Below, piece by piece: positions 1-64,000 of a stretch of 64,000 nt of DNA. Every line of letters starts with the position of its first letter. The stretch's first letter is position 1. Made by a program: the position numbers and the translations under genes. The stretch spans positions 1-64,000 of the forward strand of contig DATKXK010000003.1 in assembly GCA_035529075.1 (NCBI GenBank). The letters are read 5' to 3'. This DNA is from Acidobacteriota bacterium (GTDB lineage: Bacteria; Zixibacteria; MSB-5A5; GN15; FEB-12). Below the pieces are notes generated by a model. That model worked only from the letters and a program-made list of their open reading frames with translations. It searched no databases and had not been told where the DNA came from.

Positions 1-140
1 CACTACAACACCAGGCGTCCGCACAGTTCGCTCAGGTATCGTCCGCCGGCTCCCGAAGCGATTCAACCACCCAACCAGCTTGACAAAAATGTTATGATAG
101 GACTAACTTAGGAAGTGGTACAACAACCGGGGGCACGTCA

Positions 141-863
141 TTGGTGGTGCTACTGGTTGGACTAGTCTTTCCGGTAGCGGCTCAGGCAAGGTGGCAAATT
201 GACGCCGAGACCGGGCTGGCTGTCAGCGGGTACAATAATGTGCGAATCCCCGGGAATACCGGTACGAAGTTCTCGCTCTCGCGCGATCTTGATATCGACC
301 AAACCGTATTCTGGCGGGCACGATTTTCCCGCATGTTTGGCGACAAACACAGCCTGTCTATACTGATTGCACCCCTGACCTTCAACGCGGAAGGCAGACT
401 GGAGAAGGACCTCAAGTTCGCAGGAGGTGAATTTGCCTCCAACACGTTTGTGAAAGCGAAGTACAGATTCGATTCGTATCGACTGACGTATCGCTACGAT
501 TTCTATCGTCGCGATAGATTGCGCCTTGGAATCGGTTTTACTGGAAAGATCAGAGATGCCGCGATTGGCGTCGAAGGTGGCGGGCAGAAAGCTGAGAAGA
601 CCAATACCGGTTTCGTGCCGCTGATCAACTTCCGAGCCCAGTGGACGATCAGTTCGCGCTTTGGAGTTCTTCTTGATGGCGACGCCTTGGCCGCCCCACA
701 AGGACGGGCGGAGGATGCTCTTCTGGCGCTAACCGCAAGCACCTCAAAGAATCTGCAATTCAATATTGGTTATCGCCTTCTTGAAGGGGGCGCCGACAAC
801 GCTGAGGTTTACACCTTTGCACTAGTGAATTATTTGGTGTTAGGCGCGACCTGGAGATTCTGA
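141..863 (+). CDS. Secreted outer-membrane beta-barrel-like protein, unknown function
   Basis: About 240 residues beginning with a short hydrophobic stretch ending in VAAQA, which reads as a signal peptide, so the product is exported. The rest alternates hydrophobic and polar residues with many aromatics and ends in an aromatic/Phe (ATWRF), the usual signature of an outer-membrane beta-barrel. No ATG occurs in frame between the upstream stop at 81-83 and the signal peptide; the candidate starts are TTG at 141 and GTG at 144 or 147, so the exact start is unsure. No specific family was recognised. The TspO gene follows 76 bp downstream on the same strand with its own ribosome site. Confidence 0.6.
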   Translation: MVVLLVGLVFPVAAQARWQIDAETGLAVSGYNNVRIPGNTGTKFSLSRDLDIDQTVFWRARFSRMFGDKHSLSILIAPLTFNAEGRLEKDLKFAGGEFASNTFVKAKYRFDSYRLTYRYDFYRRDRLRLGIGFTGKIRDAAIGVEGGGQKAEKTNTGFVPLINFRAQWTISSRFGVLLDGDALAAPQGRAEDALLALTASTSKNLQFNIGYRLLEGGADNAEVYTFALVNYLVLGATWRF

Positions 864-939
864 TAGGCAATGATGAAGTCACAGACTTTGGTGTGTCGGT
901 GGAAAGTCAGCACGTGCTGGCAATCGGAGGAAAAAGACC

Positions 940-1443
940 ATGATCAAGCTCTCTGAAACGTCTGAAACGAGCCCTGCAGGTCAGATCATTGCCCTGTTAG
1001 CATGGGTGGGCCTCTGTTTTCTTACAGCTTGGGTTGGTTCGAGATTCACACCGGGTGAGTCGTATCTTCAACTCCAGAAGCCATCATGGACGCCACCGGG
1101 GTACCTTTTCGGGCCGGTATGGTCAATTCTCTATTTAAGCATGGGCGTTGCTGCATGGTTAGTTTGGAGACGGGCAGGATTTTCTGGGGCAAGTCTCGCC
1201 CTGACACTGTTCGTTGTGCAACTTGTGCTTAACGGAATGTGGTCATGGATATTCTTCGGCATGCAGAGGCCGGGATTGGCGTTTGCAGAAATCTTGGCGT
1301 TATGGTCGATGATACTTGTAACTATGATAGCCTTCTGGCGAGTGAGCACCACCGCTGGCATGCTTTTCTTGCCGTATCTTGCCTGGGTATCATTCGCCGC
1401 ATTCTTGAACTACTCTATCTGGCAATTAAATAAGAGCGGTTGA
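940..1443 (+). CDS. tspO: TspO/MBR family tryptophan-rich sensory protein
   Basis: A 167-residue integral membrane protein of the TspO/peripheral benzodiazepine receptor family, whose members bind tetrapyrroles and act as stress or oxygen-linked regulators. Family hallmarks are present: the PSWTPP motif near residue 48, GPVWSILY just after it, the LNGMWSWIFF helix near 100 and WVSFAAFLNYSIWQLN at the end, together giving the usual five membrane helices. The length is normal for the family. A GGAGG ribosome site sits 8 bases before the ATG. It lies just outside the tmRNA-copy array, whose far boundary is at 1505. Ligand and physiological role cannot be told from sequence. Confidence 0.9.
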   Translation: MIKLSETSETSPAGQIIALLAWVGLCFLTAWVGSRFTPGESYLQLQKPSWTPPGYLFGPVWSILYLSMGVAAWLVWRRAGFSGASLALTLFVVQLVLNGMWSWIFFGMQRPGLAFAEILALWSMILVTMIAFWRVSTTAGMLFLPYLAWVSFAAFLNYSIWQLNKSG

Positions 1444-1504
1444 TGGCAAGCTCTCACGGCATTTCGACTACCATGCAAATATAGTAAACGTAGACCTAAT
1501 ATAT

Positions 1505-1583
1505 TGGAGGTGGGGGGAATCGAACCCCATACTCGCGTTGCAGCACAAGGACTTACACCCTATTGTGGCCATTTTGTGACCGT
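1505..1583 (-). repeat. Copy of tmRNA 3' end plus arm sites (att-like site 1)
   Basis: The first 24 bases match the 3' end of the tmRNA gene at 13118. They are followed by a shared segment of about 30 bases and two TTGTGACC-like sites at 1563 and 1574, 11 bp apart. This copy belongs to the variant whose core ends CCCCAT rather than CCCCCG. It is the outer boundary of the array. It is not a tRNA: no matching 5' half exists nearby. Confidence 0.8.
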
Positions 1584-2518
1584 TTTTTTTCACCTTTTAC
1601 TCTTCTTTCCGCGACGAATAGCTCACCCTGATATAGTACACTGAATCCCTTTTCCACCAGGTATAAATACCTGTCCAGATCGATAATCGCTCTGCAGATA
1701 TCACTGTCGGCAGAATGTCTCGCAACCGCCTGGAACTCATCTGGGGTGCTCACACTCCTGCCAGTCTCACTTCTGGGATAGGTATTGCGAGAGTACTTGT
1801 CCGAGAAGTAATAGCCGGCGTATTTGGCACGGCTTCTCATTCTCCCATAGACCCAGTTCTTGAATCTGAAGAAGCGGTTGACGCTGTTAAAGCGCTTTAT
1901 GACTGAGACGTTTCCACCGATGTTGTCGTGACAACAGGTCCGACACATTAGATACCTGGCTTGAGAGTTTATGGCGTAATCCTGAGCCGCATCCGAAACA
2001 GCACCGCACGCTCCAAAAAACACAACGGCCGTTGGCTGCACACTCAATTGCGGTGTGAAGATACTATCTTTCACGAATGAGTAGTTTTCAGGAAAGCGAA
2101 AGCCTCTCACAAGCTGGTAAATCCGATTCCAACGTGGGTCGATATCTGTTCCGATGACCCTGACACGTGTGAGCCGTGAAGCGAGATCACTTGCATGCCA
2201 TCCAGCGACACATGCAGGATTGACGATAGTTGTGACGGCTGAATCGCGATCGGATAGCAGCTGGACAATGATGTTCTTCAAGTAAGCGTCTCGCCGACCG
2301 CGGAAGTGCTGACCCCAAAAGGATGTGTAGGGGAAATACTTGCTCGGAAAACCAGGGAACTTTCTATTCCACATCTCTGTCAGCGAACCGGTGTGCAACT
2401 CCATTCCTCTCCGCTCCGCGTCCAGCTTAATGATATGCCCCTGCCGAAACAACTCAAGCAGCCCTGCAAGCGCCGCCAAGGGCGTTTCGCGATCATCATG
2501 TGATTCGTCAGCCGTCAT
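1553..2518 (-). CDS. Methyltransferase-like protein (class I SAM fold, putative)
   Basis: A 321-residue soluble protein with no signal peptide. Residues around 95-130 read as a Rossmann-type SAM site: VNPACVAGWHASDLA followed by a strand ending in GTDIDPRW, the acidic residue after strand two being typical of class I methyltransferases. A cysteine-rich segment (CRTCCHDN) lies near residue 195. Substrate is unknown and the family assignment is tentative. The start ATG has GAGGA upstream. The stop codon and the last residues (QNGHNRV) lie inside the att-like repeat at 1553-1583, so the element end supplies the C-terminus. Its base composition is lower in G/C than the core genes beyond 15 kb. 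Confidence 0.55.
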   Translation of the reverse strand: MTADESHDDRETPLAALAGLLELFRQGHIIKLDAERRGMELHTGSLTEMWNRKFPGFPSKYFPYTSFWGQHFRGRRDAYLKNIIVQLLSDRDSAVTTIVNPACVAGWHASDLASRLTRVRVIGTDIDPRWNRIYQLVRGFRFPENYSFVKDSIFTPQLSVQPTAVVFFGACGAVSDAAQDYAINSQARYLMCRTCCHDNIGGNVSVIKRFNSVNRFFRFKNWVYGRMRSRAKYAGYYFSDKYSRNTYPRSETGRSVSTPDEFQAVARHSADSDICRAIIDLDRYLYLVEKGFSVLYQGELFVAERRVKGEKKRSQNGHNRV

Positions 2519-2606
2519 GGACCAGAATCCTCAATCCAGTAATGAGCTTTCTTTGTAAGACAAGTATTTCCGCTCTACATTGCAACCCAAACTGGGGCAG
2601 GGTCAA

Positions 2607-2625
2607 CTGTGACCAAATTGTGACC
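2607..2625. repeat. Orphan pair of arm-like sites
   Basis: CTGTGACC and TTGTGACC 11 bp apart, followed by a short T run as at the complete att-like copies, but without the tmRNA-end core upstream. It sits between the two genes of the outermost cassette and probably marks a former element boundary. Confidence 0.6.
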
Positions 2626-2684
2626 GTTTTTCACGCGTAAAAGTGAGTATACCTTGGTACAAATGCTGTTGTCTGCGCCTGTGC

Positions 2685-3824
2685 TCACTGCTTCCAGTTG
2701 AGCTTAACGAATCTCGGATAGTAGATATTCGTGTCTGCAATGATCGTCTCAATGGGTCCATTGGTGTTGTAAGTGATTATCAGGTCGGCCCCCACGATCT
2801 CAGGGTGAGCCTTGGCCGCATAAATCATGACATCTGGCACCGGCTTTTCAGGCGGTTCAAATACCAGTTGCAGCTCCGACCATGGCCCGGTTAATGCGGG
2901 TGCGGTGCGCATCATGACATCAGCAGCACCGAATCCAACAGTCTGAATGGCCACATAGCACTCATTTATGTCGTCATAGACTACAGACAGCTCCGTTGCG
3001 CCGTCGGCAAAGATCGCTGGCGGCTTTGAACGGAGTTCTGCATCGAGAACCCAGGCGGAACTGTCGCCCACCCACCACTCAATGGCCGCTGTTGAACCGA
3101 TCAGCACACTGTCGGTATGCCAGCGAGAAAGAAACATCGACGCATCACTCGGATCCTGGACGTCCACATTCAACAAGTACACATAGGGTTGACGAACAAG
3201 GGGGGCTGCTCCGAGCATGATTCCAAACTGAGTCTCCGGAAGGGTCAAGCACGTAATAGTCCATTCTAGCGGATCCCCACCAATGTGATCCACCAGGAAA
3301 GCGGCATGAGGAAAGTCATCACACTCCCTGAAGCCAAGTCCAGAATCACTGGGGCAGAGATGCATTAGGAAGACTAGCAAAGAGCTGTCAATCCTCACAG
3401 CGTTACCTGGCCAGTACCAGCTAGTGTCATCGTGTGGAAAGTAGGCGCTCGGGGTCTGTTCTGTACCTCGCCTGTATACCTTGAAGCCAGCTGTTGACGG
3501 ATCATAGCCTGTCTGAATCCCCAGACAATTGCGGATCATGGTGACACAACAGGAGTCTCGAACATATGGCGGAGCAACGGCGACGTAGCTGTCAGCGAAT
3601 AACCAGAGTACGCGGCCGTCACCCAGGTCGACCGAAGATGCACAGTCGCCACCGCGCCAACGAGAGTCGGCATAGAACATCCGTTGACCAGCGTCCCAGG
3701 GAGTGCCGGTGAATGCCCGACTGTACCCGGGGGCTTCACCGGCCACCACGTTCACAGGAACTACGGACAACAGCAACACCGAAACGGCAAGGATCCAGAG
3801 TGACTTAGAGGTCATAACCATCAT
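2685..3824 (-). CDS. Secreted beta-propeller-like protein (DUF4185/DUF5005-like)
   Basis: A 379-residue protein with an N-terminal signal peptide ending near VVAGEA, so exported. The body has repeated short motifs of five-bladed propellers related to glycoside hydrolase families: DGRVLWLFADSY near residue 68, paired Trp/Asp blocks, a VYDDINECYVAI strand near 285 and ITYNTNG near 350. This resembles DUF4185/DUF5005 proteins, which are propeller-fold and mostly uncharacterised; catalytic activity cannot be claimed. ATG codons at 3824 and 3821 are both possible, with AAGG upstream. It lies in the outermost cassette, transcribed toward the methyltransferase-like gene. Confidence 0.5.
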   Translation of the reverse strand: MMVMTSKSLWILAVSVLLLSVVPVNVVAGEAPGYSRAFTGTPWDAGQRMFYADSRWRGGDCASSVDLGDGRVLWLFADSYVAVAPPYVRDSCCVTMIRNCLGIQTGYDPSTAGFKVYRRGTEQTPSAYFPHDDTSWYWPGNAVRIDSSLLVFLMHLCPSDSGLGFRECDDFPHAAFLVDHIGGDPLEWTITCLTLPETQFGIMLGAAPLVRQPYVYLLNVDVQDPSDASMFLSRWHTDSVLIGSTAAIEWWVGDSSAWVLDAELRSKPPAIFADGATELSVVYDDINECYVAIQTVGFGAADVMMRTAPALTGPWSELQLVFEPPEKPVPDVMIYAAKAHPEIVGADLIITYNTNGPIETIIADTNIYYPRFVKLNWKQ

Positions 3825-3984
3825 TTATCATCAGCCTTAGTAGGTCGGGTTCCGATTCTAAGAAATACAATCGCGAGAAACCTGACAACCAAAAATGCCA
3901 TATTTGATATTTCGATGTTACTGCATTTGACAAACGATCCTGAGGTGTTCCCCCGCCGCTGTCCGAAGCTTTTTCGCTTAACGC

Positions 3985-4140
3985 GATGACTCAGTCTGGT
4001 ACTATATAGGCTATCGCCGGAGAATCGTTGGCAAAACCAACAAAGTTGGTGTCAAAAGGACTTCCCTTATCTTGACGACTCAGTCTGAGACGCCATTGAT
4101 CATTGGTGGAGTATCGTTGGCAAGACCAACAAAGTTGGTG
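3985..4140. repeat. Two direct repeats of about 67 bp next to att-like site 2
   Basis: Copies at 3985-4051 and 4074-4140 share the start GAYGACTCAGTCTG and the end TCGTTGGCAARACCAACAAA. The end contains the dyad GTTGG-CCAAC. The second copy runs directly into the tmRNA-end core at 4139. This replaces the left-end structure seen at 9346, 11433 and 13028, so the element bounded here probably came from a different subfamily. Confidence 0.75.
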
Positions 4141-4222
4141 GAGGTGGGGGGAATCGAACCCCCGACTCGCGTTGTGGCACAAGGACTTACACCCTATTGT
4201 GACCGTATTGTGACCATTTTTT
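4139..4222 (-). repeat. Copy of tmRNA 3' end plus arm sites (att-like site 2)
   Basis: The first 26 bases equal the tmRNA 3' end at 13118-13143, ending CCCCCG. The shared arm segment follows, then TTGTGACC at 4197 and 4208 (11 bp apart) and a T run. Confidence 0.85.
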
Positions 4223-4243
4223 CTGGGCTCTCTTTCAGAAACA

Positions 4244-4430
4244 CTATCTGTTCTTCAGCACATATCTAGTGTGGGATCGCAAAGAGTACCGGCTGTTATT
4301 AACGCCGTCCGCCAAATGTTCGGCCAGCCAGTCAGACCAGATGCAACTCGAATATTCGGATAGACCGGGGAAAACACGGAACTCGGGCAGCGGTCTCGTC
4401 GTATTTAAGGCTGGAATAGACCCTACATGA
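4244..4430 (-). pseudogene. Possible C-terminal gene remnant
   Basis: An open minus-strand frame ending at 4244 reads like real protein for about 55 residues, including SSCIWSDWLAEHLADG and a basic end, then runs into the opposing gene at 4434. It has no credible start or full-length family match. It may be the tail of a gene lost when the cassette rearranged. Support is weak. Confidence 0.2.
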
Positions 4431-4433
4431 GGA

Positions 4434-4928
4434 ATGAGAGTTATGCTAAAATCAAACTGCATAGCAATGGCATGTGTGATTATCTTTGCGTCGACTAGTG
4501 CAATGGCCAACGGTCCGGTACTGGACACAAACCTGAGCATCTTTGAAGATCTCATCGGCAAACAGTGGGAAGGTCATTTCGAAGACGCTGATGAATCAAT
4601 GACTCTCTATATGAATTGGGAGCCGATTATTGACGGTGCAGCTGTCCAGATGAGCGGATCGTCAAGCAGCTCAGATATGACACGACGAAATATATACTAC
4701 TTTGATCGGGCAAAGAACCTGGTCACTTTCCTAGCGATGACGTCAAACGGATATGTGGGCACTGGCACCGTAAGCTTGCAGGATTCAGTCCTGATTTTTC
4801 TTGGCCAGCAGGTATGGCCCGACGGAAGTGTGCATGACACGGAGTCACAATGGGAGTTCCTGTCGGATGGCAACGTGAGGGTTATTGCAGGCCACAAGAT
4901 TCTCTACACCCCGGTGGATTCAAAGTAG
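4434..4928 (+). CDS. Small secreted protein, unknown function
   Basis: About 160 residues with a clear signal peptide (hydrophobic core ACVIIFAST, cleavage near AMANG). The mature part opens with FEDLIGKQWEGHF and has a lipocalin-like run of beta-strands; lipid or small-ligand binding is possible but unproven. ATG at 4434 and ATG at 4443 are both possible; the second is better spaced from GAGG. It is the first gene of cassette 3, transcribed away from the att-like site and convergent with the kinase. No family was recognised with confidence. Confidence 0.6.
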   Translation: MRVMLKSNCIAMACVIIFASTSAMANGPVLDTNLSIFEDLIGKQWEGHFEDADESMTLYMNWEPIIDGAAVQMSGSSSSSDMTRRNIYYFDRAKNLVTFLAMTSNGYVGTGTVSLQDSVLIFLGQQVWPDGSVHDTESQWEFLSDGNVRVIAGHKILYTPVDSK

Positions 4929-4977
4929 GGTCAGGCTACTGAGACAAGGCCGTACGACATAAAGATGGAGAGTCAGG

Positions 4978-5139
4978 GTGGCTAGACTGATTGCACTGTA
5001 TCGCGGCCAGGTCGTGACCAAGACGCTCGATCGGGAGTCGATCAGGAAGTTCGCCAAAACCACCCACCGATTCCGTGCGATCGTTATCTCTGTGGTCGTT
5101 ACTCATTCCATCTTTCCGGAACGTGCTACCATTGCCTGA
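4978..5139 (+). CDS. Hypothetical 53-residue ORF overlapping the kinase end
   Basis: A GTG-started frame running from 4978 to a TGA at 5137-5139, overlapping the last codons of the minus-strand kinase gene. The product is basic at first and then hydrophobic. It may be a truncated N-terminus or chance. No family was recognised. Confidence 0.15.
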   Translation: MARLIALYRGQVVTKTLDRESIRKFAKTTHRFRAIVISVVVTHSIFPERATIA

Positions 5140-8100
5140 ATGCGGCTATCCCAGTCGTTCATGATCTCCTTGAAGCGCGGCAATCCCCTGAGTGGATCAA
5201 GGTCGGGATCGACCTTCGCCCACCAGAGTACCAGATGGCCGCGCTCTACCGCTGTCTGCAGCCAATGAAGCGCTTGGGTCGTATCACTTAAGACGGAATA
5301 GAGGCATGCTGCACAGTATGCAACTTGGGCATTTTCAGGTTCCAACTTGATGGATCGCCTGATTTCGCTGATGGCCTCATTGCGTCTCTCGGCTCTGGCT
5401 AACGCCAAAGCACGAAATGGCAATATCCCCTCACCCATATATGCAAGTGAACCAAGACCGTAATCCCCCCGCGCCAGGTAAGTCAAACTTCGGATGGCGT
5501 CTTCAAGGTAAGGGATAGAATCACTTAGGCCGTTTGCCGCCGCCATCTGGGCCCTCCTGTAATGGATCGATCCCCAATAGGTCGTCCATGAGCCACGGGT
5601 AGTCAGTTGTCCGAGCGACTTCACGGCCTCCTTGGTCTGGCCACTGGCATACTGAAGGAGCATCAGTCGCTCCGTCGCCGCCATATCTGGTGGGATCAAT
5701 CCGGATTGGGCTTCCTCCGCCAGTCGCAGCGCGGAAGTCAGGTCTGGTCTCGATATTGCCTCCAGCTGCGCGATATCCATCAATATATCAGGTTTGACAA
5801 TTGCGGCAGCGGTCGAAGCGAGATTCTCGAGTATGAATCTTGCGCTATCGAGCTCCCCTTTCTGTCTGTAGCAATATGCCATGTCAGTTATAAATTCCGC
5901 CATACGGGTCGCTTCCCCACTTTCGAGATACAGAGCATAAGCAGCCAGCGCTTCATCATATTGACGCATCGACTGGTAGTAAGAGGGTGCAACTTCGGCC
6001 CAGTGGTCCAACCCGGATTTATAGTCAGGCGATTGTACTTTCATGCTGTCAAGATACCTTCGGATTTCATCATGTCGACCTTCAGAGCGTAGAATTGCGA
6101 CTATCCAGTGGGCCGACGACCAGGAGTCCCTGGCCTTGCGGAAGTTGTCCAGAGCCGACTCCGAGTCGCCCGTTAACCACTGCGCAAATGCCAGGCGGGT
6201 CAGTATCTCGTGGCTTTCTTTGAGGGCAAGGGATCGTCGATAGACAGCGATGGCCTCGTCATACGAGCCTGCTATGCACAGTTCTTGAGCCAGATAATAG
6301 AGAATTGCGGCATTGTCAGGGAATTCTGCCGCGGCTCGTTTCATTATGTCCAAGAATTCTTGCCGTCTATTGAGTGGCCCAAGCTGCTGCCCAAGGAAGT
6401 AATAGTAACGCGCGACTCCGGGTGCTCGCCGCGTTGCCTCGATGGCAAATTCCGCAGCTTTCTCGTATTGCCGCTCTCTATAAAACGAAAGTGCGATGGA
6501 AGCAGGGAGAATATTCGATCCTGGTCTAGCCTTCATTGCCCGATCATAGAACCGCATGGCATCCTCAAAGCGATTCAGAGCCGTATATACCGAGCCGGCT
6601 GACTCCAGCACCCTCCCTGAGTTCGGCCGCAATGCTACGGCCCGTTCGACCGCCAGTATTGCTTTCTCCGGCGTATCTCCGATTCCCTCAGAGGAAGATT
6701 CTTGGGATAGTCTTTCTGCATATGATCTGGCCAGCAGAAGATAAGGCCAGACACGATTTGGGTTACGTTGTACCGCCTCCTCGATAACGCTCATTGCGCC
6801 GGCGTAATCCTCTACCCATACTAGGTAGTAATAAAGTTCTTCATAAGCTTCCCAATTGTAAGGGTATCTTTTCACAAAGTCGCGGAGAAGATCTTCGGAT
6901 TCTCTTATACTGCCTCTGTAGAACAATTTATCACTTAGTTTGACATATCCGGTTGAATGATCTGGCCTCACTGAGATGGCGAGACGATATAGACTGTCGG
7001 CGCTTTCTCCACTGTGCCTCTCTTCCTCTAGCTCACCCAAGTCGATATAGGGGCGATCATGTCCAGGATTGATTCTCTCGGCAGACCGAAAGGCGTCGAA
7101 TGCAGAATCATAGAGACCCATCGATTGATACACGTTGCCCTTCCCGCAGAATGCATCGACGCTTGGCCGGAAGCTCAGAGCTGTATCATACATAGACCCG
7201 GCTGCTCTCAATCGACCTTGTTGATAGTAAATGTCCCCGAGATGGACGTACGGTTCATCCCAATCCGGCCGCAGATCCCGTGCTCTCTCGGACGCTTCGA
7301 TGGCGCCAGTTATGTTGTCTTCCTGAAGATATAGTTCGGCCCGCGATTCGTAAGCCTCGGCAAGATTCGATTGAAGAGATAGTGCCTTCTCAATTAAGAC
7401 CTCAGACGAATCCAGCCAATACTCGTCGTAATCGAAACGCTCCTTGTACCGCTGTACAAACACATCTGCCAAGCCGGCCAGTGCCAAGGGATAATCCGGG
7501 TCACTTTGCAGGGCTCGTTCAAACTCCCGCTCGGCAAGCTCATTGTCCCTGAACGTAATGTTGTAATAATAGTGGCGCCCCCGGAGATAATGGTCATACG
7601 CCCCCGTATTATCGGTCGGTTTGACTGCCATCGCAGCCTTTTCGAGAGGAGTCAGCCGGATTTCGAGAGCCTGAGCAATCCTCAATGACACTTCATCCAT
7701 AAATTGGAATATCTCGGTAAATTGCTTATTGATCTGATCTGACCAAACGACCTTGCCCGACTCCCTGTCGATCAACTCGACATTGATTCTGACCAGGCTG
7801 TCCTGGCGAAGAAGTGAGCCGCCCAGAGCATACTGAACTTTCAGACGTGAGGCTATCTCCCGCGGCAATAAGTTCTCTTTGGCCAACCGACGGATATCGG
7901 CGCTGCTGGCAACTTGGACTCCCTCCAATTGCCGCAACTTAATTGAGAGATCCTCGGCCAATCCGCTGGCTAGATAGGCATCCTCCGCCGCGCCGACGTT
8001 ATCAAAATCCACCACGGCAATAGATTTCGCGGCCACCGCCGAGGGACTCAGCCACGACGTAAGCTGCAGGCTGCCCCAGACAACTATGATCAGCACCGCA

Positions 8101-9011
8101 ATGCCTGCCAACCAGGCAAGCCGTGGCACTTTCTTCTTCGGAATCGCCACGCTCTCCGAGGATACCAGCCGTCTCAAATCGGCCAGCATGCCCGATGCCG
8201 TTTGATAGCGGGTCTCCAGATTCTTCTCCAGAGCTCGATCAACGATTTGCTGAAGTTCCCCCGTAACGCCGGACTTAAATCGGGCGATTGGTTCCGGTGT
8301 TGAATCGGCAATCGCTTTGACGACGGCGGCATCGTTGTCCCCTTCGAAAGGACGACGACCAGTCAGCATCTCATAAAGTATCACGCCCACCGAAAACAGG
8401 TCCGAACGATGGTCAACGTTTCTACCTACTATCTGCTCCGGCGACATGTAGCCGACTGTTCCAAGTGTCGAGCCGGTCTTGGTCAGTCTATCCTCACCTG
8501 AGACCATCGCCAGACCAAAGTCAAGAATGCGCGCCCGGTCCTTGGTATCAATTATGATATTCGCCGGTTTGATATCGCGATGGACAACACCCGCTGAGTG
8601 AGCTTCATGCAGACCTTCGCAGATCTGCATCGCCAGACGGATTGCTTCGTTTGTAGATAGTCTGCCCTGCTTGATGACCGTACGCAGCGCCTCGCCCGGC
8701 ACATGCTCCATAGCAAAGAACGGCCTCCCGTTGAATTCGCCGACTTCGTGGATAGTAACGATGTTCGGATGGTTCAGCGCAGCCACCGCTCTAGCTTCAC
8801 GCGTGAACCGCGCGCGCATATCGGCATTCGATGCTGCGTGAGCAGGCATGAATTTGAGAGCGACGTTTCGTTCGAGATCAGTGTCTTCGGCCAAGTACAC
8901 CTCACCCATCCCACCGGCGCCGATCTTCTCGACAATCCGGTAATGCAACACCTTCGTTCCCTTAGTCAGGGCTACAAATGATTGTGTCCGATCATTGTCA
9001 GAATCAGCCAT
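5103..9011 (-). CDS. Membrane-anchored Ser/Thr protein kinase with TolB-like domain and many TPRs
   Basis: A 1302-residue protein. Residues 24-290 form a Hanks-type kinase with intact key motifs: glycine loop GAGGMGEVYLAED, VALKF lysine, HRDIKPANI, DFGLA, and GYMSPEQ in the activation segment, so it should be active. A single membrane helix (about 300-320) is followed by a TolB/FlgO-like region (IAVVDFDN to about 450) and then tetratricopeptide repeats to the end, which would lie outside the cytoplasm. Such proteins phosphorylate cytoplasmic partners in response to signals; the TPR region probably scaffolds partners. Its ATG overlaps the stop of the upstream RHH gene (TAATG), so the two are translationally coupled. 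Target unknown. Confidence 0.9.
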   Translation of the reverse strand: MADSDNDRTQSFVALTKGTKVLHYRIVEKIGAGGMGEVYLAEDTDLERNVALKFMPAHAASNADMRARFTREARAVAALNHPNIVTIHEVGEFNGRPFFAMEHVPGEALRTVIKQGRLSTNEAIRLAMQICEGLHEAHSAGVVHRDIKPANIIIDTKDRARILDFGLAMVSGEDRLTKTGSTLGTVGYMSPEQIVGRNVDHRSDLFSVGVILYEMLTGRRPFEGDNDAAVVKAIADSTPEPIARFKSGVTGELQQIVDRALEKNLETRYQTASGMLADLRRLVSSESVAIPKKKVPRLAWLAGIAVLIIVVWGSLQLTSWLSPSAVAAKSIAVVDFDNVGAAEDAYLASGLAEDLSIKLRQLEGVQVASSADIRRLAKENLLPREIASRLKVQYALGGSLLRQDSLVRINVELIDRESGKVVWSDQINKQFTEIFQFMDEVSLRIAQALEIRLTPLEKAAMAVKPTDNTGAYDHYLRGRHYYYNITFRDNELAEREFERALQSDPDYPLALAGLADVFVQRYKERFDYDEYWLDSSEVLIEKALSLQSNLAEAYESRAELYLQEDNITGAIEASERARDLRPDWDEPYVHLGDIYYQQGRLRAAGSMYDTALSFRPSVDAFCGKGNVYQSMGLYDSAFDAFRSAERINPGHDRPYIDLGELEEERHSGESADSLYRLAISVRPDHSTGYVKLSDKLFYRGSIRESEDLLRDFVKRYPYNWEAYEELYYYLVWVEDYAGAMSVIEEAVQRNPNRVWPYLLLARSYAERLSQESSSEGIGDTPEKAILAVERAVALRPNSGRVLESAGSVYTALNRFEDAMRFYDRAMKARPGSNILPASIALSFYRERQYEKAAEFAIEATRRAPGVARYYYFLGQQLGPLNRRQEFLDIMKRAAAEFPDNAAILYYLAQELCIAGSYDEAIAVYRRSLALKESHEILTRLAFAQWLTGDSESALDNFRKARDSWSSAHWIVAILRSEGRHDEIRRYLDSMKVQSPDYKSGLDHWAEVAPSYYQSMRQYDEALAAYALYLESGEATRMAEFITDMAYCYRQKGELDSARFILENLASTAAAIVKPDILMDIAQLEAISRPDLTSALRLAEEAQSGLIPPDMAATERLMLLQYASGQTKEAVKSLGQLTTRGSWTTYWGSIHYRRAQMAAANGLSDSIPYLEDAIRSLTYLARGDYGLGSLAYMGEGILPFRALALARAERRNEAISEIRRSIKLEPENAQVAYCAACLYSVLSDTTQALHWLQTAVERGHLVLWWAKVDPDLDPLRGLPRFKEIMNDWDSRIQAMVARSGKME

Positions 9012-9187
9012 TACCGCCCTTCCTTCATTCGGGATTTCAAAAAGCTTCTTAGAATCAAGTCTTCAACCAGTTTCTGGATGCTCGTATCCTCCTGGACAGC
9101 CTTTATTTTTAATCGCTTGTGAGTCTTATCATCCAATCGAATGTGAATCATTCGATCTTTGGTATGTGCGTTAGATTCCTTCTTCAT
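9011..9187 (-). CDS. Small ribbon-helix-helix-like protein coupled to the kinase
   Basis: A 58-residue ORF with ATG at 9185-9187. It reads as a basic N-terminus, a strand DRMIHIRLD, then two helices (KTHKRLKIKAVQED and SIQKLVEDLILRSFL), the CopG/Arc ribbon-helix-helix layout of DNA-binding regulators and antitoxins. Its TAA overlaps the kinase ATG by one base, so the two proteins are made together. No toxin is adjacent. It may regulate the kinase transcript or the cassette; that is inference. Length and pattern fit RHH proteins, but no specific family was identified. Confidence 0.65.
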   Translation of the reverse strand: MKKESNAHTKDRMIHIRLDDKTHKRLKIKAVQEDTSIQKLVEDLILRSFLKSRMKEGR

Positions 9188-9294
9188 TCCAGTTCGATTC
9201 TACTGATAGTTTATGTGCCACAAATATAACAATATATCAATCACTAAGTAAAGCACAAATAGGCTTATATGTGAGACTATGTTATCTGTGTTCA

Positions 9295-9430
9295 GTGTGA
9301 CCAAATCGTCTCCAAAATGGTGTTACGTTATTCAGTGTTATTGGGGGATATAGACTTACAGAGGCAGGGGTGGGGGGTATGATACCCCCGTCCGGTTTAT
9401 AAGCTGTTGAATTGTATCGAGTTATCTTAA
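9295..9430. repeat. Right-end structure of cassette 3
   Basis: A degenerate pair of arm-like sites (GTGTGACC at 9295, TCGTCTCC at 9306, 11 bp apart) is followed by GATATAGACTTACA and the dyad GGGGGGTA-TG-ATACCCCC. The same arrangement recurs before the tmRNA-end copies at 11519 and, weaker, 13118. No gene is seen in 9188-9430. Confidence 0.7.
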
Positions 9431-9513
9431 TGGAGGTGGGGGGAATCGAACCCCATACTCGCGTTGCGGCACAATGGCTTACACCCTATTGTGACCAGAT
9501 TGTGACCGTTTAT
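9431..9513 (-). repeat. Copy of tmRNA 3' end plus arm sites (att-like site 3)
   Basis: The first 24 bases match the tmRNA 3' end; the core is the CCCCAT variant shared with the copy at 1505. TTGTGACC follows at 9489 and 9500, 11 bp apart. Confidence 0.85.
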
Positions 9514-9564
9514 TTGGGTCCTTACAGGACACACTAACGAAGTTGCGCATTGTGATGTAAAGCG

Positions 9565-11031
9565 CTACTTCGACTTACTTAGCCTTTCTAATGCTGCCTG
9601 CGCATCGGAATACCCCTGATTCAGTTCAAGACATTTCTCGTGACATCCTATTGCCTTTTCGATCTCACCCATCTGCTCATATGCGACACCTTTTCGCCAC
9701 CAGGCCGCAGCTGCCGAGGGGTTCGTTGTACTATCCGCAAACTCGATATATCGGTCAAGCAACTCTATCGCCCGAGCCTGCTCAAATTTACCTAAGAGCC
9801 GGGTCCGGGCTGCCTGGTAAAGAGACGGCATATAAGGCGGATCTGTCTGTGCTCCTTTCTCGAAATAGGTCACTGCATCGCTATAGTTGCCTCTGTCCTG
9901 ACAGAGCATGCCCCGTCGATAGTCTCTATCGTACTCTGATGCTATGGTGTAAGGAAGTCCCAGCAGCATACAGTCTATCTTGTTAGCCAGTTCAGTTGCG
10001 GCTCCCTCATAGTTGGAAAGTGCAATTATCGTATAGCCCTTCTCAGGGTAACGCCGTAGCTCAGAGTTGAAACCGCCGGAATTCCCACCGTGATAAATAA
10101 CTTTGGTACCACCGAATGTAACGACGATCCACCCAAGACCGAACGGGGTATCCTCAAACGCCGTGAACATGATATCCTTGCTTTCCTCCCTCAGCAATTC
10201 TTCACCATAAAAGGCCTGGTCGAATTTTAGCAGGTCGAGAGCACAGGTGTAGATGCCTCCACCGGTATAGGCTGACGGCTCGTCCAGGACCCGCAAATAT
10301 GACTCGCCGTCATCTGCTAGCCGGTAGGCCGTGGCGCGGTGCTCTAGCAATTCCCCGCTGATTAGGAAATCGGTATTGTTCATGTCCAGAGTCGCCAGGA
10401 TCCGCTCCTTGAGAACTTCCTGAAGCTTCTTGCCAGCAGTTCTTTCAATGATGCCCATGGCAAGTAGGAAACCAGTATTTGAATACCTGAGCCGCTGACC
10501 GGGAACATATTTAACCGGCTCTTCCAATCTGAATACTAACGGAAGCACATCATCGATACTGGAGTAGTTGTCCGCATTTGCCCGGTATTCCGCATCATCA
10601 CGATAGTCACCGAGCCCTGTACTGTGATTGAGCAGATTCCGCACGCAAACTTCGTTGGCCGCTTTCCACGGACATTCGGGGTAGAACTTCGTCAAGGGAT
10701 CATCAAGAGATATCAGCCCTTCCTGACAGAGTTGCATAATGACGGTCGAAATAAACGTTTTCTGTATCGAACTTATGTTGAACTTGGTCTCCAGCGTGTT
10801 AGGTATTCGGTACTCTTTATTTTCCTCACCAACCCCCCTGGCATATACAATATCACCATCTTTGGCGACCAGGACCGCTCCGGAGAAGAGGTCCCAGGCC
10901 TCCTCCGCCTTCACAATCTCCTCAATTCTCTCGCGAACATCGGCCTGGCCGAAAGCCAACGTTGCGCCAATCAGCCACACCAAAATCGTAAAGCCAGTCC
11001 GGCTCAATATTAATACTCCAGTCCCAGTCAT
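9565..11031 (-). CDS. Exported serine hydrolase (beta-lactamase/class C fold) with C-terminal TPRs
   Basis: 488 residues from the ATG at 11031, chosen for the GGAG site 6-7 bases upstream; an in-frame start at 11061 is also possible. A signal peptide ends near AFGQA. The hydrolase domain (about 30-350) has the catalytic triad motifs of the class C beta-lactamase/DD-peptidase family: S88-I-Q-K91, Y183-S-N185 and HGGNSGG in place of the KTG box. Residues about 370-488 form TPRs. The family includes esterases, D-aminopeptidases and penicillin-binding-like enzymes, so a substrate cannot be named. It is the only intact gene of cassette 2. Confidence 0.85.
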   Translation of the reverse strand: MTGTGVLILSRTGFTILVWLIGATLAFGQADVRERIEEIVKAEEAWDLFSGAVLVAKDGDIVYARGVGEENKEYRIPNTLETKFNISSIQKTFISTVIMQLCQEGLISLDDPLTKFYPECPWKAANEVCVRNLLNHSTGLGDYRDDAEYRANADNYSSIDDVLPLVFRLEEPVKYVPGQRLRYSNTGFLLAMGIIERTAGKKLQEVLKERILATLDMNNTDFLISGELLEHRATAYRLADDGESYLRVLDEPSAYTGGGIYTCALDLLKFDQAFYGEELLREESKDIMFTAFEDTPFGLGWIVVTFGGTKVIYHGGNSGGFNSELRRYPEKGYTIIALSNYEGAATELANKIDCMLLGLPYTIASEYDRDYRRGMLCQDRGNYSDAVTYFEKGAQTDPPYMPSLYQAARTRLLGKFEQARAIELLDRYIEFADSTTNPSAAAAWWRKGVAYEQMGEIEKAIGCHEKCLELNQGYSDAQAALERLSKSK

Positions 11032-11111
11032 ACTGGCTCCTTCTGTTTTTATTGATTGCATTTGATTCCTCACCAGGCAAAGTACGCTTCTCTTCTCATC
11101 GCCTTGCGGCC

Positions 11112-11267
11112 TCACTTGAACTTCGTTGGTAAAACCTCGGTCTCAACTTTGACAAAACCTATCTTTTCGTAAAGTGCTTTGATTAAGTCGTACGAACAAG
11201 GAAAGTCGTTCCCGGAATTATGATAATCCTTTCCCGGCCACCACTTCTCGGGAATCTTGATACTTCA
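11112..11267 (-). pseudogene. Remnant of a GNAT-like acetyltransferase (C-terminal end)
   Basis: An open stretch of about 50 codons after an in-frame TGA reads as a GNAT tail: WWPGKDYHNSGNDFPCSYDL followed by ALYEKIGFVKVE, the pattern around the last strand and helix of N-acetyltransferases. There is no start and no acetyl-CoA loop, so it is a truncated gene. It lies directly upstream of the serine hydrolase. Confidence 0.4.
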
Positions 11268-11432
11268 TTATTGCATTACGAAAGCTATCGAAAACAGTTG
11301 CCCCTCAGCGGGCACCAGTAAAGGTGGTCCCGCGTCAAATGATGGAATAGACTCCATACGCTATTCAAAAAAACCAGCATGACCAACCGGGGTTTTTGCG
11401 ATCAGGGCAGAGTGGCGCTATTTGATTCTATT

Positions 11433-11518
11433 GAAGGATATAGACTTACAAAAGCGGGTGGGGGGTACAATACCCCCGCCCGACTTGTAACTTGTTGATT
11501 TGTAACGGATTATACAAA
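11433..11518. repeat. Right-end structure of cassette 2
   Basis: GATATAGACTTACA, a G-run/C-run dyad (GGGGGGTA-CA-ATACCCCC) and an A/T-rich stretch ending at the tmRNA-end copy at 11519. It closely matches 9346-9430 and is related to 13028-13117. Confidence 0.7.
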
Positions 11519-11600
11519 TGGAGGTGGGGGGAATCGAACCCCCGACTCGCGTTGTGGCACAAGGACTTCCACCGTATTGTGACCAAATTGTGACCGCTTT
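11519..11600 (-). repeat. Copy of tmRNA 3' end plus arm sites (att-like site 4)
   Basis: 26 bases identical to the tmRNA 3' end (CCCCCG variant), then the shared arm segment and TTGTGACC at 11577 and 11588, 11 bp apart. Confidence 0.85.
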
Positions 11601-11770
11601 TCCATAGATCTATCGTGGCCTTTTCTGCTGAATTGGCTACCATGCTTCCCTTGGCTCAATATTGCTTATGGGGACTGGTAGAATCTACTAGCAGGTTCCG
11701 GCCTGCAATCAATCAACTTGGCGGCACTTGTCTGACCACCCCGCCTTAATAGTGGATAAATCGACAGATC

Positions 11771-12985
11771 GTGAACATATTGAACGCTATGACAAAGGCC
11801 GATGACATTCTGTGTGAGCAGTTGCAGAAACTGTTGCACAACCTAGTTTCTAAGGGGAAAATACCGCATGCTGTCTTAGCAGTTAAGAGTGGTGACGGTT
11901 CTTTTCAGTGGATGGGAGCAGCTGGAGAGGCAAGACCCGGTGGACCACAGATGCAGCCAGATACTCCTTACTTCATTGCCAGCATTGATAAATTGCTGAC
12001 CGCGACAGCCATTCTCAAACTTTATGAACAAGGTAGCATCGTTTTGGATGAACCGATTTCTGCCTATCTTTCGGAAAACCTCATCGGCGGTCTAAATAGG
12101 TGGGGCGGAAAGGACCACACCAACATCATCACAATCAGGCATCTCTTGAGCCATACCTCTGGTCTTGGAGACTGGCTGGAAGATAGACCGAAAGCCGGTT
12201 CAAGCCTCCTTGAACGTTTAGTCCGTTACGGCGATATGTCACTGGGCATACAAGATATTCTATACATTGTACGTGATCAGCTTTCCCCTCACTTCGCTCC
12301 CCAATCTCTGGGGTTGAAGCGGCAAAAGGCGCGTTACTGCGACACTAATTTCATATTACTCATAGCCATTATAGAGTCTGTGACAGGTAAGCCGTTGCAT
12401 AAGGTACATGAGGAGTTTTTATTCAAACCTTTCAATATGCATCACACGTGGCTTGCGGGTCAATCGGGGCCGACTGTTTCGACCCCCGCGCCAGCAATGA
12501 TTATGTATGACAAAGAGCCTCTAGATATTCCTCTCATGCTGCACTCCTCGTGGGCGGTCTACAGTACAGTTGAGGATACTTTGAAGTTTCTGCGTGCTCT
12601 CATCAGGGGTGAGGTTTTCGCCAACCCTGAAACGCTTTCCCTTATGCAAGAGGGCTGGGTTCGCTTTGGCATTCCACTGGACAGAGCAGCCGCGCGCTTA
12701 CCCTCATGGCCTATTGAATATGGTTTAGGACTGATGCGTTTTCACGATCCGCTTCTTCGCCTGCTGGGAAAATTACCTAGATATCTTCGGCCGGTTTACC
12801 CGGCTCCAGCTGTTGTCGGTCACACTGGCTCGACCGGCTCCTGGTTGTTCTACTGCCCGCAACTTGATGTTATGTTCTCCGGGACCGTCAATCAAGCTAC
12901 CGCCGGTGCCCTTCCATTCCGCCTAATCCCAAAAGTCCTTAAGGTTGTTGATGAGTGCAGGCGAGGTAAGCCCCGTGCGCTGTGA
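11771..12985 (+). CDS. Serine hydrolase of the beta-lactamase fold (cytoplasmic form)
   Basis: 404 residues with GTG at 11771 or ATG at 11789; neither has a strong ribosome site. No signal peptide is evident. Motifs of the class C beta-lactamase-like family: S71-I-D-K74 (nucleophile and lysine), HLLSHTSGLGDW after it, Y189-C-D-T-N193 (second box), and HTGSTGSW near 350 (third box). This subgroup holds esterases and peptidases of unknown substrate. It differs from the hydrolase in the neighbouring cassette and lacks TPRs, so the two are not a recent duplication. The TGA stop lies inside the cassette's right arm-like site. Confidence 0.85.
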   Translation: MNILNAMTKADDILCEQLQKLLHNLVSKGKIPHAVLAVKSGDGSFQWMGAAGEARPGGPQMQPDTPYFIASIDKLLTATAILKLYEQGSIVLDEPISAYLSENLIGGLNRWGGKDHTNIITIRHLLSHTSGLGDWLEDRPKAGSSLLERLVRYGDMSLGIQDILYIVRDQLSPHFAPQSLGLKRQKARYCDTNFILLIAIIESVTGKPLHKVHEEFLFKPFNMHHTWLAGQSGPTVSTPAPAMIMYDKEPLDIPLMLHSSWAVYSTVEDTLKFLRALIRGEVFANPETLSLMQEGWVRFGIPLDRAAARLPSWPIEYGLGLMRFHDPLLRLLGKLPRYLRPVYPAPAVVGHTGSTGSWLFYCPQLDVMFSGTVNQATAGALPFRLIPKVLKVVDECRRGKPRAL

Positions 12986-13117
12986 CCAAATCGTGACTGT
13001 GATCGTCGTAAGTTATTGCATGATATTCAGCGATATAGCCAACCGGTGGGGGGTATAAGCAAATGATCCGGCTTGCATGTCGCTGCAAGCTTTTGGTTTA
13101 TATTAGGTTATAACAAA
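12980..13117. repeat. Right-end structure of cassette 1
   Basis: CTGTGACC at 12980 and TCGTGACT at 12991 (11 bp apart) overlap the end of the hydrolase gene. They are followed by GATATAGCC, a G-run and an A/T-rich stretch reaching the tmRNA 3' end at 13118. Confidence 0.65.
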
Positions 13118-13472
13118 TGGAGGTGGGGGGAATCGAACCCCCGTCCGAGTATAATGTCAAGCCGCCCTCTACGTGCGTAGCCTTCCTTTATTTTCTCGCG
13201 ATAGCCGCTGCCGGAAGACGGGCCACGACTACCGCCAGCCTTTTACTTTAAGCTCTCCTTAAAGGCGTCAGAGAGCCGAGCCTCCTTTAGCGACGCTGTA
13301 TCCCGGCCCTGGAGACAAAGGTCCAGGTACAACGGGCTGCGCTAGATACTAGGCAGCCATGGCGTAATTGTATTCGCCAATTGCTGGTTTTGCCCGGTTT
13401 GATAACGGGGACCCAGACAACCCCGGCACGCTGGCAACCCCCCACTATACCCGTCGAAACCAGGTCACCCCC
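13118..13472 (-). ncRNA. ssrA: tmRNA (transfer-messenger RNA)
   Basis: A complete one-piece tmRNA of about 355 nt. The 5' end GGGGGUG at 13472 pairs over seven bases (one G-U) with CACCUCC before the discriminator A at 13118; the CCA tail is not encoded. The conserved 5' block GGUUUCGACGGG and the T-arm GGGGG-TTCGATT-CCCCC are present. The reading frame at 13349-13393 starts with GCA and ends with TAG, giving the tag AKPAIGEYNYAMAA, close in ending to known tags. It rescues stalled ribosomes. Its 3' end is the target repeated four times to the left. Confidence 0.96.
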
Positions 13473-13562
13473 ATAGGCAAGATCAGTTTCGTGCGGGACA
13501 GCGAAGAGAAACCGCCTCTTCACATGTCAAAGAACCGTTACTAATATACTATATCGGCCGGC

Positions 13563-13799
13563 TTATCGCAAGCCTACCCATCCCTTGAACGTACTGTCGC
13601 CCTCCCAGGTTTCAAACCCTGAGCGGCCGGGCGCCAGTAACAGCGAGTCGAGCATCCTCTGCACGGCCAAAACAGCCCCCCGTGGGGTGCGGGCTTTCTC
13701 GCTATCATTCTCGGCCGTTTCCGATGATAAATCCGCGTTGAGCAATGTCGCCCTGGTCCCTCGAACGATTTGCATGGCCTCTGCGACGAGCTCTGCCAC
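13563..13799 (-). CDS. Hypothetical 78-residue protein, possibly a gene remnant
   Basis: A GTG-started frame of 78 residues upstream of the tmRNA gene. It reads as an amphipathic helical N-terminus (MAELVAEAMQIV) and a Gly/Trp-rich end. The frame stays open for another 16 codons upstream without a better start, so it may be a truncated gene. No family was recognised. The opposite strand holds an equally long open frame, so which strand codes, if either, is uncertain. Confidence 0.25.
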   Translation of the reverse strand: MAELVAEAMQIVRGTRATLLNADLSSETAENDSEKARTPRGAVLAVQRMLDSLLLAPGRSGFETWEGDSTFKGWVGLR

Positions 13800-13996
13800 A
13801 TTCTCAGGTAGTCTGGCGCCTCCTGGAACCCGGCCTGACGTTGTTTTCTATTAACTCCTCTATCCAGACCTGAATTGTCTGGTTTTCTTTGGCTACCTGA
13901 ATTCGCAGCTGTCAGTCACAAGTCCAGCTTGACTTCCAAGGAATGTGCGGCGATATTATCCTGAGCGTATTCGACTTCATCTCTGGAAGGACAACC

Positions 13997-15028
13997 ATGA
14001 AGAATTTCTACCCCAACTGCTTTGTGCCGGTTTCTGTCCTGTTGTGCCTATCCGTATTATTGAGTTGCGGAGATGACAAAGGTACGGAACCTGACATCAG
14101 CGTGCCGGTACTTACCACTACTACTGTCAGCGCCATAACACAAACTACAGCTCAGAGTGGTGGTAACATTACGTCGGATGGTGGAGCGGCAGTAACGGCT
14201 CGCGGGGTCTGCTGGAGCACGAGCCCAACGCCCGCGGTTACTGACAGCAAGACTAGCGATGGTTCGGGTACGGGCGGTTTTACCAGTTCCATCAGTGGTT
14301 TGACTGCTGGTACAGATTATTATGTCAGGGCCTATGCCACAAACAGCGCTGGCACGGGCTATGGCAGTGCTCAACCATTCACGACGACAGCTTCTTCGGG
14401 TACAGTAACGGATATAGACGGTAATGTCTATCAAACTGTGACAATAGGGACGCAGGTCTGGATGGCAGAGAACTTGAAGGTAACCCATTATCGCAACGGC
14501 GACCAAATTCCGAACGTGACCGACGGCAGCACATGGTCCGGTCTTAGCACCGGGGCCTACTGCGAATATGATAATAACCCAGTTAATGTTGCTACCTATG
14601 GGAGGTTGTACAACTGGTATGCAGTAGATGACAGCCGTAACATTGCGCCAGCGGGTTGGCATGTGCCGACGGATGAGGAATGGAAGCAACTGGAGATGTA
14701 TCTTGGTATGAGCCAGGCTGAGGCGGATGCTTTTGGTTGGCGCGGTACTGATGAAGGCGACAAGTTAAAAGAAGCTGGCACATCGCATTGGATAAGCCCT
14801 AACGCCGGCGCAACAAATGAAAGCGGTTTCACCGCGTTGCCAGGCGGGTACCGCAGCTGGAATGGTACCTTCAGCAATCTGGGTAGCTCCGCCTACATTT
14901 GGTCCTCTACGGAGTACAGTTTTAGCTACGCGTGGACCCGAGGCCTGAATTACGGCGGTTCGCAGGTCCTCCGTAACGTCAACTACAGTAGGCACCACGG
15001 TTTTTCTGTTCGTTTCGTCCGGGATTAA
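13997..15028 (+). CDS. FISUMP-domain lipoprotein
   Basis: 343 residues from the ATG at 13997, which has GGAAGG upstream. The signal ends in a lipobox, LLSC at Cys24, so it is a lipoprotein. Residues about 35-140 form a beta-sandwich-like repeat rich in Thr, with ARGVCWSTSPTP and YYVRAYATNSAGTGYG, the pattern of fibronectin-like repeats in FCB bacteria. Residues about 145-343 form the Fibrobacter-type major paralogous (FISUMP) domain: VWMAENLKVTHY, YGRLYNWYAV, GWHVPTDEEWKQLE, FTALPGGYRSWNG and the end FSVRFVRD. FISUMP folds resemble C-type-lectin/formylglycine-enzyme folds used for surface binding. Ligand unknown. A GC-rich hairpin follows at 15053. Confidence 0.85.
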   Translation: MKNFYPNCFVPVSVLLCLSVLLSCGDDKGTEPDISVPVLTTTTVSAITQTTAQSGGNITSDGGAAVTARGVCWSTSPTPAVTDSKTSDGSGTGGFTSSISGLTAGTDYYVRAYATNSAGTGYGSAQPFTTTASSGTVTDIDGNVYQTVTIGTQVWMAENLKVTHYRNGDQIPNVTDGSTWSGLSTGAYCEYDNNPVNVATYGRLYNWYAVDDSRNIAPAGWHVPTDEEWKQLEMYLGMSQAEADAFGWRGTDEGDKLKEAGTSHWISPNAGATNESGFTALPGGYRSWNGTFSNLGSSAYIWSSTEYSFSYAWTRGLNYGGSQVLRNVNYSRHHGFSVRFVRD

Positions 15029-15052
15029 TTGACTATTTGACTCTTTGGGGTA

Positions 15053-15067
15053 TGGGGCGTAGCCCCA
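15053..15067 (+). terminator. GC hairpin 24 bases after the FISUMP stop
   Basis: TGGGGC-GTA-GCCCCA forms a six-pair stem with a three-base loop, followed by T-rich sequence after a short gap. It may terminate the FISUMP transcript. Its place just after a C-type-lectin-like C-terminus also resembles the stem-loop found after variable regions of diversity-generating retroelements. Confidence 0.4.
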
Positions 15068-15325
15068 TCGAATTTGATTTTTGAAAATGGCAAAGTACGA
15101 TGAATTGCCGATTGTAAGGCTCCCCCATTGGCAAGCGGTGTCTAAGAAACTCCTCGTGGTCGGGCCATAGGTTGCTTCCATCCGGTTCGGCGATTTGTAG
15201 CGCAGCGCCGAATACAGGTAGGTTTCGTTGTACTGCTCGACCCACGCTCCGGCCGCCGTCGACAATTCGAACGGATGTCGCCACTCCCGCAACCGGGCCA
15301 CGATCGCTTCGTTGCGAGAGGCCAC
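15060..15325 (-). pseudogene. IS3-family-like transposase C-terminal remnant
   Basis: A minus-strand frame reads WVEQYNETYLYSALRYKSP near 15220, which matches the end of the integrase core of IS3-type OrfB transposases (usually W-x-x-x-YN...HSALGY-SP). Upstream catalytic DDE parts are missing and the frame runs on into the FISUMP antisense, so this is a fragment. It sits at the junction of accessory and core-like DNA. Confidence 0.5.
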
Positions 15326-15340
15326 CGATGCCGACGACCG

Positions 15341-16387
15341 CTATCCGGAAGCCGGTTTGGCGTAGCTGTCGATGAATCCGTCATTGAGGAGATCGTCAAG
15401 CGTAGTATGAATTGACCGCGGCCTGAAACCCAGTTCTCGTCGCGCTTTCATAGAGGAAAACGCCCAGTCGAAGTCGATCAGTTTTACCAGATCCGGGTAA
15501 AACGAGATCTTGTGACGTCCGGTCAGGCGCACCAACATGACCCACAGCCTCGCGGCAACGTCCAGCAGGGCCCGTGGCGGCCGGACAAGCGGGGGTGCCT
15601 TGCCCAGGATGGCGGAGACAGCCAGGACAATTTCCTGCGCCGTGATATTGTCGCCGGCCAGGATGTACCGCTCACCGGGGCGGCCGTGCTCCAGCGCGGC
15701 AATCACACCCGGCGCAACATCGCGGACGTCCACCAGGTTAACCCAGTTTCGCAGGTCGGGCACGACGACTCGATTAAACAGCCTGAGTGCCCTGGCGCGA
15801 TCATCGCCGCTGCGCGAGGGAGCGATGATTATCGACGGGTTGACCGTGACCAACTCCGTGTCGCTCGACTCTGCCAGTGACGCCAGTTCCACTTCGGCTG
15901 CATGCTTGCTCAGGATGTAAGGTATCCGAAGGTGCCCGAGATTGAACGCATGGCTCTCGTTGACGAGGCGTTTTGGCTGGATGATATTCTCCGATGTAGT
16001 CCGGGGGGTCGCGCCCACGGCGGCAACGGTCGAAACGTGCACGAATCGCTTGACGCCGGCCTTGGCCGCCGCCCGGTACAGCCCGGTCGCCCCGAACGTA
16101 TTGATCCCGGCGAACTGAGTCGCCTTATCCCGTCGGAAATCCACCCATGCGGCGGTGTGAATCACCACTTCCATGCCGGTCACCAGCCGTTCCAACTCTT
16201 CCCGGTTGCGCAGATCCGCAAGGCGTTTCTCCAGACCCAGGGAATCGATGAACGAAGTATCGGAACCCGACCGCACGTGGGCCACCGGCTTGATGCCCGA
16301 CCGGGAGAACTCGTAGGCCAGTTGCTGGCCAAGCGAGCCTGAGGCCCCGGTTATCAGAATCCTGCGTTTGTCCGACGTCATCGTCAT
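15341..16387 (-). CDS. NAD(P)-dependent epimerase/dehydratase (extended SDR)
   Basis: 348 residues from the ATG at 16387; the longer open frame upstream lacks the nucleotide-binding fold start and is not used. The N-terminal Rossmann motif is ILITGASGSLGQQLA. The central region has HTAAWVDFRRDK and HVSTVAAVG. The catalytic Tyr-Lys pair is YILSKHAAE. It resembles dihydroflavonol-reductase/3-beta-HSD-like members that act on sugars or steroid-like alcohols. A second member of the family lies at 19258, but the sequences differ. The gene is divergent from the zinc alcohol dehydrogenase. Substrate unknown. Confidence 0.85.
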   Translation of the reverse strand: MTMTSDKRRILITGASGSLGQQLAYEFSRSGIKPVAHVRSGSDTSFIDSLGLEKRLADLRNREELERLVTGMEVVIHTAAWVDFRRDKATQFAGINTFGATGLYRAAAKAGVKRFVHVSTVAAVGATPRTTSENIIQPKRLVNESHAFNLGHLRIPYILSKHAAEVELASLAESSDTELVTVNPSIIIAPSRSGDDRARALRLFNRVVVPDLRNWVNLVDVRDVAPGVIAALEHGRPGERYILAGDNITAQEIVLAVSAILGKAPPLVRPPRALLDVAARLWVMLVRLTGRHKISFYPDLVKLIDFDWAFSSMKARRELGFRPRSIHTTLDDLLNDGFIDSYAKPASG

Positions 16388-16683
16388 GGCTCTACTGCTT
16401 ACCGACCTTACATAGTACTGGTTGCCGGCAGGCAAAGTTCCTGCCGAATCCGGCGTACCGGCATGGGCGTAACCGCGCCCACGAGCAGGTGGTTCAATTA
16501 AAATACTTGGAAAGCGGGAGTCAAATGTCAAACCGACACGCGGCTTCATAACCCCGGGCGACGCCTCCTCCCGGAGCGCCCCCGGGGCGGACCCGCAAGA
16601 AAGCTCTTGAAATATGCGAGACAGACAGATAGCCTGAGAAATACCGGCAGCCGAATGACCACGACCGGAAGAGGACTTGATAA

Positions 16684-17670
16684 ATGCAAGCAATGATCCT
16701 GGAAACCCCGCGCCAACCGCTCAGGCTGGTCGAACTGCCGGACCCGGTTCCCGGGCCGGGACAACTCCTGCTTCGCGTGCACGCCTGTGGAGTCTGCCGC
16801 ACCGATCTGCACGTTGTCGACGGTGACCTGACGGAGCCAAAACTGCCGGTCATCCCGGGACACCAGATTGTCGGCACGGTCATTGACGTTGGCCGGGGGA
16901 GCGGTCGGTTTGCGCCGGGAGACCGGGTCGGCTTGCCCTGGCTCGGCGGGTCTTGCGGGCAGTGTGATTACTGCCGTACCGGCCGGGAAAACCTCTGCGA
17001 CCACGCCCGGTACACCGGGTACCAGATCGACGGCGGTTTTGCCGAGTTGTGCGCGGCCGACGAGCGCTTCTGTTTCCCCGTCCCCGAGGGTTATCCCGAT
17101 CTGCAGGCGGCTCCGCTGCTTTGCGCCGGGCTGATCGGCTACCGGGCCCTGCGCATGGTCGGTGACGCAACGCGGGTGGGATTCTACGGCTTCGGTGCCT
17201 CTGCTCACATCCTGATCCAGGTGGCCCGGCACCAGAAGCGTGAGGTCTACGCGTTCACGAGACCCGGCGACAGCACCGGCCAGGCGTTTGCCACCAGGCT
17301 GGGGGCGGTCTGGGCGGGTGCCTCGGACATGCCGCCGCCCGCCCCCCTTGACGCCGCGATTATATTCGCCCCGGAAGGCGCGCTGGTACCGGCCGCCCTG
17401 CGCGCGGTCGCCAAAGGAGGGACGGTCGTCTGTGCCGGTATTCACATGAGCGATATCCCGTCGTTCCCCTACTCCATCCTGTGGGAAGAACGAGTCGTGC
17501 GCTCGGTGGCGAACCTTACCCGCCGTGACGGTGAAGAGTTCCTCGCCCTGGCCCCGACGGTCCCGGTAAAAACCGAAACCCACGCCTATCCGTTGGCCGG
17601 GGCCAACCAGGCGCTGGAGGACCTCCGCCAGGGCCGCTTTTCCGGCGCCGCCGTTATCGTGATCGACTAA
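16684..17670 (+). CDS. Zinc-dependent alcohol dehydrogenase (AdhA-like)
   Basis: 328 residues. GVCRTDLH (Cys38) and GH (His60) are the catalytic zinc ligands; Cys91, Cys94, Cys97 and Cys105 in CGQCDYCRTGRENLC bind the structural zinc. The coenzyme domain has VGFYGFGASAH. It oxidises primary or secondary alcohols with NAD(P); the physiological substrate is unknown. The stop codon TAA overlaps the stop of the convergent class V aminotransferase gene. The start ATG lies 4 bases after a weak GAGGA. Confidence 0.9.
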   Translation: MQAMILETPRQPLRLVELPDPVPGPGQLLLRVHACGVCRTDLHVVDGDLTEPKLPVIPGHQIVGTVIDVGRGSGRFAPGDRVGLPWLGGSCGQCDYCRTGRENLCDHARYTGYQIDGGFAELCAADERFCFPVPEGYPDLQAAPLLCAGLIGYRALRMVGDATRVGFYGFGASAHILIQVARHQKREVYAFTRPGDSTGQAFATRLGAVWAGASDMPPPAPLDAAIIFAPEGALVPAALRAVAKGGTVVCAGIHMSDIPSFPYSILWEERVVRSVANLTRRDGEEFLALAPTVPVKTETHAYPLAGANQALEDLRQGRFSGAAVIVID

Positions 17671-18827
17671 CGGCGCGAAACGTCATCCAGAACGCCGATC
17701 AGTTTATCGACGTCACTCTCGTCGTTGAACAGGTGGACGGAAACCCGGATCGACCCCTCACGGTTGACCAGGACGATCCCGCGCCTGAGGATATCCTTGT
17801 GCAGCCGTTCGACGTCCGGGCAGGTGAAGGTGAAGATCGACGAGCGGTGCTGAGCGGCCATTGACGACGTAATCGTGTAGTACGGATTCCCTCGAATATA
17901 GTCGGCCAGTCGATCGATAAGGGCGTAGTTGTGCTGCTGGATGTTACGGATACCGAGGTCTTCAAACAGCCTCGCGGCCGCCCGCATGCCAAGAATGTTC
18001 AGCACGGCGTAGTAGCCCAGTTCCAACCGCCGGGCGGAGTCGAAGTACGGCCGGTCGTAGTGGAACAGGTTGCTGAAATCCATCTTCCAGTCAACGCCGA
18101 GCCAGCTCATAAACGGCGGCGTGATGCGGTCGCGCACTTCATCGGAAAGGTAGAAAAAACCACACCCCTGCGGTGACAGCAGCCACTTCTGGCACCCGGA
18201 GGTGAAAACGTCAAGGCCGAGCTGTCCGACGTCGATCGGCTCTACGCCCATCCCCTGGATACCGTCGACCACGAGGTAGATCCCGCGCTCTTTGCAGAGG
18301 GACGAAATCGCGGCCAGGTTGTTCTTGAACCCGTTGAAGAACTGCACCCACGAGAGCGACAGCACGCGCGTGCGCGAAGTAACGGCGCGTTCAAACTCGG
18401 CCATGTCAAAGACGCGCTCGCGCGATTTCACGAACCTGAGTACAAGCCCCCTGGCCTCGGCCGCCGCCTTCCACGTGTACACCACGGCCGGAAACTCAAT
18501 ATCCGACACCAGTACCTCGTCCCCCGCATTGAGCGGAAGCCCGAACGCCGCGATGTTCAGCCCGAACGAGGTGTTCAGACCGATGCCGATCTGCCGTGCC
18601 TCCGCGCCGATCATTCCGGCGTACGCCGACCGCAGCTCATCCTGAACCGTAAAGGCATCGTGCGTATCGTCCTGTTCCGCCCGGACGCGCAGTTCGACGT
18701 TATCCTCGATGGCCTTCTTCACGGGCGTGCAGAACGGGCCGTAGGAGGCGGAGTTGAAATAGACAATCCGGTCAGTATGTGGAAACAGTCGCCTGGCGGC
18801 GGCGAACGGCTCTTCTGTCACGTTCAT
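17667..18827 (-). CDS. Class V PLP-dependent aminotransferase
   Basis: 386 residues from the ATG at 18827, chosen for AAGGAA just upstream; the longer frame beyond it has no homology. The fold-type I PLP features are NSASYGPF at the N-terminus, DGIQGMGVEPID (cofactor-binding Asp) and SGCQKWLLSPQG with the Schiff-base lysine. Members include isopenicillin N epimerase-like and cysteine desulfurase-like enzymes; the exact reaction cannot be set. It is transcribed with the membrane protein and epimerase upstream (18839-20250), which are close together. Confidence 0.85.
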   Translation of the reverse strand: MNVTEEPFAAARRLFPHTDRIVYFNSASYGPFCTPVKKAIEDNVELRVRAEQDDTHDAFTVQDELRSAYAGMIGAEARQIGIGLNTSFGLNIAAFGLPLNAGDEVLVSDIEFPAVVYTWKAAAEARGLVLRFVKSRERVFDMAEFERAVTSRTRVLSLSWVQFFNGFKNNLAAISSLCKERGIYLVVDGIQGMGVEPIDVGQLGLDVFTSGCQKWLLSPQGCGFFYLSDEVRDRITPPFMSWLGVDWKMDFSNLFHYDRPYFDSARRLELGYYAVLNILGMRAAARLFEDLGIRNIQQHNYALIDRLADYIRGNPYYTITSSMAAQHRSSIFTFTCPDVERLHKDILRRGIVLVNREGSIRVSVHLFNDESDVDKLIGVLDDVSRR

Positions 18828-18838
18828 GGCAGGTTCCT

Positions 18839-19267
18839 TCACAGCGAGTAGAGATATCCGATAATGCTCAACGAACCGCCGAGCTTGATAAGCAACGACA
18901 GGAGCATGAACAGTATATACGGCATGGGTAGTTTTATCCTCACTGACAGGCCCATAAGGGCCGGGATTGCGCCGAGAGTGAAGGCGAACAGGCTGGCCGC
19001 CATCCCCGCGCGGATACCCGACAAGGGTATGATGAGATAAAAGAACCCGTAGGCAAGGGTGGGAATGACCGCGAAGAACAGCGCTTCCATAACGTAATTT
19101 ATGGCGGCCCAACCGAGCCCGGTCGATTCCAACAGGCTGCTTGCGATCCCCTGCGTCAACTGCAGCTTCCGCTCAACGTACCGGAGCACGACGGACACGA
19201 TAAGCAGGTACAGGCTCGACAAAACAAAACAATAGAGCAAAAGTCCCTGTGAGTACATCAGAGCCAT
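18839..19267 (-). CDS. Small integral membrane protein, unknown function
   Basis: 142 residues with four hydrophobic helices (about 8-30, 52-80, 85-105 and 115-138) and few charged residues between them. No family was recognised. Its start overlaps the end of the upstream epimerase gene by 10 bases and its end lies 11 bases before the class V aminotransferase start, so the three form one operon. Confidence 0.7.
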   Translation of the reverse strand: MALMYSQGLLLYCFVLSSLYLLIVSVVLRYVERKLQLTQGIASSLLESTGLGWAAINYVMEALFFAVIPTLAYGFFYLIIPLSGIRAGMAASLFAFTLGAIPALMGLSVRIKLPMPYILFMLLSLLIKLGGSLSIIGYLYSL

Positions 19268-20250
19268 CCGTGTTTGAGATACCAGCCATACGTTTCTCCT
19301 GCCCCCTGCTCGAGCGGGATGGCCGATTCGAAGTCAAGGTCCACCCGCGCCCGCTCGGTCGAGACCTGCCACGAGGCTAGCAGTTCGCGTGTCTTGTCCC
19401 GTGTCACCATGGGCGTGGCTCCGACCAGCTTGAAAACAAACTCCGAGACCGCCGCGGCAAGTCTGAAGACCCCCGACGGCAGACGAAGCGGCAGCGCCCG
19501 CCGGCCCGATGCGCGTTCCAGCACGGCCGTCAACTCCCTGAGGGTGTACGAACGGTTTTCCGCGATGTGGTAGACGGCGCCGCTTTGCGTCCTGGACGAA
19601 ACGGCTTGAACGACCCCCCGTGAGAGATCGTATACGTGCACGAGCTGGATTCGCCGGTCAAGATCTCCAATGTACGGTTTCAGGTGCCAGTACACGGCTT
19701 TGAACAAGGCAAACATCTCCGTATCGCCCGGACCGTACACCGCCGGCGGGCGTATGGAGACCACGTGCAGGCGGTCCCTGTACGACAGGGCCGCTTTTTC
19801 GCCTTCCGCCTTGGACCGACCGTAGGCCGTCACCGGGTTGGGCGGATCGCTCTCGGCCACCGGCCTTCCGGCCGAAGACGGGCCGCCGACCGCCTGAGAC
19901 GACATGTACACAACCTTCTTTACCTCTGCATTGTGCGCGGCGATGGCGTCAAACAGCCTGGCCGTCCCGCGTGCGTTGACGTCAAAGAACGCCGCCGGGT
20001 TGCGGGCTTTCACGATTCCGGCGTTGTGGACCACGTAATCGACACTGCCGACCATTTCGGGAAGCCCGGCCGCGTCGGTGACATCGCCGTAACGGTAGCG
20101 CACGGGCAGATCTTTGAGGAAGGTCAGGTCGGCGGACTCTCTCACGCCGGCCACAACGTCATACCCCGACGAGAGGAACCTCCGGCAGAGGGCCGAACCG
20201 ATGAATCCGTTGGCACCGGTGATCAGGACGCTTGGTTTCCCCTCGGGCAT
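19258..20250 (-). CDS. NAD-dependent epimerase/dehydratase (extended SDR)
   Basis: 330 residues. The N-terminal motif SVLITGANGFIGSALCRRF is the NAD-binding loop. MSSQAVGGPSS and the YGRSKAEGEKAA helix carry the catalytic Ser/Tyr/Lys set. RPPAVYGPGD is the usual substrate-domain motif. It belongs to the sugar-nucleotide epimerase/dehydratase or 3-beta-HSD group. It is the first gene of an operon with a small membrane protein and a class V aminotransferase. The product of this set is not known; a membrane lipid or isoprenoid modification would be one guess. Confidence 0.85.
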   Translation of the reverse strand: MPEGKPSVLITGANGFIGSALCRRFLSSGYDVVAGVRESADLTFLKDLPVRYRYGDVTDAAGLPEMVGSVDYVVHNAGIVKARNPAAFFDVNARGTARLFDAIAAHNAEVKKVVYMSSQAVGGPSSAGRPVAESDPPNPVTAYGRSKAEGEKAALSYRDRLHVVSIRPPAVYGPGDTEMFALFKAVYWHLKPYIGDLDRRIQLVHVYDLSRGVVQAVSSRTQSGAVYHIAENRSYTLRELTAVLERASGRRALPLRLPSGVFRLAAAVSEFVFKLVGATPMVTRDKTRELLASWQVSTERARVDLDFESAIPLEQGAGETYGWYLKHGWL

Positions 20251-20348
20251 GCCCCGAAGGTAGGCAATTGAGACGGCGCCTACAAGTGGTTATCAGGAAC
20301 GCGCGATGGATCGCACAGGCGCGCCGGACGGCTGACCCTCTTTACAGA

Positions 20349-21797
20349 TCAGGGGATAATCTCGGCGCTGAACTTGTAGAGTTCGGCAAACTTGTCCCTG
20401 TAACTGTTCTTGGGCAGGCCCGCCTTCAGGCAGGTCTGTTCAAGAAGCTCAGTCACGGACCAACCATGCTCTGTGGCCACCTGCGGCAGCAGCAGGCCGG
20501 AATGAAGGTCGAGCTTTATCATCAGGCCGTCCCGGCCGATCTTGATGTCGTTGACGTCCCGCACCTTCTCCAGCGGAGAAAGAATCGAGATCTCATACTC
20601 CAGGCTGTCCAACTCGGTGGCGGCCAGCGGGGGAAACCGCGGATCCTCGAACGCCGCGGCGACGGCCATGTCGGTAACCGTCAGATAGAGCGGGTCGCGG
20701 GCGCGTATCTGTCCGATGCAGCCCCTGAGTTCGCCTCCTATTTTCAGCGTGACGAAGGCCCCGTTCTTCTCCTCGAGATTGGGGTGGGGCTCCGGGCGGT
20801 ACGGCTGTCCCTGCAGCCGAGCTTCTATTGCCTCACGGGCAATCTTCAGCAGAGTCGCCTTGTCTTCATCGGACAGAACCCGCTTTTCCGGCGGCCTGGC
20901 GGCGGTGCTTCCAATGACCCGCGTAACCGTCCGGGCCTTCTCTCCGGCGACAACGGCCGCCGCAAGGTACCCGACCACCTCGTCATAGTCGCCCGTAGTG
21001 GCACCTGAAGTGTTGTAGTCGAGGAATTGCACGCGGCTGCCGCCCAGCTTCCGGGCAGCATGCATCACCGCTGCGACCGGACCGCCCCCGCAAGCCTCTC
21101 CTTTTCCTGAGTGCAGGGTGCGCGTCAGGGCGTCCGCGTCAAACTGCTCGATCACCTTCTGCACGGTGTAATCCAGCCGCTTGGCCGTCTCCTGCGAGTG
21201 AAAGTGAGACAGGTCGGTCGAAGCCACCATGAGCGTGTTGGTTCCCTGCAACGCCGCGCCGAGCGTCTCCCCGAGCGCCCTGATGGAGTCCGTCTCCTGA
21301 TCGCCCATCACTATTGCAACCAGCCGGGTCTTCGGCAGAACAATCTGCAGGAACGGCAACTGCACCTCGAGAGCATGTTCGCCCCGCGTAATTCCGGTGG
21401 CATGCCCCATGTTAGAGAAGTAAACCGACGAAGGATTGATGGACGCGATCTTCTCGGCCAGGGCAAGGTCCGTTTCCATCACGCCCAGCGGCGTCTGGTA
21501 GCCGCCGCCGCCGAAGACCGACGAACCCTTGAAGAAAACTGTATGCGACGGCGATACTATCACCACCGTATCGAACTCTTCTCCCTCGAGCAGCTTGTAA
21601 GCCTTGGCCGCCACCTTGCCCGAGTACGGGTATCCGGCGTGGGGTACGATCAGCGCCATGGGACGTCCCTCCAGCGGCACCTTGCCCACCTCGGCAAACA
21701 TGGCTGCAATCGATTTGGTGAGTTCCAGCGCGCTACCGGGATAGAACGCTCCGGCTACGGCCGGCTTCCTGATCTCGCTCCGATTAATCTCCGTCAT
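20349..21797 (-). CDS. AmmeMemoRadiSam B-A fusion (MEMO1 + AMMECR1 domains)
   Basis: 482 residues. Residues 1-285 are a MEMO1-like domain (RKPAVAGAFYPGSALEL at the start, VPHAGYPYSG, STDLSHFH), related to class III extradiol dioxygenases and metal-binding. Residues about 310-482 are an AMMECR1 domain (FVTLKIGGELRGCIGQI, FEDPRFPPL, EYEISILSP). In bacteria and archaea these are called AmmeMemoRadiSam proteins B and A, usually encoded with a radical SAM partner; that partner is not in this window. The fused B-A arrangement is known. Biochemical role is unsettled. The AMMECR1 LRGCIG motif is intact. Confidence 0.93.
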   Translation of the reverse strand: MTEINRSEIRKPAVAGAFYPGSALELTKSIAAMFAEVGKVPLEGRPMALIVPHAGYPYSGKVAAKAYKLLEGEEFDTVVIVSPSHTVFFKGSSVFGGGGYQTPLGVMETDLALAEKIASINPSSVYFSNMGHATGITRGEHALEVQLPFLQIVLPKTRLVAIVMGDQETDSIRALGETLGAALQGTNTLMVASTDLSHFHSQETAKRLDYTVQKVIEQFDADALTRTLHSGKGEACGGGPVAAVMHAARKLGGSRVQFLDYNTSGATTGDYDEVVGYLAAAVVAGEKARTVTRVIGSTAARPPEKRVLSDEDKATLLKIAREAIEARLQGQPYRPEPHPNLEEKNGAFVTLKIGGELRGCIGQIRARDPLYLTVTDMAVAAAFEDPRFPPLAATELDSLEYEISILSPLEKVRDVNDIKIGRDGLMIKLDLHSGLLLPQVATEHGWSVTELLEQTCLKAGLPKNSYRDKFAELYKFSAEIIP

Positions 21798-21945
21798 GGT
21801 TACCTGACCTCACTCCATGAGCCCTGCCGGCAAGCTACGGCACGTGCAGTCAAAAGTCAATCGGAGGCGCGGCGGAGCAGCAACACCTTTCGGTCATCGG
21901 GCCGCCTTCTCAGCGGGCGCCCCGTACGTGGCCGGGCATAGAAAA

Positions 21946-21969
21946 AGGCCGGATACCCGTATCCGGCCT
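21946..21969 (-). terminator. Rho-independent terminator after the SPFH gene
   Basis: Perfect ten-pair stem AGGCCGGATA/TATCCGGCCT. Read on the minus strand it is followed by TTTTTC, fitting the end of the NfeD-SPFH operon. Confidence 0.85.
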
Positions 21970-22008
21970 CCTGTCTTTCGCCTCGCCGGCCTGCCGCCGG
22001 CGGTTCTC

Positions 22009-22965
22009 TCAGCTCGTTGCCTCGGTCGGCGATGCCGACGGCCCGGGGTGACCTTTTCCGCGATCCTTGCTGACGCCTTCCACTACGGCTGCCAGGGCTG
22101 AGATCATTCCGCTGGCTTCGTAAGGCAGAAAGATCTTGCTGGCTTTCCCATCGGCCAGGCGCGGCAGCACATCGAGGTATCTCAGCGTAATCAGTTCGTT
22201 GTCCGGCCTGCCCTCGTGGATGGCTCCGAAAACGGTGAGAATGGCCTGCGCCTCACCCTTGGCCACCGTCTCCTGCCGATACATCTCGGCGTCGGCCTTC
22301 TTTCGCACCGCCCCGGCGGCACCCTCGGCTTCGAGAACCTGGGCCAGCTTGTGACCTTCCGCACGCGTGATATCCGCCTGCCGGGTCGCTTCGGCTTCAA
22401 GGATGGTGGCGCGCTTGTCGCGCTCGGCTTTCATCTGCCGGCTCATGGCGTCGGTGATGTCGGCCGGGGGATCGATCCGCTGCAGTTCGATCCGGTTCAC
22501 CTTGACGCCCCACTTGTCGGTGGCCTGATCCATCACGTCGCGGAGCTGGGAGTTGATCTGGTCGCGTGACGAAAGGCATTCGTCGAGGTCCATCTCGCCG
22601 ATTACGTTACGCAGGTTGGTCTGAGCCAGCTTGGTCGACGCAACAATGTAGTTGGCAATCTCATACTTGGAGCGAAACGGATCCGTCACCTGGCAGTAGA
22701 TGATACCGTCAACCTCAACGTTGACGTTATCCTTGGTGATGACCAGTTGTGGCGGAACGTCGATCACCACCTCCCGCATGTCCACCTTGATAACCCGGTC
22801 GGTCAGCGGGAAGATCATGTTGAGACCGGGGTCAAGCGTCCGCTGGAACTTCCCCAGGCGCTCCACGAGACCGCGCTCGTAGGGCCGGATGATCCGGATT
22901 GACGAGATCACCACGGCGAATACCAGCACCCCGAAAACAATTAGCAGCAGTTCGACGGCATGCAT
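22009..22965 (-). CDS. SPFH/band-7 membrane protein (stomatin/paraslipin type)
   Basis: 318 residues. One N-terminal membrane helix (about 5-24) is followed by the band-7 domain: RPYERGLVERLGKFQRTLDPG, VITKDNVNVEVDG and TNLRNVIGEMDLDE. An Ala/Glu-rich coiled coil (about 180-250) follows. Such proteins form large oligomeric membrane cages and work with NfeD partners; NfeD is encoded immediately upstream with overlapping TAATG. Closest to the QmcA/stomatin-like subgroup. Role in membrane microdomains or protease control is known for the family, not shown here. Confidence 0.93.
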   Translation of the reverse strand: MHAVELLLIVFGVLVFAVVISSIRIIRPYERGLVERLGKFQRTLDPGLNMIFPLTDRVIKVDMREVVIDVPPQLVITKDNVNVEVDGIIYCQVTDPFRSKYEIANYIVASTKLAQTNLRNVIGEMDLDECLSSRDQINSQLRDVMDQATDKWGVKVNRIELQRIDPPADITDAMSRQMKAERDKRATILEAEATRQADITRAEGHKLAQVLEAEGAAGAVRKKADAEMYRQETVAKGEAQAILTVFGAIHEGRPDNELITLRYLDVLPRLADGKASKIFLPYEASGMISALAAVVEGVSKDRGKGHPGPSASPTEATS

Positions 22966-23417
22966 TATTCTGTCCTTTCTTCATTTAACTGTTCCTGTTT
23001 TTCCACACGCACTCGGGTGCCGGCCACCGACACAATTCGCACCCTGGATCGCTCCTCGATGCGAACCTCGGCTTCGGCCGCCCAGATTTCGCCTTCATAT
23101 CTCACCAGGCCGCCCCCATCGGGCTCCACGGTCTTGGTCACGATGGCCGTCCCGCCGATCATGCGGTCGACGTTGGACGCCTGAGGTGAAGGCTTGGTGA
23201 TCTTGGAGGCCAGCCGTCGCGTCAACGGCAGCAGGGCCAGCGATATCACGAGAAAGATGGCCACCTGCACGTAATACGAGCCCGGAAAGATCTCGGCGTA
23301 TATACCCGCGCACAGCGCCCCCGCGACAAAACTGACAAATATCAGGGTCGGTGTGACAAGCTCGACTATCAGGAACACCAGCGCCGCCGTTATCCAGATC
23401 CAGAACATCGTCGACAT
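22965..23417 (-). CDS. NfeD-family membrane protein
   Basis: 150 residues from the ATG at 23417, preceded by GGAG. Membrane helices occupy about 5-70 (the long form would add an N-terminal protease, absent here). The C-terminal OB-fold of about 70 residues has MIGGTAIVTK, GGLVRYEGEIWAA and VRIVSVAGTRVRVEK, typical of short NfeD proteins. Its stop overlaps the start of the SPFH gene, the conserved NfeD-SPFH operon arrangement; the two proteins act together at the membrane. Confidence 0.93.
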   Translation of the reverse strand: MSTMFWIWITAALVFLIVELVTPTLIFVSFVAGALCAGIYAEIFPGSYYVQVAIFLVISLALLPLTRRLASKITKPSPQASNVDRMIGGTAIVTKTVEPDGGGLVRYEGEIWAAEAEVRIEERSRVRIVSVAGTRVRVEKQEQLNEERTE

Positions 23418-23585
23418 GAAATCTCCTTTCCTGCCGGGAACCCGCTCCCGGAAGTCCGACAATAGTACTTGCGAACGGAGTCGATATTCAGTACAACCTT
23501 GCGTAATGAGAAGGCCGTGCCCCGCTCGCTGTCAACTAAAAGGCCTGTCGCATCGGACGGACCCGTGTCGGGGAGAGATACGCCG

Positions 23586-24350
23586 GTGAATGCATACGAC
23601 CGGTTTGCGTCCGTATACGACCGAATTGGAGCTGACCGGTTCTCCCGAGACATGGTCGCGTATACGTTCAGAATCGCACGACGTTTCGGAGTCCGCGCAC
23701 AAACCGGGCTGGACCTCTGCTGCGGCACCGGCACCGCCATGGAACTGCTCGCCGATCGCGGCCTGAGCGTGGCCGGCCTGGATCGAAGCTCCGCTATGCT
23801 GAGCCAGGCGCGCCGAAAACTCATGGGCAAAGGCGTGAAGCTCTACCGGCAATCACTGCCCCGTTTCAGGATTCCGGACGGCACCGGCGGTGGCCGCGTG
23901 CGAAAGTTCGACCTGGTTACCTGTTTTTACGATTCCCTGAATTACCTGAAAAACGAGCGGGAACTCAAAGCCGCCTTTCGGTCGGTGTACCGTCACCTGG
24001 CGCCCGGAGGCTGGTTCGTTTTCGATATGAACACGCCTGTCGGGCTCAAACTGATCTGGGATTCGCAGATCTGGGGCGGTGTCAGGAACGACGTGGCCTG
24101 GATATGGAGAAACGCGTATCACGCTCGGACCCAATCGGCCGAATGCGCGACTACGTTTTTTGTGAAAGCCGGCCGCAACTGGCGTCGGTTCGACGAACTG
24201 CACCTGGAGAGGGCCTACAGCAATCGCGTTGTTAGGCGGCTGCTTCGCGAGACGGGACTCACCGTCATAGCGTACTACCGCTGCTTTACCTTTGACAAAC
24301 CGTCCCGGGAAACCTGCCGGATCTGCGCGGTGGCCCGGCGCAACCGTTAG
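23586..24350 (+). CDS. Class I SAM-dependent methyltransferase
   Basis: About 254 residues from the GTG at 23586, preceded by GGGAGAG; a TTG at 23469 would extend it but adds no conserved sequence. The start YDRFASVYDRIG is typical of small-molecule methyltransferases. Motif I is GLDLCCGTGTAMELLADRG with acidic LDRSS after strand two. FDLVTCFYDSLNYL is motif IV. Substrate unknown. It is convergent with the thioredoxin-like lipoprotein gene, overlapping by 4 bases. Confidence 0.9.
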   Translation: MNAYDRFASVYDRIGADRFSRDMVAYTFRIARRFGVRAQTGLDLCCGTGTAMELLADRGLSVAGLDRSSAMLSQARRKLMGKGVKLYRQSLPRFRIPDGTGGGRVRKFDLVTCFYDSLNYLKNERELKAAFRSVYRHLAPGGWFVFDMNTPVGLKLIWDSQIWGGVRNDVAWIWRNAYHARTQSAECATTFFVKAGRNWRRFDELHLERAYSNRVVRRLLRETGLTVIAYYRCFTFDKPSRETCRICAVARRNR

Positions 24351-24868
24351 AACACACCCCAGGCCGTGTCGACGTCGGCCTCCGGAAGCTTCAGGAAATC
24401 GACCCACGGTGTCCTCATGAAGTGGCGGTTCTCGACGTAAATGAGCAGCCGCTTGAACGTCGTCAGGGGCATGGCGGAATCCATCATGCCGAGAATCTGT
24501 CCCGTGGAGTCAAAGAAGTAGTACGCCGGAATACCCTCTATCTTCAGCAGGTCGAACAACTGGCGCCTGGTATACTGCCGGTCATTGATCGTAACCGGCA
24601 AATCCCGGTCGAGGTTGATGTTAACCGGGATGTAGTGCTCGTTCAGATAGGCCACAATCTCAGGCCGAGGCAGGATCAGACTCTCCATCTGCTCGCACCA
24701 GGGACAGTTGTCCTGGCTGATATAAAGAAAAAGCGGGCGCGGTGCCTGGGGAAACTCGGCCTGCATCTCAGCAAGGTCCGTCCACACGAGTTCTGCCGAC
24801 CCCGGCTCATCTGAGCCGCAGCCGGTCATCAGCACCCCGAGCAGCGCCAGGATCAGTGCCGTTCTCAT
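24347..24868 (-). CDS. Thioredoxin-like lipoprotein
   Basis: 173 residues from the ATG at 24868. The lipobox LMTGC (Cys17) predicts a lipoprotein. The thioredoxin fold has LFLYISQDNCPWCEQME with active-site Cys55-Pro-Trp-Cys58, then a conserved cis-proline region IEGIPAYYFF. It should act as an envelope thiol oxidoreductase. It is the last gene of a minus-strand cluster with FmdB, a small membrane protein that may contain selenocysteine, and a DUF302 protein, which suggests a common redox or sulfur function. Confidence 0.85.
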   Translation of the reverse strand: MRTALILALLGVLMTGCGSDEPGSAELVWTDLAEMQAEFPQAPRPLFLYISQDNCPWCEQMESLILPRPEIVAYLNEHYIPVNINLDRDLPVTINDRQYTRRQLFDLLKIEGIPAYYFFDSTGQILGMMDSAMPLTTFKRLLIYVENRHFMRTPWVDFLKLPEADVDTAWGVF

Positions 24869-24914
24869 GATCGTCAATCTGCCTCGTCCGCGACCGCGGA
24901 CTTGGTCAGCCCGC

Positions 24915-25115
24915 TCACGTGAACCTGCCGCCGCAGCGGGGCGGCCCCGCAGACGGAAGCCCCAAACGGGAACTCGAAGGCGCCGCGAAGGCGGACAACA
25001 GCCTGGTCGTGTTTTCAGATCGGCAGTGCGGGCAAGTGGCAGCCACCGTCTCATGCGACGTCAACTCCTCGAACCGCCCGTCACAGTCATTACACCTGTA
25101 TTCAAAGAGAGGCAT
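24915..25115 (-). CDS. FmdB-family zinc-ribbon protein
   Basis: 66 residues starting MPLFEYRCNDCDGRFEEL, the FmdB/CxxC-CxxC regulatory zinc-ribbon signature, with the second pair in CPHCRSE. The tail is Ser/Arg/Gly-rich and likely disordered. Members occur as small regulators of amidase/formamidase genes, but most are of unknown role. The start is well supported by GGAG nine bases upstream, directly after the stop of the preceding gene. Confidence 0.88.
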   Translation of the reverse strand: MPLFEYRCNDCDGRFEELTSHETVAATCPHCRSENTTRLLSAFAAPSSSRLGLPSAGPPRCGGRFT

Positions 25116-25124
25116 TCTCGCTCC

Positions 25125-25307
25125 TTAATCGCTGCGGGACATGACCGCCCCGAACACTGCTCCCAGCACCGTCACCACCGTCGGGGAGCACAGGATCGGT
25201 CACGTCGACCCGAATCGAATATACAGCATCGAGAGGATGAATCCAAGCGCACCGCCGGTCAGCGTGAAAACCAGCGTGCGTTTCCAGTTACGCATCAGGC
25301 TCGGCAT
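25125..25307 (-). CDS. Candidate selenoprotein: small DUF6132-like membrane protein with in-frame TGA
   Basis: A 60-codon frame with a single internal TGA (codon 36, 25200-25202). It reads as a basic start, a membrane helix (TLVFTLTGGALGFILSMLYI), RFGST-TGA-PILCSP, a second hydrophobic segment ending VFGAVMSRSD, then TAA. DUF6132-like proteins have the same layout with a conserved G-(S/T)-C-P-I, so TGA falls exactly where Cys is expected. Ten bases after the TGA a TGCTCCC/GGGAGCA stem could form a SECIS-like hairpin, though its 19-base loop is large. The next gene's ribosome site follows the TAA at once. Alternative: a degraded gene. No sel genes are in the window. Confidence 0.5.
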
Positions 25308-25314
25308 AACGCGG

Positions 25315-25704
25315 TCAGACCGACTCCCTCATGATAGTCTTCAACGTTTCCTCCACTTCCGCGGCCAGGTCGTCCAGGCCGGCGTCGGGCATCATCTGCG
25401 CAATCATACCGGGGCGGTTCAGCTTCACCACCGTTTTCGGCCCGTCACCATACACCGCGTACCGGCACGGCATGAACAGCGCCACGTCCGGCTGCCTGCT
25501 CAGCGCCCGGTGGGCGAAAGAGGCGTTACATACTTCGATGATCACAAGCGGCCCGTGTTCGAACCCCTTCTCGGCCAGCGTCTCCTGGACATTGTGCACC
25601 GCCAGCACCCGGAACTGGTGTTTCGGCACGTTCGATTCAATGTTCTGCACAACGGTGTCAAACGGCTTGTCGGACTCCAGTGCGTACGCAATTTGTTCGT
25701 TCAT
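25315..25704 (-). CDS. DUF302-family protein
   Basis: 129 residues from the ATG at 25704; a GTG at 25734 is also in frame. It matches the DUF302 layout: KPFDTVVQNIESNVPKHQF, FRVLAVHNVQETLAEKG, VCNASFAHRAL (the conserved Cys-Asn), and PCRYAVYGDG near the end. The family fold binds small ligands or metal and is often linked to thiol/sulfur genes. It is the first gene of a minus-strand cluster, seven bases before the candidate selenoprotein. Confidence 0.85.
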   Translation of the reverse strand: MNEQIAYALESDKPFDTVVQNIESNVPKHQFRVLAVHNVQETLAEKGFEHGPLVIIEVCNASFAHRALSRQPDVALFMPCRYAVYGDGPKTVVKLNRPGMIAQMMPDAGLDDLAAEVEETLKTIMRESV

Positions 25705-25786
25705 ACTTTGCTCACGTCGTATGGGTAAATACACCCGTCTTTCTGCCTTTTCTCATTAGATGCAGCAACCGGCCGGATGATTCAGA

Positions 25787-26206
25787 CTATTCGGCCAGAA
25801 TCTCATAGCTCGTGATCACCTTGCCCGGATTCTGCACGGTCTGGCTGACCACGCAGTACTTGGCCTCGGAAAGCTCTATTGCCCCGGCCAGTTTTTCCGG
25901 GTCGAGATTTTTACCCCGGGCTTTGAACTTCACTTCGATCGTATGAAACGGCTTGGGATAATCCTCGTTCTGATGGCCGATTATCTCGATATCAAGTCCC
26001 GTCAACTCCTGCCGCTGCTTGTGCAGGATTCGGACGATGTCGATCCCCGCACAGCCGGCCAGGCCGAACAGAAGCAGTTCCGTCGGCTTGTACCCCTCCT
26101 CATTGCCCCCTGCGGCCTTGCCCCCGTCGGTGACGATTTCATGGCCGAAGGCTCCAATCCCTTTGAACCTGATGCCCCCGGTCCAGCTCATTTTTGCCGT
26201 AACCAT
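25787..26206 (-). CDS. OsmC/Ohr-family peroxide-handling protein
   Basis: 139 residues from the ATG at 26206; the longer frame upstream is not used. The two reactive cysteines of the family are present: Cys52 in LAGCAGID and Cys118 in KYCVVSQT. The glycine-rich start (SWTGGIRFKG) and YKPTELLLFGLAG are typical of OsmC-like (YhfA/SCO-type) members. It probably reduces organic hydroperoxides. A thioredoxin-like lipoprotein lies 1 kb away on the same strand. Confidence 0.88.
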   Translation of the reverse strand: MVTAKMSWTGGIRFKGIGAFGHEIVTDGGKAAGGNEEGYKPTELLLFGLAGCAGIDIVRILHKQRQELTGLDIEIIGHQNEDYPKPFHTIEVKFKARGKNLDPEKLAGAIELSEAKYCVVSQTVQNPGKVITSYEILAE

Positions 26207-26411
26207 TTGTCCATCCGTTCCTTGCGCAACCCGGCTCCGAGTGCCGAACCTCCAACTTCTATTCTCGCGGACTCGACAAGATAATAACAGGCAACGCCCG
26301 AAGGAACACGGAAATTCGCCGCCGCCGACCGGTACCCGCGACCAGCTCTCCGGCGAGTATAACCAAAGGCGCAAAAGAGATTGAAACAAGAACAGGCCGA
26401 CTCGGTGTGCG

Positions 26412-27875
26412 CTACTCGAGATTCAGCGACGTAAACAGGAAGGAGGAGATCGTGACGTTCACGAACGGTATCGTGCGCAGGGCGCCCTGGAGGTGCTGAA
26501 CGTTCTTCGTCCAGTCTACACCGATCTCCAGGTCAACGAAGGCGAGGTCGAGCAGAAAGCTCTTGATTCCCAGCGAGGTCGAAGTGGTACTTTGCACCAC
26601 CCCGGTCGGAAAGGGTTCGCTGTAATCCCCCTCGGCCAGCGTCCACGGCTCAGTCCACTCATCCTCCACGCCGCCCTCCCCTTGACGGTGGTACGAGAGG
26701 CGCACAACGGCGGCGGTTCCCGCGCCGAACCATCGCATGACCGCGACGGAAGCCAGGTCGTAGTCATTGCCCAGGGCCGAGCCGATGAGCCGGCGGCCCA
26801 CGAGATACCGGTTACGCTCCAGCAGTTGGTTGAACGTCCAGTTCGTCACCCGCGTGTATTCCATCTTAACGTCAAGCCCGCGAGTAATATCGGCGGCATA
26901 CGCGCCCACCACGAGACCGTACTCGGCCGGCTCTTTATCCGAGGGCGTGTCGCTGTCAACCTGCAGATCGTCGATCAGAAGCTGACCGTACAGCTTCAGG
27001 CCGTGCCCGGGTTTTAGCCGGAAATCGACGCCGACGGTCGTGTTGTCGTTGGCCCCGTCGTTTAGCTGAGAACCATGAAAGAAGATCAGCGGATTGAGGT
27101 AAAACAGATCGATCTGGCGCCCCGGACCACCGAACAGAACCGTCTCGAACAGCCCCACGGACAGCCGACGACTCAGGTGTATATCGAGACGGTGAGCCGC
27201 AAAGTACCTGTTTTCGAACTGCTCGACACCGTCCTCGTCAGGGCTCAGACCGTCCAGCCGGGCCAGCCGGTACGACAGGGCCAGTCTGCCCCAGCTAAAC
27301 GTGTAGGCCAAACCGTCAAGCCATCGCTCTCGCGAGAATATGAGCGAATTTCGGATCCCCCAGAAGGAGGCAAACCGCCCCACCATCATCTCAAGTTTGC
27401 CGGTCCTGACGTGGGCGAACGCCTGCCTGACGTCGCCGGCCAGACCGCGCCATTTCACTCCGCTGTAATCCTCGTCCCTGGCCAGAGCCTCGTCCAGAAC
27501 GAATGACCCGAACACGAAAACCCCGCGTACCGGACGGCCGGCAATACCGCCTCGGAGGCTCTCGAAACTCTGGGGGTGATGCCGCCTTGCGGCCCGGAAT
27601 TTCTCACCGGCAAACGTGAACAACTCCAGTCGCGCCGGCTCAATCTCGCCCAGCCGCTGGAACGGCCCGAAGGCGAAACTCTGATGGTCCAGGCGGTAGG
27701 GACCGAGCTGGTAGTGGTACTTGTCCAGTGTCAGGGCGTCGATTCGCTCCAGCCGATCATATACAAACTCGTATTCCGAGGTACCGGTCGGCAGCACGCC
27801 GGCGAGGGACAGTTGAGCACCGAGGGCGAACAGCAGGAGGGCCGGCAGAATCTTCTTCATGAGGGACGCGGTCAT
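26412..27875 (-). CDS. Wzi-like capsule/exopolysaccharide outer-membrane protein
   Basis: 487 residues. ATG at 27875 has GGGA upstream; ATG at 27860 gives a classic signal peptide start (MKKILPALLLF). The signal ends near LSLAG. The remainder is a beta-barrel of the capsule assembly Wzi type: VGRFASFWGIRNSLIFSRERW, LFYLNPLIFFHGSQ and a C-terminal aromatic strand. Wzi proteins sit in the outer membrane and hold surface polysaccharide. It lies next to the sugar-phosphate transferase on the same strand in an export locus (26.4-33.5 kb). Identification rests on layout and these motifs. Confidence 0.7.
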   Translation of the reverse strand: MTASLMKKILPALLLFALGAQLSLAGVLPTGTSEYEFVYDRLERIDALTLDKYHYQLGPYRLDHQSFAFGPFQRLGEIEPARLELFTFAGEKFRAARRHHPQSFESLRGGIAGRPVRGVFVFGSFVLDEALARDEDYSGVKWRGLAGDVRQAFAHVRTGKLEMMVGRFASFWGIRNSLIFSRERWLDGLAYTFSWGRLALSYRLARLDGLSPDEDGVEQFENRYFAAHRLDIHLSRRLSVGLFETVLFGGPGRQIDLFYLNPLIFFHGSQLNDGANDNTTVGVDFRLKPGHGLKLYGQLLIDDLQVDSDTPSDKEPAEYGLVVGAYAADITRGLDVKMEYTRVTNWTFNQLLERNRYLVGRRLIGSALGNDYDLASVAVMRWFGAGTAAVVRLSYHRQGEGGVEDEWTEPWTLAEGDYSEPFPTGVVQSTTSTSLGIKSFLLDLAFVDLEIGVDWTKNVQHLQGALRTIPFVNVTISSFLFTSLNLE

Positions 27876-27938
27876 GTCAGTTCCCGGCGTGAAGCTTCAA
27901 CGGGGGCAAGACACCGCGAGCGCGGGGATACGGACGGC

Positions 27939-29591
27939 CTACACGCCTGTTCCTTTAAGGACCGCCGGTACCGTCTTGAGCAGGATCTTGAGGTCCAGCC
28001 AGAGCGACCAGGTGTCGATATACTCGAGATCCATACGCATCCAGTCATCGAAGTCGATCCGGTTTCGGCCGTTGACCTGCCAGAGACAGGTCACGCCCGG
28101 TTTGATCGAAAGCTTACGGTGCTGCCACGGCTGGTATCGCCTCACTTCCGAGGGAAGAGGCGGCCGCGGGCCGACAAGGGACATGTCCCCGGTGAGCACG
28201 TTGAAGAACTGTGGCAACTCGTCAACGGAGAACTTGCGCAGCAGGCGCCCGATAGTCGTCACACGGGGGTCTTTGCGTATCTTGAAGACCGGCCCGGACA
28301 TTTCGTTGCGGTGAGCCAGCGCGTCTTTCTTTTTCTCGGCGTCCGCACACATCGTCCGGAACTTGTACAGGTTGAACAACCTCCCGTTGAGCCCCGAGCG
28401 CACCTGTTTGAAAATCACCGGTCCGGGGCTTTCCACCTTGATCAGCAGGGCCGCCAGGATCATGACGGGCGACACGATGACCAGCCCCACCGCGGCAGCA
28501 GCCTTGTCCAGCGCGTTCTTAACAAACAGAGCCGTGCGGCTCTCCGGCGCCGACTGGTAGATCAGGGCCGGCATGCCGTTTACATACAGAGGACGTATCC
28601 GGGCTACCGTCGGGTAGTACACGTTGGGCATGACAAAGACGTTGACGCCCATGCGTTCGGCCGTGTTGAAAAGGTCCCGCGAGCGCGGGATATCCTCCGG
28701 CTCGACCGCCACGAACACGGCGTCGACCTGGCCGTTTGTAATGATCTCTTCCAGCCGGTCCGGGTGACCGATCAGCGGTATATCGCGATATCGCCACAGA
28801 CCCCGGCGGCCGTAGTCGAGAAACCCGCTCAGCTTGGTGTCCAGGTCGGGAGAGGCCAGCACCATATCGGCAACTCGCTGGGCGTGTACGCCGGTCCCGA
28901 GAATCACCGCACGCCTGGCAAAGCACGTATCATCGGCGGTATATACTCTCGCCGCAAGCATTCGCAGCACTCGCCGCGAGTAGCGCAGCGCCACGAGCTG
29001 CAAAACCAGGTTGATCATCACGAAGGTGGTGACACCCAGGTAATCAACCGGCCACGCCATCAGAAAGCATGCAGCGACGAAGGCCACGCTGACGTGCATC
29101 TCATCGACGAGAACCCACCGGGAACGTTTCCTTATGCGGTGCCGGGTCAGGGCGGGAACCGGCCCGCGGGTAAGCTGGTAAATGAGCCTGATCAGCACCA
29201 GCCCGGCGACGGCCTCAAAAATCCACCATCCCGAATAACGGTTGACGGCCACCGTCGCCCAGAGCGCAACGAGCGACGACACCGCCGCGCCGGCCTGGCC
29301 CGAACTGACCAGGAGGAGCCTTCTGAGCGATCTGGCAATAGGTCGTGAAATATGGTCCCAGCGCGGACCAATGGAAGGCCGGGTCCTGCCGCCCGCATTT
29401 CCCCGGGCACCAGCGACCGTGTGATCGGTGTTTGCCGCAGCACCCGTGCCCGCCTGCCTTATCTCAGGGCGCACCGGCTCACGAACCGGGCCGGACGGCT
29501 GCTGGCGCACACCGCTGACCATGTGGCGGCCGTTCACAGCTACCACGCGCAATTCAAATGGTCTCCTGTCTGTCTTAGCGCTGGTCTCCAT
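27939..29591 (-). CDS. Polyprenyl-phosphate sugar-1-phosphate transferase (WbaP/exopolysaccharide type)
   Basis: 550 residues. The start is unsure because GAGGG is only two bases from the ATG at 29591. N-terminal membrane helices occupy about 105-220. A nucleotide-binding domain spans about 225-350 (AVILGTGVHAQRVADMV). The C-terminal 200 residues form the bacterial sugar transferase domain: FKQVRSGLNGRLFNLYKFRT, LTGDMSLVGPRPPLPSEV, KPGVTCLWQVNGRNRIDFDD. It transfers a sugar phosphate from UDP-sugar to undecaprenyl phosphate, the first step of repeat-unit assembly, at the inner membrane. No polymerase or flippase is in the window. Confidence 0.93.
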   Translation of the reverse strand: METSAKTDRRPFELRVVAVNGRHMVSGVRQQPSGPVREPVRPEIRQAGTGAAANTDHTVAGARGNAGGRTRPSIGPRWDHISRPIARSLRRLLLVSSGQAGAAVSSLVALWATVAVNRYSGWWIFEAVAGLVLIRLIYQLTRGPVPALTRHRIRKRSRWVLVDEMHVSVAFVAACFLMAWPVDYLGVTTFVMINLVLQLVALRYSRRVLRMLAARVYTADDTCFARRAVILGTGVHAQRVADMVLASPDLDTKLSGFLDYGRRGLWRYRDIPLIGHPDRLEEIITNGQVDAVFVAVEPEDIPRSRDLFNTAERMGVNVFVMPNVYYPTVARIRPLYVNGMPALIYQSAPESRTALFVKNALDKAAAAVGLVIVSPVMILAALLIKVESPGPVIFKQVRSGLNGRLFNLYKFRTMCADAEKKKDALAHRNEMSGPVFKIRKDPRVTTIGRLLRKFSVDELPQFFNVLTGDMSLVGPRPPLPSEVRRYQPWQHRKLSIKPGVTCLWQVNGRNRIDFDDWMRMDLEYIDTWSLWLDLKILLKTVPAVLKGTGV

Positions 29592-29708
29592 GTCCCTCTG
29601 TCAGCATCCCTGCTCCGGTCTGCGGCAGCAACCGCACGGCCTGCCCTTCACCTTTATAGCCGGACAGAAAAGCAATCTCCCCGATCAAGACGGTGACCCC
29701 GGGGATGT

Positions 29709-30773
29709 TTACTCCTTAGCGCCCCGGGACGTTTCTCGCTTGGCCGGGATACGTCCCGATCCTGGATCATCGGACAGCCGGGTACCACCGCGGCTTCCTG
29801 ACCTTCCCTGCTCCCAACCGTGATAAGTTACTGCCCGTTTGTCAATTGTTTTTATCCGGTAATACTCCCGAGGCATCTTCTTGAATGCCTGCAGGAAGCC
29901 GTCGTCGAACCTCTCCGACTGCACCCTGTACCGCACGTAGTTGTTCAACCCCGGGTAACCGTCGAGATTCTCTATTGGCGCCCGGTGGGCGGCCAGAAAA
30001 TTCCCGACGCGTTTGGGGTCCGCAACCCGCAGGAGCAGAAAGTCAGTCGCCGTAATCCGGCTCTGGACGCCAAGCCGCGTCAGCGTGGTTGCGATGCGCA
30101 GCATTTCGCTGTGCAGCCGTTTCAACCGCTCGCCTTGTGGTGCGCCATCCGCCAGCATTGTCATCACGCCGCTCCTGATCGCCGCTGGTATCCGCTGTCG
30201 TTCAAAACTGCCCCTAAGATGCCGAATCAAATCCTTCGGGGCAACGATAAATCCTGATTCCTCACATCCGCTACCCGGCCCCGTGAGGAAGGACCTGATG
30301 ACCGTCACATTTGAATAAAGGTCCAGAAGCGGCACCGCCGTGATGCCGAGGTAGTCATAGTAATGCTCGTCGATTACCAGAGTCCCGTTCGGGATCGCCT
30401 CGGCGATATCTCTCAGGCCCGAAAGGGCACAGCTGGCCCCGGTGACCCGGTTCGGGTTGGCCACGTATACAAGCTCATCTCCCCGGGCTATGTTCTGCAG
30501 TACCGGCCGGGGGCCACCGGCAAACGGTGACGGACCCAGCAACTCGGTAAGCGTCAACTCGGCGCGGTCCACGGCAATGGCCAGGTCAGGCGCCGCATGC
30601 CCTGACACCAGCAGCTTGTCCTGCAACCGATTCACGTGTCCCAGCAGGGAAGTCATGGCTTCCGTGAAGTCTTGAAACAGCAGGACCCTTGAACGCGCGA
30701 CCATGGCCCGGCGCGCGACCTGCTCCAGTATATTGTCAGTCTGTTCATGGCTGACCACTGCAGGCTGGTCCAT
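29709..30773 (-). CDS. HisC-like aminotransferase-fold protein lacking the PLP lysine
   Basis: 354 residues with AAGGA upstream of the ATG. The fold-type I aminotransferase pattern is visible: NPNRVTGAS (the usual NPN-G), TLVIDEHYYDY (cofactor Asp/Tyr region) and VRYRVQSERFDDGF near the end (substrate Arg). Where HisC has R-T-F-S-K-A-F-G-L-A-G-L-R, this protein reads RSFLTGPGSGCEESGF: the Schiff-base lysine is Thr and the following Arg is Glu. PLP catalysis by the usual route is therefore unlikely. It lies in a polysaccharide export locus with SLBB and sugar transferase genes. Perhaps a ligand-binding or regulatory relative. Confidence 0.75.
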   Translation of the reverse strand: MDQPAVVSHEQTDNILEQVARRAMVARSRVLLFQDFTEAMTSLLGHVNRLQDKLLVSGHAAPDLAIAVDRAELTLTELLGPSPFAGGPRPVLQNIARGDELVYVANPNRVTGASCALSGLRDIAEAIPNGTLVIDEHYYDYLGITAVPLLDLYSNVTVIRSFLTGPGSGCEESGFIVAPKDLIRHLRGSFERQRIPAAIRSGVMTMLADGAPQGERLKRLHSEMLRIATTLTRLGVQSRITATDFLLLRVADPKRVGNFLAAHRAPIENLDGYPGLNNYVRYRVQSERFDDGFLQAFKKMPREYYRIKTIDKRAVTYHGWEQGRSGSRGGTRLSDDPGSGRIPAKRETSRGAKE

Positions 30774-31013
30774 TCTTACATCCTTTCTCTTGCAGTTTCA
30801 CTCGCAACGCGCATCCGGGCGCCTTGCGCGAGTACCTCCACTGTGTGGGGGGCAATCCCGGTGCCAAGCTGTATGCTTTCTGCACACCACGCGGCAACCG
30901 CTTGTCGAACAACGCGTTGCTCACACACGCCGGATTGCCCCCGGCCCTGCCCGGTTCATCCGGCCACAACCGGTCGAGCAACCCTTGCCGTCACGGCGGA
31001 AAAAAATTCCATT

Positions 31014-31046
31014 AAAACGCCGGAGGGCTGAGCCAGCTCTCCGGCG
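31014..31046 (-). terminator. Rho-independent terminator after the SLBB gene
   Basis: CGCCGGAG/CTCCGGCG stem with TTTT following on the minus strand, about 60 bases after the SLBB stop. The 328 bases from 30774 to 31101 otherwise hold no gene that could be supported. Confidence 0.8.
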
Positions 31047-31101
31047 ATGATAGGAAGGTGAGAAAGGAAAGAGCGTCCTCTGAGATGATCTTGCAGTGCC
31101 T

Positions 31102-33450
31102 TTACAGCTTCGTTACCAGCAGCACGGTCGTCAGCGCCCCGGTAGTCGCAGTCAGGACGGTACCGAGGGTCTTCGCGAAATTGCGCTCACGCTGGATCTT
31201 GGTCGGCACGACGATTATGTCGCCCATCTGCACCTTGCGGCCCAGCGTGCTGCTTCCGGCAAACACCTCCCCGTTGGCCCGTATCAGGCGTGTCGCTTTC
31301 TTGTCGGCGCGCGGCGTGAAGTTGCCGGCACGCCGGACATAGTATTTTACACTTTCGTTTTCTCGAAACCTGATGGTTCCGTTTTGACCAACCGCCCCCA
31401 GCACCGATATGCCTGACGGCAGGCTGGGGACAAAAATCCGGTCGCCCGGCTCAAGCGTCATGTCTCCTTGTCCGCCACCGGTTCCCAGGATGAGATCCAT
31501 ATCGATGGCAATCCGGTTCACGGCGGCCGCCTCATATTCAATCACTGCTTGTGGCTTCACGTGACCCAGCGAATCCTCGATCAGCGGGTTTGACTTCTCC
31601 AGTTGTCTGGGAATCCGCAACCGCTCCAGCGACTGGCCGATCGTGGCACGCTCGAAAACGATCCCGCTCGGAAAGGCCCGCGGCGTAAACCCGCCGGCCC
31701 GCTCAAGGAGGCTGTACAGGCTCTCATTGTGGCTGCTCAGCACGTACTCGCCCGGGTACGCTACCTCGCCCTCTACCGTTACCGTGCGGTGCAGCTTCCA
31801 CTGCGGTATCTGGCGCACGTAGACCCGATCCCCCTCCTTGAGCACGGTGGAACCGGAAGGGTCACCGCCGATGTCAACGTAGTGGATCGATACGTCGCCA
31901 CGCTCATCGAGACGCGCGATCTCGGCCTGAAGGCGCAGGGCACTCTTGGTGAATGACCCGGCAAGGAATATCAGATCCTGAACGGTCATGCCGTCATAGT
32001 ACGGATACTCGCCCGGATACTGCACCTGGCCGGATATCCACATGCGCCGGTCCCAGGTGACGTCCTCAATCGCATACACGTGAAGCGAGTCACGATCCTG
32101 CAGCAGAATGTCCTCGGCGCGGCCGTCGAGAATGTCGCGAAGGTTCAGGGAGATGACCTCGGTGCGCCAGTCGGGATGGCGACGAAACAGATTGGCACGG
32201 CCGTAGTAGACGTCATAATCCTGAAGCTGGCTGCGTGTGACCAACTCCAATACACGGGTCGAATCGTTGCGCTCATAGTAGCCGGGATGCCTCACCTGGC
32301 CGAACATCGCAACCATGTTTTTCCTGGCCTTGAAAACCGAAAAGACCGTCAGCCGGTCGCCGTCCATCAGTATGAAGTCAGGCCCGCTGCCGTCGTCGAG
32401 ACCCGTGAGATTCAAATCGTGCACCTGCCATTGCCGCTGGCCGGAGACTCTTTCGAGCATAGCCCGCTCCAGGTGCGCCTCCGGGTTCGTGCCGCCGGCC
32501 AGGTGCAGCACGTCCCCGGCCGTAGCCGTACCTTTCAGTTCATACACGCCGGGCCGTCTCACTTCGCCGCGAACAGCCACTCGCGCACCGGCCACCGGCA
32601 CAAAGACGGCGTCTCCGGACTCGAGCCGAACATCCAGCGAGTTGTCGCCTTCCAGCAGAAACCGGTACAGGTCGACCTCGGCCACCGCTTTCCCGCTCCG
32701 CATCAACCTGATCGACCGCATCGAGCCGTTGAGGTTCGGCCCGCCCGCCTGGTACAGCGCGTTAAACAGGGACGTCAGCGACGAAACGGTATACGCACCG
32801 GGCGCCTTGACCTCACCGGTCAGATAAATGCGGATGGAACGTATTTTCCCGAGGGAGACGGTCAGGTCGAACCCGGAATATGCCTTGGACAGAGACTTTT
32901 GCACCTGCGTTCTGAATTCGGCCAGCGTCTTCCCCCACGCGATCAGTTCGCCGACTTTGGGTATGAACACCTTGCCTTCGCGGTCCACGGTGAGATTGTA
33001 CTCGTTGTCAACCCGCCCCCAGACGTACACGATGACGTTGTCACCGGGTCCAAGGATGTAGTTGTCATCCGAGGCAATGTCGTCCGGCGGCAATGTCTCC
33101 CGCGGCCCGTCGAACATCCCGGTCCCGAACGGCTGTAGTTCTTCAAAGGGCGGCAGATCTTGCTGCTCGCCGCCTTCGGCACTCCGGACGGCGGTTTCCT
33201 TTAACGTGTCCCCGGAGAGCGACTGTACGCGGGCTGCGCCCGCGCCGGAACCCTCGGGCGGATCGAATATCCGCGGGCTGTGGTAGGAGCCGCTCTTGCC
33301 AACAGCGGGCCGGGAAGCTGCGTAGCGTTCGAGCAGAGCCGCTTTCTCGCTCTCGCTCAGGTCACCCAGGTCCCCGGCGATCAACTCCCGAAACCAGTTA
33401 AGGGAGACCAGCACGATAACGAGCACCAAGAGGATGAGCAGTTTTCGCAT
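31102..33450 (-). CDS. Long SLBB-domain polysaccharide export protein (Wza-like)
   Basis: 782 residues with AGGAAGG upstream. It starts with an uncleaved-looking hydrophobic anchor (LLILLVLVIVLVSLNWF) and has no lipobox. A poly-export domain lies at about 130-210 (DNYILGPGDNVIVYVWGRVD, VGELIAWGKTLAEF), followed by about six SLBB repeats: GEVKAPGAYTVSS, GEVRRPGVYELKG, GQVRHPGYYERND, GQVQYPGEYPYYDG, GEVAYPGEYVLSS and GAVGQNGTIRF. The C-terminus has a hydrophobic helix. Wza has two or three SLBB domains; this one is longer, like SpsA/Slr-type exporters. It should form the outer-membrane or periplasmic channel for exopolysaccharide. Confidence 0.9.
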   Translation of the reverse strand: MRKLLILLVLVIVLVSLNWFRELIAGDLGDLSESEKAALLERYAASRPAVGKSGSYHSPRIFDPPEGSGAGAARVQSLSGDTLKETAVRSAEGGEQQDLPPFEELQPFGTGMFDGPRETLPPDDIASDDNYILGPGDNVIVYVWGRVDNEYNLTVDREGKVFIPKVGELIAWGKTLAEFRTQVQKSLSKAYSGFDLTVSLGKIRSIRIYLTGEVKAPGAYTVSSLTSLFNALYQAGGPNLNGSMRSIRLMRSGKAVAEVDLYRFLLEGDNSLDVRLESGDAVFVPVAGARVAVRGEVRRPGVYELKGTATAGDVLHLAGGTNPEAHLERAMLERVSGQRQWQVHDLNLTGLDDGSGPDFILMDGDRLTVFSVFKARKNMVAMFGQVRHPGYYERNDSTRVLELVTRSQLQDYDVYYGRANLFRRHPDWRTEVISLNLRDILDGRAEDILLQDRDSLHVYAIEDVTWDRRMWISGQVQYPGEYPYYDGMTVQDLIFLAGSFTKSALRLQAEIARLDERGDVSIHYVDIGGDPSGSTVLKEGDRVYVRQIPQWKLHRTVTVEGEVAYPGEYVLSSHNESLYSLLERAGGFTPRAFPSGIVFERATIGQSLERLRIPRQLEKSNPLIEDSLGHVKPQAVIEYEAAAVNRIAIDMDLILGTGGGQGDMTLEPGDRIFVPSLPSGISVLGAVGQNGTIRFRENESVKYYVRRAGNFTPRADKKATRLIRANGEVFAGSSTLGRKVQMGDIIVVPTKIQRERNFAKTLGTVLTATTGALTTVLLVTKL

Positions 33451-34094
33451 TCTTACCTTCCTGACTGGCAGCTAACCGGCAAGGACATCGCCGGTGCGGT
33501 TTCCCTTCATCCTGACCAACTTCCTTAGCAAGGCTGGTGCCGGGGCCGACGCGTTGATCGGAGTTGACGCGGCCACAAGCGGTTACACCCGGCAGGCGCA
33601 CCGGCACGAGGGCTGGTCGGTCCGGTACAAGAGCATTCGCTTCCCTCGAGCCAGGGAACATTTTTCCGGCGCGCAGGAGACGCTGCTTCGATCACACGCA
33701 GCGCCGGTGTGGCAGCCGGGGTTGCCCATTTCTAAGCCCAACTGTGGCAATTCTTTTTAGTTCTCTTAAGTTTACGCGCAGGCTGCGGCCCAGGAAGTTC
33801 TTCACATATGGCGAGGTGGTCCGTCTTATCTGAAACGTTTCCTAACTCCCGGTTTGACATCGGCTTATTGAAGCCGTGCCGGAGAAAAAGCTGTTTGCCG
33901 CTTGACATGATCAGACCGCTGTTGTAATTTGCGGGCCTGTTTTTTGACGCTGTGTCCGGATTCGTTCCTCGCATACGGGGAATGGTGGACAGGTTTGGAG
34001 TAACAGGAGGGATTCCACAGGAAGAGAATCCTTTTCGATTCTGAAGCTGATATAGGAAGATTGACTCGTTTTTATCTTTGTTACGGAGATGGTA
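33451..34094. other. Intergenic region between export locus and fadL
   Basis: A 640-base region with no gene I could support; ORFs of 80-88 codons on both strands lack family features. The right half becomes A/T-rich and holds the probable fadL promoter (33902-33930). Divergent transcription starts here for the SLBB locus (minus) and fadL (plus). Confidence 0.5.
33902..33930 (+). promoter_or_regulatory. Probable sigma70-type promoter of the fadL operon
   Basis: TTGACA at 33902-33907 and TAATTT at 33925-33930 with a 17-base spacer, leaving a 5' leader of about 155 bases before the FadL start. Confidence 0.45.
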
Positions 34095-35576
34095 ATGGGA
34101 ATTGCGAGATTCGCGGTCACGGTTCTACTACTGCTCGGGCTGTTCGCTCCTCCCGCCGCTGCCAGTGGCTTTGAGAACACCGGCATTGGCACATATGCCA
34201 GGGGTATGGGAGGCGCGTTCCGCGCGATCGCCAACGACTGGACAGCGGCACACTATAATCCGGCGGGGTATGCCTTCATCCTGGACAATCAACTCGGGGG
34301 GACCGGCGGCCTGTTGCACAACCGTCACGAACTGACCCCCAATTACTGGTACCGGGACGATCAGGACAACACGTACAGGAACGGTATCCTGAATGGTTCT
34401 ACTCTTTTCAACCGCCACGACATTATGTTTAACCCCTCGGCCGGCTTCATTGTTCGGATGCCGATCTGGGGCGAGATGGTCTTCGGGCTCTCGGTGTACC
34501 AGCCGTTCGACTACGCAGTATCATGGCAGCTGTATGATCCGAGTGGGGCCGGCTTCCGTTCATATAACGAGGAGGCATCGTCCTACCTTCCGGACAACGA
34601 GTACCTTACCGATCTTGACGTTGTTGCCTTCCAGTTGACGGCTGCCCGCGAATTCGTTCCCGAGCAGTTGTCGCTGGGACTCGGCCTGCAACTGCTTCGC
34701 GCGGACCTGATGTTCAACGACGTGATTCTACGGCCCAATCCGCGGTCGGGCATCGTCGCCGAGCGGCCGCGTGATTACATCCCGGAACTCACGCGAAACG
34801 ACGGGAGCGGCTGGGGATTCGGACTGACCGCGGGCATGATGTGGAAACCCATCGAAAGGCTCAGCGTGGGCGTGAACGCGCGCCTGCCGTTCGACATCAC
34901 CATCGACGGTACCACCATGCTGATGTACATTCTCCCCAAGAACAACTGGGTCAAGAAGGAAGCAGGCGACCTGAACACCGTCGACTACCTGTTTGCCTCG
35001 GGGACCGTGCTGGCCCTGGTCGGCGATATGCGGGCTGAGCTCGCGCTTCCGCCGTCGATCGCCGGCGGGATTGCCTTTGACCTCACTCAACGGCTGACCA
35101 TAGCCGTCGATGCCGAATATACACTGTGGTCGCAGTACGAAGGGCTGGCGTTCACCTACTCGGACTTCGCGAAGCCTCAGAGTATCTTCGTGGATTCCAT
35201 AATGGATTTCTTCTCGGCAGACATGAGCCGGAAGGCCGTTTGGGAGAACGCCGGGAAGGTCATGGCAGGGGCGAAGTACGAGCCCGTCGACTTCCTGACC
35301 CTCCTCGGCGGCGTCTCGGTGGACCAGTCCCCCATGCGCAACACCGCGGAACGCATCCCGCAGTTCGTCGACACGGGTGACAAGTACGGCTTCAACCTCG
35401 GGTTTGTGGCACATGTCGAACAGTGGGACATCGGGCTTATCACCAGCTATTTTGCTTATCCGGACCTTCAGACGCCGCTGGTCGACGTTGACAACGACGG
35501 CCTCGATGACAGTTTTCCCGGCGACTACAAGGCCGCCACTTATGAAACCGTCCTGTCGCTCAACTATCGGTTCTAG
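34095..35576 (+). CDS. FadL/OmpP1-family outer-membrane transport protein
   Basis: About 493 residues from the ATG at 34095, which is six bases after GGAG; ATG at 34089 is too close to that site. A signal peptide ends near PAAASG. The mature start GFENTGIGTYARGMGGAF and AHYNPAGYAF is the FadL hatch-domain signature. The C-terminal strand ends in LSLNYRF, the outer-membrane barrel signal. FadL proteins take up long-chain fatty acids or other hydrophobic compounds. It is co-transcribed with the following esterase-like lipoprotein, 11 bases downstream, with a terminator at 36951. Confidence 0.93.
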   Translation: MGIARFAVTVLLLLGLFAPPAAASGFENTGIGTYARGMGGAFRAIANDWTAAHYNPAGYAFILDNQLGGTGGLLHNRHELTPNYWYRDDQDNTYRNGILNGSTLFNRHDIMFNPSAGFIVRMPIWGEMVFGLSVYQPFDYAVSWQLYDPSGAGFRSYNEEASSYLPDNEYLTDLDVVAFQLTAAREFVPEQLSLGLGLQLLRADLMFNDVILRPNPRSGIVAERPRDYIPELTRNDGSGWGFGLTAGMMWKPIERLSVGVNARLPFDITIDGTTMLMYILPKNNWVKKEAGDLNTVDYLFASGTVLALVGDMRAELALPPSIAGGIAFDLTQRLTIAVDAEYTLWSQYEGLAFTYSDFAKPQSIFVDSIMDFFSADMSRKAVWENAGKVMAGAKYEPVDFLTLLGGVSVDQSPMRNTAERIPQFVDTGDKYGFNLGFVAHVEQWDIGLITSYFAYPDLQTPLVDVDNDGLDDSFPGDYKAATYETVLSLNYRF

Positions 35577-35587
35577 GAGAATAAGCC

Positions 35588-36931
35588 ATGCCACGACACG
35601 CAGTTCTATTCGCGATATTCCTGGTCTCGGCGCTGCTGACGGTTCTTGGTTGCGATGACCGCGGCACCGGCGTTCCCGTTACGTCCTACGAGTCATGGGG
35701 AGTGTGGCCAACGTCAGATCATTCGTTCGACCGTGACCTGGCCTTGCAGTTAAACAATGATGGTGAGCTCTGGACGGGATCGACGTATATCCCGAGCATC
35801 GCCATGCCCCCGCCGACCGGGCAATCCAAGCCGGTCCCGGTGCTCATTCTCCTGCCGCCTCAGAACGGTGACCAACTCTACTTTCTCCGAGCCGGCCTGC
35901 TGGAGCTGGCCCAGGAGATGATTGAGGCCGGCGAAATCGTGCCCATGGTTATCCACTGCCCGGCCAACGCCAGCGCTTTCGGAGGCTTCTTCTACGGCAA
36001 CAGCATGCCGGCCGGTCGCGCCGACAGCATTATCGGCGACCGTATGATCACTGAATACCTCGCCACCAGAATACCGGCCATTATCGAGACGCTAAGATGC
36101 AAGCGGGGCATCGGCGGTGTCGGCATGGGTGGCTATGGCGCCTTGCGCGCGGCTATGAAGCACCCCGACATGTTCGGCTCCATCACCGTATCCGACGGCC
36201 CGCTGGACTTCGACGGCGCCGACGGCAACAGCGGCCTGATGGATCTCTTTGACGATGCCCTGGCAGAACAACTGAACATCGCGGACTATAGCAAGCTGGA
36301 CACCAGCATTGTCGGCATCGATACGACCATCGCGCCCATTGACACGTTCACCTACAGGAAATTCGACAGCGGGCGCGGGCTGGTCACGCTGCCGCTTTCA
36401 CGGCTCTTTATTGGCGGTTCGCTGGCGTTCTCCCCGCACGACACCCTCGTCGACTGGGTATACAACTATCAGGGCAATTACACTATCAATCAGCGGTTCA
36501 GCATTACCGACTCGTCGACTCTGATAGACAGGCTAGTGGGCAAGATCGAGGACCCGCAATCCAAATGGGACTTTCACCTGCCGTTCGACTCACTGGGACA
36601 GGTAGCTGACTCTATCTGGCCGCTCTGGATGACCAACAATCTCGACTCGATCTACGCGCAGATGAGCACCGTGGTCGGCTACGGCCCGCTCGACAGCATC
36701 AACATCTGGATCGGCCGCAATGTCGGCATGACTGACGGCATTCCGGACGCTAAATGGAACTATTACGAGATGACCGAATCATGGGTTAATACCCTCACCC
36801 AGGTGCACGGTCTCAATGTAAACGTGTACGATTACTCAAGCCTCGACGCGGAACCCGTGAGGGACGACGAGTACGCCTACGACCTGCTTCGGCAGATGCT
36901 CCTGTTCCACTCGAAGTGTTTTGAGAAATAA
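35588..36931 (+). CDS. Esterase-fold lipoprotein lacking the catalytic serine
   Basis: 447 residues. The lipobox-like LLTVLGC (Cys22) predicts a lipoprotein. The fold follows the esterase D/PF00756 group: VPVLILLPPQNGD strand, VPMVIHCPANASAFG, and the nucleophile elbow GIGGVGMGGYGALRAAMKHP. In active family members this reads G-x-S-M-G-G-Y-G-A-L; here Ser is Gly, so hydrolysis by the usual route should be lost. The rest (about 220-447) is not recognised. It follows fadL by 11 bases and may bind or present a hydrophobic ligand to the porin (inference). GAGAATAAGCC precedes the ATG. Confidence 0.75.
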   Translation: MPRHAVLFAIFLVSALLTVLGCDDRGTGVPVTSYESWGVWPTSDHSFDRDLALQLNNDGELWTGSTYIPSIAMPPPTGQSKPVPVLILLPPQNGDQLYFLRAGLLELAQEMIEAGEIVPMVIHCPANASAFGGFFYGNSMPAGRADSIIGDRMITEYLATRIPAIIETLRCKRGIGGVGMGGYGALRAAMKHPDMFGSITVSDGPLDFDGADGNSGLMDLFDDALAEQLNIADYSKLDTSIVGIDTTIAPIDTFTYRKFDSGRGLVTLPLSRLFIGGSLAFSPHDTLVDWVYNYQGNYTINQRFSITDSSTLIDRLVGKIEDPQSKWDFHLPFDSLGQVADSIWPLWMTNNLDSIYAQMSTVVGYGPLDSINIWIGRNVGMTDGIPDAKWNYYEMTESWVNTLTQVHGLNVNVYDYSSLDAEPVRDDEYAYDLLRQMLLFHSKCFEK

Positions 36932-36950
36932 CTCTCAGGAGAGATGACAG

Positions 36951-36982
36951 GCCCGGAGGATTCCCTTTCTCCGGGCTTTTTT
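36951..36982 (+). terminator. Rho-independent terminator after the fadL operon
   Basis: GCCCGGAG/CTCCGGGC-type stem followed by TTTTTT, directly before the BshB1 gene. Confidence 0.85.
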
Positions 36983-36998
36983 CTTGGCACAGGGCACA

Positions 36999-37724
36999 GT
37001 GGACACCAAGGCTGACACATACGATTTGCTGTCAATCGGGGCGCACCCGGATGACGTTGAGGTCGGCACCGGCGGGGTGCTGATCGATCTCTCCGAGCGC
37101 GGCTGCCGTTGCGGGATCGTGAGTCTGACCCGCGGTGAAATGGGCACCGGCGGCACGGCCGACGAACGATCCGCAGAGATGGCCGAGGCTGCCCGAATCA
37201 TGGGCGCGGACATCGTCAAGACCTTCGACTGGGGTGACACCCGCCTCGAGGACGCCTACGAAAAGCGGCTGGCACTGGCGGAAGTCATCCGGGCCGCCAG
37301 ACCTCGCGTTCTGCTGGCCCCCTGCCCGCAGGTTGGGCACGGCCTCCGGCAGTCACACCCGGATCACCTGGCGGCGGGTCTGCTGACGCTCAATGCCGCC
37401 AATCTGGCCGGCTTGAGAAAAGTCGGTCTGCCCGGTGAACCGCACACCGTGACGAGAGTCTTCCACTATTTTCTGCCGCCCGGGACCTGCCCGGACTTTG
37501 TCGTGGATATCACGCCCCATTACGACCGCTGGATAAAGGCTCTCTCGGCACACCGCTCGCAGTTTCTCAATCCGGAGAAATCCCGCGATTACCTCGAGAG
37601 TATCACGGCCAGGGCGCGCTCACACGGACTCCAGGTTCGCTGCAAGTACGGCCAGGCTTTTCTCGCGGCTGAACCGGTGGTGGTGGGAGATATCCTGACA
37701 CTGGCAACATTGGACGAACACTGA
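36999..37724 (+). CDS. bshB1: LmbE/PIG-L-type deacetylase, probably BshB1 (bacillithiol)
   Basis: About 241 residues from the GTG at 36999; a TTG at 36984 lies inside the terminator's T run and is less likely. The zinc motif H16-P-D-D19 in SIGAHPDDVEVG and the downstream SHPDHLAAG carry the metal ligands. TRGEMGTGGTADER is diagnostic of the BshB1 subgroup, which deacetylates GlcNAc-malate in bacillithiol synthesis. Neighbouring cysteine-supply genes (37754-39960) fit a low-molecular-weight thiol role. BshA and BshC are not in the window, so the pathway is inferred. Confidence 0.85.
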   Translation: MDTKADTYDLLSIGAHPDDVEVGTGGVLIDLSERGCRCGIVSLTRGEMGTGGTADERSAEMAEAARIMGADIVKTFDWGDTRLEDAYEKRLALAEVIRAARPRVLLAPCPQVGHGLRQSHPDHLAAGLLTLNAANLAGLRKVGLPGEPHTVTRVFHYFLPPGTCPDFVVDITPHYDRWIKALSAHRSQFLNPEKSRDYLESITARARSHGLQVRCKYGQAFLAAEPVVVGDILTLATLDEH

Positions 37725-37753
37725 CGGACGGACTTTCCGGCCGGACCGGGCCG

Positions 37754-38926
37754 TCAGGAGGTCGCCGTCCGCACGGCCGCGAAGGCGTTGCGCAGGTCGA
37801 TGATCAGATCGTCGATGTTCTCGACTCCGACCGAGAGCCGCACGAGGCTGTCGCCGATGCCGTTCTGCCGGCGGACCTCGCCCGGGACTGAGGCGTGCGT
37901 CATTGAAGCCGGGTGGCTGATCAATGATTCCACGCCGCCGAGTGACTCGGCCAGCACGAACACGCGCGTCGACGTGACGAATTTCCTGACCGTTTCGAAG
38001 TCGCCTTTCAATTCAAACGAGACCATCCCGCCGGGCAGACGCATCTTGTTCGGCACGGGACGGCCGTCCTGCCCCGGATAATAGACCTTCTCCACCTGGC
38101 CCACGGTCTCAAGAAACTCGACGATTTTCATCGAGTTTAGCGAATGCCGCTCCATGCGCAGGTGCAGAGTCTTCAGGCCCCGCAGGACGAGCCAGGATTC
38201 GAAGGGGCCGAGTATGGCCCCGATGGCGTTCTGGTGAAAGCCGATCTGCTCGGCGAGCTGCTCGTTCCTGACAACGAGAGCGCCGGCGATAACGTCGCAA
38301 TGGCCGGCAAGGTATTTCGATGCCGAGTGCATGACAATATCCGCGCCCAGGTCGAGCGGCTGCTGGATGTACGGACTGGCAAACGTGTTGTCGACCGCCG
38401 TCAGGATACCGCGATCTCCGGCCGTCCGCGAAACGGCGGGAATGTCCACGAGGTGCAGCAGCGGATTGGTCGGCGTCTCGATCCAGAATAGGCGCGTGCT
38501 CGGCGTCACGGCCGACTCGAAATCGGCCGGGTCGCGGCCGTCCACGTACGTGAAGCTGATGCCGAACTTCCGCATCACCTGCTCGAACTGGCGGCGCGTG
38601 CCGCCGTAGAGGTCATTCACGGCCACCACGTGGTCGCCGGCCTTGAGCAGGTGCAGTACCGTGGCGATGGCGGCCAGGCCGGACGAGAACGCATAGCCGT
38701 GCGTGCCGTTCTCCAGCGAGGCCAGGGCGTCCTCAAGCGCCTTGCGCGTGGGATTGGCCGAGCGGGAGTAAACGTAGCCGGATTCGTCGCCGGGAGACTT
38801 TACCTGATACGTGGAACTCGGGAAGATCGGGGTGGCGACCGATCCGGTCTGGTCCTGGGGCACCCGGCCGGCGTGAATCGCCCGGGTTTCGAACCGGCTG
38901 TTCTTCAGCGTGCGTTCATCCGCCAT
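37754..38926 (-). CDS. Cys/Met-metabolism PLP enzyme (cystathionine gamma-lyase/synthase family)
   Basis: 390 residues of normal family length. The PLP lysine is Lys204 in MHSASKYLAGH. SRSANPTRKALEDALASLE, YAFSSGLAAI, DLYGGTRRQF and VDNTFASPY are family hallmarks, with the Ser/Thr-rich end SLGGVESLISHPASMTHASV. It starts three bases after the upstream beta-synthase stop, so with that gene it would convert homocysteine and serine via cystathionine to cysteine (reverse transsulfuration). Gamma-lyase rather than gamma-synthase is favoured by the partner gene, not by sequence alone. The operon lies under the Cys-codon leader at 40062-40130. Confidence 0.9.
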   Translation of the reverse strand: MADERTLKNSRFETRAIHAGRVPQDQTGSVATPIFPSSTYQVKSPGDESGYVYSRSANPTRKALEDALASLENGTHGYAFSSGLAAIATVLHLLKAGDHVVAVNDLYGGTRRQFEQVMRKFGISFTYVDGRDPADFESAVTPSTRLFWIETPTNPLLHLVDIPAVSRTAGDRGILTAVDNTFASPYIQQPLDLGADIVMHSASKYLAGHCDVIAGALVVRNEQLAEQIGFHQNAIGAILGPFESWLVLRGLKTLHLRMERHSLNSMKIVEFLETVGQVEKVYYPGQDGRPVPNKMRLPGGMVSFELKGDFETVRKFVTSTRVFVLAESLGGVESLISHPASMTHASVPGEVRRQNGIGDSLVRLSVGVENIDDLIIDLRNAFAAVRTATS

Positions 38927-38928
38927 GT

Positions 38929-39960
38929 CTAATTCAGAAATCCTTTCTCTTTCATCCAGTCGTCGTTGTACATCTTGCTGATATACTTGGCGCCGCTGTC
39001 GGGCAGGATAACCACCACCGTCTTGTCGGCCTCGAGTTTCGCGGCGTGCTTCAGAGCAACGTGCACGGCCGCACCGGAGGACCCGCCGACGAAAATCCCC
39101 TCTGTACGCGTCAGTTCACGACCGGCCAGGAAGCACTCCTCGTCCGTCACCTGGTAGATCCTGTCAATGTACGAAAAATCGATCGACGGGCACAGCATAT
39201 CCTCCCCGATTCCTTCCACCTGATAGGTCCGGGGCCGAACAAGAGTCCCGTCCCGGTGATACTGGTAGTACACCGACCCGACCGGATCCGCCGCAACAAC
39301 CTCGATGTTCGGCTTCTTCTCCTTGAGAAACCTCGCCGTCCCCGAAATGGTGCCTCCGGTTCCGATGCCGCCGACCAGAACGTCAAGGCGGCCTCCCGTC
39401 TGCCGCCAGATCTCCGGTCCCGTACTCCGATAGTGGGCTTCGGCGTTGTTCAGGTTGAAGTACTGGCCGATCCAGAAAGAGCCGGGGGTCTCGCGATGCA
39501 GCCGTTTGCCCGTCTCGTAGTAGCTCTCGGGCGAGTCCGCCGGGATGTCGGTCGGGCAGATGTGGACCTCGGCACCAAATGCCTTGAGCGTATCCACCTT
39601 TTCCCGGGACATTTTGTCCGGAACCGTCAGAATCGCCTGGTAGCCGTTGGCGGAGGCAAACATGGCGACGGCTGCCCCGGTGTTGCCCGAGGTGGCTTCG
39701 ACAATCGTCCCGCCCGGTCTGAGTTCGCCTGACTCCACGGCTTTCTTCAGGATGTACACGACCATGCGGTCCTTAATCGAGCCGGACGGGTTGAGAAATT
39801 CCGGCTTGACCAGGATGGCGGCTTTGACGTCGCGGCGGCTGGTCATGCGGCGCAGCCTGACCAGCGGCGTGTTGCCGACCACCTCTGTTATGTCGTCGGC
39901 ATAGAAGCCGTTAGAAGCTTTTGGCGCTCGATGGCGCCCAAATAGTTTGGTCTTTCTCAT
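38929..39960 (-). CDS. Cystathionine beta-synthase/cysteine synthase-family PLP enzyme
   Basis: 343 residues without C-terminal CBS regulatory domains. The PLP lysine is Lys63 in NPSGSIKDRM; the phosphate and substrate loops are EATSGNTGAAV (91-95) and GGIGTGGTISG. YQVEGIGEDM and VGGSSGAAV are conserved. A 20-residue N-terminal extension precedes the fold. It could be O-acetylserine sulfhydrylase or cystathionine beta-synthase; pairing with a gamma-lyase-family gene favours beta-synthase. It is the first structural gene after the cysteine-leader attenuator. Confidence 0.9.
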   Translation of the reverse strand: MRKTKLFGRHRAPKASNGFYADDITEVVGNTPLVRLRRMTSRRDVKAAILVKPEFLNPSGSIKDRMVVYILKKAVESGELRPGGTIVEATSGNTGAAVAMFASANGYQAILTVPDKMSREKVDTLKAFGAEVHICPTDIPADSPESYYETGKRLHRETPGSFWIGQYFNLNNAEAHYRSTGPEIWRQTGGRLDVLVGGIGTGGTISGTARFLKEKKPNIEVVAADPVGSVYYQYHRDGTLVRPRTYQVEGIGEDMLCPSIDFSYIDRIYQVTDEECFLAGRELTRTEGIFVGGSSGAAVHVALKHAAKLEADKTVVVILPDSGAKYISKMYNDDWMKEKGFLN

Positions 39961-39996
39961 GACTATACCTGGCTTAAGCTGGTTAATTATTCGGAT

Positions 39997-40028
39997 AAAA
40001 AAAATCCACCATCGTCAGCCGAGGTGGA
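39997..40028 (-). terminator. Attenuator-type terminator of the cysteine operon
   Basis: On the minus strand TCCACC...GGTGGA (inner TCG/CGA pairs) followed by eight T residues. It lies between the Cys-codon leader ORF and the beta-synthase gene, the place of a transcription attenuator. The preceding segment GGAGTGGGCC could instead pair with the 5' half of this stem. Confidence 0.8.
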
Positions 40029-40061
40029 CCCTGCATACCCGGGGATTACTGTACCGGCACC

Positions 40062-40130
40062 TTAGGGCATGGCTCGGCCCACTCCTGCGCTACAACAACA
40101 ACAATCCGTATGCGGGGTAGTTCTGCTCAT
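40062..40130 (-). CDS. Leader peptide with four consecutive Cys codons
   Basis: A 22-residue ORF starting at ATG 40130 and stopping at TAA 40062-40064. Residues 10-13 are four UGU Cys codons in a row, an extreme bias for a short leader. It lies about 20 bases after a strong promoter (40160-40187), before a terminator (39997-40028) and the cystathionine beta-synthase/gamma-lyase operon. This is the layout of amino-acid attenuation: ribosome stalling at Cys codons when charged tRNA-Cys is low would alter folding and allow read-through. Cys-rich leader ORFs upstream of sulfur genes are known in actinobacteria. The start could also be GTG at 40133, better spaced from AGGGAC. Confidence 0.75.
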   Translation of the reverse strand: MSRTTPHTDCCCCSAGVGRAMP

Positions 40131-40159
40131 CACGATAAATATGTCCCTAATCTGTCTAT

Positions 40160-40187
40160 ATTGTACTGCCGGTCCCGGAATTGTCAA
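40160..40187 (-). promoter_or_regulatory. Sigma70-type promoter of the cysteine operon
   Basis: On the minus strand a perfect TTGACA (40182-40187) and TACAAT (40160-40165) with a 16-base spacer. Transcription would start near 40153, about 20 bases before the leader ORF. Confidence 0.8.
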
Positions 40188-40394
40188 GCGATTTGTCTCC
40201 GAACCGGTCGCGGCGGCGGCATTCTGGTCAAACGCTGAACAGCACGCCGGCAAAAACCGTTTGACAAACAAAAACCGATTTTCGTAGTATTATCGGCCAT
40301 TTGAGGCCGGTGGCCCGATCAGCGCTTCGTGCGGTTTAGCCACCGGCACGTCAGTTGTGTTTTGGCATGAACCGAACTGTATGTCAGGGACAAG

Positions 40395-40568
40395 ATGTTT
40401 TGCGCTCAATGCCTGGAGAGAATCACCGGAAAGCCCATCCGACAGGGCGGGGAGTACTTCTGCTCCCTGGAGTGCGCTAACCTCGCCTCCGGTATCGACG
40501 TGGAAGAAGAGAGTGAGGGGTACTACGAGGAGGAACCGATAGCGGGCCTCTACGAAGAAGAAGAATAG
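40395..40568 (+). CDS. Small zinc-ribbon protein with acidic tail
   Basis: 57 residues with AGGGA before the ATG. Cys3-Ala-Gln-Cys6 and Cys23-Ser-Leu-Glu-Cys27 form a likely treble-clef or zinc-ribbon metal site (similar spacing to MYND or CxxC...CxxxC knuckles). Residues 36-57 are very acidic (about half Glu). No family was named. It lies alone between the divergent cysteine operon and greA. It could be a small protein- or RNA-polymerase-binding factor, but that is only a guess. Confidence 0.6.
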   Translation: MFCAQCLERITGKPIRQGGEYFCSLECANLASGIDVEEESEGYYEEEPIAGLYEEEE

Positions 40569-40593
40569 GTCCAATCCTTCGCTGGTACCTGCC

Positions 40594-41070
40594 TTAGTCT
40601 CGCGAGATCTTTAGTATTTCATACCTGATCGGCCCGGCGGGAACCGTAAACTCGACCACGTCACCCACCGAGTGGCCGAGAAGCGCCTGACCTATCGGCG
40701 ACTTGACCGATATTATATCCTCGTCGACATCCACCTCGTCCGGGGGGCTGATGGTATACTGAATCTCTTCGCCGCGGTCAAGGTCCCTGACAAGAACCCG
40801 GGCGAACAGGTAAACCTTGTCAGACGGAATCTTGTCAACGTCAACCGTCCGGACGCGCGAGAGTTTGTCCTCGAGTTCGGCCACCTTCCTCTCCAGCAGT
40901 CGCTGGACCTCCTTGGCGGCGTGGTATTCGGCGTTTTCGGCAAGATCGCCCAGAGCCCTGGCCCGCTTTATTTCGGCGACCAGTTTGGGGCGTTCCTCAA
41001 ATTTCAGCCGTCTCAACTCGGCCTCAAGCTTGAGACGGCCTTCTTTTGATAGGTATATTGGCTCCACCAT
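40594..41070 (-). CDS. greA: Transcript-cleavage factor GreA
   Basis: 157 residues from the ATG at 41070. The N-terminal coiled coil (YLSKEGRLKLEAELRRLK, LGDLAENAEYHAAKE with the catalytic acidic tip DLAEN) and C-terminal FKBP-like domain (SPIGQALLGHSVGDVVEF) are complete. GreA binds the RNA polymerase secondary channel and rescues backtracked complexes. Length and motifs are normal. The ribosome site is weak. Confidence 0.95.
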   Translation of the reverse strand: MVEPIYLSKEGRLKLEAELRRLKFEERPKLVAEIKRARALGDLAENAEYHAAKEVQRLLERKVAELEDKLSRVRTVDVDKIPSDKVYLFARVLVRDLDRGEEIQYTISPPDEVDVDEDIISVKSPIGQALLGHSVGDVVEFTVPAGPIRYEILKISRD

Positions 41071-41092
41071 ACCGAGACAATATACAACCGCT

Positions 41093-42484
41093 TTACCTAT
41101 CCTGCAACGACGGAGTGGAGCGCCCGGCCAGAGCAAAGAAGAGAATTACCGATATCAGCAGCCCGGGAAATATCGGTTGCAGGTCGAACCAGTAGTTGCC
41201 GGTCGGCGTCAGGTACTGCGACAGGTACCAGACAAGCGAGACCAGGCCACTGACCACGACGACGGCAAAGGCAGCCGTGGGGGAAAGACGTCGCCGGCCG
41301 ACGAAGGAGAAGAAGACGGGCACCAGCAGAGCCGGCGTGCCGATGGAGCCCAGCGTGTACCAGATATCGACCACCGAGCGGAAAAACACGGCCAGCACGA
41401 CCGCCAGTACCACGGAAATGAGCAGGCCGAGGCGAGTATAGAACAGGATCTGCCGGTCGGTCAGGCGCGCCAGCCGTCCCGCAATGTCGTTGCCAAAAGT
41501 GCTGGCGGCGATAAAGGAGTAGGAATCGACGGTCGACATGACGGTGGCCAGCAGCGACAGGGCGAACAACCCGAGCAATCCGCTCGGCAGGACGCGCAAC
41601 GCCAGAGTGGGAAACGAGGCCACGGGATCAGCCAGGTCGGGCAGGAGCGCGCGGGCATACAGGCCGCAGGAAGTGGTGAGGAAATCAAACACCATCCAGC
41701 AGACGATGGAGACCAGAATCCCGGTGCGTGCCGTGCGGGCATCCCTGACCGCGTAACACCTCTGGTAAAAAGCCGGTTCGATAAGCGTCGCCAGGGCGAT
41801 CACGTACCACGTGGCGATGTACCACCCGGACCTGCCCCCGTGCCACGTCAGGTGGCCGGCCGGCAGGGCCGCGCGCAGAAACTCCAGCGAGCCGTACCCG
41901 GACACAAGGACCGCGAACAGCACGATAAACCCCGCGAACATCAGCCCAAACTGGAGCAGGTCGGTACGGACGACCGACCGAAACCCGCCGAGAAACACGT
42001 ACACTATCGAAAAGAGCGTCCCGGCCGCCACTCCCGCCCAGAACGGCCAGCCGAACAGGGCTTCGCACAGGACGCCCAGCATAAGCACGTATGCAGCCGG
42101 TACGGTCATCACGAAGATGATGACCGAGCCGAGCACGGCGGTCCTGTCGTCATAGGTCTGGGCCAGGCGTTCGGGGATGGTCAGGACCTCCGACCGCCGC
42201 GCCTTCTCGGCCAGGAACAACGCGAACAGAAGAGCCGCCAGGTAATAGGGGACGCCGAAAACCAGCCAGTTGGACAGACCGTGCAGGTAGCTGTATTCCC
42301 CGACGCCGAGAATTCCCCCGTACCACGTGGACACAAGGGAAGCCACAAAGGCGGGCAGGGTCAGAACCCGCCCGCCCACGATAAGCTCGGCCACCGAACT
42401 GCTCCTGCTCAGCCGCCGGTAGAACCCCAGCCCCAGCAGGCAAACCAGGTAGAGGACAATCAGGCTGTAGTCTACGGCATGCAT
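41093..42484 (-). CDS. Sodium:solute symporter (SSS family), probably thiamine-related
   Basis: 463 residues with about 13 membrane helices in the LeuT-type SSS arrangement. STWYGGILGVGEYSYLHGLSNW and DYSLIVLYLVCLLGLGFYRR at the start, and GGFRSVVRTDLLQFGLMFAG in the middle, are SSS signatures. It follows the TonB receptor gene, six bases away, which has a TPP riboswitch, so the likely substrate is thiamine or a precursor (inference from context). Its stop lies 22 bases before the greA start. No terminator was seen between them. Confidence 0.85.
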   Translation of the reverse strand: MHAVDYSLIVLYLVCLLGLGFYRRLSRSSSVAELIVGGRVLTLPAFVASLVSTWYGGILGVGEYSYLHGLSNWLVFGVPYYLAALLFALFLAEKARRSEVLTIPERLAQTYDDRTAVLGSVIIFVMTVPAAYVLMLGVLCEALFGWPFWAGVAAGTLFSIVYVFLGGFRSVVRTDLLQFGLMFAGFIVLFAVLVSGYGSLEFLRAALPAGHLTWHGGRSGWYIATWYVIALATLIEPAFYQRCYAVRDARTARTGILVSIVCWMVFDFLTTSCGLYARALLPDLADPVASFPTLALRVLPSGLLGLFALSLLATVMSTVDSYSFIAASTFGNDIAGRLARLTDRQILFYTRLGLLISVVLAVVLAVFFRSVVDIWYTLGSIGTPALLVPVFFSFVGRRRLSPTAAFAVVVVSGLVSLVWYLSQYLTPTGNYWFDLQPIFPGLLISVILFFALAGRSTPSLQDR

Positions 42485-42490
42485 GAAGCG

Positions 42491-45013
42491 TCAGAACAAT
42501 TCCAGACTCACCTGCCCGTAAAATGACCGTTCGGGGGCCACAAAGTACGCCGCCCATCCGTCAACCTGCACGGGTGATCCCGGCTGGCGCCATGCCCAGT
42601 TCTCCGCGTACGAGGCGACGGCTTCATACTTCTCGTCGAACAGATTGTCCACCCGCACGTTCAGCTTCAGCGTCCCGAGCTGCAGAAACTCGCCCACACT
42701 CACCGATGCAGCCAGGGAGGACACGAATACCGGATCTATCGAGAAATCCTCGATATTCCAGAGGTCCGCATACTGGCGGCCGATCAACTTGCCGTGATAC
42801 GTCAGCCGCAACCGGCCCTTCTCATAGTCAGCCAGCACATTGGCCAGGTACTCCGGGAAGTTCGGCAGCTTCTTGTCCTTGCAGTTCACAGACTCGCTGA
42901 GCTTTACGGTATCACCCAAAATCGTGACTGAATCGACCCTATACTGGAGCAGATAGTCCTTGACGCGATTGTAGTTGAAGGCAAAGTTGCCGTTAACAAT
43001 CAACTCGTCCAGGAGCTTGACGACCCCCGTAAGTTCGACGCCGGAATGGTAGGACCCGTCGACGTTGATTGTCACGTCGCGGCCTTCCCTGGACCCGGCG
43101 TACTCCAGAATCTCGTTTTTGAAATCCATGAAGAAGAGGTTGACACCCAGGGCGTACCGGTCGGTGCGGTACCTGCCGCCCAGTTCAAAATCATACAGCC
43201 GTTCCGGTTTCGCCGTGACGTCACCGGAGGCCGCGTATATGACGCCGCCGGGGTACGTGCCGACCGAGTCGATCATCTCCAGGGACGGAAACGCGCCCGG
43301 CTTGTCGGCGTCGTAAATGTCATCGTCGGTAGGCGCCCGCGAGGAAACCGCGGCGTTGGCAAACAGGCTCAGGCGCTCGTCAACCGTGTAGACAAGCCCC
43401 GCCCTCGGAGAGAAAAAGAGCCAGTCGACGTCAAAGTCATAACCCGGGAACGGTCCCATGCGCGTCTGGTCCAGCGAGTACCGCTCGTACCGGACCTGTG
43501 CGGTGACCTGGGCAGCCAGTTCGTCCGTCAGCCGGTAATACTCCTGACCGTACAGGGAGGCCACGGCTTTCCTGCCCCCGTACAGGTAGTACCGGTGGCG
43601 CGGGCTTACGGCGCCGTCAATATGCTCGGCCCAGACGACCTCGCCCCAGTGGTCGGAATCATACAGGTAGAACGAACCTCCCAGCGCGTGCGACCCATGA
43701 TCATGCTGGAAGTCCAGGCGGGGGTTCCAGCCGTACTGGTTCTTGTAAACCCATTTCTGGCGAACCAGATCACCAGACGTCTGCCCGCCGGTCTGTGACG
43801 GGTCGATGCTGTACTCGATGTAATCCTGCCCCGGTTTGAACTGCTCGTAGTACCCTTTGCCCCGTATGTAGTACAGCGTGTTGGCCAGAACAACCTGCTC
43901 GGAAAGTTGGATAACGTTGTGCAACTGGTAGTGCGGCTGGTTGAAATTGTCGGTGGCGTTGCTGTACTCCAGCAGCTCGTAACCGGCAATCCCGGGGTTG
44001 GCCAGGCGGTTGTCGCGCAGGACATCGCGATCGACGCCGTAGTAGGCCAGGTGCGTGCGGATCGGCCCGCCGTACACGTGAAGTTCCGTCGTCATCCCGT
44101 GATCGAGCCGCCCCGCCGAAAGATAGTACGACCAGCCGTTATACCAGCTCTGCTCGCGGTAGCCGCTGGAGGACTGGCGCGAGAACCGTCCGTAAAACGC
44201 CCAGCGACCGTCAACCAGCCCGGTGGCGTATTCGACCGATTGTTTGGAGATCTGCCGGCCGAAGAACTTACCGCCGGACGTGAACTCCCCGTACCCGGTC
44301 CTTAACCGGGCGCCGCGCGTTTTGTCGAACACGCTCGAAACGATATTGATGGAACCACCGAACGAGGCGTCACCGTAAAGCGAGTTGCCGACCCCGCGCT
44401 GCACCTGAATGTCGGAGACGTTGGCGCCGAAATCCGGCAGATCGACGAAATACGTGGCCTGGTCTTCGGGGTCGTTCAGCGGCACGCCGTTGATATACGT
44501 CGTGACGCGTTTGTCATCGAAGCCACGGATCTTCAGGTAGCTGTAACCCAGCGGCGCGCCGCCGTCCGTGTACGCTAACAGGTTGGGCGTCGACGCGAGC
44601 AGAAGTGGGAACTCCGCGACCGTGTAATCGCGTTCGATCTCGGCGCGGGTGACGTTGTCAAAGGCAATGGCGTCGACTCCCGACTGCACGCGGTCGGCCG
44701 TGACCAGAATGCCGTCGATCTCATAGTACATCGTCTCCAGCATCACCACCGAGGGGACATCATCCGCTCGGAACTGGCGCGGTTTGTAGCCGATTGCGGA
44801 AAACGTCACGCGCGTCACGGTCTCGGGAACCTCCATGACGTACCGTCCGCGCTCGTCGGTCTGGCCCGCGACACCGCTCACATCGGTGACGACCGAAACG
44901 CCCACGAGCGCCTCGCCGTCCGGAGCGACAACCGTGCCGCTCAACTCGGCGCCGCCGGCCGAAGACAGGAGGCCGGCACAGAGCAGAGCCAGGATTACGA
45001 TGGTTTGTTTCAT
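42491..45013 (-). CDS. TonB-dependent receptor under TPP riboswitch control
   Basis: 840 residues. The signal peptide ends near SSAGGA. A CarboxypepD_reg-like domain (SGTVVAPDGEALVGVSVV) is followed by the plug (SYLKIRGFDDKRVTTYINGVPLND, SLYGDASFGGSINIVSS) and a 22-stranded barrel ending in the aromatic-rich strand FYGQVSLELF. The TPP aptamer 100 bases upstream indicates a thiamine-related ligand, as for thiamine-regulated outer-membrane receptors described in Bacteroidetes. The sodium symporter follows at once. GCGAGG lies before the start. Confidence 0.92.
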   Translation of the reverse strand: MKQTIVILALLCAGLLSSAGGAELSGTVVAPDGEALVGVSVVTDVSGVAGQTDERGRYVMEVPETVTRVTFSAIGYKPRQFRADDVPSVVMLETMYYEIDGILVTADRVQSGVDAIAFDNVTRAEIERDYTVAEFPLLLASTPNLLAYTDGGAPLGYSYLKIRGFDDKRVTTYINGVPLNDPEDQATYFVDLPDFGANVSDIQVQRGVGNSLYGDASFGGSINIVSSVFDKTRGARLRTGYGEFTSGGKFFGRQISKQSVEYATGLVDGRWAFYGRFSRQSSSGYREQSWYNGWSYYLSAGRLDHGMTTELHVYGGPIRTHLAYYGVDRDVLRDNRLANPGIAGYELLEYSNATDNFNQPHYQLHNVIQLSEQVVLANTLYYIRGKGYYEQFKPGQDYIEYSIDPSQTGGQTSGDLVRQKWVYKNQYGWNPRLDFQHDHGSHALGGSFYLYDSDHWGEVVWAEHIDGAVSPRHRYYLYGGRKAVASLYGQEYYRLTDELAAQVTAQVRYERYSLDQTRMGPFPGYDFDVDWLFFSPRAGLVYTVDERLSLFANAAVSSRAPTDDDIYDADKPGAFPSLEMIDSVGTYPGGVIYAASGDVTAKPERLYDFELGGRYRTDRYALGVNLFFMDFKNEILEYAGSREGRDVTINVDGSYHSGVELTGVVKLLDELIVNGNFAFNYNRVKDYLLQYRVDSVTILGDTVKLSESVNCKDKKLPNFPEYLANVLADYEKGRLRLTYHGKLIGRQYADLWNIEDFSIDPVFVSSLAASVSVGEFLQLGTLKLNVRVDNLFDEKYEAVASYAENWAWRQPGSPVQVDGWAAYFVAPERSFYGQVSLELF

Positions 45014-45112
45014 GACAGAAACCTCGCGTTAAACGGTTCATGTTTCGCAAGATTCCGTCCTGACGTGGTAGGTGAGCCCGGACTACTGGCTCGGGGGATG
45101 CGTCAGACATCT

Positions 45113-45192
45113 CCGTTTCCCTACGCCGGCACTACCCGGATCAGGTCTGGGGGTATAATCTCAGGCGGTGTTTATTACGCCACCCCCAACGG
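45113..45192 (-). promoter_or_regulatory. TPP (thiamine pyrophosphate) riboswitch
   Basis: On the minus strand the THI-box core is complete: GGGGGTG, then CTGAGA, ACCCCCAGACCTGATC, GGGTAGTGCCGGCGTAGGGA. The P1 ends CCGTT and AACGG pair (45188-45192 with 45113-45117). Downstream, GAGCC...GGGCTC could form the expression-platform hairpin before the receptor start at 45013. It represses when TPP is high. Confidence 0.93.
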
Positions 45193-45310
45193 AACTGCTG
45201 TCTCTACGACCACCAATTAGGCCGCCGGCCTCGGCCGGCGCAAGTGGTTTTTCGCGACCCCGGGCGTGCACTCGCTTCGCGCGGAGAGTCATCACGCGCG
45301 GCCCGAAAGG

Positions 45311-45778
45311 TCACTTTTCCCAGTCGAGCGGCCCTTCCTCGAACCGCCGCCTGCAGTTTGCGAGCACGTACGGCCACGCCTTCGAAAAGTACTCATAGTA
45401 CTTATCCGAGTCCTCGCCACTGCCGAAACCCTGCTGGCTCAGCTTGATCCGCGTGCGCCCCTCGCCGACCTCCTCAAACTGCACGATCACCCGGGTTTGC
45501 CCGCCGGTCTCCCTCAGGCGCGGAATCGAGGGCGGGGCGTTCCACGAGAACGAAAGCACCTCTTCCGGCAGGTAACTGAGCACTTTGCACCCCTCCGAGC
45601 CGCGTAAGCCCTGCGGCTCCGACGGTGCAAAGTAGAGTTCGAACGGTCCGCCGATCTCCAGCCTGACGTCGGCCTGCGGGGCAAAGAACGTAACCACCCC
45701 TTCAACCGTCGTCCAGGCCCGCCAGACCTCGTCAACCGAACCTGCGACCGTGGTTTCAACCTGAATGATGCGATCCAT
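45311..45778 (-). CDS. AHSA1/SRPBCC-domain protein
   Basis: 155 residues from the ATG at 45778. The Bet v1-like/AHSA1 pattern is clear: VAGSVDEVWRAWTTVEGVVTFF, IGGPFELYF, TRVIVQFEEVGEGRTRIKLSQQGFG and the C-terminal WPYVLANCRRRFEE helix. The family binds hydrophobic ligands or acts as stress proteins; a role here is unknown. It follows the PC4-type gene by 80 bases in the same direction. The terminal Trp of the family helix is present. Confidence 0.85.
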   Translation of the reverse strand: MDRIIQVETTVAGSVDEVWRAWTTVEGVVTFFAPQADVRLEIGGPFELYFAPSEPQGLRGSEGCKVLSYLPEEVLSFSWNAPPSIPRLRETGGQTRVIVQFEEVGEGRTRIKLSQQGFGSGEDSDKYYEYFSKAWPYVLANCRRRFEEGPLDWEK

Positions 45779-45858
45779 GGTGGCCTCCCGCGCGATTGCA
45801 AGGGCCGCGGTCACACCGCCCGGCCGGGGCCGATCAGGGCGAACCCCGAACGGCCGGA

Positions 45859-46059
45859 CTAGTCGTTCTGGATATCCTGAAGGGCTTTGAGCACTTCCGC
45901 AAGCTGGTCGCGGCGGAACGTCACTCCCTTCTTCGTCGGCAGCCACTCGTTTTCTTTAGAGAGAAAGTATATCCTCAGCGAGACCAGTTGACGCCCCTTG
46001 TACTCGGAGTCCTCGATGACAAGCCGTTCCGTTTCCGAACGTTCCAATTCAAACCGCAT
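45859..46059 (-). CDS. PC4/YdbC-type ssDNA-binding transcription cofactor
   Basis: 66 residues from the ATG at 46059. It matches the p15/PC4 family: RFELERSETERLVIEDSEYKG, LVSLRIYFLSKENEWLPTKKGVTF as curved beta-strands, and the final helix LAEVLKALQDIQND. Bacterial members (YdbC) bind single-stranded nucleic acid as dimers. It follows the adenosine-specific kinase by 54 bases on the same strand. Confidence 0.9.
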   Translation of the reverse strand: MRFELERSETERLVIEDSEYKGRQLVSLRIYFLSKENEWLPTKKGVTFRRDQLAEVLKALQDIQND

Positions 46060-46113
46060 AGTCAAATATCCTTGTCAGATGTCCGGCCCGGCCCTGCGGG
46101 CCGAGTCGGCCGC

Positions 46114-46614
46114 TTACCTCTTGTAGCCTATAGTCCTGAGAAACCTGACCCGTTCTTCTCGATCCTCGTCGGTCTCGACGCCGAGCGGCGAGTCGCCGTC
46201 GATCACCGTCAACACGCCGCGCCCCTGCCCGACGGCCGCAACAACGACCTGCAGCGGGTTCGCCGTCGCGCAGTAGACGTGGCAAACTTCGTCAACGTTC
46301 TTTATCCGGTTGAGCACGTTGATCGGGAAACCGTCCTTGAGGTAGACAAAGAAGATATGGCCGCAGCCGACGTCGAACGCCGCTTTCTGGGCCAGGGCGA
46401 TCATATCGTCATTGTTGCCGTCGATACGCACCAGCCGCGCCTGCGACGCCTCGCAGAAGGCAATCCCGAACTGGAGCGTCGGCGAGGACGACACCAGCGC
46501 CTCGTACAGGTCCTCAACCGTCTTGATAAAGTGCGACTGGCCGAAGATGACGTTGGTCCCCTTCGGCACGTCGACTTTCACAACGTGCGTCCTGAACGGT
46601 GAATCAGTCGTCAT
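46114..46614 (-). CDS. Adenosine-specific kinase family protein
   Basis: 166 residues matching the archaeal/bacterial adenosine-specific kinase family over its full length: [77 protein letters not shown] and the end [11 protein letters not shown]. Despite the name, activity is poorly tested. Its ATG overlaps the end of the secreted-protein gene by 11 bases, so they are co-translated. The family is more common in archaea and thermophiles. Confidence 0.92.
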
Positions 46615-47422
46615 CAGTAACCTCGAATATCTCGTCGCTGATATCAGCGTTAACGGTAGGATTCCGATAGTACTCCGTTCCGGCGAACTTCACTCCGAAA
46701 AAGAAGGCCGCTTTGCCTTCACCCTCGATATCGAACCTCCTGGGCAGCCAGAAGCCATCCGGTGTGGGCCCGTAGACGACGGACATGTTCAATTGCTTGA
46801 GCTTGAACATGGTCTTCTTCACCAGCTTGGCGGGTGAAAAGTCGACCCGCACGAGGTGAAACGAGTCCGCCTCCACGAAAAAATCGCCGTTTATCTGTTC
46901 GGCCCCCTCGACTTTCGCGGTCACCGTAAAACGGTGACATACGTACGATTCAATCTCTTCCGTATTGATGCCCTGGTAGACAATCTCGTACTGGTCGCGG
47001 TTCTCCGGATAGAACGGCGCCAGCATGGGGAACGAGATGTCACGAGCCTTGCGCTTGCGCTTCTTCTCTTTCCGCTTGGCGGCCTCTTTCGCCAGGTCCT
47101 TCGAATCCTGCGCCCGGCCGTCCTTGTAGTAGGCAAAGTACTCCTCGTGATACCAGGCCGTATCCTCGAGGTACCTTATATACACGCGCTTGTCAAAGCG
47201 GACCTTTTCCACAAACTCGCCGTTCTCTTCCTCCTCTCCTTCCAGGTACTCCGCCTCAAGGACGACGTTGTCCAGGGCAGCCGCCTGCTGCCGTTCAACC
47301 GCCAGCATGCGCTCGATAATGGCTTCGGGATCGATACCGGTGGTTTCCGCTTGAGCCAGGACAGCCGGCGCCGCCGAAAGAAGTACGGAGCCGAGAAACA
47401 ACGCTGCTATCAGTCGTTTCAT
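46604..47422 (-). CDS. Secreted protein, possibly LolA/LolB-like fold
   Basis: 272 residues with a signal peptide ending near VLAQA. It is predominantly beta with a very basic segment ([16 protein letters not shown]) near 115-130. The region [11 protein letters not shown] to [15 protein letters not shown] resembles outer-membrane lipoprotein-sorting proteins (VERS/LolA-like half-barrels), but no full match was made. It overlaps the HEAT-cyclophilin gene by ATGA and the adenosine-specific kinase by 11 bases, so all three are tightly coupled. Function unknown. Confidence 0.65.
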
Positions 47423-49419
47423 AATTGCCCTTCCTTGATTTCAATGCCTTCAATTACGTCGCCGACGACGAGACGGTCGACAACGTCCATGCCCTCGAGC
47501 ACTTGTCCCAGAACGGTGTAGCGAGCCTCAAGACGCGGCTGCGGCGAGAAAGTAATGAAGAATTGAGACCCCCCGGTATCCTTCCCGGACGTCGCCATAC
47601 CTACCGTCCCGCGCCTGTATGGTTCGTCGGAGTACTCGCAACGGACCAGGTACGGCGGTCCGCCCCAGCCGTCGCCACGCGGATCTCCCCCCTGCGCCAC
47701 GAAATTCGGGATGACCCGGTGAAAACTCAGGCCGTCGTAAAACCCGGACTTGGCGAGGTCGATGAAGTTCAGCACCGAGAGCGGCGCCACGTCGAAATAG
47801 AGCTCAAATTCGAACACCCCCTGCGACGTTTTCATCACCGCGTAGGGATTCACACGGTAATCCTCGATGGCGCTCTCGATCTCCCGCTTCGAGATTCGCG
47901 TTCGGGCGGGCGGCACCATGCGCCAGCGGTCTTCTTTCAGGTACGTCTGGTAGGTTTCGGCGGCGTCTTTCCGCACCGCGTAATCGGGATCGAGCAGTCC
48001 CGCGATAAGTATCTCCATGGCTGCGGTATCCGGCCGGGCTTCACTCAAACGCGGAGCCACGGCTGCCAGCACAGCCCGGCGGACATCGAGGTCCTCTTCT
48101 TCTCCCCGCGATATCATCTCCCGCAACACCGGCAGGTAGGACAGGAGTTCTCGCGACCCGACCTCGTTCACGGCCAGGGTCACGACCGTGTAATCCGGGT
48201 CGTTCAGCGCCTTGTCTATATAGAACCGCACGTTAGCCGTATCCAGAGTCATCAGAACCTGCAACGCCGCACCCCGGACCATGGGGTCTTCGTCGCCGAA
48301 CAGGATCGCCAGTCGCGGCACCACTCCGGGGTGCTCCACCAGCCCGTAGGCCTCCGCACAGGCCGCCCGCACCCGGGGACCCGGGGCTTCGTTCAATAAC
48401 GAGTCAATCAGGTTCACCGCCCGATCCTTGCGCACCGCCGCCTGGTATTTAACTACGGCCGCGACCACGTTGCTCGAGGAGCTGGAGTCAAGCCCGGCTG
48501 TCACCGCGTCGATGCCCTTGTCGCTGGAGCACCGGCGCAGGCCGTCGACCAGGGCCAGCACCAGCTTCTCGTCGGACTCCCTGGCCAGCCGGTCAGCAAG
48601 TTTGCCGGCCGCCCACGGTGTCCCTTTCATGCTCAACCCCTCTATCGCCTGAGCCACGACTCGCGGGTCATCGTCGTTGATGGCTATAGCAAGATAATGC
48701 TCGGCCTTCTCTGCCGTCGAACTGCTCAGCCCGAGAAGGGCCAGCGAACGGACAAAGGGATCGCTGTCGGCGAGAAAGTCGATGAAGATGTCGGTGGCCT
48801 CGTCGATGCCCAGCCAGGCCAGCGCGTACAAAGCCGCCAGGCGCACGGCCGGATCCTGCTCTTGTTGTAATAGCGCGATGACTTCGCCCGCTTGAGATCT
48901 TGCTCCGGCATGAAAAAGAGCAAAACAGGCCGCCTCGCGCACGTCCGGCGAGGGATGCGTCAGGTACCCGGCCAGGGTGCCGGAAACATCCGTCATGCTG
49001 CTGTCGGACAGTCGACCGGCCGCCTCGACCGCCCTGGCGGTCACCGCCGAGGGCAGGTCCAGGGCGGCATCCAACAGCGGCACGGCGTACTGCTTCTGTC
49101 CGGTCAGGCCAAGCCCGAATGCCGCGGTCGACGCCACGCCGATCGAGGGATCGTTCAGCAGCACCATGAGATACTGACCGGCACGGCTGCCGCCGATGCG
49201 CCCGATCGCCAGCGCCGCCCGCGCCCGAATCTCGGGCGAGTCGCTGTCAAGGTATGCCGTCAGCCTGTCATCCAGCTGCCGCTGGTCTTCCCGGTGAATG
49301 ATCTCGGCAAGCTTCTCAGCCGTAGTTCTTTCCCGAAGCGTGTCGTAAAGAAAATACGCCAGCCCCGCAAACAAAAGGACCGCCACGAAGGCGGCGATTC
49401 TCCGAAGGTTTTCAGCCAT
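47419..49419 (-). CDS. HEAT-repeat protein with C-terminal cyclophilin (peptidyl-prolyl isomerase)
   Basis: About 666 residues from the ATG at 49419; a GTG at 49428 is also possible. A signal-anchor helix (about 5-27) would place the rest in the periplasm. HEAT/PBS-type repeats fill about 45-490 (DSDSPEIRARAALAIGRIGG, HPSPDVREAACFALFHAG, ADSDPFVRSLALLGLSS, LDPDYAVRKDAAETYQ). The last 155 residues are a cyclophilin: FELYFDVAPLSVLNFIDLA, GLSFHRVIPNFVAQGGDPRG, GTVGMATSGKDTGGSQFFIT. The active-site Arg in FHRVI and QGGDP is present. It probably folds or escorts exported proteins (inference). Confidence 0.88.
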   Translation of the reverse strand: MAENLRRIAAFVAVLLFAGLAYFLYDTLRERTTAEKLAEIIHREDQRQLDDRLTAYLDSDSPEIRARAALAIGRIGGSRAGQYLMVLLNDPSIGVASTAAFGLGLTGQKQYAVPLLDAALDLPSAVTARAVEAAGRLSDSSMTDVSGTLAGYLTHPSPDVREAACFALFHAGARSQAGEVIALLQQEQDPAVRLAALYALAWLGIDEATDIFIDFLADSDPFVRSLALLGLSSSTAEKAEHYLAIAINDDDPRVVAQAIEGLSMKGTPWAAGKLADRLARESDEKLVLALVDGLRRCSSDKGIDAVTAGLDSSSSSNVVAAVVKYQAAVRKDRAVNLIDSLLNEAPGPRVRAACAEAYGLVEHPGVVPRLAILFGDEDPMVRGAALQVLMTLDTANVRFYIDKALNDPDYTVVTLAVNEVGSRELLSYLPVLREMISRGEEEDLDVRRAVLAAVAPRLSEARPDTAAMEILIAGLLDPDYAVRKDAAETYQTYLKEDRWRMVPPARTRISKREIESAIEDYRVNPYAVMKTSQGVFEFELYFDVAPLSVLNFIDLAKSGFYDGLSFHRVIPNFVAQGGDPRGDGWGGPPYLVRCEYSDEPYRRGTVGMATSGKDTGGSQFFITFSPQPRLEARYTVLGQVLEGMDVVDRLVVGDVIEGIEIKEGQL

Positions 49420-49504
49420 AATAGTCACAAAATCTATACCGGCACTATACGGGCGTCAACGTTTTTCCTGAGGCCGGCCGGCGGCCGGGACCTCGGGCAC
49501 AGCC

Positions 49505-49533
49505 AAAAAAAACCCCCGGTGGTCAGCCGGGGG
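49505..49533 (-). terminator. Rho-independent terminator, second of a pair
   Basis: CCCCCGG/CCGGGGG stem followed by eight T residues on the minus strand. It lies 280 bases beyond the HmuY terminator and just before the HEAT-cyclophilin gene. Confidence 0.85.
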
Positions 49534-49783
49534 ATGGTCTAACATAACCGACGCAGTCAGCTATGCGATATGTCACTGACGACACAAGCAAACCCCGTGC
49601 CCTCCGGGCACCGATCCGTAACCATAACCGGTTGCCGTACAAGGAATTGAAATCAGCCGTGCGCCGGCCCCTGCGCCCCATCCGGTGCTGTGCAATCATG
49701 TTCAACTTTTGAACAGGGCTTTGCCGGAGCTTTCGCCGGACCAACCACCGCAACGGCTTGCAGAACCGGCCGCAAGCGGCTAC
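49534..49783. other. Region between two terminators; possible small RNA
   Basis: 250 bases without a credible protein gene; the open frame of 76 codons on the minus strand is very Arg-rich and lacks a family. Because a terminator follows on each side, a separate minus-strand transcript ending at 49505 is possible. No known RNA class was recognised. Confidence 0.25.
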
Positions 49784-49813
49784 AAAAAAACCCCCGCCCG
49801 TGACGGGCAGGGG
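49784..49813 (-). terminator. Rho-independent terminator after the HmuY-like gene
   Basis: CCCCCGCCCG/CGGGCAGGGG stem (one mismatch-type position) followed by seven T residues on the minus strand, 24 bases after the HmuY-like stop. Confidence 0.88.
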
Positions 49814-49836
49814 TTCTCAAAAGCTCTCCGGAAGCG

Positions 49837-50895
49837 CTACAGCGCCTTCCAGATGAACGTGTAGTTGGCGCTGACCGGCAGGCCGGACTTGTTCGCGTAG
49901 TAACTGTCAATCCTCAGTTTGTAAACCTTGCCGGCCGTCTTCACGAGATAGACGTGCGACTTTGAGGTCAACTGGTGGTTCTCATCGTTGTAGTTGTACC
50001 AATCGGTCAGGGCCGAACTCGGGATGTCAGGGAACATGGGAGCATTCGGCTGCATCGTGAAGACGTCTATGTCAGTCGAATCAGCAAGCTCGCCTCCGGC
50101 CGGAAAGGCCTTGCAGGCACCGGTTCCGTTCGGGCCGCTGTTCTGGGAACAGTCGTACGAGGCAAAGGCTATGTCCCAGTCCGGCGAATCAGCCGGGTCA
50201 GCCGGGTACACCTGCTGGCCGGTGGAAAAATCGAAGTACCCCACGCTGTCGCCCACGTCGACCATGGCCTTTACAGCCGTACCGTCGAGTTCCTTGAGGT
50301 CTGCCACCGTCTGGTAGAGGTAGGTGATGTACACTTCTCCCATGGTCGGGGGCCTGTCTGCATCAGGCATCGAATCCACCCGGAACTTGAGGTAGTTGTG
50401 CCCGCCGGCGTCCACCATCGAATACACGTACTGGTTGGCGGTCACCACGTGATTTATGGTATCATAGCTGTACCAGTTGTCAATGAAGTAGTCAATGGCG
50501 TCGTTGACCCATGTCACGCCGGCCGTGTCGGCCAGGGTAACGGCGGCAAAGTCGACCACGCCGAGGTCGGCGCCGACGGCATCCCCGCCGACGATGGTAG
50601 ACGCTCCACCGTCAAGCTTAATTACTTCACGCCGGAACGCAATGTCCCAGTCGCTGCCCGCGGCTTTGGCCGCGCTGCCGGAGATGGTGTCCCTTGACTC
50701 AAACGAGAAGTGCGCGAAATCAGCGTAGCTGGTGGCATCAACACTCGTGCGCCAGAAGCCGCCGCTCTCGTCCCAGGTTGTTGTGGTTGTGTTCTGCGGC
50801 AGCCCGCTCGAGGTTGGATTGGCCTCGTCGTCCGAGCAGCCCACGGTGGCCAGCAGCAACGCCGCCATCGTCAGAATTAACAGGAAGGGCTTCAT
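49837..50895 (-). CDS. HmuY-like heme-binding lipoprotein with two tandem domains
   Basis: 352 residues from the ATG at 50895. The lipobox LLATVGC (about Cys19) marks a lipoprotein. HmuY-type motifs occur twice: WDIAFRREVIKLDGG...WYSYDTINHVV..YVYSMVDAGGHNYLKF near 80-190 and WDIAFASYDC...WYNYNDENHQL..HVYLVKTAGKVYKLRIDSYY near 235-345. Usual HmuY has one domain, so this is a tandem duplication. HmuY is a hemophore that hands heme to a TonB receptor; the receptor gene lies 36 bases upstream. Axial heme ligands are not obvious, so heme as ligand is an inference. Confidence 0.82.
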   Translation of the reverse strand: MKPFLLILTMAALLLATVGCSDDEANPTSSGLPQNTTTTTWDESGGFWRTSVDATSYADFAHFSFESRDTISGSAAKAAGSDWDIAFRREVIKLDGGASTIVGGDAVGADLGVVDFAAVTLADTAGVTWVNDAIDYFIDNWYSYDTINHVVTANQYVYSMVDAGGHNYLKFRVDSMPDADRPPTMGEVYITYLYQTVADLKELDGTAVKAMVDVGDSVGYFDFSTGQQVYPADPADSPDWDIAFASYDCSQNSGPNGTGACKAFPAGGELADSTDIDVFTMQPNAPMFPDIPSSALTDWYNYNDENHQLTSKSHVYLVKTAGKVYKLRIDSYYANKSGLPVSANYTFIWKAL

Positions 50896-50931
50896 GATAC
50901 AGTACTCCTTTAGGATTGAAACCACGTCAGG

Positions 50932-53226
50932 TTAGATTGTTACCGTCAGATCGTATTTGAACCCGGCGAAGACCGTAAAGCCAGGCCAGTAACCGTAGCG
51001 GAACTTGGTCTTGCCCAGCAGGTTCTCCAGCCTCACAAAGGTTTCCAGGCCGTTGTGAAACCGTTTGAAGAGGTTCAGGTTGAGAGTCGTGCGGGACGGT
51101 GCGAACTCGTCCGGCTGGCCCTCGTTGCCCCCCGTGTTGGAGCGCGGTACCCACAGCTTGCGGGACTGGTGATCACCCCAGAAACTCGCGCCCAGGCCGC
51201 TGCCCTCGTGAAACGCCGTCAGGAAGAACTTGAACGTGTGTGCGGGTCGATTTACAAGCTTATTGCCGGTCTCGATCACCTGCGCGCTGTCCGTCCCCGC
51301 ATACAGGGTGCTGTCGGTATCAAGGATGAGATTGTACAGGTAGTTGTATGAGAACGAGAGGTCCATGGCTCCTGAAAGCCGGATACGAGATTCCCACTCT
51401 ATTCCCTGGGTTATGGCCGTCTCGATATTCTGGTACACGTACACGCCTCGCGTGTACCTGGGCGTAAAGCCGATCAGGATGAAATCAATGAGATCCTCAA
51501 GATGATTGTAGAAGTACGTGACCCGGTGCAGGCCGATGGCACCGTACGAAAACTCGGCCGAGAGGGAACTGTTCAGGGAGTTCTCCTGCTTCAAGTCGGA
51601 GAAGTTGCCCGCCCCGACGTCAAGGTCGGGCGGAAGTGTCACTTTCCCACCGTAGACGATGTACCCGGCGGAACTGTGGTCGAATACAAAGTACTGCTGC
51701 TTTATCGAGGGTACCCTGAACCCCCTGCCCACGAAACCGCGAAGCCTCAGTTGCCGGTGCGGCGTGTACATGACGCTGAGCGACGGGTTTACGTGCCCGC
51801 CGAAAGAACTGTGGTGCTCGTACCGAATCCCGGGCAGAAGGTTGAGGTTCTTTACCGGAGAATATTCGTACTGCAAATAGGCGGCCCCGGACCGGTCAGC
51901 CTCCTGCTGGGAGATTAGCTCAGACGATATCAGGTCCTGGTAATTCAGGTCGAACCCATACGTGGCTACGTGATTCTGGCCGATCACGTAGTTGGAGCTG
52001 TAGGACAACTCCCAGTACAGGTCCTGCGTATCCGAGGTGTCAATCCAGTACGGGCCGCTGTACTTGTTCCAGTTATGGACATAGTAGGTGGCAAAAAGCC
52101 GTGTCTTCATGGAGTATCTGTCGCCGGAGAGGAAATCAACGGTGACGGAGCCCTCGTAGCGCTGGTTTGACTCCTCGTCGTCGTACACATACGTCACCGG
52201 ATCGCTGATCTCGTTCTCCCTGATTTCCTCGGACTCTATCCAGTCCCGTCGCTCGTGCATGAAGCGGGCCTTGGCCGTCAGGCCCCATTGAGGTGACAAT
52301 TCCGTTCTCGCCTTGCCGCTGAGATTCCAGCGGTCAATCCGTTCCTGGCCGTTGGTGTGCGGCGTGCTCCGGTCAAGGTCGAAACCGTCGGTTGAAAAGA
52401 GCTTTGCCCCCAGGTGGAGCCCCGCCCGTTCGCCGCCGAGCTCCAACTCGGCTGACGGGTTGTAGCTGGTATGAGTACCATAGTCCAGATACAGGCCGGC
52501 CCTGCGGTCGCTCCGAGGCGGCTTTTTGGTGATGATGTTTATTACGCCACCCATGGCCTCGGACCCGTACAGGGTGGAGCCGGTGCCCTTGACCACCTCG
52601 ATCTTCTTCACATTGGTGAGCGCATACTGGCTGAGGTCAATTGACCCGCGCACGCGGCCTACCGCGCGCTCACCATCGACCAGCACCAGAACCCGATCCC
52701 CTTCAATCCCCCTGATCGTCGCTCCCTGCCCCGAAAGGTCCTCGTTGATTTGAACACCAATGGCCGAGGCCAGCGCCTCGTCCACCGTCGTTGCCCCGGT
52801 CCTCTGAAAATCACGCTGGGTAATCACTTCCGTCTGAACCGGCACGTTCTTCAGAAGGTGAGGCGACCGCGTACCGGTCACCACGACGTCGTTGAGAACC
52901 CACGGGGCCGGCCGGAGCCGAATTTCAAGCGTCTGCTCGCCGCTCACCTGCACGACCAGCGTGTCGCCCGGATCGTATCCGACGTGCGTGGCCAGAATAT
53001 GGTACTTGCCGTCCGACAGACGCTTGAATCGGAACACGCCCTTGTTGTCCGTCGGGACGACGTCGCCGGTCTCCAGAATCCTGACGTTCACGTCCTGGAT
53101 GACCGTTCCGGTTTCCTTGTCCAGGACCCGGCCGGTCAGAGCACCGGCCAGAGCCGAACCGACAAGGATTCCGCAAGCCAGAGCCGCGAAGTAGAGAATT
53201 CGAAACATGATGACTGCCTGACTCAT
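50932..53226 (-). CDS. TonB-dependent receptor, probably heme/iron uptake
   Basis: 764 residues; ATG at 53226 or 53208. A signal peptide near GSALAGA is followed by a CarboxypepD_reg-like domain (GRVLDKETGTVIQDVNVR), then the plug: VVTGTRSPHLLKNVPVQTEV, GATIRGIEGDRVLVLVDGER and GSEAMGGVINIITKKPPRSD. The barrel ends in FAGFKYDLTVTI. This looks like the FepA/BtuB/HmuR group. The HmuY-like lipoprotein gene follows by 36 bases and shares the transcript. No Fur box could be certified upstream. Confidence 0.9.
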   Translation of the reverse strand: MSQAVIMFRILYFAALACGILVGSALAGALTGRVLDKETGTVIQDVNVRILETGDVVPTDNKGVFRFKRLSDGKYHILATHVGYDPGDTLVVQVSGEQTLEIRLRPAPWVLNDVVVTGTRSPHLLKNVPVQTEVITQRDFQRTGATTVDEALASAIGVQINEDLSGQGATIRGIEGDRVLVLVDGERAVGRVRGSIDLSQYALTNVKKIEVVKGTGSTLYGSEAMGGVINIITKKPPRSDRRAGLYLDYGTHTSYNPSAELELGGERAGLHLGAKLFSTDGFDLDRSTPHTNGQERIDRWNLSGKARTELSPQWGLTAKARFMHERRDWIESEEIRENEISDPVTYVYDDEESNQRYEGSVTVDFLSGDRYSMKTRLFATYYVHNWNKYSGPYWIDTSDTQDLYWELSYSSNYVIGQNHVATYGFDLNYQDLISSELISQQEADRSGAAYLQYEYSPVKNLNLLPGIRYEHHSSFGGHVNPSLSVMYTPHRQLRLRGFVGRGFRVPSIKQQYFVFDHSSAGYIVYGGKVTLPPDLDVGAGNFSDLKQENSLNSSLSAEFSYGAIGLHRVTYFYNHLEDLIDFILIGFTPRYTRGVYVYQNIETAITQGIEWESRIRLSGAMDLSFSYNYLYNLILDTDSTLYAGTDSAQVIETGNKLVNRPAHTFKFFLTAFHEGSGLGASFWGDHQSRKLWVPRSNTGGNEGQPDEFAPSRTTLNLNLFKRFHNGLETFVRLENLLGKTKFRYGYWPGFTVFAGFKYDLTVTI

Positions 53227-53392
53227 AGTTGATTTCTATTGCCGCCCAAGGTAGGGCAGGATCGGCCGGTTTTGTCACCGCGATGTCATCAAAATGGGTC
53301 TAACAGGTGCATTTTGTTACTTTTGTCACGAAGTCACCGGCCCTGCCGGTCGGGGCCGCCCTCTGGCGAAACCCGGGGTGTCTCGTGGCAGC

Positions 53393-54340
53393 TTAACGGG
53401 AGAACTTTTTGGCGGCCTTTTCCAGGTCGGGGTGACTCAGGGCAAGCAGTTGCTTGTCAATCGAGGCCATCAGGTCGGGCTCGAGAGTCGACAGCCGGCG
53501 GGCGAAGGTTCCGGATTCGATTTCGCGGTACAGGCGCGTCATCCTTTTTCTTACGGCTCCATCTATCAGCTTGGGGCCGGCCAGAATCGAGCCGTAGCGG
53601 GCGGTAGCGGAAATACGTCGCAACATACCTTCAATCCCGTGTTCCTTGATCAGGCGCACAATCAGGTCGAGCTGATACGCCACTTCCAGGTAGGCGTGCT
53701 CCGGCGGGAGCCCGTTTTCCACCAGAACCTCGAACCCGTTCTTGATCAGGGCCGACAGCCCGCCGCAGAGCACGGCCTGCTCGCCGAAAATGTCGCCGAC
53801 CGCCTCGGCCGCGAAGGTGGTCTTCAGCAGTCGCTTCCGCTTTATCCCTATCGCGTCGGCCAAGCCAAAGACAGTGCGCAGGGCCTTGCCTGAATGGTTC
53901 CGGGCCACGGCATAGAAGGCCGAGACAGAGCGGTCCGTAAGGAATTTCTCCCTTAGAGCCACCCCGGGGGCGTGCGGTGCGATCAGCACGACATCACAGG
54001 CGGCGGGGGGTTTTACGAGTCCGAAATGCACCGACATCCCGTGCAGGAAGAGCAGCGTTGCGCCCGCCCTGAGGTTCTTCTCGATGTCCCGGCTGAATAC
54101 ACGACCGTGAAGATGATCGGGAAAGGCCATGCAGACAACATCAGCCACGCGCACGGCCTGCCCAATCGTGGTTATGGAGGCAAACCGGTCCTGTCGCGCG
54201 CGCCTGCGGGATTTCGACCCGGAGCGTAACCCCAGCGTTACGCTGAGCCCGGAGTCCCGCAGGTTCAGAGAGAGGGCCCGGCCCTGGGAACCGTAGCCGA
54301 CCATGACCACGCGTTTTTTTTCCTTGTCTGGCAGAATCAC
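53393..54340 (-). CDS. Ketol-acid reductoisomerase-like protein with altered metal site
   Basis: 315 residues of class I KARI length. The NADP(H) loop GYGSQGRALSLNLRDSG, the HG catalytic site (FLHGMSVHFG) and DIFGEQAVLCGGLSALIKNGFE align with KARI (ilvC), which makes dihydroxy-acid for branched-chain synthesis. Known metal ligands: Asp and Glu in D-x-FGEQ are kept; in AYFECLHELKL the second Glu is replaced, here AYLEVAYQLDL, so one ligand is Gln. The N-terminal part PKGPGH is also changed to HAPG. It may be a paralogue with a different substrate. No other ilv/leu genes are nearby. Confidence 0.8.
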   Translation of the reverse strand: MILPDKEKKRVVMVGYGSQGRALSLNLRDSGLSVTLGLRSGSKSRRRARQDRFASITTIGQAVRVADVVCMAFPDHLHGRVFSRDIEKNLRAGATLLFLHGMSVHFGLVKPPAACDVVLIAPHAPGVALREKFLTDRSVSAFYAVARNHSGKALRTVFGLADAIGIKRKRLLKTTFAAEAVGDIFGEQAVLCGGLSALIKNGFEVLVENGLPPEHAYLEVAYQLDLIVRLIKEHGIEGMLRRISATARYGSILAGPKLIDGAVRKRMTRLYREIESGTFARRLSTLEPDLMASIDKQLLALSHPDLEKAAKKFSR

Positions 54341-54385
54341 GGCGGTAATATAGACATACGCTCAAGCTTTTCCAATAGTGCCCAC

Positions 54386-55279
54386 ATGTTACCGGTAGAC
54401 GCATATCACGAATCGATGCAGGCGCTGGTCAGGGTCGCGCTGCAGGAAGACATCCGCGAGGGGGATATCACCTCGCTGGCCGCCTTGGAGCCAAACCCGG
54501 CCAGGGGCGGGATTATCGCCAAATCGGACGGCGTTCTCTCCGGAGTGGAGCCGGTCATGCTCGTATTTCGAACCGTGGACTCGGCCAACAAGGTGCGTTT
54601 CCTCCTGAACGACGGCGACAGGTTCTGCCCGGGGCAGACAGTGGCAGAGATCGACGGGTTCAATCAGACTATTCTTGCTTCCGAGCGAGTCGCCCTGAAT
54701 TTCCTCGGGTGCCTTTCCGGAGTGGCCACCATGACGCGAGCGTTCGTCGAGAGAATCTCCGGTACTTCCTGCACGATTCTCGACACGCGGAAAACGACCC
54801 CGGGCTGGCGGCTGCTGGAGAAGGCCGCCGTTTGCCACGGCGGCGGCAAGAACCATCGCCTGGGCCTTTACGATATGATTCTTATCAAGGATAACCACAT
54901 CGCCTCAGCCGGCTCCGTGGCCGGTGCCGTCAGGCGAGCCCGGGAGTTTCTGGATACAGCCGGTTTCAGGCTGCAGTTTAATAGCAGCGCTGAACGCGTC
55001 GATCTCGAGGTTGAAGTTGCCACCGAGGAACAGCTCAAGGAAGCGCTCGGGGCCGGGGTCAAGCGCATTATGATCGACAACCAGGCCATCGAGTCGCTTG
55101 CCCGCCTGGTCAAGACGGCCAGAAAGCTCGACCCCGACGCCAAGCTGGAAGCATCCGGCAACGTCACCCTTGAAACCGTTGCGCAGATCGCCGCTACCGG
55201 CGTGGACTACATCTCTGTCGGCGCTATTACGCACTCGGCGCCGGCAGCCGACTTCTCGTTGCAGTTTTCCGAAGAATGA
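54386..55279 (+). CDS. nadC: Quinolinate phosphoribosyltransferase
   Basis: 297 residues. NadC converts quinolinate and PRPP to nicotinate mononucleotide. The conserved active-site block is RKTTPGWRLLEKAAVCHGGG with the following NHRLGLYDMILIKDNHI, and YISVGAITHSAPAADFSL at the end. The length is normal. It is divergent from the KARI-like gene and overlaps the birA start by ATGA, so nadC-birA is one operon. Confidence 0.96.
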   Translation: MLPVDAYHESMQALVRVALQEDIREGDITSLAALEPNPARGGIIAKSDGVLSGVEPVMLVFRTVDSANKVRFLLNDGDRFCPGQTVAEIDGFNQTILASERVALNFLGCLSGVATMTRAFVERISGTSCTILDTRKTTPGWRLLEKAAVCHGGGKNHRLGLYDMILIKDNHIASAGSVAGAVRRAREFLDTAGFRLQFNSSAERVDLEVEVATEEQLKEALGAGVKRIMIDNQAIESLARLVKTARKLDPDAKLEASGNVTLETVAQIAATGVDYISVGAITHSAPAADFSLQFSEE

Positions 55280-56274
55280 TCCCCACTGGCCCCAACCTGG
55301 AGCAGATCGCCGACACCCTGGTCCTGGACATCCGTCGCAAACCCGGTCAGCCGGTCGCTTTCGCGACCCTGCAGAAAAGACTGCGGCTCGATCAGGATAC
55401 CATCGAGGCCGCCCTGCATTTGCTGGCCTCGAACGACTACCGCATCAGGAAGGGCAGGAAAGCAGTGACGTTTGTGGCTCCTCCTGACCGCATGATACCG
55501 CTTGAAATCCGGTACCGTCTCGGGACCAGGTGGCTCGGTACCTCGGTGCACGCGTATAACACGGTCAAGTCAACAAACGTGATCGCGGCGCAGTTAGCCG
55601 AGCGCGGGGCGGTTCAGGGCACTATCGTCACGGCCGAGCGGCAAACTAAGGGACGCGGGCGCCTTGGGCGCTCCTGGTACTCACCGCCCGGTACCGGCAT
55701 CTATGTCTCTATTGTATTGAGACCCGCCTTTTCACCCGAACGCGCCCCCGGCATGTCCATCATGACCGCCACCGCCCTGGCCGACACCGTGGCGAACTAT
55801 TGCCCGGGCGAGGTTCAGATCAAATGGCCCAACGACCTCCTCATCAACGGCAGGAAGACCGCCGGCATCCTCACCGAACTCTCGGCCGAGCGAGGACGTA
55901 TCGGACACCTGATTGTCGGTGTCGGAATCAACGTCAACAACAGCGCCCAATCCTTCCCGGAGGAGCTCCGGAAAACGGCCACGTCTCTCCGGCGCGTGCT
56001 CAAGCGCAAAGTCAGCCGCGTGGAACTGCTCCAGCGTTTCCTGCGGCATTTCGAGAAGGAGTACGAGACCTACACTCGTCACGGCCTGCAAAAACGGCTC
56101 GGCCGGATTCGCCGCTACTCGTCCCTTGTCGGCAGGCAGGTAGTCGTGAAGTCCGGACGAAGCACCGTCAGCGGCACGGCTGTCGATATCGGCCCGGACG
56201 GCAGTCTGATCATAGAGACCCCGAAGAAACGCATCCCGGTGACGGCCGGCGAAGTGCGGCTGGCTGACGGCTGA
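55276..56274 (+). CDS. birA: Biotin-[acetyl-CoA carboxylase] ligase
   Basis: 332 residues. An N-terminal winged-helix domain (about 5-65, with the RLRLDQDTIEAALHLLAS helix) is followed by the ligase domain: NTVKSTNVIAAQLAERGA, the biotinyl-AMP loop GRGRLGRSWYSPPGTGIY, VQIKWPNDLLINGRKTAGIL, and a C-terminal SH3-like cap. The DNA-binding domain suggests it may also repress biotin genes, but no bio genes are nearby. It overlaps nadC by four bases. Confidence 0.96.
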   Translation: MIPTGPNLEQIADTLVLDIRRKPGQPVAFATLQKRLRLDQDTIEAALHLLASNDYRIRKGRKAVTFVAPPDRMIPLEIRYRLGTRWLGTSVHAYNTVKSTNVIAAQLAERGAVQGTIVTAERQTKGRGRLGRSWYSPPGTGIYVSIVLRPAFSPERAPGMSIMTATALADTVANYCPGEVQIKWPNDLLINGRKTAGILTELSAERGRIGHLIVGVGINVNNSAQSFPEELRKTATSLRRVLKRKVSRVELLQRFLRHFEKEYETYTRHGLQKRLGRIRRYSSLVGRQVVVKSGRSTVSGTAVDIGPDGSLIIETPKKRIPVTAGEVRLADG

Positions 56275-56353
56275 CAACTCCCGCCCCTTGCTCACCGCCC
56301 CGCCCGGTGTGGGCCGGCTTGCATTTCGCGTCCCGATATGCTACCATAGCCGC

Positions 56354-56728
56354 ATGTACAACGAGAGCATCATGGAACATTTCCACAACCCGCGCAACGT
56401 GGGTGAAATCGAAGAGGCCGACGGTATCGGCCAGGCGGGCAACCCGGAAACCGGCGACGTCATGAAAATGTACATCAAGATCGCCGACGGCCGGATCACC
56501 GAGGCACGGCATAAGACGTTTGGCAACGCCGTGGCCATCGCGGTCAGTTCCATGGCCACGCTGATGATTATCGGCAAGACGCTGGACGAGGCTGCCGCCA
56601 TGACCAGGGAGGACGTCTCCCGGGCACTTGACGGTATCCCGCCGGACAAAATGGACTGCTCCAACATGGCACCGGATGCCGTCCGCGCGGCCATAGAAGA
56701 CTACCGGGCACAGAGTACGCAACCCTGA
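56354..56728 (+). CDS. IscU/NifU-N-like Fe-S scaffold protein lacking two ligand cysteines
   Basis: 124 residues from the ATG at 56354. Alignment with IscU is good: YNESIMEHFHNPRNVG, GDVMKMYIKI, KTFGNAVAIAVSS, and DKMDCSNMAPDAVRAAI. The first and second ligand Cys are absent: G-A-P-A-C-G-D in IscU is GNPETGD (Thr), and T-(F/Y)-G-C-G-S is TFGNAV (Asn). Only the third Cys (DCS) is kept, together with the Asp in GDVM. Assembly of a [2Fe-2S] cluster as in IscU is unlikely. Its role may be different or degenerate. It lies between birA and mutM. Confidence 0.85.
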   Translation: MYNESIMEHFHNPRNVGEIEEADGIGQAGNPETGDVMKMYIKIADGRITEARHKTFGNAVAIAVSSMATLMIIGKTLDEAAAMTREDVSRALDGIPPDKMDCSNMAPDAVRAAIEDYRAQSTQP

Positions 56729-56746
56729 GCCCTCCGCCTGCCACCT

Positions 56747-57601
56747 ATGCCTGAACTCCCCGAAGTAGAAACGACCGTCCGCGGACTGCGGGCAACGATC
56801 ACCGGAAAGACCATCGAGCGCGTCACCCTGCACGCCCCGCCGTCGTCAATCGTGGTCAGCCCCTCGCTGGGGCCGGTGCGCTTCGATTCCCTGCTGCCGG
56901 GCAGGACCGTCCGCGCCGTAACCCGCCGGGGCAAGAACATACTGGTCTCCCTGACGGGCGACATCACCCTCTGGATCCATCTGAAGATGACGGGCCGCCT
57001 GACGTGGGTTCCGGCCGGCACACCGCCGGGCCGGCACGACCTGGTCCTGTTCGACTTTGAGAGGGACAGTTCGTCCAATGCTCGCATGCATCTGCGCTTC
57101 AACGACTATCGGCGCTTTGGCCGCCTGCGCCTCTTCCCGGACGAGGAACTGTTCAAGCAGAAGGGGCTTAAGGAACTCGGGCCGGAACCACTGGAGATTT
57201 CCGCTGAGCAATTCGTCCGGTTGTGCCATCGCCGTGCCCGCATGATCAAGCCCGCCCTGCTCGACCAGTCGTTTATTGCCGGCCTCGGCAACATATATGC
57301 CGATGAGTCACTCTATCATGCCCGAATCCATCCCCGGCGCCTCATCACCTCCGTATCCCGGAGAAAGCTCATGACATTACACGGCCAGATCCGGAGACTG
57401 CTGCACAAAGCCATCCGGCTGATGGGCACCTCCGTCGACACCTACGCAGGCGTCGACGGTCAACCCGGGGGATTCCAGAGATACTTGAAAGTATACGGCA
57501 ACGAGGGCGAGCCGTGCCGCTCATGCGGCACGACGATCGTGCGGGAGAAGATCGGGTCACGGTCGGCGTCTTTTTGTCCCCGCTGCCAGCGGTTGCGGTA
57601 A
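56747..57601 (+). CDS. mutM: Formamidopyrimidine-DNA glycosylase
   Basis: 284 residues. Pro2 and Glu3 of MPELPEVETTVRGL are the catalytic residues; the Lys in FHLKMTG-type IHLKMTGRL is present. The H2TH helix region is DQSFIAGLGNIYADE and the zinc finger is CRSCGTTIVREKIGSRSASFC-PRC. The enzyme removes 8-oxoguanine and nicks the backbone. The full family length is kept. It ends convergently with the ABC ATPase gene. Confidence 0.97.
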   Translation: MPELPEVETTVRGLRATITGKTIERVTLHAPPSSIVVSPSLGPVRFDSLLPGRTVRAVTRRGKNILVSLTGDITLWIHLKMTGRLTWVPAGTPPGRHDLVLFDFERDSSSNARMHLRFNDYRRFGRLRLFPDEELFKQKGLKELGPEPLEISAEQFVRLCHRRARMIKPALLDQSFIAGLGNIYADESLYHARIHPRRLITSVSRRKLMTLHGQIRRLLHKAIRLMGTSVDTYAGVDGQPGGFQRYLKVYGNEGEPCRSCGTTIVREKIGSRSASFCPRCQRLR

Positions 57602-57632
57602 CGACCAAGCCGGACCCTCTCGGTCAGGAAAC

Positions 57633-58685
57633 TCAGGCCCACAGGAGATTGCGGCCGGTATCAGGGTCAAAATAGTGCAGCGCCGACGCCTCAAGGGTGA
57701 AACGGACCTCCTGCCCCACCGCTATCGGCCGGGATACGTTTGACACCGTCAACGAATGCTCCTTAAACGATAACCGCACCACGTACTCGTCGCCCATGTA
57801 GTCGCAGGATTCGATGCGTCCCCCGAGGGGACCATCACCACGGATTTCTATGGCCTCCGGGCGCAGCCCCGCCAGAAGCCCGGCGGCGGCCTTGGCAGCC
57901 ACCGCGTCCGGTACTTGCACGCCGAACGGCACCAGCCTGCCGCTGTCTATCCGGGCCGCAATGAGATTCATCTGCGGCTGACCGATGAACAGCGCCGCAA
58001 ACCTGGTGGCCGGCCGCTGGTACAGGTCTTCCGGGGAGCCTATCTGCTCGAGCTGTCCGTCGTTAAGCAGGACAATGCGGTCGGCCATGGTGAGTGCTTC
58101 GGCCTGATCGTGGGTCACGTGAATCATCGTGCGCCCCAGGTTCCTTTGTATGCGGACTATCTCGTGCCGCATCCTCATCCGCAACTCGGCGTCGAGGTTG
58201 GACAGAGGTTCGTCCAGCAGGAATATCGCCGGCTCGCGCACCATAGCCCGCCCGAGGGCCACGCGCTGGCGCTGGCCGCCGGATAACTGGCCCGGCTTGT
58301 CCCGCAGGCGGTCGGCCAGACCGAGCATCTCGGCAATCCGCCGCACGCGCGCAGCACGTTCCTTACCGGACATGCCGGCCACTCTCAGCGGAAAATCGAG
58401 GTTTCTCTGTACCGACATGTGCGGGTACAGCGAGTAATTCTGGAAAACGAGCGCCACGTTCCGGTCCCGCGGCCGCAGCCGGTCCACTCGCTTACTGTCG
58501 ATGTATACCTCGCCCGTGGTCGGCTCCTCAAGCCCGGCGATTATGCGCAGGATAGTGGACTTACCGCACCCGGAAGGCCCCAGCAGCACGGCCAGCTCTC
58601 CTGCGGTCAATTCCAGGGAGATATCCTGCAACACCGGCTTCCCATCGTAGACCTTGGAGATGTTCTTCAGTACCAGCCCGGACAT
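57633..58685 (-). CDS. ABC-transporter ATPase of the MalK/UgpC type
   Basis: 350 residues. Walker A is GPSGCGKSTILRIIAG, Q-loop LVFQNYSLYPHMSV, signature LSGGQRQRVALGRAMV, Walker B PAIFLLDEPLSNLD and switch His HVTHDQAEA. The C-terminal TOBE/OB region (about 240-350, LLAGLRPEAIEI) is typical of sugar, glycerol-3-phosphate or polyamine importers. No permease or binding protein is adjacent, so the substrate is unknown. It starts directly after the recF stop (TAGATG). Confidence 0.93.
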   Translation of the reverse strand: MSGLVLKNISKVYDGKPVLQDISLELTAGELAVLLGPSGCGKSTILRIIAGLEEPTTGEVYIDSKRVDRLRPRDRNVALVFQNYSLYPHMSVQRNLDFPLRVAGMSGKERAARVRRIAEMLGLADRLRDKPGQLSGGQRQRVALGRAMVREPAIFLLDEPLSNLDAELRMRMRHEIVRIQRNLGRTMIHVTHDQAEALTMADRIVLLNDGQLEQIGSPEDLYQRPATRFAALFIGQPQMNLIAARIDSGRLVPFGVQVPDAVAAKAAAGLLAGLRPEAIEIRGDGPLGGRIESCDYMGDEYVVRLSFKEHSLTVSNVSRPIAVGQEVRFTLEASALHYFDPDTGRNLLWA

Positions 58686-59774
58686 CTAAGGTTGCTCCTC
58701 GATCCGCCCGTCCTCAAGGCGAAAAACCGCTCCCGACTCCCGAAGGTGTGCCGGCGGCTTATGGGCGGTTGTCAGAAACAGTTGCGAAAAACCCTCGAAA
58801 AGCCCTATCAAGCTCATCGCCCTTGCTTCGTCAAGCTCGGCAAATATCTCGTCCAGTAGAAGCAGCGGCGGCATACCACGCTCCCGCTTGAGCATCTGGT
58901 ATAAGGCCAGCTTAAGCGCCACTGCCGCCGTTCGCCACTGTCCCTGCGAACCATACATCCGGGCTGGGTATCCGGCAACTGAAAACAGAATCTCGTCGCG
59001 ATGCGGCCCCACGAGCGCCGTCTGCACGGCCCGTTCACGATCACTATGACCGTCCAACTGCACCTGGAAGGCTACCTCTGCATCCCCGATCTCCGCATGA
59101 CCGTTCGACAGCGGCACCGACGGCCGGTAGCGCAACTCAAACCGCTCACCGCCCGATATCCGTGCATAATACTCAGCGGCGGCGGCGGCAAGCGAGGACA
59201 GGAAACTGTTCCGGGCGCACGTGACCCGGGCGCCGTGAGAAATCAGAACACCGTCGAACGGTGAAGGGTCCATGTCCCTCTTGAGCGCTGCGTTCTTCTG
59301 CGCCAGCGCAGCCTGGTAGGCGATCAGGTCGCTGAGATACAGGCGGGAAAACTGTGAAAGGTACATGTCAAGAAAGGCCCGGCGGACGGCGGGCGGGCCC
59401 GCAAGAATCTCGCTGTCCTCGGGACCTACCGACACGGCGCAGAAGTGATCGTACAGTTCCCGCAGCTTTGACGGTGCCCCGTCGATCGTGACCTTTTTCC
59501 GTCCGCCGCGCTGGAACGCCACCGCCGGTGACTTCGGACCGCTCGAAGTGGCTATCTTTCCCTCGAGCCGGTACACGTCGCATTCATGTTGTAGCAGGAC
59601 GGTGTCGGGCGCCCGGCGCTGTGACCGTCCGAGACACAAGGTAAAGAGAGCTTCGAGGAGGTTGGTTTTACCCGAGCCATTGAGACCGTGCAGGACATTG
59701 ACGCCCGGAGCCGGGCTTAACTGCAACCGGCCGAGGTTACGAAAGCAGGTTACCGACAGCGACTGAACGTTCAT
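58686..59774 (-). CDS. recF: Recombination mediator RecF
   Basis: 362 residues from the ATG at 59774. It has the SMC-like N-terminus FRNLGRLQL, Walker A HGLNGSGKTNLLEAL, signature-like VSVGPEDSEIL and Walker B LLLDEIFAELDEAR, ending with LTTAHKPPAHL. RecF loads RecA at gaps. It follows dnaN by 63 bases in the usual dnaA-dnaN-recF order near the origin. Confidence 0.95.
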   Translation of the reverse strand: MNVQSLSVTCFRNLGRLQLSPAPGVNVLHGLNGSGKTNLLEALFTLCLGRSQRRAPDTVLLQHECDVYRLEGKIATSSGPKSPAVAFQRGGRKKVTIDGAPSKLRELYDHFCAVSVGPEDSEILAGPPAVRRAFLDMYLSQFSRLYLSDLIAYQAALAQKNAALKRDMDPSPFDGVLISHGARVTCARNSFLSSLAAAAAEYYARISGGERFELRYRPSVPLSNGHAEIGDAEVAFQVQLDGHSDRERAVQTALVGPHRDEILFSVAGYPARMYGSQGQWRTAAVALKLALYQMLKRERGMPPLLLLDEIFAELDEARAMSLIGLFEGFSQLFLTTAHKPPAHLRESGAVFRLEDGRIEEQP

Positions 59775-59837
59775 GGACTTCTCAACGTGCAGATCGCAGG
59801 GCAGACCCTGCCGCCGGCACGTCAGTCTCAAGCAACT

Positions 59838-60950
59838 TCACTCGGCCAGTCTCAGCGGCATGATAAGGCAGAGGAAATCCTCTTTGGGAATGTCCGGGCT
59901 GTATACCACCCCGGCCGCGACTGCCGAGGAGAACTCGAAAACGACCTCGTCACTGTCTACCTTACCGAGGATCTCTGATATATACGTGGCGTTGTAGCCA
60001 ATCTCGACCTCTTCACCTTCAAAGTCGCATGGGAGTGACTCCTTGCCTTCGCCTCCCACGTCGGCGTTACTGGTCGAAAGCGTCAGGGACGACTTTTTGA
60101 TGCCGAACTTGACCTGGTGCGTCAGCGCATTCGACAGGATGGAGACCCGCCGCACGGCGCTGCTAAGCTCATCCTTCGAAATTATCAACTTCTTGTCACT
60201 CCCGCTCGGGATGACCTGCTCAAAGTTCGGGTACGGTCCTTCTATCAGGCGCGACGTCAGCACCGTCTCACCTAGGTTAAAGATGATGTTGGTCTCACCG
60301 AAAATGACCCCTATTTCCTTCTTACCGCCCTCCACGAACTTCGGTATCAGGTTGAGCACCTTCGGCGGGATAACAATATCCTCACTGATTCCCTTGAGTT
60401 TCGTGTTCTCGGCCGCCATTCTGGCCAGGCGATGACCGTCGGTCGCCACCATCTGCATCTTATCACCCTTGGTTTGCCAGAGCACGCCGTTCAGCGCTGG
60501 CCGGGTCTCATCCGTCGAGCACGCAAACGTAGTCTTGCGGATCATTGTAACAAGGCCGTCGGCCGATATTCGGATTTCTTTCTTCGTATTGACTGCCGGC
60601 AGTTTGGGAAAGTCGTCCGCCGATACCATCGCAATCTTGTACGAGCCGTTCGGTATCTTAATCTCTATACGTGAATTTATCGACTCCACCGTTATTTGCG
60701 ACTCCGGCAGCTCTTTGATAATATCAAACAGTATGCGCGCCGGCAGGGCTGCGGAGCCCTTTTTGATCACCTCACACTTGACGGCAGTGGTGATTGATAT
60801 GTCCAGATCCGTCGCAGATATCTTGAGCTTGTTATCAAGAGCCTCCAGCAGAATATTCGTGAGAATCGGCAGCGTCGACTTGGTCGGCACCACCTGAAGA
60901 ATAGATTGCAACGATTCAGTAAGGTCCGATTTGAGTAACGAGAACTTCAT
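59838..60950 (-). CDS. dnaN: DNA polymerase III beta sliding clamp
   Basis: 370 residues from the ATG at 60950, preceded by GGAG. Three clamp folds are seen: MKFSLLKSDLTESLQSILQ, FACSTDETRPALNGVLWQT, and the end SEILGKVDSDEVVFEFSSA...CLIMPLRLAE. The C-terminal PMRL-type motif (here IMPLRL) is conserved. The clamp gives polymerase processivity. It lies between dnaA and recF. Confidence 0.97.
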   Translation of the reverse strand: MKFSLLKSDLTESLQSILQVVPTKSTLPILTNILLEALDNKLKISATDLDISITTAVKCEVIKKGSAALPARILFDIIKELPESQITVESINSRIEIKIPNGSYKIAMVSADDFPKLPAVNTKKEIRISADGLVTMIRKTTFACSTDETRPALNGVLWQTKGDKMQMVATDGHRLARMAAENTKLKGISEDIVIPPKVLNLIPKFVEGGKKEIGVIFGETNIIFNLGETVLTSRLIEGPYPNFEQVIPSGSDKKLIISKDELSSAVRRVSILSNALTHQVKFGIKKSSLTLSTSNADVGGEGKESLPCDFEGEEVEIGYNATYISEILGKVDSDEVVFEFSSAVAAGVVYSPDIPKEDFLCLIMPLRLAE

Positions 60951-61231
60951 GCTTATTTTCTCCGCTATGGGTTTGTTCACAGCTTTTTACTATCAGAGAC
61001 GTCTATATATACGGTGTAGTAGTAATAGGGCCGGTTGAAATGTTGAGATGTCGATTTGCCGGTACTCCGTTGGTAACGTGAAGTCGATGGCGGAAGGAGT
61101 TACCGCGGGTGCACCTGCTTTTTCTATCCACATAACAATCCCCAAGTTATTGACAAGTGTCGTAGTCTGTCCACAGGGCGGGCCCACCGCCGGGTTGTGC
61201 ATAGAGAATCCACAGTCTTAACCACAAGTTG
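60951..61231. promoter_or_regulatory. dnaA-dnaN intergenic region with DnaA-box-like sites
   Basis: 281 bases without a gene. It contains CTATCCACA (61124-61132), CTGTCCACA (61167-61175) and further close matches near 61209. These may allow DnaA control of dnaN or contribute to the origin. Confidence 0.55.
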
Positions 61232-62599
61232 TCAATATAACAATGCCGCGGACAATTTGTCAATTTTCTCTCGAAACACGGCGTTGCTTGACATGCGCTT
61301 CGAAATCAAGTCACAGGCATGAATGACGGTCGAGTGATCCCGCCCGCCGAACGAAGTGCCGATCACCTTAAGCGAGTTGTCTGTCAGGGAACGGCAAAGG
61401 TACATCGCGGCCTGGCGGGCAAGGGCGATGTTGGCGGTCTTCTTCTTAGCCGTCATCATGGAGATGTCGATATTGAAGTGGTCGGCCGTCTTGCGCTGAA
61501 TAGTGCCGATCGAGAGCTGCCGCTTATTCATGGCGGTCGTATCAGAAAGTACCTTCTTGGTCATTTCCAGGTCCACCGGTACTTTTGTCAGGGAGGCGTA
61601 GGCAAGGATGCGAATCAACGCTCCCTCCAACTCACGAATGTTCGTAGTGATCTGGTCCGCGATGTACGTGACTACGCTGTCGGGCAGGGACGTTCCCTCC
61701 GACTGCAGCTTTTTGTACAAGATAGCCGTCCGGTTCTCGAGGTCCGGTGCGTGCAAATCCGTGACGAGGCCCCAGGAGAAGCGGGACAGCAACCTGTCTT
61801 CCAGGCCCCGGATCTCCCGCGGAGGCCGGTCCGAACTTAAGATGATCTGCTTGCCGGTATGGTACAGGCTGTTGAAGGTGTGAAAGAACTGCTCCTGCGT
61901 GCCTTCCTTACCGGTAAAGAACTGGATGTCGTCAATAATAAGGACATCCACGTTCCTGTACATGCGCGTGAAGTCCGCCATGCTGCGCTCCGATATGGCC
62001 GTGATGAAGTCCGAGGTGAACTTCTCGGAGGTGGCGTAGATCACGCGTTTGTCGGGAAAGAATCCGATGATCTGATGACCGATTGCCTGGATAATGTGCG
62101 TTTTGCCCAATCCGGTACCACCGTAGATATACAGCGGGTTGTACTTCGTCATACCCGGTGCTTCGGCCACTGCCTTGGAGGCGGCACAGGCGAACTGGTT
62201 GAAGTCGCCGACAACGAGAGTTTCGAAACGGTACCGTGCGTTGAGGTTGTGATTGTTTGACGGTGCCGGTGTCATCCTCTGGCGTGCCGGTTCAAACTCA
62301 ATCTCGGTCTGGTCTTCCGATGGGCTGTGGCCGGTGATTACGTAGATGAGGTCATAGTTGGCGCCCAGCACTTCTGCAAAAGCCTCAACGATAAGGTCCC
62401 TGAAGTGCGAATCAATCCAGTCGGCCACAAACTGGTTGGGAACGGCAACCTTGAAGGCTCCATCCTCCGTCGGTTCCCCGCGGGTCAGCTTCAACCAGGT
62501 GTTGAATGACTGCCGCTTCACCCTGCGCGCAACGTAGTTGAGGCAATCTGCCCATTGCTGCGAGTTAGTTACCTGCTCAAGCAAGATAGTACCCCCCAC
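61232..62599 (-). CDS. dnaA: Chromosomal replication initiator DnaA
   Basis: About 455 residues from the GTG at 62599, or about 450 from a TTG at 62584, which is better spaced from GGGGG. Domain I has QSFNTWLKL and FVADWIDSHF. The AAA+ core has Walker A YGGTGLGKTHIIQAIG and Walker B VDVLIIDDIQFF. The DNA-binding domain is complete: KVIGTSFGGRDHSTVIHA. DnaA opens oriC. The putative oriC lies just upstream. Confidence 0.97.
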   Translation of the reverse strand: MGGTILLEQVTNSQQWADCLNYVARRVKRQSFNTWLKLTRGEPTEDGAFKVAVPNQFVADWIDSHFRDLIVEAFAEVLGANYDLIYVITGHSPSEDQTEIEFEPARQRMTPAPSNNHNLNARYRFETLVVGDFNQFACAASKAVAEAPGMTKYNPLYIYGGTGLGKTHIIQAIGHQIIGFFPDKRVIYATSEKFTSDFITAISERSMADFTRMYRNVDVLIIDDIQFFTGKEGTQEQFFHTFNSLYHTGKQIILSSDRPPREIRGLEDRLLSRFSWGLVTDLHAPDLENRTAILYKKLQSEGTSLPDSVVTYIADQITTNIRELEGALIRILAYASLTKVPVDLEMTKKVLSDTTAMNKRQLSIGTIQRKTADHFNIDISMMTAKKKTANIALARQAAMYLCRSLTDNSLKVIGTSFGGRDHSTVIHACDLISKRMSSNAVFREKIDKLSAALLY

Positions 62600-62995
62600 T
62601 TGCTGTTATAAACAGTACATCCTGTTTTCTAATCCCTTTACCGTGGGTTGGTTACACCGATACCGGCACAACCGGCCGCGAAGTTACTCACAACCTTATC
62701 CACACGGTCTATTCGGTTCGGGGTTCATAACGTGCGGATTGACAACCCGCGTGCAGACGGCCGGGAACATTTATCCACAGCTTACTAACATTCTGCGGGT
62801 CAATCACATTCACGGCAATAATTATCCACTGGGGTTGCCATCGTCAAGGGGAGACTGAAAATAAATGCCGGTTTCTTGAATCGCTTGCTCCATATCGCCT
62901 TATACAGGATGAAAACGGACGCTGTTTCCGTGTCGGCGACAGGGTGTGGTGAAATTAAAAACAGCGTGTACTTGATGCTGGCGTCGGGCAAAAGC
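62600..62995. other. Probable replication origin (oriC) upstream of dnaA
   Basis: 396 bases with no gene. Two perfect DnaA boxes TTATCCACA lie at 62696-62704 and 62771-62779, and TTATCCACT at 62822-62830 is a one-mismatch box; all have the same orientation at 75- and 51-base spacing. A/T-rich stretches flank them (62610-62640, 62850-62880). Position next to dnaA-dnaN-recF supports oriC. Confidence 0.75.
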
Positions 62996-64000
62996 TTATC
63001 GCGGTGCGCCTTCTTGTACGGCACGTGCGAGGTTCTCAAAGAGCGAAACTTCATCCGGCGTTCCGTACACGGCGACAGGCCTGCCTGTGTCTGCAGCCTC
63101 TCGAATTGTCTGCATCAGAGGTATCTGGCCCAGGAACGTGATGCCGAGTTTGGTGGCAAGCTCGCGACCGCCGTCCTTGCCAAAGATGTACTCGCGGCGG
63201 CCGTCGCGCTCGAGGTAGGCCATATTCTCGATGACTCCAAGAAGGCGCAAGTTGGTCCGCTCGGCAAGCTTAGCTACTCGAGCGGCCACGTGGGTGGCGA
63301 CAGCCTGGGGCGTGGTGACGACCAGCAGTTCGGCGGAAGGCAGAGACTGGGCAATTGTCAGGGTAACGTCGCCGGTGCCGGGGGGAAGATCAAGTAACAT
63401 GTAGTCAAGGTCTGACCACGCGACGTCGGACAGGAACTGGTTGATCGTTTTGTGCAGCAGGGGGCCCCGCCAGATGATAGGGTCGTCCTCACCGACGAAG
63501 AAGCCCATGGATACCACTTGCAGATTCTCGCCGACGGTTGCCGGGATGATCTTCTCGTCTTCGATGGTGGGGTGGCAGGTAATGCCGAGCATGCGCGGGA
63601 TGGAAAAACCATAGACGTCAGCGTCGACCAGGCCGACGCGGTGTCCCAGGCGGGCCAGCGCGGTGGCGAGGTTGCTCGTGACGGTCGACTTGCCGACGCC
63701 GCCTTTTCCGGAAGCCACGGCGACGAAACGTGTGGCCGTATCGGCCAGGGGAACCGGCTTGAGACCGGCCTGCGATCCCAGGCCGAGTTGCGTTTTCAGA
63801 CGGGCGCGCTGCTGATCGGTCATGACGTCAAAATCGACTGTGACGGACTTGACGCCCGGCACCTCCGATACAGCGTTTATGATGTCGTCCCGGATCTTGT
63901 CCTTCTGAGGGCAGCCGCCGACTGTCAGGGCGATCCCCACCGTAACCTTGTCTCCGTCGATGCGAATGAACCTGACCATGTCAAGCTCGGTCAGTGGTCG
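62996..64000 (-). CDS. mrp: Mrp/NBP35-family P-loop ATPase (5' end outside the window)
   Basis: The frame stays open to the window edge; the residues before the internal ATG at 63979 (RPLTELD) fit the MIP18/DUF59 start, so the gene is truncated at the right border. The N-terminal DUF59 domain has VGIALTVGGCPQKDKI. The ATPase domain has ASGKGGVGKSTVTSNLA (deviant Walker A), VDADVYGFSIPRMLG and LLDLPPGTGDVTLT. The usual C-terminal CxxC after ENM(A/S) is absent (ENMAYLERDGRREYIFGKDGG). Mrp proteins carry or insert Fe-S clusters. Confidence 0.93.
   Translation of the reverse strand, partial: RPLTELDMVRFIRIDGDKVTVGIALTVGGCPQKDKIRDDIINAVSEVPGVKSVTVDFDVMTDQQRARLKTQLGLGSQAGLKPVPLADTATRFVAVASGKGGVGKSTVTSNLATALARLGHRVGLVDADVYGFSIPRMLGITCHPTIEDEKIIPATVGENLQVVSMGFFVGEDDPIIWRGPLLHKTINQFLSDVAWSDLDYMLLDLPPGTGDVTLTIAQSLPSAELLVVTTPQAVATHVAARVAKLAERTNLRLLGVIENMAYLERDGRREYIFGKDGGRELATKLGITFLGQIPLMQTIREAADTGRPVAVYGTPDEVSLFENLARAVQEGAPR

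Follow-up and report, generated by a model that had tools for sequence, protein, structure and literature searches.

The window, a 64,000-nt stretch of contig DATKXK010000003.1 from a genome of Zixibacteria, a phylum of the FCB group, carries on its minus strand a two-gene operon preceded by a short leader. The first gene (38929-39960) encodes a CBS-like/cysteine synthase-like PLP enzyme of the PALP fold lacking the CBS regulatory domain; cystathionine beta-synthase was its closest NCBIfam model, of which it covers the N-terminal 321 of 457 positions, yet the score was below the NCBIfam cut-off, and the Pfam match was PALP. After a gap of 2 nt follows the second gene (37754-38926), assigned by family search to the cystathionine gamma-lyase/gamma-synthase family. 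Together, the two enzymes would presumably yield cysteine from homocysteine and serine by reverse transsulfuration, their substrates being predicted. A bacillithiol deacetylase gene, bshB1 (36984-37724, plus strand, above the NCBIfam cut-off), adjoins the operon in the opposite orientation, and bacillithiol itself contains cysteine.

Promoter, leader ORF and terminator in the window

Upstream of the operon, sequence inspection placed a -35 element TTGACA at 40182-40187 and, after a 16-nt spacer, a -10 element TACAAT at 40160-40165 (both minus strand). With 11 of 12 consensus matches, this was the top promoter-like site within 38500-43500, and TTGACA was found again 5' of most homologous leaders, with a spacer of 16 nt where it was read by eye. 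From the promoter position, transcription is predicted to start near 40153, leaving a 5' UTR of about 20 nt before a 22-aa leader ORF, MSRTTPHTDCCCCSAGVGRAMP*, on the minus strand (40062-40130; ATG at 40130, TAA at 40062), which has a GTG immediately 5' of the ATG and a weak Shine-Dalgarno site, and whose counterparts in other genomes are poly-Cys ORFs at the same place. Four consecutive UGU codons (40092-40103), recognized in the sequence and by pattern scan, form the proposed sensor. Beyond the ORF lies a predicted intrinsic terminator (39997-40028, minus strand), found at the same place in homologs, with the arms UCCACC (40028-40023) and GGUGGA (40010-40005) separated by 12 nt and followed by U8 (40004-39997); the first gene starts at 39960, about 36 nt past the U-run. 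The original prediction had claimed a TTGACA-16-TACAAT promoter, a 22-residue ORF with four UGU codons in a row and a strong terminator with eight T residues, all ahead of a cystathionine beta-synthase/gamma-lyase operon; the promoter and ORF proved exact to the base, the hairpin and U8 were confirmed in the sequence, and CBS-like and gamma-lyase/synthase family genes do lie directly 3'.

The pattern TGTTGYTGYTGY-N62..92-TTTTTT matched a single site in the 3.04-Mb genome, namely the window leader, and the reversed control pattern matched none. The small ORF upstream is divergent, and the terminator therefore serves the leader promoter, not an upstream gene. This small ORF (40396-40569, plus strand) encodes 57 aa with a CxxC motif and an acidic tail, and has its own promoter-like sequence, TTGACA-18-TAGTAT, at 40261-40290. 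An Rfam search of the window found no riboswitch or T-box at the leader, its only matches being a tmRNA gene (13115-13472, minus strand) and a TPP riboswitch (45101-45197, minus strand, above the gathering score). The latter stands directly 5' of a TonB-dependent-receptor-like gene (42491-45013), which together with a sodium/solute symporter gene is perhaps involved in thiamine uptake. Folding of the whole leader RNA revealed no unusual stability by itself (z -1.0), and the case therefore depends on comparative data.

Recurrence of Cys-run leaders in Zixibacteria

Orthologs of the CBS-like gene were present in most relatives. Of the 30 closest loci, five (window included), each from a different genus of the family, showed a Cys-run ORF and then a CCACC/GGUGG terminator 5' of the orthologous gene. 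Two more leaders came from a pattern scan of 194 genomes: one in G044, a congener of one of these five, and one in G022, where the gene directly behind the leader is a gamma-lyase-type gene on its own, with greA and a sodium symporter upstream as in the window. Six leaders then served to build a covariance model, which detected two further ones, in G059 and G067; both genomes belong to a different family of the order, and both leaders precede the orthologous gene, with peptides containing CGCC and CGCCC. Apart from the window's own genus, six genera of the order, spanning two families, carry homologous leaders. When a nine-leader model was searched against 132 Zixibacteria genomes, it recovered the same nine and none further; on inspection, low-scoring covariance-model matches turned out to be coding sequence, ferredoxin-like genes or the usual terminators at gene ends, and were rejected.

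Apart from the Cys run and, in several, a GR-x-MP-like tail, the leader peptides have little in common; the number of Cys residues ranges from 3 to 7, while the position of the run relative to the stop codon and the terminator is kept. The distance from first Cys codon to stop is 39 nt in all but two of the nine CBS/gamma-lyase leaders, where it is 33 and 36 nt, and the stop lies 28-34 nt from the terminator. Because the ORFs differ in length and sequence, this spacing is not mere inheritance of unchanged sequence. In ten leaders, 37 of the 46 Cys codons are UGU, versus 31% in window genes, one of the discovery patterns having demanded that UGU come first. Conservation of the Cys codons in relatives had been set beforehand as the test of the prediction, and it held, with Cys run, terminator and spacing all kept despite few other shared residues. 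The same observations bear on a different sensor, the Cys-rich peptide itself, which could act through metal or redox binding or as an arrest peptide irrespective of its codons, since Cys runs could be oxidised or bind metals. The varying Cys number and unconserved flanking residues, set against a conserved nucleotide spacing, together with downstream genes of cysteine synthesis, make such a peptide sensor very improbable.

Leaders were also found at other genes. A scan for poly-Cys ORFs followed by a U-run, made without regard to the downstream gene, gave 74 distinct sites, 14 of which passed one mechanical leader filter; 13 of these 14 stood before a CBS, gamma-lyase, cysK, cysM-mec or carbonic anhydrase gene. 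Wider patterns yielded cysK leaders in G031, G003, G042 and G029, and the covariance-model search supplied a six-Cys leader before a beta-carbonic anhydrase gene, also in G031, where the cysK leader is divergent from it. A counterpart precedes the orthologous beta-carbonic anhydrase gene of G080, which belongs to another family. Genes of this carbonic anhydrase family with Cys leaders lie in two families (L147, 1707-2312; L198; L197), and what precedes the ortholog in G061 is instead a gene whose end is rhodanese-like. In G064, the leader precedes a cysM-like gene and then a JAB-domain Mec-like gene, both identities being read from sequence; this pair (L225, 64-1453, minus strand) resembles the mycobacterial CysM/Mec route.

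In total, 16 leaders were identified in 15 of 132 Zixibacteria genomes, all 16 with an intrinsic terminator at a narrow distance. We weighed whether a constitutive terminator and a short ORF arising by chance could account for them without any regulation. Terminators by themselves are common and most relatives lack the leader; however, the combination of Cys run and terminator recurs ahead of cysteine genes in 15 genomes and was mostly found gene-blind, and coincidence is the least probable of the explanations considered. We lean towards a new cysteine attenuation regulon in Zixibacteria, of the classical intrinsic-terminator type, in which cbs-cgl, cysK, cysM-mec and beta-carbonic anhydrase genes each have leaders of their own. 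If so, the leaders would link a beta-carbonic anhydrase to the cysteine regulon, and this enzyme, too, would be tied to cysteine metabolism.

The distribution of the leaders is uneven. At CBS loci, a leader was present in 8 of 53 inspected, and most CBS orthologs of the phylum are without one. On the CBS tree, the leader label requires five changes and is more clustered than in most shuffles, still patchy; an old element may have been lost repeatedly, or the leaders may have been transferred. Rfam searches at 20 CBS genes of leaderless loci found no riboswitch or T-box. At 80 CBS/CysK loci from other phyla, where ORFs only were inspected, no four-Cys run lay upstream and a few short ORFs were loosely Cys-rich. 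Pattern matches from other phyla included no convincing leader on inspection, and those from a scan of viral contigs were dismissed as scattered hairpins without a U-tract after them.

Predicted antiterminator pairing and the proposed attenuation mechanism

In the window, duplex prediction identified segment 2 of a proposed antiterminator, AGGAGUGGGCCGAGCCAUGCCCU (40064-40086, minus strand), and segment 3, GGGUAUGCAGGGUCCACCUC (40021-40040, minus strand), which holds the terminator 5' arm and would pair with segment 2. The duplex between segment 2 and the terminator arm region reached -27.0 kcal/mol (p 0.007 versus shuffles). Segment 2 is flanked by the Cys run and the stop codon in the CBS/gamma-lyase leaders. 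Equilibrium folding of the complete leader under ribosome masks showed a clear switch in the window and G044 only, so that a kinetic argument was needed; because terminators win at equilibrium, this approach was replaced by folding before transcription of the terminator 3' arm, with the ribosome set at the first Cys codon. Under this regime, the predicted fold paired the segment just past the Cys codons with the terminator 5'-arm stretch in 10 of 10 leaders. Combined Fisher p values over the ten leaders were 8e-6 for the duplex (1000 dinucleotide shuffles of the segment) and 2e-7 for the fold (400 shuffles), both optimistic in that the species are not independent and at least two pairs are close relatives. 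A stricter count, limited to pairs between segment 2 and the six arm bases, gave p 0.007 and was judged too strict. For the six later-found leaders, the signal was weak (fold p 0.03, duplex p 0.52).

The pairing sequences themselves vary by lineage, being GGGCCGA/UCGGUCC in G005, GGGUCGGA/UUUCGAUCC in G030 and CGAGGUG/CACCUCG in G019. Because they differ between lineages while pairing is predicted in each, these sequences argue for selection on the pairing. The antiterminator suggested originally for the window, GGAGUGGGCC with GGUCCACCUC, has an equivalent of different sequence in the other leaders.

From the anatomy, conservation, spacing and pairing potential read in these genomes, we infer leader translation, ribosome stalling, termination efficiency and a response to cysteine as follows. 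RNA polymerase would start near 40153, and a ribosome would translate the 22-codon leader. With sufficient Cys-tRNA, the ribosome would clear the four UGU codons, reach the stop and cover segment 2, allowing the terminator (segments 3:4) to form and transcription to stop at the U-run. With scarce Cys-tRNA, the ribosome would stall on the UGU run and leave segment 2 free to pair with the terminator 5' arm, permitting readthrough into the CBS-like and gamma-lyase genes. The leader combines what characterizes such attenuators: a conserved run of codons (UGU x4) cognate to the operon product, a predicted intrinsic terminator between the leader ORF and the first gene, a mutually exclusive antiterminator starting just past the regulatory codons (weaker in the six later-found leaders), and a stop codon, 33-39 nt from the first Cys codon across the CBS/gamma-lyase leaders, placed for ribosome masking of segment 2. 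It matches no T-box or riboswitch family in Rfam. We consider it highly probable that the element is a cysteine-specific, ribosome-mediated transcription attenuator sensing Cys-tRNA charging.

An alternative is control at the translation level, as in mycobacterial poly-Cys leaders. To our knowledge, the only experimentally supported poly-Cys leaders in bacteria act on translation, and the leaders of G001, G030 and G022, judged by promoter position, look nearly leaderless. However, the mycobacterial type has no such intrinsic terminator (PMC1262725), whereas a strong one with a U-run stands at a narrow distance in 16 of 16 leaders here, and in the window about 36 nt separate the U-run from the gene start. 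Translational control is accordingly very unlikely, and we favour transcription attenuation.

Relation to known attenuators and cysteine leaders

For a long time, leader-peptide attenuation was known chiefly from Proteobacteria and Actinobacteria (PMC2965389); according to Naville and Gautheret (2010), no other group had a demonstrated leader-peptide system before their own Firmicutes cases. Cys leaders were described in Mycobacterium, in P. acnes and before cbs of B. longum (Seliverstov 2005, PMC1262725). The remark in the original prediction that Cys leaders are reported in actinobacteria thus agrees with the literature, with the qualification that those leaders have no obvious intrinsic terminators (PMC1262725). 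Mycobacterial poly-Cys leaders are small leaderless ORFs (Shell 2015, PMC4633059) and are reported to act by translation attenuation (Canestrari 2020, as cited in PMC13236596). Our literature search found no paper on Cys leaders in Zixibacteria; an earlier mention elsewhere is possible (Lopatovskaya 2010 lay outside the search).

The sequence comparisons give good support to a known mechanism in a new form and a new phylum, namely Cys leaders with a predicted intrinsic terminator in Zixibacteria. Terminator and antiterminator together in a distant uncultured phylum would mean that the mechanism has arisen or persisted elsewhere, and the leader design provides a simple signature by which cysteine genes of uncultured bacteria can be recognized in sequence.

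Among known systems, the trp, his, leu and phe attenuators of Proteobacteria show the same arrangement of promoter, short ORF with a run of product codons, antiterminator and terminator before the first gene, likewise with the stop codon positioned to mask segment 2; the Zixibacteria leaders differ in sensing, as proposed, cysteine, and sequence similarity is not claimed. The actinobacterial poly-Cys leaders (Mycobacterium cys operons, Propionibacterium acnes, Bifidobacterium longum cbs) are alike in placing a short Cys-run ORF before cys operons, including cbs, whereas the Zixibacteria leaders all carry an intrinsic terminator and, at least at cbs-cgl, a matching antiterminator. Sulfur genes of Firmicutes are controlled at the RNA level by tRNA charging through tRNA-Cys T-boxes; the Zixibacteria leaders would share that level of control and that signal, but unlike these T-boxes and riboswitches they have no Rfam match, and would read Cys-tRNA charging through a translating ribosome.
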